Below are positions 1 to 20,231 of a stretch of DNA of 20,231 bases, in pieces. A program made the position numbers and the translations under genes. Each line of letters begins with the position of its first letter. The stretch's first letter is position 1. Origin of the DNA: a virus; IMG/VR virus record IMGVR_UViG_3300030104_003371, positions 1 to 20,231 of that record. One strand, written 5' to 3'. The notes beneath the pieces are model-generated. The model saw nothing but the letters and a program-made list of their open reading frames with translations. It ran no database searches and was not told the DNA's origin.

Positions 1-1154
1 TTCAACCAATGAACGCTCCCACTGGTCTCATCTTTGCTATGAAGGCGAAGTATTCTCAGCAGGATCAAGCAGAAGCACTTTACAACGAGGCACGCCTCGC
101 TGCTGGTGCAGGTCCATCCGCAGGTGCAGTACCCGCTGACAACACCGGAACTGACCCACTACTTACTGGTAGTGATCACAACGGTGCATACGATGCTGCA
201 TTCAGCAAGGGTGGCATGTCCACTGCTTCTGCTGAAGCACTCGGTGATAGTGCAACTAACCACTTCAACGAAATGGCATTCGCCATTGATCGCCAGTCGG
301 TTACTGCTAAGACTCGCGCCCTCAAGGCAGAGTACACCACCGAACTCGCTCAGGATCTCAAGGCAGTTCACGGTCTTGATGCCGAAACTGAACTCGCAAA
401 CATTCTCAGCACAGAAATTCTTGCTGAAATCAACCGCGAAGTCATTCGTACCATCTATACCGGTGCTAAACTTGGTGCCCAGCAACCAGACCTTTTCTAT
501 AAGGGTCACGGTTCAACCACTGATCGAGACAACCTCGGTTCGACCGCTGCTGTTGCCGGTGCTACCGCTTCTGTAAACGGTGGTGTTTACGATCTTGAAC
601 GCGACTCTGATGGTCGTTGGTCTGCGGAACGCTTCCGTGGTCTCGTCTACCAGATTGAGCGTGAAGCAAACACCATTGCTAAGGAAACTCGTCGCGGTAA
701 GGGTAACATTCTTATCACTACCTCTGATGTCGCTTCCGCTCTCGCAATGAGTGGTTTCCTCAACCTAACCCCAACCCCACAGGTTCCCGGTTTCGCTGAT
801 GATACTGCAAACACCTTCGTTGGTACTCTTAACGGTAACATTAAGGTCTATGTTGACCCATACTCTGCCGTTGGTAAGGACTACTGCTGCGTAGGTTACC
901 GTGGATCGTCGCCATATGACGCTGGTATGTTCTACTGCCCATACGTCCCACTACAGATGGTTCGTGCGGTCGGTGAAAACACCTTCCAACCCAAGATCGG
1001 ATTCAAGACTCGTTATGGTCTTGTAAACAACCCATTCGTTTCGGATGGTACTGATAGATCTGATCCTGCGACCGCTGCTGCTACTCGTAGCAACCAGTAT
1101 TACAGAATCTTCCGTGTAGATAAACTCCACGGTGCGGTCTCCGCATATGCCTGA
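1..1154 (+). CDS. 23: Major capsid protein gp23 (5' end outside window)
   Basis: This is the main hexameric shell protein of a T4-like capsid. The reading frame is open from base 3 to the stop at 1152-1154, giving 383 residues; T4 gp23 has 521, so the N-terminal propeptide and roughly the first quarter lie before the window. The first ATG (position 9) is internal: the text QPMNAPTGLIFAMKAKY matches the conserved gp23 segment around PTGLVFALR. Near the C-terminus the stretch FYCPYVPLQ, followed by NTFQPKIGFKTRYGL and NPF, is the gp23 hallmark. Codon choice (aac, acc, ctc, ggt, gct) is more C-rich than in all later genes, as expected of a very highly expressed protein. A strong terminator follows directly. 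Identity is seen by motif comparison with remembered T4 gp23. Confidence 0.95.
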   Translation, partial: QPMNAPTGLIFAMKAKYSQQDQAEALYNEARLAAGAGPSAGAVPADNTGTDPLLTGSDHNGAYDAAFSKGGMSTASAEALGDSATNHFNEMAFAIDRQSVTAKTRALKAEYTTELAQDLKAVHGLDAETELANILSTEILAEINREVIRTIYTGAKLGAQQPDLFYKGHGSTTDRDNLGSTAAVAGATASVNGGVYDLERDSDGRWSAERFRGLVYQIEREANTIAKETRRGKGNILITTSDVASALAMSGFLNLTPTPQVPGFADDTANTFVGTLNGNIKVYVDPYSAVGKDYCCVGYRGSSPYDAGMFYCPYVPLQMVRAVGENTFQPKIGFKTRYGLVNNPFVSDGTDRSDPATAAATRSNQYYRIFRVDKLHGAVSAYA

Positions 1155-1178
1155 TTCTGACTATTGAGTCATAAAGAG

Positions 1179-1213
1179 CAGGGGGTTCCTTCGGGAACCC
1201 CCTGTTTCTTTTA
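1179..1213 (+). terminator. Rho-independent terminator after gp23
   Basis: A perfect 11-bp stem (1179-1189 with 1194-1204, CAGGGGGTTCC / GGAACCCCCTG) is closed by a C(UUCG)G tetraloop and followed by the T-rich tract TTTCTTTTA. This is a very stable intrinsic terminator 25 bases after the gp23 stop. It would separate the abundant capsid transcript from downstream genes. Confidence 0.93.
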
Positions 1214-1219
1214 TACATA
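1212..1219 (+). promoter_or_regulatory. Possible T4-type late promoter -10 (TATACATA)
   Basis: TATACATA matches the T4 late consensus TATAAATA at 7 of 8 positions and lies just after the gp23 terminator, where a tail gene would need a new late start. The next gene begins only 5 bases further on and has no Shine-Dalgarno sequence, so a transcript from here would be nearly or fully leaderless. No -35 element of the early type is convincing, because the required position falls inside the terminator stem. Assignment is inference. Confidence 0.35.
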
Positions 1220-1224
1220 CTTGT

Positions 1225-1815
1225 ATGGCAACACCTCCAAAAAGACAAAATCCATTTGAAGGCAATAACTTTATTGCTGGATTTACTGGTGGTCGAGAAA
1301 GTCTTGATAAAGAATCTGTTCTTGATAGACAACCCAGTAGTCAAAACTACATTTATCCACCATATTTTCAGTTTTCAGTTTCTGCATTACCGCAGATGAA
1401 CTATTTCATTACCAAAGCATCATTGCCCGACTTTGGTTATGATTCTGCTCTAATTCAGGATAACCGGTTTGCCTCTATTAAACACCCTGCCAGTAAACTC
1501 GGTTTTCAGAACCTAGAAGTATCTTTCTTGGTCGATGAGGATATGGGTAACTGGAGAGAAATTTCCGATTGGATCAAACGAACAAGCGTAATCGATGATC
1601 ACTTTGATATTGATGCAAACACCAAAGATCATTTCTGTGATGGCACTCTTATCATTACAAATAGTTCTATGCAACCAAATATCGAAGTTTCATTTAGAAA
1701 CATGTTCCCGATTAGAATCACTGGTTTTGAGTTTGATAGTTCTATTACCGAACTGACTCCTTTCGAGTCTACCGCGACTTTCGCCTACGACTACTACGAA
1801 ATCAAGAAAATCTGA
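1225..1815 (+). CDS. Tail-tube-fold protein (gp19/gp54-like)
   Basis: Probable virion tail component of 196 residues with the sequence pattern of the T4 gp19 tail tube family. Residue pairs LPQ and LPDFGYD occur early, then IKHPASKLGFQNLEVSFLVD followed by EDMGNWREISDWI. This resembles the gp19 segment DDWTVTVMNDE-HDARQKFVDW. The C-terminus RNMFPIRITGFEFDSSITE followed by FAYDYYEI resembles the gp19 ending (WPTNVGELQLDWDS to ALDYWE). T4 gp19 has 163 residues; this protein carries about 30 extra at the N-terminus. It could be a tube subunit, the paralogue gp54 (tube initiator) or a tube-fold terminator such as gp3. The position directly after gp23 differs from T4, where gp19 sits beside the sheath gene. 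The start has no Shine-Dalgarno sequence, only TACTTGT before ATG. Confidence 0.62.
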   Translation: MATPPKRQNPFEGNNFIAGFTGGRESLDKESVLDRQPSSQNYIYPPYFQFSVSALPQMNYFITKASLPDFGYDSALIQDNRFASIKHPASKLGFQNLEVSFLVDEDMGNWREISDWIKRTSVIDDHFDIDANTKDHFCDGTLIITNSSMQPNIEVSFRNMFPIRITGFEFDSSITELTPFESTATFAYDYYEIKKI

Positions 1816-1825
1816 TCTTTTTCCC

Positions 1826-1853
1826 TTGACTTGTCCCAAAACCTGTGTAGACT
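1826..1853 (+). promoter_or_regulatory. Early (sigma70-type) promoter
   Basis: A -35 element TTGACT (1826-1831) is followed after 16 bases by the -10 element TAGACT (1848-1853). It occupies the 42-base gap between the tail-tube-like gene and the oxygenase fusion gene. The expected start is near 1858-1861. It would serve the oxygenase, uvsY, uvsW and the Sm-like gene. Confidence 0.65.
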
Positions 1854-1899
1854 CTGAGTGTCAACGAAGGAAAAGGGAAGAAGTATTAGGACTTTTAAT

Positions 1900-3375
1900 A
1901 TGCTTACAGGAAATCATGAGGTTGAGAGATCTAATATCTGTATATGGAATGAAGATCTTCTCCCTCTTCTGAAAACGCGAAACCCACAAAAAATCAAACA
2001 CTCAGACATTAACTGGGTTGGATCGGTTGGTGTACATACTTCTCTTGAAGAAAAGATTATTTCTAGAAAAGAGGGTCCGTACCACTCGGAAAGATATATC
2101 AATTGTGATATCAGTGTTCCGGGAATTGTTGTCGCTTGTCCCGGTCCTGATGAAAAATATAGATTAGTTGATGGTGGACATCGCATGGCAAAGATGATAT
2201 CATTGGGTATATCTGAGTCAGAATATTATGTTATTGAGAAGGATGAATATGAGTCGTTATTTAAAACGTGGGAAGGAACTCCATTGAGCGAGGCAGAAAT
2301 TAAATCTGAGTTCCCCTCTTTATTTGATCATGTGTCGGGAATATACACTCCATTAAATCAACCGGATAGATGTGTTTATAGGAGGGACTTGATTCCTATT
2401 TTGCGTGGTAGGCATGTTGTTGAAATCGACTTGAATAAAATAGTTTGCAGAGATGTGATTGATAGTAATGAAGCAAGGTATATTGCAAATACTATTAATG
2501 ATAACATGACAGGTATTGTCATTAAAAGTGAAGATGGATACGAGTTGGTTGATGATGAACATCTTATCTTTAAACTTAAGTTTTTCGGTAAAACCAAGCA
2601 CACCTTTACTGTAATTACTGATGAAGAAATTAAACCACATTACCGGTGTATTGAAAGTGGTCTTCTTCTTTCGGAAAATAGAATCGAACTTAAAAAAATT
2701 CACAATGTTTTTGGATTTGATATTCCGGTCTTTAGATATCTTAATCATGAGAAGTTCAAGTCCGATCTTTATTATCAATTTAATCAATACTCTCTTGCTG
2801 GTGAAACATATACTAGAACAGATAGAAGAAAGAATATATTTGATATTGAAAGTGAATCTGTCCTTGATCTCAAGAACGCAACCATGTCTGCTTATGATTG
2901 TTTTTACAAACACATACATGGAATTAATTTTTCCGACACTATTGAAATAACACAGTCTTGGATGGTAGATTTGCCTGCGGTTCCCCACCAAAACCCAATG
3001 TCAGTACACGGTCATTTTATGTCTCTTGCATGTAGCACATACTATATGAAACATGAGCAGGGGGTTGGTGGTGATCTTAGGTTTGAGAATCCTATAGTGG
3101 ATTTTATGGATAATGTTATTGAGTTTAAATTACTAAACAAGATGAGGTGGACAAAGGGCAGGAATATGTTTTTCGACCTTCCTGTCGAGGAGTCGGATAT
3201 TGTTGTTTTCCCCGGTGGGTTCAAGCATACAATTAGTCCTTATATGAATACCAAGGAAAATCGAATTTCTATACCATCCAATTCATTATTAACTCCACTA
3301 AGATCTAGATCTGGTGAAGAACTTGAACCCCATTATGGTTATCGATTTGATATAGGAGGTCATCATGAACTTTGA
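1900..3375 (+). CDS. ParB-like domain(s) fused to 2OG-Fe(II) oxygenase
   Basis: A 491-residue protein when read from ATG 1900. A GTG at 1858 would add 14 residues, but it lies at or before the predicted transcription start, so ATG 1900 (TTAGG 9 bases upstream, weak) is preferred. Residues about 1-125 contain RLVDGGHRMAKM (88-99), the signature of ParB/sulfiredoxin-fold domains (DGxHRxxA). Residues about 155-245 look like a second, degenerate copy with ELVDDEHLIFKL at 215-226. Residues about 265-491 fit the phage 2OG-Fe(II) oxygenase family: QSWMVDLPA, then an HGH pair (370-372) as candidate iron ligands, LACSTYYM and GGDLRFENP, then FPGGFKHTISP with H443 as distal ligand, and R455 in ENRISIPSNS for 2-oxoglutarate. 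The substrate is unknown; protein, nucleotide or DNA hydroxylation are all possible. The gene is more A/T-rich by eye than gp23, has its own promoter and ends inside the uvsY start, consistent with an acquired cargo gene. Confidence 0.7.
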   Translation: MLTGNHEVERSNICIWNEDLLPLLKTRNPQKIKHSDINWVGSVGVHTSLEEKIISRKEGPYHSERYINCDISVPGIVVACPGPDEKYRLVDGGHRMAKMISLGISESEYYVIEKDEYESLFKTWEGTPLSEAEIKSEFPSLFDHVSGIYTPLNQPDRCVYRRDLIPILRGRHVVEIDLNKIVCRDVIDSNEARYIANTINDNMTGIVIKSEDGYELVDDEHLIFKLKFFGKTKHTFTVITDEEIKPHYRCIESGLLLSENRIELKKIHNVFGFDIPVFRYLNHEKFKSDLYYQFNQYSLAGETYTRTDRRKNIFDIESESVLDLKNATMSAYDCFYKHIHGINFSDTIEITQSWMVDLPAVPHQNPMSVHGHFMSLACSTYYMKHEQGVGGDLRFENPIVDFMDNVIEFKLLNKMRWTKGRNMFFDLPVEESDIVVFPGGFKHTISPYMNTKENRISIPSNSLLTPLRSRSGEELEPHYGYRFDIGGHHEL

Positions 3376-3799
3376 TAAAATAAAGCAGATGGTTTTGCAG
3401 GATTGCGAAATTGACGAAACTCAACTGGATGCAGAGTCGCTCCGACTGCCCCAGTTACACAACAAATATCTAAATATCTACTTGGACACGAAACTTATTC
3501 TAGAGAGAAAACAGAATGAATTCAATAAGTTACGTCGTCTGAAGTGGGAATATTATACAGGAAAAATGGATGCAGAAGTTCTCGAACATATGGGTTGGGA
3601 ACCATTTGATCTAAAAATTCTCAAACAAGATATTGCAATTTATATGGATGGAGACGATGACCTGATTGCTCTCCAAGAACAGGTTCGCTATTATAAAGAA
3701 ATATGTGCGTACCTAGATGCTACCGTTAAGGAAGTCACATATAGACACAATAAGATCCGCAACGCCATTGACTGGAAAAAATTCTTAGGTGGACAATAA
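3365..3799 (+). CDS. uvsY: UvsY recombination mediator
   Basis: A 144-residue homologue of T4 UvsY (137 residues), the mediator that loads the UvsX recombinase on gp32-covered single-stranded DNA. Seen directly: an early DCEIDETQLDAES resembling T4 DVFIDSTKLQYEA, then KLRRLKWEYYTGKMD matching the T4 pattern KARLDYYSGRGD, and a helical C-terminus. The start has an excellent ribosome site, AGGAGGT at 3354-3360, lying inside the 3' end of the preceding oxygenase gene; the two genes overlap by 11 bases. It is followed by uvsW, as a recombination pair. UvsX itself is not in the window. Confidence 0.88.
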   Translation: MNFDKIKQMVLQDCEIDETQLDAESLRLPQLHNKYLNIYLDTKLILERKQNEFNKLRRLKWEYYTGKMDAEVLEHMGWEPFDLKILKQDIAIYMDGDDDLIALQEQVRYYKEICAYLDATVKEVTYRHNKIRNAIDWKKFLGGQ

Positions 3800-3816
3800 T
3801 CCCTAAATATAGGGAT
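3799..3816 (+). promoter_or_regulatory. Hairpin over uvsW start with late-promoter-like core
   Basis: ATCCCTA (3799-3805) and TAGGGAT (3810-3816) form a perfect 7-bp inverted repeat with an AATA loop. The 3' arm includes the first two bases of the uvsW ATG and the only purine-rich stretch before it. Inside it, CTAAATA (3803-3809) matches the last six bases of the T4 late -10 consensus TATAAATA. In a read-through early RNA the hairpin would bury the start codon; a late RNA starting just downstream of the -10 would lack the 5' arm. The hairpin is seen; the regulatory meaning is inference. Confidence 0.45.
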
Positions 3817-5332
3817 GAGCGATCTTTTAATTGAGCATGTTGATTCCGTAAACATTAGGGTTCGTTGTGAGCGTAGTGTCGCAAAAGAACTATCGGACTA
3901 TTTTACATTCAAAGTTCCCGGTCATGCTTATATGCCTGCATATAGGAAACGCATATGGGATGGACAGATTAAACTCTATAACATGTTCTCCCAATTGATC
4001 TACGCAGGTCTTGAAAAATACGTTGTTAAGTTCGCCTCTGAACGTGGGTATAAGGTTCAAGCAGAACCAAGAAAACAAAATGGGTTCACGGAAGTGATTA
4101 CCCGTGGTTTCATAGACAACTGGTTACACCCCCATATAAACGGTAAACAAATCAGTCCACATGAACATCAGGTGAATGCCATAACACACGCTCTGAGGAA
4201 CGACAGGGCGTTGCTAGTGTCTCCTACGGGTTCAGGCAAGAGTCTGATCATTTATGCATTAATGCGTTATCAATTGGATAAAATAGAAAATGATAAGAAG
4301 ATACTTATCATCGTTCCTACCACCAGTTTGGTATCTCAGTTGTATTCAGATTTCACTGAGTATGCTGGGAACACCACATGGAAAGTGGATCAGAATTGTC
4401 ACAAAGTGATGGCAGGTCTTCCAAAGGATGACATAAAAAAGAGAGTCGTTATCTCAACGTGGCAAAGTATCCATAAACAACCAAAGGAATACTTTGATAA
4501 GTTCGGCGCAGTGTTTGGTGATGAGTGTCACTTATTCAAGGCAAAGTCCCTGACGGGTATTATGACTAAACTGGAGAACTGTCCTGTCCGAATAGGAACC
4601 ACTGGAACATTGGATGGATCTCTTACGCACAAACTTGTTATTGAGGGTTTGTTTGGTCCAGTACATCAGGTCACAAAAACAAAAACGCTGATGGAAAGAA
4701 AACTCTTGTCAGAGTTGAAGATAGATGCTATACTGTTAGGACATAGCGAAGCGGTTCGCAATGAGATGAAGAGAAGTACCTATCAGGACGAAATAGACTT
4801 CATCGTACAGAGCGAAGAAAGAAACAAGTTTATCTGTAATCTTTGCTCGAACCTTAAAGGAAATACTCTCGTACTATTCCAGTTCGTAGAGAAGCACGGT
4901 AAACACTTACACAAATTAATGGAAGAGATAAACCCAAACAAAAAAGTCTTCTTCATATATGGAAAGACTGATGCTGATCTACGAGAGGAAGTCCGGAGGA
5001 TCGCTGAAAAGATCGATGATGCAATCATCATTGCATCTTATGGTACTTTTAGTACCGGTGTCTCTATCAAAAGACTACATAATATTGTGTTCGCATCACC
5101 ATCCAAGAGCAGGATTCGTGTGTTGCAAAGTATTGGTCGTCAGTTGAGAAAGTCGGAGCATAAAGATGTCGCAAAACTCTATGATCTTGCAGATGACCTA
5201 TCTTGGAAAAAATACAAGAATCACACCCTCCGCCACTTTGAAGATCGACTCAAGATCTACGAAGGCGAGGGTTTTGAACACAAAAAAATCAGAATCAATC
5301 TAAAGGAGGATTCACATGGCACAAAATTATAA
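3815..5332 (+). CDS. uvsW: UvsW RNA-DNA/DNA helicase
   Basis: A 505-residue superfamily 2 helicase matching T4 UvsW along its length. UvsW unwinds R-loops, drives branch migration and fork regression, and shifts replication from origin to recombination-dependent mode. Motifs: an N-terminal UvsW DNA-binding domain with RKRIWDGQIKLY (44-55), Walker A SPTGSGKS (136-143), IIVPTTSLVSQL (165-176), DECH box (236-239), GTTGTL (261-266), ASYGTFSTGVSIK (407-419) and motif VI QSIGRQLRK (438-446). The start at 3815 agrees with the T4 N-terminus (RVRCERS against RIDCEES). There is no usable spaced Shine-Dalgarno sequence: AGGG abuts the ATG within the hairpin described separately. T4 uvsW is a late gene, which agrees with a late-type element here. 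Confidence 0.95.
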   Translation: MSDLLIEHVDSVNIRVRCERSVAKELSDYFTFKVPGHAYMPAYRKRIWDGQIKLYNMFSQLIYAGLEKYVVKFASERGYKVQAEPRKQNGFTEVITRGFIDNWLHPHINGKQISPHEHQVNAITHALRNDRALLVSPTGSGKSLIIYALMRYQLDKIENDKKILIIVPTTSLVSQLYSDFTEYAGNTTWKVDQNCHKVMAGLPKDDIKKRVVISTWQSIHKQPKEYFDKFGAVFGDECHLFKAKSLTGIMTKLENCPVRIGTTGTLDGSLTHKLVIEGLFGPVHQVTKTKTLMERKLLSELKIDAILLGHSEAVRNEMKRSTYQDEIDFIVQSEERNKFICNLCSNLKGNTLVLFQFVEKHGKHLHKLMEEINPNKKVFFIYGKTDADLREEVRRIAEKIDDAIIIASYGTFSTGVSIKRLHNIVFASPSKSRIRVLQSIGRQLRKSEHKDVAKLYDLADDLSWKKYKNHTLRHFEDRLKIYEGEGFEHKKIRINLKEDSHGTKL

Positions 5333-5891
5333 AGTCCTTAAGTTACGAAGCGGCGACAGTGTTGTTGCAGAACTTATTGAAAATTCAAAGTCCCACATTC
5401 GTGTAAATAGACCAATGGAAATTAAGTATATGCATTTTATTGATGCCCTCGGTCGGAAGCACGAAACTCTGATCCTCGTAGATTGGTTAAAGTCCACGAC
5501 AGTTAACACAGTTAAATTAGAAAAAGACTTCATACTTGGTATTTTTACTCCATCACCAGATGTCGTTCAATCATATCAACACCAAAAAGACTTGGATGAT
5601 CATGGCGGAAAGATCCCATCGAAAAAGAGTTATGGAATGTTTAACTTTGGAAAAGAATCACAAGAAACTCTCGAAAATCTTATCAATAAAATGGAAGAGG
5701 ATTTTAAAAATATCGACATGGATCGTTTAGAAGAAATGATTCATGAACAGGTCGAGGAAGGTGCAGAGGAATTGATAGAAGAAATAATAGAAAACTCGAC
5801 ACAAGAGAGAGTTATAAGAGATGAAGACAATCCTGAATATGGGACTAGTTTTGTTGACTGGTCACCTGATCCTGAAGATTATCTTTCTTAA
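5316..5891 (+). CDS. Sm-like conserved phage protein
   Basis: A 191-residue protein of unknown function. The first ~75 residues (KVLKLRSGDSVVAELIE, then IRVNRPMEI) follow the strand-turn-strand pattern of Sm/LSm-fold proteins, and similar small proteins are known from marine T4-like phages. The second half is acidic and predicted helical (residues ~115-165, many Glu and Ile/Leu) and ends EDYLS. ATG 5316 has AAAGGAGG at 5302-5309 and overlaps the uvsW end by 17 bases, so it is translationally coupled to uvsW. An RNA-related role is only suggested by the fold guess. No membrane segment or signal is visible. Confidence 0.6.
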   Translation: MAQNYKVLKLRSGDSVVAELIENSKSHIRVNRPMEIKYMHFIDALGRKHETLILVDWLKSTTVNTVKLEKDFILGIFTPSPDVVQSYQHQKDLDDHGGKIPSKKSYGMFNFGKESQETLENLINKMEEDFKNIDMDRLEEMIHEQVEEGAEELIEEIIENSTQERVIRDEDNPEYGTSFVDWSPDPEDYLS

Positions 5892-5895
5892 TCCC

Positions 5896-5923
5896 TTTAC
5901 ATTCTGCTAGTGTGTGGTATACT
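5896..5923 (+). promoter_or_regulatory. Early (sigma70-type) promoter for gene 55
   Basis: TTTACA (5896-5901), a 16-base spacer and TATACT (5918-5923) lie in the 53-base gap before gene 55. The predicted start near 5930 leaves a leader of about 15 bases ahead of ATG 5945, enough for AAAAGG. It lets the late sigma factor and gp47/gp46 be made early. Confidence 0.75.
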
Positions 5924-5944
5924 GTTGTAAAGAAAAGGCAAATG

Positions 5945-6499
5945 ATGAGCGATAAAGATAGTCATTACGTTGATAATCAAAAATTCCTAGAGGCAATGAC
6001 TGCATGGAAACTTCTTGTCAGAGAGGCAGAAGAAGCAGGGGAAAATAAACCACCGATAACAGAGTATATTGGTGAGTGTTTTCTTCTCATAGCAGAAAGA
6101 TTGTCCATGCGAGCAAATTTCATAAACTATCCTTTCCGAGAGGAAATGGTAGGAGATGCTATTGAAAATTGCCTCATGTACGCAAGTAATTTTGATCCAG
6201 AAAAATCAAAAAATCCATTTTCGTATTTTACTCAAATCATCTATTATGCCTTTCTTCGTCGAATCCAGAAAGAGAAAAAGCAAAGTTATATTAAATATAG
6301 AATTGTAGAGTCTGCCGATCATATGGGAGACATTGCTCGTTTTCTGGATCCGGAAAAGACTAAAGGTAATCCATACGCAGAATTTTTCAAACTGACAACA
6401 AAGGACATAGACAACTTTACCCCTAAAAAGAAAAAGAAGAAGTCCTCTACCAAAAAGAAAAAGACTGATGGAGATGATAAATGCGAATCGCTATTCTAA
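5945..6499 (+). CDS. 55: Late-transcription sigma factor gp55
   Basis: A 184-residue homologue of T4 gp55 (185 residues), the minimal sigma factor that directs host RNA polymerase to TATAAATA late promoters with gp33 and the gp45 clamp. Aligning segments: YVDNQKFLEAMTAWK, then CFLLIAERLSMRANF (T4 LMLIAEGLSKRFNF), EEMVGDAIE, NFDPEKSKNPFSYFTQ (T4 NFDETKYKNPHAYITQ) and RRIQKEKKQSY. ATG 5945 is chosen because AAAAGG lies 6-7 bases upstream and length matches T4; ATG 5942 is an alternative, and a GTG at 5912 lies upstream of the transcription start. The C-terminus is a lysine block (KKKKKKSSTKKKK) followed by an acidic spacer and ESLF at the very end, similar to the clamp-binding SLDFLYE tail of T4 gp55. 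The last 19 bases overlap gene 47. Confidence 0.93.
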   Translation: MSDKDSHYVDNQKFLEAMTAWKLLVREAEEAGENKPPITEYIGECFLLIAERLSMRANFINYPFREEMVGDAIENCLMYASNFDPEKSKNPFSYFTQIIYYAFLRRIQKEKKQSYIKYRIVESADHMGDIARFLDPEKTKGNPYAEFFKLTTKDIDNFTPKKKKKKSSTKKKKTDGDDKCESLF

Positions 6500-7527
6500 C
6501 TGATACTCACTTTGGTGCGAGAAATGACTCGCAACAATTTTTAGATTATTTTCTTGGTTTCATTGAGAACCAGTTCTTACCAGAGTGTGAAAAACAAAAC
6601 ATAGACACTGTGCTACACTTAGGTGATCTTATGGATCGCCGTAAGTTTGTTAATTTCAATACACTCAACCAAGTTCGAGAACGGTTTATTGAGAAACTAG
6701 AAGATCGTGGTATGAAGATGTATTGTCTTATTGGTAACCACGATACCTACTATAAAAATACAAATGAAGTAAATTCTCTCACTGAATTATTTGGAAAGAG
6801 ATATGAATGTTTTGTACCAATAGACACTCCACAAGACATCACCCTTGGTGGTAAAGTCTTTGGGATGGTTCCGTGGATCAACAAAGAGAATAAAGAAGAG
6901 TGTGATGAATTCTTAAAAAATAGTAACGCAGATATAATGTGTGGTCACTTTGAACTTTCTGGTTACGAAGTTCTTCGAGGTGTTAAGTTTGATGGTGGTA
7001 TGAGTGACAACCTGCTTCGTCGGTTCGGAGAAGTGTGGTCTGGTCACTTTCATATGAGGCACAATAAAAATAATGTTCGATATCTAGGAACACCTTATCA
7101 GATCACATTTTCAGATCTACATGAGCAAAAAGGATTTTATGTTTATGACACGGAGTCTGGGGATCTAGACTTCATCTCAAACAATGAGAAAATGTTCCTA
7201 CATATTGATTACACCGATGAGACAGATATCGATGACTTAACTAAATATGAAAACAAATATCTTAAACTGTTCGTGAAAGAGAGAAAAAGTCAAAGTAAAT
7301 TTGATGCATTTGTCGATAATCTTTATGATGCAAAGGTCGGTAGTCTGACCATAGTAGAGAACGAAGAAACAGACATAGAGGATACAGAGGTGGCGGATAT
7401 GTCTTTAGATACGTTATCGTTGATTTATAAAGAAGCAGAAGATTTCTATGAAACAATAGAAGGAATTAATGTTTCTAGATTAAAGAGACTCATTCAAGAA
7501 ATATACATGGAGGCAATATCACAATGA
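6481..7527 (+). CDS. 47: Recombination endonuclease subunit gp47 (Mre11-like)
   Basis: The 348-residue nuclease subunit of the phage Mre11-Rad50-type complex, which resects DNA ends for recombination-dependent replication. Metallophosphoesterase motifs are complete: D8 and H10 in DTHFG, GDLMD with D49, GNHD with N86/H87, then CGHFEL and SGHFHMR with the late metal-binding histidines. YLGTPYQITFSDL continues the Mre11 pattern. T4 gp47 is about the same length (339). ATG 6481 lies inside the gp55 coding end, with GGAG at 6470-6473 as ribosome site. The partner gp46 follows after one small gene. Confidence 0.95.
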   Translation: MRIAILTDTHFGARNDSQQFLDYFLGFIENQFLPECEKQNIDTVLHLGDLMDRRKFVNFNTLNQVRERFIEKLEDRGMKMYCLIGNHDTYYKNTNEVNSLTELFGKRYECFVPIDTPQDITLGGKVFGMVPWINKENKEECDEFLKNSNADIMCGHFELSGYEVLRGVKFDGGMSDNLLRRFGEVWSGHFHMRHNKNNVRYLGTPYQITFSDLHEQKGFYVYDTESGDLDFISNNEKMFLHIDYTDETDIDDLTKYENKYLKLFVKERKSQSKFDAFVDNLYDAKVGSLTIVENEETDIEDTEVADMSLDTLSLIYKEAEDFYETIEGINVSRLKRLIQEIYMEAISQ

Positions 7528-7784
7528 GCGAAGAAGAACAAGAATCAGAGGGATTGGGAGATACCGTAGAAAAAATTATCACCAAGATTGGTGATGTCAC
7601 TAAGATTGAATTTATCCGAAAGAAAAGAGGATGTTCTGGGTGTAGGAAAAGAAAAGAGGCACTGAACAAAGCATTCCCATACAAGAAGTCGGAATCTAAT
7701 TCTTCATCAGAAGAACCATGTACCGATTGTGAAGAAAAGAAAAAGAAAAAAGGCGGATGCAGTTCTTGTGGAAAAAATAAATGA
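7524..7784 (+). CDS. Small cysteine-rich protein between gp47 and gp46
   Basis: An 86-residue protein with three CxxC pairs (C37/C40, C66/C69, C79/C82) in a lysine-rich C-terminal half, and an acidic N-terminus. The block GCSGCRKRKEALNKAFPY is the most conserved-looking part; comparable small proteins are seen next to gp46/gp47 in other marine T4-like phages as far as I recall. The CxxC pairs suggest zinc binding, which is not proved. It overlaps both neighbours by an ATGA junction (7524-7527 and 7781-7784), so it should be made stoichiometrically with the nuclease complex. Function unknown. Confidence 0.72.
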   Translation: MSEEEQESEGLGDTVEKIITKIGDVTKIEFIRKKRGCSGCRKRKEALNKAFPYKKSESNSSSEEPCTDCEEKKKKKGGCSSCGKNK

Positions 7785-9505
7785 TTAGATTCCATAAAGT
7801 GAGATTTAAGAATTTTGGTTCCTTTGGAAACAACGGAACTGAAATTCATCTAGACAGACACAGATCAACTCTGGTGTCTGGTATGAATGGTCATGGAAAG
7901 TCTTTTGCTCTCCTTGACTCTATCACGTTTGCCTTGTTCGGTAAACCATTTCGTAAGATTAATATTCCCCAACTCGTAAACTCAATTAACGAAAAAGATT
8001 GTTATGTTGAAATTTATTTCTCCATAGGAGAAGATGAGTATGTTGTTCATCGAGGTATCAAACCAAAGAAGTTTGAGATCTACAAGAATGGGGAACTGAT
8101 TGATCAAAACGCCAAAGCAAAAGATTACCAAAGAACGCTTGAGGAAAATATCCTTAAGATGAACTACAAGTCTTTTACTCAGGTGGTTATTCTCGGTAGT
8201 TCCTCGTTCGTTCCGTTTATGCAATTGACTGCCGCCGACCGACGAGAAGTTATCGAGGATGTTCTAGACATTCAAGTTTTCTCTGACATGAATACTGTAT
8301 TAAAGACCAGAGTTTCTCTTAAGAAAGAGGAAATTAAGGATCTTGACAATAAAGCAGAACTCCTAAAGTCCAAGATTGAAATTGTTGAAAATCATATTGC
8401 TTCTGTTAAAGAGGCAGATGACTCTAAGATTTCTCTTTTACAAGAAGAACTAAAAGTAACCGATGCACTGGTGGAATCAAATGAATCAGTAATCAGTGGT
8501 CTTCTGGATGAACAAAAAGAATTGATTGATAAGACAGGGGACATTGATTCTGTTAAGTCGTCTTTGTCTAAGTTTGAGAATATGAAAACTATTATCAAGA
8601 AGACACATGACAATAATGACAAGAAGATAACTGATATGCAAGATATGGAACAGTGTCCAACCTGTACACAGGGTGTTCCTGATTCTGTTAAATCTAAACT
8701 CATTAAAAAGTTTGAGGCAAAGCGTGATGAATTTCTTGCTGGTCTAGAAGACATCAGTGAAAAAATTAAAGACAAGAACGAAATGTTGGATGACTTAAAA
8801 AATCTTTCTTCTAGAGCGAAGGATGTCCATGAGCAGATTGTCCAAAGACGAAGCGATATTGACTCAAGTAAAAAGTATTCAAAGAAACTGACAAAGGAAA
8901 TACAGGATATCCAAAGTAAGTCTGCCGAATCAGACACCACCGAGAATGCCACGGTATTGAAGAAGTATAAAAAGGACATGAGCAGTGTCGGTGAAGAAAA
9001 AAATCAACTCAAGGAGGATGCTTTACTTCTTGGTTGTCTTGGTAATCTACTAAAGGACACAGGAATCAAGTCTAAGATCATCCGCCACTATCTCCCAATC
9101 ATGAACAAACTTATTAATAAGTTTCTAACTGACATGGGATTCTTCGCCCAGTTCTCTCTCGATGAAAACTTCAATGAAACAATTAAGAGCAGACATCGAG
9201 ATCAGTTTAGTTACATGTCTTTCTCTGAGGGAGAAAAGATGAGGATTGATCTTGCTCTACTCTTAGCATGGAGAGAAATTGCTCGACTCAAGAATAGTGC
9301 AAATACTAATCTACTAATTCTAGATGAAGTGTTTGACTCCTCATTGGACTCAGTGGGGACGGAGGAGTTTATGAAGTTGATGAGCGTCCTCAGTGCGAAT
9401 ACGCATGTGTTTGTGATCAGTCACAAGTCTGATCAACTCGTAGATAAATTTGATAATCAGATTACCTTCGTGAAGACGGGTAACTTTAGTAAACTAACTG
9501 GATAA
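7781..9505 (+). CDS. 46: Recombination endonuclease subunit gp46 (Rad50-like ATPase)
   Basis: A 574-residue SMC/Rad50-type ATPase (T4 gp46 has 560), partner of gp47. Walker A is GMNGHGKS (34-41). A long coiled-coil region of about residues 170-440 is broken by the zinc-hook CPTC (C292, C295). The ABC signature FSEGEKMR starts at 481, Walker B is LLILDE (511-516), and the H-loop histidine is in ISHK (H548). All functional parts are present, so the complex looks intact. It starts in an ATGA overlap with the cysteine-rich gene and its TAA overlaps the next ATG by one base. Confidence 0.95.
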   Translation: MIRFHKVRFKNFGSFGNNGTEIHLDRHRSTLVSGMNGHGKSFALLDSITFALFGKPFRKINIPQLVNSINEKDCYVEIYFSIGEDEYVVHRGIKPKKFEIYKNGELIDQNAKAKDYQRTLEENILKMNYKSFTQVVILGSSSFVPFMQLTAADRREVIEDVLDIQVFSDMNTVLKTRVSLKKEEIKDLDNKAELLKSKIEIVENHIASVKEADDSKISLLQEELKVTDALVESNESVISGLLDEQKELIDKTGDIDSVKSSLSKFENMKTIIKKTHDNNDKKITDMQDMEQCPTCTQGVPDSVKSKLIKKFEAKRDEFLAGLEDISEKIKDKNEMLDDLKNLSSRAKDVHEQIVQRRSDIDSSKKYSKKLTKEIQDIQSKSAESDTTENATVLKKYKKDMSSVGEEKNQLKEDALLLGCLGNLLKDTGIKSKIIRHYLPIMNKLINKFLTDMGFFAQFSLDENFNETIKSRHRDQFSYMSFSEGEKMRIDLALLLAWREIARLKNSANTNLLILDEVFDSSLDSVGTEEFMKLMSVLSANTHVFVISHKSDQLVDKFDNQITFVKTGNFSKLTG

Positions 9506-10305
9506 TGCAAGAAGGTCAGAAATCAAAATCGTTGCTCCGCTATCCCGGCGGAAAGTCATATGCCATCAGTGCTTTGATGCCATACTTCCCAGATGATATC
9601 ACCGAGATAGTTTCGCCATTTTTTGGTGGTGGATCTTTGGAATGGTATCTTGCATCCAACGGTATCAATGTTTATGGGTATGATATCTTTGAACCATTGG
9701 TAAACTTCTGGCAGCATGTTCTTAATCATAAAGAAGAATTACACGCACGAATTCTAGAGTTTCCAATTCCTCTACCCAAGGAGGAATTTTATCGTATGCA
9801 AAAAGAATATGATAAACTAGAGATTCCACTGGAACAAGCAGCACATTTCTATGTTTTGAACCGAACCAGTTTCTCTGGAACTACTTTCTCTGGGGGCATG
9901 TCTCCCTCTCAGAAAAACTGGAACCCAAGATGTATAGAAAAGTTAAAGAATTTTTCACTAGGTGGACTTTTTGGGTCTGGCGGCACGGTGACGGTTGAGT
10001 GCTTAGACTTTAATGAATCTATGGAAAAGCATAAAAATCTTTTTGCCTATATGGATCCACCTTATCTTTTAGATAATTCTACTTTATATGGTGATCGAGG
10101 AAGCACCCATAAAGATTTTGATCATATGCAATTCTATAATAGAGTAAAAGATATGACTGGTAGGTGGGCGATCTCATATAATGACCACCCAGAACTTCTG
10201 GAACTCTATAAGGACTATAATATTCACACCCCAACATGGAGATATTCTATGAAATCAAAAGGCGGGTGTAAGGAATCATATGAAATATTGATTACTAATT
10301 ACTGA
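9505..10305 (+). CDS. dam: D12-class DNA adenine N6-methyltransferase (Dam-like)
   Basis: A 266-residue enzyme of the Dam family (MethyltransfD12), transferring methyl from SAM to adenine N6. LRYPGGK (11-17) is the N-terminal SAM-site motif, PFFGGGSLEWYLA (38-50) is motif I, YGYDIFEPLVNFW (57-69) contains the acidic SAM-binding position, and DPPY (184-187) is the catalytic motif. The family size is about 260-280, so it looks complete. The target is likely GATC by analogy with T4 Dam but cannot be read from sequence. No restriction endonuclease gene is adjacent, so it acts as an orphan, probably for protection or regulation. It is joined to gp46 by a TAATG junction and is the first gene of an accessory island. 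Confidence 0.88.
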   Translation: MQEGQKSKSLLRYPGGKSYAISALMPYFPDDITEIVSPFFGGGSLEWYLASNGINVYGYDIFEPLVNFWQHVLNHKEELHARILEFPIPLPKEEFYRMQKEYDKLEIPLEQAAHFYVLNRTSFSGTTFSGGMSPSQKNWNPRCIEKLKNFSLGGLFGSGGTVTVECLDFNESMEKHKNLFAYMDPPYLLDNSTLYGDRGSTHKDFDHMQFYNRVKDMTGRWAISYNDHPELLELYKDYNIHTPTWRYSMKSKGGCKESYEILITNY

Positions 10306-10318
10306 TGGACTTTAGCAC

Positions 10319-10347
10319 TTGACATCTGTCCAACCGTGAGGTATACT
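10319..10347 (+). promoter_or_regulatory. Consensus sigma70-type promoter abutting a start codon
   Basis: A perfect TTGACA (10319-10324), a 17-base spacer and TATACT (10342-10347) form the strongest early promoter in the window. The expected start site (10353-10356) coincides with the ATG of the next gene at 10354, implying a leaderless mRNA. The -35 begins 14 bases after the methyltransferase stop. Confidence 0.85.
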
Positions 10348-10353
10348 ACTTGT

Positions 10354-10821
10354 ATGAACATCTTCGTATTAAATAAAAATCCATATGAAGCAGCACGACA
10401 GGCGTGTGATAAGCATGTCGTAAAAATGATTTTAGAGTCTGCTCAAATGCTATGTGCCGTGCATCCGGAAGGAGTAGCACCATATAAGCGTTCTTTTTAT
10501 AATCATCCCTGCACAAAGTGGGTTCGTGAAACTGATAAAAACTATGATTGGTTGGTAAAACATGCACTCGGTTTATGTGCAGAGTATACTCGTCGGTATG
10601 GAAAGACACACAAGTCGGAGGAAGTCATCCAGTGGTGTAGATGTAATCGACCATACCTCCCCATCGGTGAACTCACTAAGCACCCTACATGTATGCCTGA
10701 TAAGTATAAGGTAGATTGTGTAGTGAAGTCTTACCAGAATTATTACAATGGTGAGAAAGCATATTTTGCCAAGTGGAAAGACGGTCCAGTCCCTTCTTGG
10801 TTTACAGGAGTATTTCAATGA
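10354..10821 (+). CDS. Conserved phage protein of unknown function
   Basis: A 155-residue protein starting MNIFVLNKNPYEAARQACDK. I recognise the pattern MNIFVLD-x-x-P-x-x-AA-x-x-x-CDKHVVKMxLE from hypothetical proteins of marine T4-like phages, but know no function. Visible features: CDKHVVKMILESAQML near the start, several conserved-looking Trp and His residues (NHPCTKWVR, NYDWLVKHALGLCAEY), and a C-terminal YFAKWKDGPVPSWF. It is compact, without signal peptide or membrane segment. An in-frame GTG at 10336 lies upstream of the promoter -10 and is rejected as the start. ATG 10354 has no Shine-Dalgarno sequence and sits at the predicted transcription start. Its stop overlaps galE. Confidence 0.75.
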   Translation: MNIFVLNKNPYEAARQACDKHVVKMILESAQMLCAVHPEGVAPYKRSFYNHPCTKWVRETDKNYDWLVKHALGLCAEYTRRYGKTHKSEEVIQWCRCNRPYLPIGELTKHPTCMPDKYKVDCVVKSYQNYYNGEKAYFAKWKDGPVPSWFTGVFQ

Positions 10822-11804
10822 ATCATGAAACAGTTTTAGTTACAGGAGGGGCAGGTTATATTGGATCACATGCCGTACATGCCCTCCTAGCATCCGGCAG
10901 AAAAGTCGTTGTCATCGACCGGGACAAAAAGGCATGTGACCATCTAAGCAAGACGTTCTCCAGAAGAAAAAATAAACCACAAGTCCATTGTTGTGATATT
11001 GATAATGATGTTTGGGTGGACGGGATTATAGAAAATGAAAAACCAACAGCAGTGATGCACTTTGCTGCTGATATATGTGTTCCAGAATCAGTTCAAAATC
11101 CACTCAAGTATTATAGTAATAATACAGCAAAGACTATTCGGTTTCTAGATAAAATTATTAAGCATGGTATTTACCGTTTCATTTTTTCTAGCACTGCGGC
11201 GGTTTATGGTATGCCCCCAGAGGAACATATTGTAGAACAAACTCCATGTCAACCAATTAATCCTTATGGACAATCAAAGTTAATGGTTGAACATGTTCTT
11301 AAGAAAATTTCACAGTCAATTCCAGCGTTTGAATATACTTCATTTAGATACTTCAATGTTGCCGGGGCGCATATATCTGGAAGAATAACTGACCCAAATT
11401 GGAGAGATAAATTAAATATTGTTCCAATGTTCCTTTCCCGCATCTTGTATAAGGACGGAAAGGTAGATGTCTATGGCACAGATTACGATACCCAAGATGG
11501 AACATGTGTTCGTGATTATGTTCACCCGGAAGATATTATTTCTGCACATATGATTGCACTGGACTCCGATGTGTCTGGTGTATATAATCTTGGATCTGGT
11601 AAAGGATACTCCGTTTGGAATGTCGTTGAGAATTTTGTCTCAGTGACCGGTAAAGAATTGGATGTAATACATAAACCACGGAGAAGTGGAGATCCTTCAG
11701 TTTTAATTGCAAACTCAGATAGATTCAGAAATATTTCTGGGTGGGAACCAACCTATTCTCTTAAAGACATGATCGCTACAGCATGGAAGGCGTATGGTAA
11801 ATGA
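10818..11804 (+). CDS. galE: UDP-glucose 4-epimerase (GalE-type)
   Basis: A 328-residue extended short-chain dehydrogenase. GalE interconverts UDP-glucose and UDP-galactose with bound NAD. TGGAGYIGSH (9-18) is the NAD-binding Gly motif, HFAAD (81-85) the next conserved block, SST (124-126) and Y150-x-x-x-K154 (YGQSK) the catalytic set, and RYFNVAGAH a family-typical stretch. E. coli GalE has 338 residues. ATG 10818 is chosen over an in-frame ATG at 10773 because CAGGAG (10805-10810) is well placed and MNHETVLVTGG begins the fold directly; it forms ATGA with the previous stop. A related epimerase (UDP-GlcNAc or uronate type) cannot be excluded. It could feed the glycosyltransferase cassette 4.6 kb downstream. 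Confidence 0.88.
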   Translation: MNHETVLVTGGAGYIGSHAVHALLASGRKVVVIDRDKKACDHLSKTFSRRKNKPQVHCCDIDNDVWVDGIIENEKPTAVMHFAADICVPESVQNPLKYYSNNTAKTIRFLDKIIKHGIYRFIFSSTAAVYGMPPEEHIVEQTPCQPINPYGQSKLMVEHVLKKISQSIPAFEYTSFRYFNVAGAHISGRITDPNWRDKLNIVPMFLSRILYKDGKVDVYGTDYDTQDGTCVRDYVHPEDIISAHMIALDSDVSGVYNLGSGKGYSVWNVVENFVSVTGKELDVIHKPRRSGDPSVLIANSDRFRNISGWEPTYSLKDMIATAWKAYGK

Positions 11805-12904
11805 AAATGAAACGTGATTACATTAAAAAGGCGTATGGTTCAGAACCAACTTGGGATAAAGACATTCCACTCGAAGAGGTAGATGCAGGAGATGTTCTAT
11901 CTTCAATCAACTGGTATGTTACTACATCAGATAAGAGAAACTACAAAAAGTGGACCCTTGAGTGGATGAAGGACAAGAGAAGTTCTTGGACAGATGAAGA
12001 TATTGATTTTGCAAAAAGATCTTCTCTAAAAGAATTTAGATCATACGGTCACTACTGTAGGATGCTCTCCCGTGGTTTCCCACACATCAACCAACTCACC
12101 GATGTTGTTGAAAGTTATATTGCCAAACTAATTGCTCTTGGTAAGACTAAGAAAGAATCCCGTGCAGATAAGGTTGTAATTTCTCCACAAGAGAGAATGA
12201 AAAATCAAGTGACCGAACTCGCGGGAGAGATTATGGGTTTGTGTGATTCAGTAAATGAATCTTTAATAAACAAGACAGATGACTATAAGAAAATTAACAT
12301 TTATAAGTGGTTGGGTCAAAACAATGTTGGTTATCGCCAAGCAGAAATGCTCTCTTTGGTCTTTGCTCCTGCACTAGCAGAACTGGATGAACTTCTGAAG
12401 GGCAAGGACGAGCAACTGATGGAGGGGTATTCTTATCTTAGTAAAAGACAACAGAAGCAACTTTACAAATTTATGGATGGTCTTGTTTCGGATTGTATGA
12501 GATATCACGCAGATAACAAGACAACCCGTAAGAAGAGAAAGATCGATCCTAAGAAGGTTGTTTCTAAGGTACAATATGAAAAGTCTTCAAAGGAGTTTGG
12601 AATCAAAAGTGTCGATCCTGTCGATATATTAGATTCTTCAAAAGTCGTAGTTTATAGTACCAAGTACAACACTTTGAGTGTATACTATGCAAGTGTAGGA
12701 CAGACTCTATCGATCAAGGGGACTACCATTCAGAACTTTGATGAGGATAAATCCGAGTCTCGAACAATCAAGAAACCAAAGGACATTATTAAAACAATTA
12801 AGAACCAGAGTACACTTGATAAGGTTTGGAACTCTCAGCATAGTATGATCAAGACTCCAAACGGAAGACTAAACGCAAACACAGTAATTTTGAAAGTTTT
12901 TTAA
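11801..12904 (+). CDS. Conserved hypothetical protein of marine T4-like phages
   Basis: A 367-residue protein with no domain that I can name. The N-terminal third is basic and helical, with many W and K residues (WYVTTSDKRNYKKWTLEWM). The middle (about 150-240) is helical. The last ~110 residues look like a separate domain: SVYYASVGQTLSIKGTTIQ, then FDEDKSESRTIKKP and the ending NGRLNANTVILKVF. I remember this C-terminal pattern (SVKGTTI, FDE-S, KTLRKP, N-NT-ILKVF) from unannotated cyanophage proteins in the replication region. It starts in an ATGA overlap with galE and ends immediately before rnh, so it is translated with replication genes. It has no resemblance to gp59, gp33 or gp41 that I can see. 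Confidence 0.72.
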   Translation: MKMKRDYIKKAYGSEPTWDKDIPLEEVDAGDVLSSINWYVTTSDKRNYKKWTLEWMKDKRSSWTDEDIDFAKRSSLKEFRSYGHYCRMLSRGFPHINQLTDVVESYIAKLIALGKTKKESRADKVVISPQERMKNQVTELAGEIMGLCDSVNESLINKTDDYKKINIYKWLGQNNVGYRQAEMLSLVFAPALAELDELLKGKDEQLMEGYSYLSKRQQKQLYKFMDGLVSDCMRYHADNKTTRKKRKIDPKKVVSKVQYEKSSKEFGIKSVDPVDILDSSKVVVYSTKYNTLSVYYASVGQTLSIKGTTIQNFDEDKSESRTIKKPKDIIKTIKNQSTLDKVWNSQHSMIKTPNGRLNANTVILKVF

Positions 12905-13783
12905 ATGATTCTCCTCGACACAAACCAGTTGTTTCTCGCCTCCTATTTTGTACACCGAAAACTTCATGAAGAACTAGACGAACATATGCTCAGGCATTTG
13001 TTTCTGAATACTATTCGTATGTACAGAAAACAATTCAAGGATGAATACGGAGAAGTAGTTCTCTGCCTTGAATCTTCTGATTGTTGGAGAAAAGAAGTTT
13101 TCCCAAATTATAAGGCAAACAGGAAAAAGAAGGTCAAGGATGATTCTCATGACTGGAATCAAGTCTTTGGGTTGTTTGAACAATATCTTTCTGAGATCAG
13201 TGGAGTATTTCCTTACATGCAACTTCGCGTACCACACACAGAGGCAGACGATATAATTGCCGTAGTGTGTCAGCAGTTTCATTGTGATGAAAAGATTATG
13301 ATCCTGTCTAACGATAAGGACTTTATGCAACTACAAAGATATCCTTCAATTAAACAATATAGTCCAATCAAGAAAGAACTCTTGGACTGCACATCCCCCA
13401 AGGATTTTCTTCTAGAACATATTCTAAAGGGAGATGCTTCTGATGGTATTCCTAATATTCTTTCTGACGGAGATACGTTTGTTGTCGATGGCAAGAGACA
13501 GAAACCAGTTGGAAAGAAGCGAATGATGCAAATGATTTCTGATGGTAAACTCTCACAAATGGAAAATTGGAAACGTAACCAAACACTGGTTGACTTTACC
13601 TGTATTCCTGATACAATACGAGATGAAATCATCAGGAGATATAAGAATGAAAAAAGTCTTCGGGAAAACCAGCGTCAGGAAATCAAGATGAAACCCGGAG
13701 CAGGACTTTATAACAATGTATCAAATTATCTTTTGGATAAAAAGTTGAATAATTTACTAGACCTTACAGAAGATTTCGTATGA
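12905..13783 (+). CDS. rnh: RNase H / 5'-3' flap exonuclease (T4 Rnh-type)
   Basis: A 292-residue FEN-1-like nuclease that removes lagging-strand RNA primers and adjacent DNA (T4 RNase H has 305 residues). The acidic active-site series is complete: D5 in LLDTNQ, FPNYKANRKKK (66-76, helical gateway), EADD (113-116), SNDKDFMQL with D137 and D139, and GDASDGIPN with D177 and D180. The order and spacing agree with the T4 enzyme. The ATG follows the upstream stop with no gap; no strong ribosome site is evident, so coupling is likely. Placement before clamp genes matches the replication cluster of related phages. Confidence 0.92.
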   Translation: MILLDTNQLFLASYFVHRKLHEELDEHMLRHLFLNTIRMYRKQFKDEYGEVVLCLESSDCWRKEVFPNYKANRKKKVKDDSHDWNQVFGLFEQYLSEISGVFPYMQLRVPHTEADDIIAVVCQQFHCDEKIMILSNDKDFMQLQRYPSIKQYSPIKKELLDCTSPKDFLLEHILKGDASDGIPNILSDGDTFVVDGKRQKPVGKKRMMQMISDGKLSQMENWKRNQTLVDFTCIPDTIRDEIIRRYKNEKSLRENQRQEIKMKPGAGLYNNVSNYLLDKKLNNLLDLTEDFV

Positions 13784-13980
13784 AAAGAAAAAAGAAAGAT
13801 CGTTCCCGTGATGGAGATGGTCGATTTGAAGATCTCGACTATCATGGGTATTATAAGTCTGCACGAAAAACTGAAAAGAGAAACCGCAGACATAGTGCAA
13901 AGAACAATGTTAGAGACATTGCCAAAGGGGGATTGACCCCAGAGGAATATGAGGATTACTACAATAATGACAACAACTGA
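13780..13980 (+). CDS. Small basic protein between rnh and gene 45
   Basis: A 66-residue protein that is strongly basic in its first 50 residues (MKRKKKDRSRDGDGR, then ARKTEKRNRRHSAKNNVRD) and acidic at the end (TPEEYEDYYNNDNN). It starts in an ATGA overlap with rnh and runs into the start region of gene 45. The charge suggests nucleic-acid contact. T4 encodes the late co-activator gp33 near rnh, but the clamp-binding tail of gp33 is not evident here, so I do not assign it. Function unknown. Confidence 0.65.
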   Translation: MKRKKKDRSRDGDGRFEDLDYHGYYKSARKTEKRNRRHSAKNNVRDIAKGGLTPEEYEDYYNNDNN

Positions 13981-13993
13981 AAAGACAACCAAA

Positions 13994-14668
13994 ATGAAAC
14001 TATCAAAACAAACAATCGACATTCTTAAGAACTTCAGTGGAATTAATTCCAACCTACACATTGTCCCCGGACATGATCAGGTAACTGTATCTCCCATGAA
14101 GAATATCATGGTGGAAGCATCGATGGAAGAGGATTTCCCTGTGGAATTTGCAATCTGGGATCTAAGTAAGTTCCTTGGAACTCTATCTCTCTTTGAAGAT
14201 CCTGAACTAGAATTCCATGAGAAGCATGTAACTATTTCTAGTGGTTCAACTGATGTTGTCTATCACTATGCGGAACCAAAGTTGGTGAAGGGATGTAGAC
14301 CAGATCGTGAATTCAACATGCCAGAAACAGTTATTCACTTTGATCTATCACACCGTGAGTTTGTTGAACTTCAACGAGCGTCCGCAGTTCTTCGTCTTCC
14401 CGATCTTTGTATTACAGATAATGATGGGTCTATTGATCTCATCTCTCTGGACAAGAATGATGTAACGAGTAACCGATATTCTATCTCGGTTTCTGATGAT
14501 GTCCCTGATGCGTCTTTCAAGATGTATCTTAAGAGTGAATATCTTAAGTTGCTTCCGGGTGATTACTCGGTTGGTATCTCGGATAAGGTTGTGAGTCGTT
14601 TTGCTCACAGCGACATTGATCTCACTTATTACATTGCACTTGATTCGGACTCCGTATACAATGGTTGA
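13994..14668 (+). CDS. 45: Sliding clamp gp45
   Basis: A 224-residue DNA polymerase processivity clamp (T4 gp45 has 228). As a trimeric ring it tethers polymerase and, with gp55 and gp33, activates late transcription. The N-terminus MKLSKQTIDILKNFSGINS is nearly the T4 start (MKLSKDTTALLKNFATINS), which fixes the homologous start at ATG 13994. FAIWDLSKFLGTLSL (T4 VAIYDLNGFLGILSL) and the ending YYIALDSDS (T4 YVVALEADS) confirm the whole length. In-frame ATGs at 13967 and 13949 would add 9 or 15 residues not present in T4; 13967 lies 12 bases after GAGG, so it remains possible. No strong ribosome site precedes 13994, making it a candidate for RegA control. Confidence 0.94.
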   Translation: MKLSKQTIDILKNFSGINSNLHIVPGHDQVTVSPMKNIMVEASMEEDFPVEFAIWDLSKFLGTLSLFEDPELEFHEKHVTISSGSTDVVYHYAEPKLVKGCRPDREFNMPETVIHFDLSHREFVELQRASAVLRLPDLCITDNDGSIDLISLDKNDVTSNRYSISVSDDVPDASFKMYLKSEYLKLLPGDYSVGISDKVVSRFAHSDIDLTYYIALDSDSVYNG

Positions 14669-15611
14669 AACTATGACAGAAGAATTTTTGTGGGTCGAAA
14701 AATATAGACCCCAGACAATTGAAGATTGTGTTCTACCCGAAGAACTAAAAAAGTCTTTCATGGAAATCGTCGAGAGTGGGGAGATGCAGAATCTCCTCCT
14801 CTCTGGTGGTCCCGGTTGTGGCAAGACAACTGTGGCAAGGGCATTGTGTGATGAACTAGATTGTGATCATATCGTAATCAACTGTTCAGAAGACGGAAAC
14901 ATTGATACTCTTCGTACAAAGATCCGAAACTTTGCCAGTACAATTTCTCTGTCCGAACGGAAGAAGGTTGTAATTCTAGATGAGTTTGATTATTCAAATG
15001 CTCAGTCTACACAACCAGCACTCCGTGGTTTTATCGAGGAGTTCTCAAAGAACTGTCGGTTTGTTCTAACTTGTAATTATAAGAACAGAATCATTGAACC
15101 ACTTCATTCACGATGCACATGTATCGACTTCCGTTTTGGTGCAAATGAGAAGAAGCAACTCATGCCCTCCTTCCTAAATCGCATTGAGTTTATTCTAAAT
15201 ACAGAAGGCGTTGGTTATGATCAACGAGTTATTGCCAAGTTGATCACTCGCTACGCTCCAGACTGGAGACGTATTATCAATGAATGTCAACGCTATGCAG
15301 TCGGAGGCGATATTGATGTGGGTGTTCTCTCTGAGTCCGGCGACGTAAAGGTCGTAGAATTGATGAAGTATCTTAAGGACAAGGATTTCACTAGTGTTCG
15401 CAAGTGGGTGTCTACCAATATCCACAATGATCAGAGTTTGATCTTCCGGAAAATTTATGATTGTCTGTACGATAAGATGCAACCACAATCTATTCCAAGT
15501 GCAGTTTTGATTCTTGCAGATTACCAATACAAGGCAGCGTTTGTTGCGGATGCCGAGATCAACCTCACCGCGTGTCTTACAACCATTATGATGGAATGTG
15601 ATCTCAAGTGA
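14661..15611 (+). CDS. 44: Clamp loader large subunit gp44
   Basis: A 316-residue AAA+ ATPase (T4 gp44 has 319) that, as a tetramer with gp62, opens and loads the gp45 ring. EFLWVEKYRPQTIEDCVLP (8-26) is the conserved start, Walker A is GGPGCGKTT (49-57), Walker B DEFD (107-110), sensor region VLTCNYKNRI, and the SRC arginine finger is at 150-152. The first in-frame ATG of good length is 14661, overlapping the gene 45 stop by 8 bases; ATG 14673 would also keep the whole domain. An in-frame ATG at 14601 only reads the gene 45 end in another frame. Confidence 0.95.
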   Translation: MVETMTEEFLWVEKYRPQTIEDCVLPEELKKSFMEIVESGEMQNLLLSGGPGCGKTTVARALCDELDCDHIVINCSEDGNIDTLRTKIRNFASTISLSERKKVVILDEFDYSNAQSTQPALRGFIEEFSKNCRFVLTCNYKNRIIEPLHSRCTCIDFRFGANEKKQLMPSFLNRIEFILNTEGVGYDQRVIAKLITRYAPDWRRIINECQRYAVGGDIDVGVLSESGDVKVVELMKYLKDKDFTSVRKWVSTNIHNDQSLIFRKIYDCLYDKMQPQSIPSAVLILADYQYKAAFVADAEINLTACLTTIMMECDLK

Positions 15612-15985
15612 ACCTATCTGAAGTTCTCAATTCAATTAATTATAACAAAGAGGATATATTCCAAGATCTGCCTGATGTGACAGATAAGGAATATGTCCCC
15701 TTTGTGGTTAACAAGTGTTTGTCATATTTTCCAGACACCATCCTACAGGCAAATAATATGAATATGCATCATGGGATTGATCCTAGAATGCAGTATCATT
15801 ATTTGCAAAATTCTATCAGAAAAAGGAAAAGATTTTCTAAATGGAACAAGGTAGCAACTCCGGAAAATATTGAATTGATCAAGAGACATTATGGTTATTC
15901 AAACCAAAAAGCGGAAGAGGCACTCAGGATACTGTCAGATAATCAGTTAGAATATATCAAAAACCTACATAATGGAGAATCATAA
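15608..15985 (+). CDS. 62: Clamp loader small subunit gp62
   Basis: A 125-residue homologue of T4 gp62 (187 residues). It starts at GTG 15608 in a GTGA overlap with gene 44. The matching core is YVPFVVNKCLSYFPDTILQA (T4 [20 protein letters not shown]), then RMQYHYLQNSIRKRKRFSKW (T4 HFNYLMAAVPRGKRYGKW) and HYGYSNQKAEEALRIL. Compared with T4 it lacks both an N-terminal segment and the last ~35 residues; similarly short versions occur in related marine phages as I recall, so this is likely normal and not a truncation. Function follows from position and match: it binds gp44 in the clamp loader. Confidence 0.85.
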   Translation: MNLSEVLNSINYNKEDIFQDLPDVTDKEYVPFVVNKCLSYFPDTILQANNMNMHHGIDPRMQYHYLQNSIRKRKRFSKWNKVATPENIELIKRHYGYSNQKAEEALRILSDNQLEYIKNLHNGES

Positions 15986-16012
15986 TGATTTAGTTTAATA
16001 AAGGTGAAAAAC
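15986..16012 (+). promoter_or_regulatory. regA leader with ribosome site
   Basis: A 27-base AU-rich gap (TGATTTAGTTTAATAAAGG..) carries AAAGG at 16000-16004, about 8 bases before ATG 16013. This selects ATG 16013 over the in-frame GTG at 16004, which is part of the ribosome site. T4 RegA represses its own message by binding around its start, so this is the expected autoregulatory site; the exact contact bases cannot be read here. Confidence 0.45.
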
Positions 16013-16417
16013 ATGGGCGAGAAACTAGAGGCAGAAGATCTTATCGAAGTGACCCTTAATTCAGATGAAGACTTTCTGAAGGTGAAGGAAACGCTAACAA
16101 GAATAGGCGTTGCCTCCCGAAAAGACAAAAAACTGTATCAATCGTGTCATATTCTGCACAAAAGAGGCAAATACTATATCGTGCATTTTAAAGAACTTTT
16201 TTCGTTGGATGGTCTTAGATCAGATTTCAATGAAGAAGACGAAGGAAGAAGAAATGCGATTGTCGGGTTACTTGCCGAATGGGGATTAGTGAATATAGTT
16301 AACGTGAATAGTTGTTCAGAACCTGTAGTCCCTATAAGTAAAATTAAGATAATCAAGTATTCAGAGAGGGATGATTGGGAGTTATGTCCTAAATATCATA
16401 TAGGAAAGTCGAGATAA
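16013..16417 (+). CDS. regA: RegA translational repressor
   Basis: A 134-residue RNA-binding protein very close to T4 RegA (122 residues), which binds the start regions of early mRNAs such as 44, 45 and regA itself and blocks ribosomes. DFLKVKETLTRIGVA (20-34), KLYQSCHILHKRGKYYIVHF (40-59) and EEDEGRRNAIVGLLAEWGL (74-92) are nearly T4 sequence, and the ending WELCPKYHIG matches T4 WKLVPKYTIG. An extra ~9 residues precede the T4-like start. The 45-44-62-regA order is exactly that of T4, but the next gene is not DNA polymerase. Confidence 0.96.
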   Translation: MGEKLEAEDLIEVTLNSDEDFLKVKETLTRIGVASRKDKKLYQSCHILHKRGKYYIVHFKELFSLDGLRSDFNEEDEGRRNAIVGLLAEWGLVNIVNVNSCSEPVVPISKIKIIKYSERDDWELCPKYHIGKSR

Positions 16418-16424
16418 CTTTATT

Positions 16425-17087
16425 ATGAAAATTGATCTTTGTGATGTTCCAGTGAGGTGGATTAATGTTGATACCGCCACCGAAAATGCTAAATTAATGG
16501 AAGAGTTGTTGAATCGATTGGGTATGAAAAATTCCAGTCGATTTTCTGCCATTACAAATGTTCCCCCACATGACGGAGTACGTCCGGGAGAGGAACACTA
16601 TAGAAACTGTGCGGAATCCCACTTCGCAATTCTACAAGAAACAATAGAAAACGACTCTTTTCCTGTTCTCATCTTAGAGGACGATGTAGATATCGAAGAA
16701 TCTGTTTTTACAACACTGCTGGATAATATCCCAGATGATGCAGATGCTATTTACATGGGTACTTCCCACGGCGATAGTAACTATCACGCACAAGATGTTG
16801 GTGACGGATGGGTGCAAATCCATAGAGTATTTGCCACACATGCCATATTATATTTAAATTCAAAACTTGCAAAAGATGTAATTGAGACTGGAAAGAAATG
16901 GATCTATGAGTACAATAAACCTTTTGATGTTGGATTTGCATATGAAGTTCAACCTAGACACAAAGTATACACACCACATGTCCCTTTCTTTTTCCAATCC
17001 GATGCAAAAAATGCAATGAACAAGTGGGAGGGACTGACTAGAACTCCACTCAAGATTCACAGGAAATTTTCGATATTCACAATATGA
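16425..17087 (+). CDS. Family GT25-like glycosyltransferase
   Basis: A 220-residue enzyme with the hallmarks of glycosyltransferase family 25 (LPS galactosyltransferase/LgtB-like). RWINVDTATENAKLMEELL (11-29) fits the N-terminal strand and helix, GVRPGEEHYRNCAESHFAIL (51-70) the conserved SH-x-x-IL block, and PVLILEDDVDI (80-90) the family's acidic metal-binding motif. Donor and acceptor are not readable. ATG 16425 has no obvious ribosome site; AGGAAAG at 16402-16408 is rather far. It is the first gene of a five-gene transferase cassette and its stop overlaps the fucosyltransferase gene by ATGA. No membrane segment is seen. Confidence 0.82.
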   Translation: MKIDLCDVPVRWINVDTATENAKLMEELLNRLGMKNSSRFSAITNVPPHDGVRPGEEHYRNCAESHFAILQETIENDSFPVLILEDDVDIEESVFTTLLDNIPDDADAIYMGTSHGDSNYHAQDVGDGWVQIHRVFATHAILYLNSKLAKDVIETGKKWIYEYNKPFDVGFAYEVQPRHKVYTPHVPFFFQSDAKNAMNKWEGLTRTPLKIHRKFSIFTI

Positions 17088-17881
17088 AATATATTAGTTT
17101 TAACAATATGGGAAAATTTGGCAGACTGGGGAACTCCATGTTTCAGTATGCCACTGTTCTTGGGGCATCAAAAACTAATGGACACTTGCCTGCGTGTAAT
17201 GTTTCAGGCATACCTTTGTTTTCAGAATGCTTCGAGTTGGGGTCTGTTTCAGATCAAGTGATCCCAGAGGAACTTCTTTATATCGAAAAGGAGTTTTCCT
17301 TTAATGATCGGGTTCTCGACATTCCAACCGACCGAAGTGTTGATCTTCGTGGTTACTTCCAAAGTGAAAAATATTTCAAGCACATAGAAAATGAAGTTAG
17401 AAATAATTTTACTTTCACCGATAGTGTAAGAAATGTCGCTATTGAAAAAATACCAGAGGATGTTTGTGTTTCCGTTCATGTCCGGAGAGGCGATTATGTT
17501 AATCTTGGGGATCATCATCACAATCAGTCGATAGAATATTATCAAGAAGCGTTGGAACATTTTCCTGATCATATTCCGGTTTTTTTCTCGGATGATATTG
17601 ACTGGTGTAAAGAAACTTTTTCCACGGTAAAAAATAATCCCATTTTTATAGACAATGAGGACACCTTGAATCTAAGTGCTTCACTAAATTCAGACATGTC
17701 TGGTTACGTTGATATGTGTGCAATGTCTTTTTGCAACGATCACATCATAGCGAATAGCAGTTTTAGTTGGTGGGGTGCTTGGTTGGGGCAAGGAAACACC
17801 ATAGCACCCAAAACATGGTTTGGTCCAAGTGGACCACAAGACTGGCAAGATATTTATTGTGAGGGATGGATTACATTATGA
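17084..17881 (+). CDS. GT11 alpha-1,2-fucosyltransferase
   Basis: A 265-residue enzyme of family GT11, which moves fucose from GDP-fucose to a sugar 2-OH. GRLGNSMFQYA (13-23) is the family start motif, VSVHVRRGDY (129-138) the GDP-fucose-binding HxRRGD motif, and ANSSFSWWGAWL (223-234) the third conserved block; the length is near the bacterial norm (~280-300), so it looks complete. It is coupled to both neighbours by ATGA overlaps. No GDP-fucose synthesis gene is present in this window, so fucose donor must come from the host or from phage genes elsewhere. Confidence 0.92.
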   Translation: MKYISFNNMGKFGRLGNSMFQYATVLGASKTNGHLPACNVSGIPLFSECFELGSVSDQVIPEELLYIEKEFSFNDRVLDIPTDRSVDLRGYFQSEKYFKHIENEVRNNFTFTDSVRNVAIEKIPEDVCVSVHVRRGDYVNLGDHHHNQSIEYYQEALEHFPDHIPVFFSDDIDWCKETFSTVKNNPIFIDNEDTLNLSASLNSDMSGYVDMCAMSFCNDHIIANSSFSWWGAWLGQGNTIAPKTWFGPSGPQDWQDIYCEGWITL

Positions 17882-19179
17882 GTATAAAAGAAGCAGACCA
17901 ATTTATATGTTCGATGTTTGAAAAACATGGTCCCGTTGATCTAGGTGATTCAGATCTAGAAGTTTTTCTATCAGAGGACTTTCAGTTACAAAAACTAAAC
18001 GACCCCGGATGGAGTTTTCGTGGATCATATCCGGAAGTTAAACGATATTGTTCGGGTGGGTGGGATCCATGCTTTTGCATATTTTTAATGTGGATGTGGT
18101 ATGGTGGTCATGATTTTGAAAGAGTTTTTTCTGGGTGCATCCGAAATGGTGTTGCTCCTACGTCTTTTCTAAGACATATTAGGGACAGAGAGAATTTTTC
18201 TAAGAAGGTTTTGGAAATCAAGGAAGATGGGATTGATTATAAAAAGTTACTCGAAGCGTGTATCGTAGAAAAAAGAAAAGAGACTAAGTATAACATCATC
18301 GTTCCTGTAAAGGGCAGGACTGAACACCTAAAGAAGTTTTTGTTTGTAATGGAAAGAATGCTTTCTGGTAGAGATGATTGGTCTGTTACTATTATCTTCC
18401 AAGAGGAGACAGAAGATCTATTCCTTCAAGTAAAAGATCTAAAACCATCATTTAATCTTAACCTCATACACTTACCTCATTCTTTGGTTAGTGAAATGTA
18501 CGGGGATAACATGAACAGATCTTTGTGTTATAACGTGGCATCTAAACTCATTAAATGTGAATGGCAATTAAATCACGATGTAGACTTAATCTTTGATAGT
18601 AAGTTTCTAGATAACGTGGAAAATAAAACAGACAACCCCGACCTAAAGTGGTTACAACCATATCGAGGCAGTAGGGTAATCTACATGGATCCAACTGCCA
18701 CTGAAAATGTGATCGCACAAATAAAAGAGAAAAACAAAATATCTTACTCGGGTCCAGTTCCACACCTAAATGATACACCCAATACTGTTGGTGCGCCCGG
18801 TGGATGTGTTTGTATACGATGGAAAGACTTTCAGGAAATTGGAGGGTATGATCCCGAATTTGTATGGGGGTATGCTCCCGAGGATGCATTATTCTGGACT
18901 AAATTGGAATGCTACCATGCAGAGGATCTTGGATCAATCACGGAAAGTGATCGTCATCCCACTATCCATCCGTTCATTAGAGATGATGTCTTTAGTCATG
19001 ATAGTAACTCAGAACTATACCACATGTATCACCCACCCACTCAGGGTGTTGCGGGGAACAAATTCTGGAATATATGCATCCAGTTTTACATTAAAAATAT
19101 TTTTACGACAGAAGACTGTAAAGAATGGTTGAGGATTTCAAAGGAAGTTTATAATGCAAATACTAAATGCGGCAGATGA
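17878..19179 (+). CDS. Two-part GT-A glycosyltransferase (galactosyltransferase-like)
   Basis: A 433-residue protein. Residues about 138-370 form a GT-A transferase: NIIVPVKGRTEHLKKFL (139-155), then NRSLCYNVASKLIKCEWQLN and HDVD (233-236) as the DxD-type metal site, then APGGCVCIRWKDFQEIGGYD (306-325) and EFVWGYAPEDALFW (327-340). This last block is typical of galactosyl/N-acetylgalactosaminyl transferases of the chondroitin polymerase type. Residues 1-130 are an extra domain rich in aromatic residues (GGWDPCFCIFLMWMWYGGHD) that I do not recognise; one hydrophobic stretch there is too short and charged around it to call a membrane helix. ATG 17878 is chosen (ATGA overlap) over ATG 17866. The 3' end overlaps the next gene by 26 bases. 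Confidence 0.78.
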   Translation: MSIKEADQFICSMFEKHGPVDLGDSDLEVFLSEDFQLQKLNDPGWSFRGSYPEVKRYCSGGWDPCFCIFLMWMWYGGHDFERVFSGCIRNGVAPTSFLRHIRDRENFSKKVLEIKEDGIDYKKLLEACIVEKRKETKYNIIVPVKGRTEHLKKFLFVMERMLSGRDDWSVTIIFQEETEDLFLQVKDLKPSFNLNLIHLPHSLVSEMYGDNMNRSLCYNVASKLIKCEWQLNHDVDLIFDSKFLDNVENKTDNPDLKWLQPYRGSRVIYMDPTATENVIAQIKEKNKISYSGPVPHLNDTPNTVGAPGGCVCIRWKDFQEIGGYDPEFVWGYAPEDALFWTKLECYHAEDLGSITESDRHPTIHPFIRDDVFSHDSNSELYHMYHPPTQGVAGNKFWNICIQFYIKNIFTTEDCKEWLRISKEVYNANTKCGR

Positions 19180-20050
19180 GTCATATAAAACACTATGGAC
19201 TGATGAAGAGAAAAAATATTACGATCAGTTCCCTGTGACTATTTTAAATGATCTTTCTTGTTTACTAGACGATACACATGATGATTTTTCATTCGCATGG
19301 TTAAATGAAAGTCCTGATATTATCGAGTATAATTGGGAAATGTTTGTTCTATACAGCGATCTGTGGAAAGAAGGAGATAAAGTATCAAGATTTTATCCAG
19401 CAATGGTAGAAAAATTAAAAACAGGCGATCACAAATTTAAGACACTATACACACATGATAGAAGATATGAGGGATTACCTAATGTAAAAATTGTTCGCCC
19501 TGCCACGCCATCTTATATCAACACCGAACATTCTAAGGTCTATAAGAAAAAGAACGATCTTGTGTTTGTGACATCAAACAAATATGTGACCCCTCTTCAT
19601 AGATTAAGAGTAGATCTTTTGTCTCCGCTCATAGCAATGAATGTACCGTGCTTCGGTCAAGGCATCAATCCAATCAAAAATAAAGTAAAAGCATTGAAGG
19701 ATTATCGTTTTTGTCTAGTAATTGAGAATGGTGTTTTCTCTGGTTACCACACCGAAAAAATTATTGATTGTTTTAGGACAGGAACAATTCCAATTTATCT
19801 TGGAGATCCTGATATTGGTGATATTTTTGATGAAGATGGTATAATAAAAGTTACACAGGATGACCTGAAAGACATTGGAAGTTTTTTAATGAATTTCATT
19901 GATCCAATTATGGCACCCTCACTAGAAGAGTTTTATATGTCTAAACTAGAACACGTTAAAAACAACTTTGAGACATCTATGGCATATGACAATCATCCCA
20001 AAACTGTGATTAGATCTATTTTAAAAGAAGAAGGTTTCATAGATGAGTGA
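19154..20050 (+). CDS. GT10-like fucosyltransferase
   Basis: A 298-residue protein whose C-terminal half carries the alpha-1,3/4-fucosyltransferase family GT10 signature: LKDYRFCLVIENGVFSGYHT at 181-200, then EKIIDCFRTGTIPIYLGDPD (201-220), equivalent to the family's FEN-x-x-x-YVTEK-x-x-x-x-x-G-x-VPV-x-G. The N-terminal half is less clear but has the expected mixed alpha/beta character. AAGGAAG (19141-19147) six bases before ATG 19154 supports the start, which lies within the previous gene. A second GDP-fucose user directly after GT11 makes a fucosylated glycan product likely. A different GT-B donor use cannot be ruled out. Confidence 0.78.
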   Translation: MQILNAADESYKTLWTDEEKKYYDQFPVTILNDLSCLLDDTHDDFSFAWLNESPDIIEYNWEMFVLYSDLWKEGDKVSRFYPAMVEKLKTGDHKFKTLYTHDRRYEGLPNVKIVRPATPSYINTEHSKVYKKKNDLVFVTSNKYVTPLHRLRVDLLSPLIAMNVPCFGQGINPIKNKVKALKDYRFCLVIENGVFSGYHTEKIIDCFRTGTIPIYLGDPDIGDIFDEDGIIKVTQDDLKDIGSFLMNFIDPIMAPSLEEFYMSKLEHVKNNFETSMAYDNHPKTVIRSILKEEGFIDE

Positions 20051-20231
20051 AAAATTTTCGATAGTAATGGTAGGGTACAATTCTGCGTCTTGGATTCGTA
20101 AGTGCGTAGAAAGTGCTTTGAATCAAGACTATTCTGACTTTGAAGTAATAGCGATTGATGCGGAAACCAACGATGGTACATATGATATTCTAAAAGAGTA
20201 TGAATCACATGATAATTTTAAACTAATTAGA
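20043..20231 (+). CDS. GT2-type glycosyltransferase, N-terminal part (runs off window)
   Basis: ATG 20043 opens a frame to the window end (63 residues): MSEKFSIVMVGYNSASWIRK, then CVESALNQDYSDFEVIAIDA and ETNDGTYDILKEY. This is the classic start of a family 2 glycosyltransferase: a first strand with YN, the helix, then SAL-x-Q-x-Y-x-x-x-E-x-I-x-ID and the D-G-T loop. It overlaps the GT10 gene's end by 8 bases, so the cassette continues beyond the window. Specificity cannot be stated. Confidence 0.85.
   Translation, partial: MSEKFSIVMVGYNSASWIRKCVESALNQDYSDFEVIAIDAETNDGTYDILKEYESHDNFKLIR

Follow-up and report, generated by a model that had tools for sequence, protein, structure and literature searches.

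The window analysed here, a 20,231-nucleotide stretch of DNA forming positions 1–20,231 of a 33,279-bp viral record from a T4-like marine phage, contains a run of overlapping glycosyltransferase genes in which two fucosyltransferase-type families, GT11 and GT10, occur together. We consider it fairly probable that the run is a glycan-editing cassette that transfers L-fucose-type sugars from GDP donors onto a host surface glycan, the donor, linkage, acceptor, target and benefit all being putative. The reading is supported by the families encoded, the fold of the GT10 model, the conservation of its donor site, the gene order, the location in a slot of rapid turnover, the co-occurrence of both families elsewhere and the place of gmd in two relatives. 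The GT10 and GT11 pair is recurrent in the surface-glycan clusters of marine phages rather than an oddity, and here it occupies a slot whose content is exchanged among phages whose core genes resemble each other closely. The relevant features are:

about 10818–11804, + strand: GalE, UDP-glucose 4-epimerase, outside the cassette (TIGR01179, 347.9 bits; cut-off 262.3)
16004–16417, + strand: RegA translation repressor, which bounds the variable slot on the left (phrog_242, 3.7e-56)
16425–17087, + strand: GT25-like glycosyltransferase, with which the cassette opens (PF01755, 25.9 bits, cut-off 24; phrog_24091, 1.6e-24)
17084–17881, + strand: GT11, alpha-1,2-fucosyltransferase family (PF01531, 1.1e-30; phrog_2644, 7.3e-70)
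17878–19179 (alternative start 17866), + strand: predicted GT-A fold glycosyltransferase (PF13733, PF05679 and PF02709, all below cut-off)
19154–20050, + strand: GT10, alpha-1,3/4-fucosyltransferase family, GT-B fold (PF00852, 8.7e-8)
20043–20231 in the window, continuing to 20813 of the record, + strand: GT2 glycosyltransferase, 5' part (PF00535, 8e-20)

The five genes from GT25 to GT2 overlap end to start and form one gene run, in which the GT11 start codon overlaps the GT25 stop codon (ATGA). As the original prediction had it, two fucosyltransferase-type families share one phage cassette and exactly one glycosyltransferase gene separates them. Both families are over the Pfam cut-off, and the enzyme between them is of the GT-A type. 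A small conserved gene and then a collagen-like repeat gene directly follow the cassette, and similar genes follow in two further loci (L114 and L115). The record ends in a fibre-type gene and is probably a fragment.

Because a collagen-like fibre-type gene borders the cassette, the virion itself could be the target, the transferases modifying the phage's own fibres or capsid instead of the host. The baseplate genes that lie about 2 kb before the cluster of cyanophage S-SCSM2R fit this idea as well. However, the usual role of such sugar-synthesis genes is in making LPS or another surface glycan. Similar clusters have also been read, in a published study, as a means of O-chain change and coinfection avoidance (PMC7029224), and we regard a virion target as unlikely.

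The GT11 protein scored 107.3 bits against PF01531 (cut-off 23.9) and includes the motifs GRLGNSMFQYA, HVRRGDY and ANSSFSWWGAW. HxRRxD and NSSFSWW-type motifs, which we take to be marks of GT11, correspond to HVRRGD and ANSSFSWW in this protein. By its sequence it is a canonical GT11.

The GT10 protein scored about 32.5–33.2 bits against PF00852 (cut-off 23.9). Its PDB sequence matches were fucosyltransferases only, the top phmmer match being the H. pylori alpha-1,3-fucosyltransferase (HpFucT; 1e-8). An AlphaFold model (pLDDT 87.3, pTM 0.85) was used in two fold searches. The best 17 Foldseek matches were all GT10 fucosyltransferases, and the top two VIA-align rows were FUT9 (Z 14.8 and 14.5), followed by other GT-B enzymes at Z 14.3 and below, the first of them a non-GT10 enzyme. 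The model and the fold search, set beforehand as a test able to refute the proposed GT10-like assignment, upheld it, and the protein is a true GT10, with a GT-B fold in its model.

Alignment with 2nzw placed E239-N240, Y246 and E249-K250 of HpFucT, presumably GDP-fucose-binding residues, at E191-N192, Y198 and E201-K202 of the phage protein; R152 is taken to be the counterpart of HpFucT R195. R152, E191, N192, E201 and K202 are invariant across the 33 phage GT10 rows and Y198 is conserved in more than 90%. These rows, the alignment used for folding, represent 33 of 42 ORFs; six named-phage rows, a short L002 ORF and two long ORFs (L008, L009) were excluded. In the GT10 tree the window's protein groups with L016 (support 100/96) and then with L018 and L102, joins made on long branches that the program warns may be false. 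The GT10 sequence is identical in L016, L015 and L017, the last of which sits within G015. Labels for fcl or E1 neighbours clustered on the tree no better than shuffled ones (142 and 139 of 500 shuffles as low).

The enzyme between GT11 and GT10 had been described as galactosyltransferase-like. This label derives solely from sub-threshold matches (PF13733, 0.0019, 18.3 bits against a cut-off of 27; PF02709, 0.013, 15.6 against 23; beta4GalT, 0.003). Its model is of low confidence (pLDDT 52, better at about residues 121–260), and Foldseek led to GT-A matches. The enzyme is probably of GT-A fold, with weak likeness to chondroitin polymerase and beta4GalT. No relative was found in the viral-contig scan or the phage collection; a local search identified relatives in L018 (43%), L017 (29%) and L015.

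Comparison with the closest relatives suggests, as the best reading, that the gene run is the left part of an exchangeable cassette, which lies in a slot between regA and the fibre-type genes. The core genes gp45, gp44 and RegA are 85–99% identical to those of L012–L014 (RegA 85–93%), gp62 is 77–85% and GalE 75–79% identical. Beyond the core genes, identity to the same three loci falls to 66–80% for GT25 and 59–65% for GT11, after which the content differs. GT25, 45–80% identical, is found immediately 5' of GT11 in L012, L013, L014, L015, L017 and L018. GalE is located upstream of gp45 and gp44 and is 56–79% identical in L012–L015, L017 and L018. It had been proposed to act together with the fucosyltransferases. 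The gene is real, but it belongs to a separate conserved block outside the operon, since about 5.3 kb with the clamp-loader, RegA and other genes lie between its end and the GT11 start.

Cassette content turns over fast among relatives, which would also suit passive cargo, that is, functionless LPS-type genes kept as headful packaging filler or caught by recombination, an idea raised for cyanophage LPS clusters (PMC3037559, in its available text). Against this, the frames of the cassette are open with overlapping starts, the donor-site residues are invariant in 33 diverse GT10s, and the GT25–GT11 order recurs in several relatives; we consider passive cargo very unlikely.

Under the preferred reading, that of a glycan-editing cassette, the GT25, GT11, GT-A, GT10 and GT2 enzymes would most likely act during infection on a glycan of the host surface, the LPS O-chain or core, lengthening or capping it. 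GT11 would add an L-fucose-type sugar in alpha-1,2 linkage and GT10 a second one in alpha-1,3/4 linkage, both from GDP donors that come from the host or are made by phage genes past the end of the record. The changed host surface may then block competing phages or mask receptors. The more specific proposal of a difucosylated, blood-group-like product found no support: GT11 enzymes assayed in one study take other donors too (PMC11987014), there is little to mark the middle enzyme as a galactosyltransferase, and GalE is in a separate block. In that study, GDP-colitose and GDP-L-galactose were also donors for two GT11 enzymes assayed, and WbgN and FUT2, both GT11, accepted GDP-colitose and GDP-fucose.

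The reported lack of gmd and fcl was true of the window and extends to the whole 33,279-bp record (best scores 48 bits against a cut-off of 415 for gmd and 46 against 500 for fcl), yet it says nothing about the whole phage. G016 and G015, two relatives that begin in a similar way with GT25-GT11-GT10, have gmd just past the fibre-type genes, between these and a family-B DNA polymerase gene. Since the record stops before this place, the absence is uninformative and, the record probably being a fragment, was rejected as evidence about the phage. Searches upheld the family-B DNA polymerase, radical-SAM and GT2 labels. Among records with both GT10 and GT11, a Fcl-type match of at least 190 bits was found in 11 of 26, and gmd over the cut-off in four of the 10 put to the gmd search. 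Five of six complete cyanophage genomes with the pair (S-SSM7, S-SM2, S-T4, Sf-CH8 and S-SCSM2R) had no gmd over the cut-off and fcl scores of 81–94 bits at best, and in G010, an 86-kb relative with both families, gmd (51 bits) was below the cut-off and fcl reached 50 bits. A phage-encoded GDP-fucose source is therefore not the rule, which counts against the preferred reading.

The donor L-sugar could instead be colitose (3-deoxy-L-fucose) or another GDP-L-fucose analogue, with colitosyltransferases in at least part of the lineage. L014, whose gp44 is 99% identical, has the order GT25-GT11-GT11-Fcl-like-ColD-like; GT11 (PF01531, 69 bits), Fcl-like, ColD-like and Gmd genes are contiguous in G015, as are annotated Gmd, epimerase, ColD-like and GT11 genes in cyanophage ACG-2014f. 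All three ColD-like proteins had ColD/Wbdk as best PDB match (4e-61, 9e-61 and 2e-50) and contain a GHH motif. ColD-like and Fcl-like genes beside GT11 in the two relatives and ACG-2014f, two of the three also with gmd, likely represent a GDP-colitose route, and colitose may therefore be the donor in some phages. The use of both GDP-colitose and GDP-fucose by WbgN and FUT2 agrees with this. On the other side, the present record lacks a ColD-like gene and its 3-dehydrase is nearer the CDP-sugar enzyme (269 bits) than the ColD group (187); gmd did not reach the cut-off in G012, the record containing L014; and ACG-2014f is without GT10. A loose tblastn count in the DNA retrieved around GT11, reaching at most 10 kb to each side, found ColD-like genes in five of 80 GT11 loci compared with 34 for Fcl-like and 31 for Gmd-like genes. 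Colitose or a similar analogue as the donor is rather improbable. It is a little easier to entertain, though still doubtful, that deoxysugar modules are exchanged among T4-like marine phages, with seemingly complete GDP-colitose sets (gmd, colC-like, colD-like) by GT11 among them, and that the GT11 and GT10 of the slot attach any GDP-L-sugar supplied by phage or host, re-typing the host surface with a dideoxy sugar as in some O-antigens. No phage-encoded colitose pathway was named among the literature matches listed, and the colitose-type gene sets by GT11 in some relatives offer a concrete, testable idea of the attached sugar.

The record also encodes RmlC (over the cut-off), RmlA- and RmlB-like proteins (under the equivalog cut-offs) and, at record positions 20764–22065, a CDP-hexulose 3-dehydrase-like enzyme (RfbH/E1). 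RfbH/E1 CDP-4-keto-6-deoxyglucose 3-dehydrases carry a histidine where the PLP lysine would be, together with cluster cysteines spaced C-X57-C-X-C. Aligned to 3bcx, the phage protein has this histidine (SFYPAHHIT) and cysteines C193, C251, C253 and then C262 or C265, with a score under the NCBIfam equivalog cut-off (383 against 423 bits). A CDP-glucose route supplying this enzyme was sought and rejected, as TIGR02622 and TIGR02623 were over the cut-off in none of 18 records. The products of these RmlA/B/C-type and 3-dehydrase-like pathways are not known to be GT10 or GT11 donors, another point against the preferred reading.

PF00852 was over the cut-off in 26 of 50 GT11-bearing viral records sampled from 80 GT11 loci; in G009 the GT10 score was under it. 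All six named cyanophages with GT10 over the cut-off carry two or three GT11 genes, five of them having been chosen with a GT11 match already seen. Annotated cyanophages and viral contigs thus rule out novelty for two fucosyltransferase families in one phage. The LPS-type cluster of S-SRM01 (MW015081, L093) resembles the cassette in combining GT10, two GT11, GT25 and GT2. It differs in encoding gmd (540 bits), fcl (473 bits) and an annotated NodZ-type fucosyltransferase, and it ends near hli, ferredoxin and psbA, not after regA. The clusters of S-SSM7, S-SM2, S-T4, Sf-CH8 and S-SCSM2R share GT10 and two or three GT11; as here, GT25 (T4-GC 266) is near GT11 (T4-GC 260) in S-SSM7 and S-SM2, whereas S-T4, S-SM2 and Sf-CH8 differ in carrying heptose-type sugar genes. 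S-SCSM1 is reported to encode GDP-mannose 4,6-dehydratase, GDP-L-fucose synthase and several fucosyltransferases, although no GT10 is named in the available text (PMC9602691). The pelagimyophage host recognition cluster, as described in the available text of PMC7029224, is likewise a hypervariable island in T4-like marine phages, with genes for tail fibres and glycosyltransferases, but lies between VrlC and gp14 and has GT8 as its main family. As to the host, the photosystem family PF00124 was found in none of 11 viral records including this one, with S-SRM01 as the positive, and searching genome contigs with the capsid protein gave 12 MAG contigs from mixed bins, at most 56% identical.

The window spans bases 1–20231 of a 33,279-base IMG/VR virus record classed as 'linear', a class that is often a fragment. 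It includes T4-like genes for the capsid, clamp loader parts and RegA, besides further T4-like genes labelled by eye. The 505-aa protein encoded at 1858–3375 combines a 2OG-Fe(II) oxygenase domain (PF13759, 3.7e-7) with a distinct N-terminal region that matches phrog_35149. From position 16425 a run of genes with overlapping starts and stops lies on one strand (GT25-like to the first GT2 below), and the record was read beyond the window to base 33,279:

16425–17087, GT25-like glycosyltransferase
17084–17881, GT11
17878–19179, GT-A type enzyme (middle enzyme)
19154–20050, GT10
20043–20231, start of a GT2 that runs on to record position 20813
20764–22065 (L011:7485-8786), E1/RfbH CDP-hexulose 3-dehydrase-like enzyme, just past the window
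adjoining it, short-chain dehydrogenase
next, DUF5672 and DUF3431 proteins
next, radical-SAM frame, broken by Ns
next, methyltransferase, then GT17
beyond the window, second, weak GT11 (24.6 bits vs cut-off 23.9)
beyond the window, GT2, then RmlA-, RmlC- and RmlB-like genes, then another GT2
last gene, at the record's end, collagen-like fibre-type gene (label by eye)

The original prediction placed two fucosyltransferase families in this run. GT11 is beyond doubt by its Pfam profile match. GT10, the weaker family call (32.5 bits), was for that reason tested further and was borne out by PDB sequence matches, a structure model and donor-site conservation. In the PDB, a profile of 39 phage GT10s matched fucosyltransferases alone, five different sequences in all (best 1.4e-20). 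The model, built from 33 alignment rows, reached pLDDT 87, and its 17 best Foldseek matches were GT10 chains. VIA-align placed FUT9 on top (Z 14.8) with unrelated GT-B enzymes near (14.3 and 13.0), so that fold alone is not decisive. Residues aligned with the GDP-fucose-binding donor site of H. pylori FucT are invariant or nearly so. The middle enzyme, proposed to be galactosyltransferase-like, may be so: its matches to beta-4-galactosyltransferase and chondroitin families are all sub-threshold and its GT-A model is of low confidence. GalE is genuine by score and could supply UDP-galactose, but lies outside the operon, upstream of the clamp genes, as also in six compared loci (L012–L015, L017, L018).

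GT10 exceeded the cut-off in 26 of 50 viral records selected for GT11 (80 loci, 50 submitted). In the phage collection 19 records matched the window's GT10 at E ≤0.01, at least 12 of which, duplicate accessions included, were also among the 40 GT11 matches listed. All six named cyanophages examined, five of them picked for matches to both families already seen, had GT10 over cut-off and two or three GT11 genes. The GT10/GT11 clusters of S-T4, S-SM2 and Sf-CH8 (L092, L095, L097) also include genes annotated as phosphoheptose isomerase and as nucleotidyl- or cytidyltransferase; in these phages the donor might instead be a heptose-type nucleotide.

Against loci L012, L013 and L014, the window's gp45, gp44 and RegA are 85–99% identical (99% for gp44 in L014 and gp45 in L013), gp62 77–85%, GalE 75–79%, GT25 66–80% and GT11 59–65%, and gene content downstream of GT11 differs. 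Similar core genes with changing content behind GT11 thus identify the run downstream of regA as a hypervariable glycan cassette. Its last GT2 recurs in L013 (73%) and in L018 (68%), a locus with the same gene kinds in near-identical order (GT25, GT11, GT10, GT-A enzyme, GT2). L013 pairs 99% gp45 with 86% gp44 identity and L014 99% gp44 with 90% gp45, a mosaic that may reflect recent recombination.

LPS-type clusters are already known in cyanophages, gene clusters 260, 265 and 266 being among those common to three phages (PMC3037559, in excerpt); in S-SSM7 and S-SM2 these carry the annotations GT11 (260) and GT25 (266). Excerpts of PMC9602691 report gmd, GDP-fucose synthase and fucosyltransferases in S-SCSM1, and those of PMC7029224 describe glycosyltransferase-rich hypervariable islands of pelagimyophages, read as coinfection avoidance. 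The window cassette is therefore a further example of described phage glycan clusters, not a new type.

As for GDP-fucose, gmd scored above its cut-off in 14 records of a mixed set of 50, among them four of the ten GT10+GT11 viral records in that set (G015, G016, G041, G045); two more of the ten (G019, G037) fell slightly below it. None of 47 records passed a strict fcl cut-off of 500 bits; nine scored 406–481 and four 191–240. G016 and G015 share the GT25-GT11-GT10 start with the window and carry gmd downstream of fibre-type genes and upstream of a family-B DNA polymerase, a position that the window's record ends short of. Neither a gmd above the cut-off nor a strong fcl match was present in five of the six complete genomes of cyanophages that carry both GT families, or in G010, a record of 86 kb; in these, supply by the host or use of a different donor must therefore be the usual case.

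A possible donor in some of these phages is GDP-colitose; colitose is 3-deoxy-L-fucose. In locus L014 (10001–13667) two GT11 genes precede an Fcl-like gene (best PDB match GDP-L-fucose synthase, 267 bits) and a ColD-like gene. In G015, GT11 (PF01531, 69 bits), Fcl-like, ColD-like and gmd genes are contiguous, as are annotated gmd, epimerase (56% identity to S-SRM01 Fcl), ColD-like ('hypothetical') and GT11 genes in cyanophage ACG-2014f, in which no GT10 was found. For each of the three ColD-like proteins the top structural matches are ColD/Wbdk, with the CDP-sugar enzyme scoring far lower, and each carries the 3-dehydratase histidine motif. By locus, GT11 genes adjoin Fcl-like and ColD-like ones at L014:10001-13667, L115:4947-8888 and L124:5633-9546, and the latter two also include gmd. 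These are likely phage gene sets for GDP-colitose, and gmd with the Fcl-like and ColD-like genes would be predicted to yield that sugar nucleotide. Excerpts of PMC11987014 describe two GT11 enzymes, WbgN and FUT2, that each transfer either sugar, colitose or fucose.

The 3-dehydrase of the window's own record is nearer the CDP-sugar enzyme E1, with the His motif and C-X57-C-X-C cluster cysteines; no CDP-glucose genes exceeded the cut-off in the records searched. With its adjoining short-chain dehydrogenase it suggests a putative 3,6-dideoxyhexose route, nucleotide unspecified. Four viral contigs (L001, L005, L008, L009) likewise have an E1-type 3-dehydrase 1–2 kb downstream of a GT10 match, below cut-off in the record of L009 (G009).
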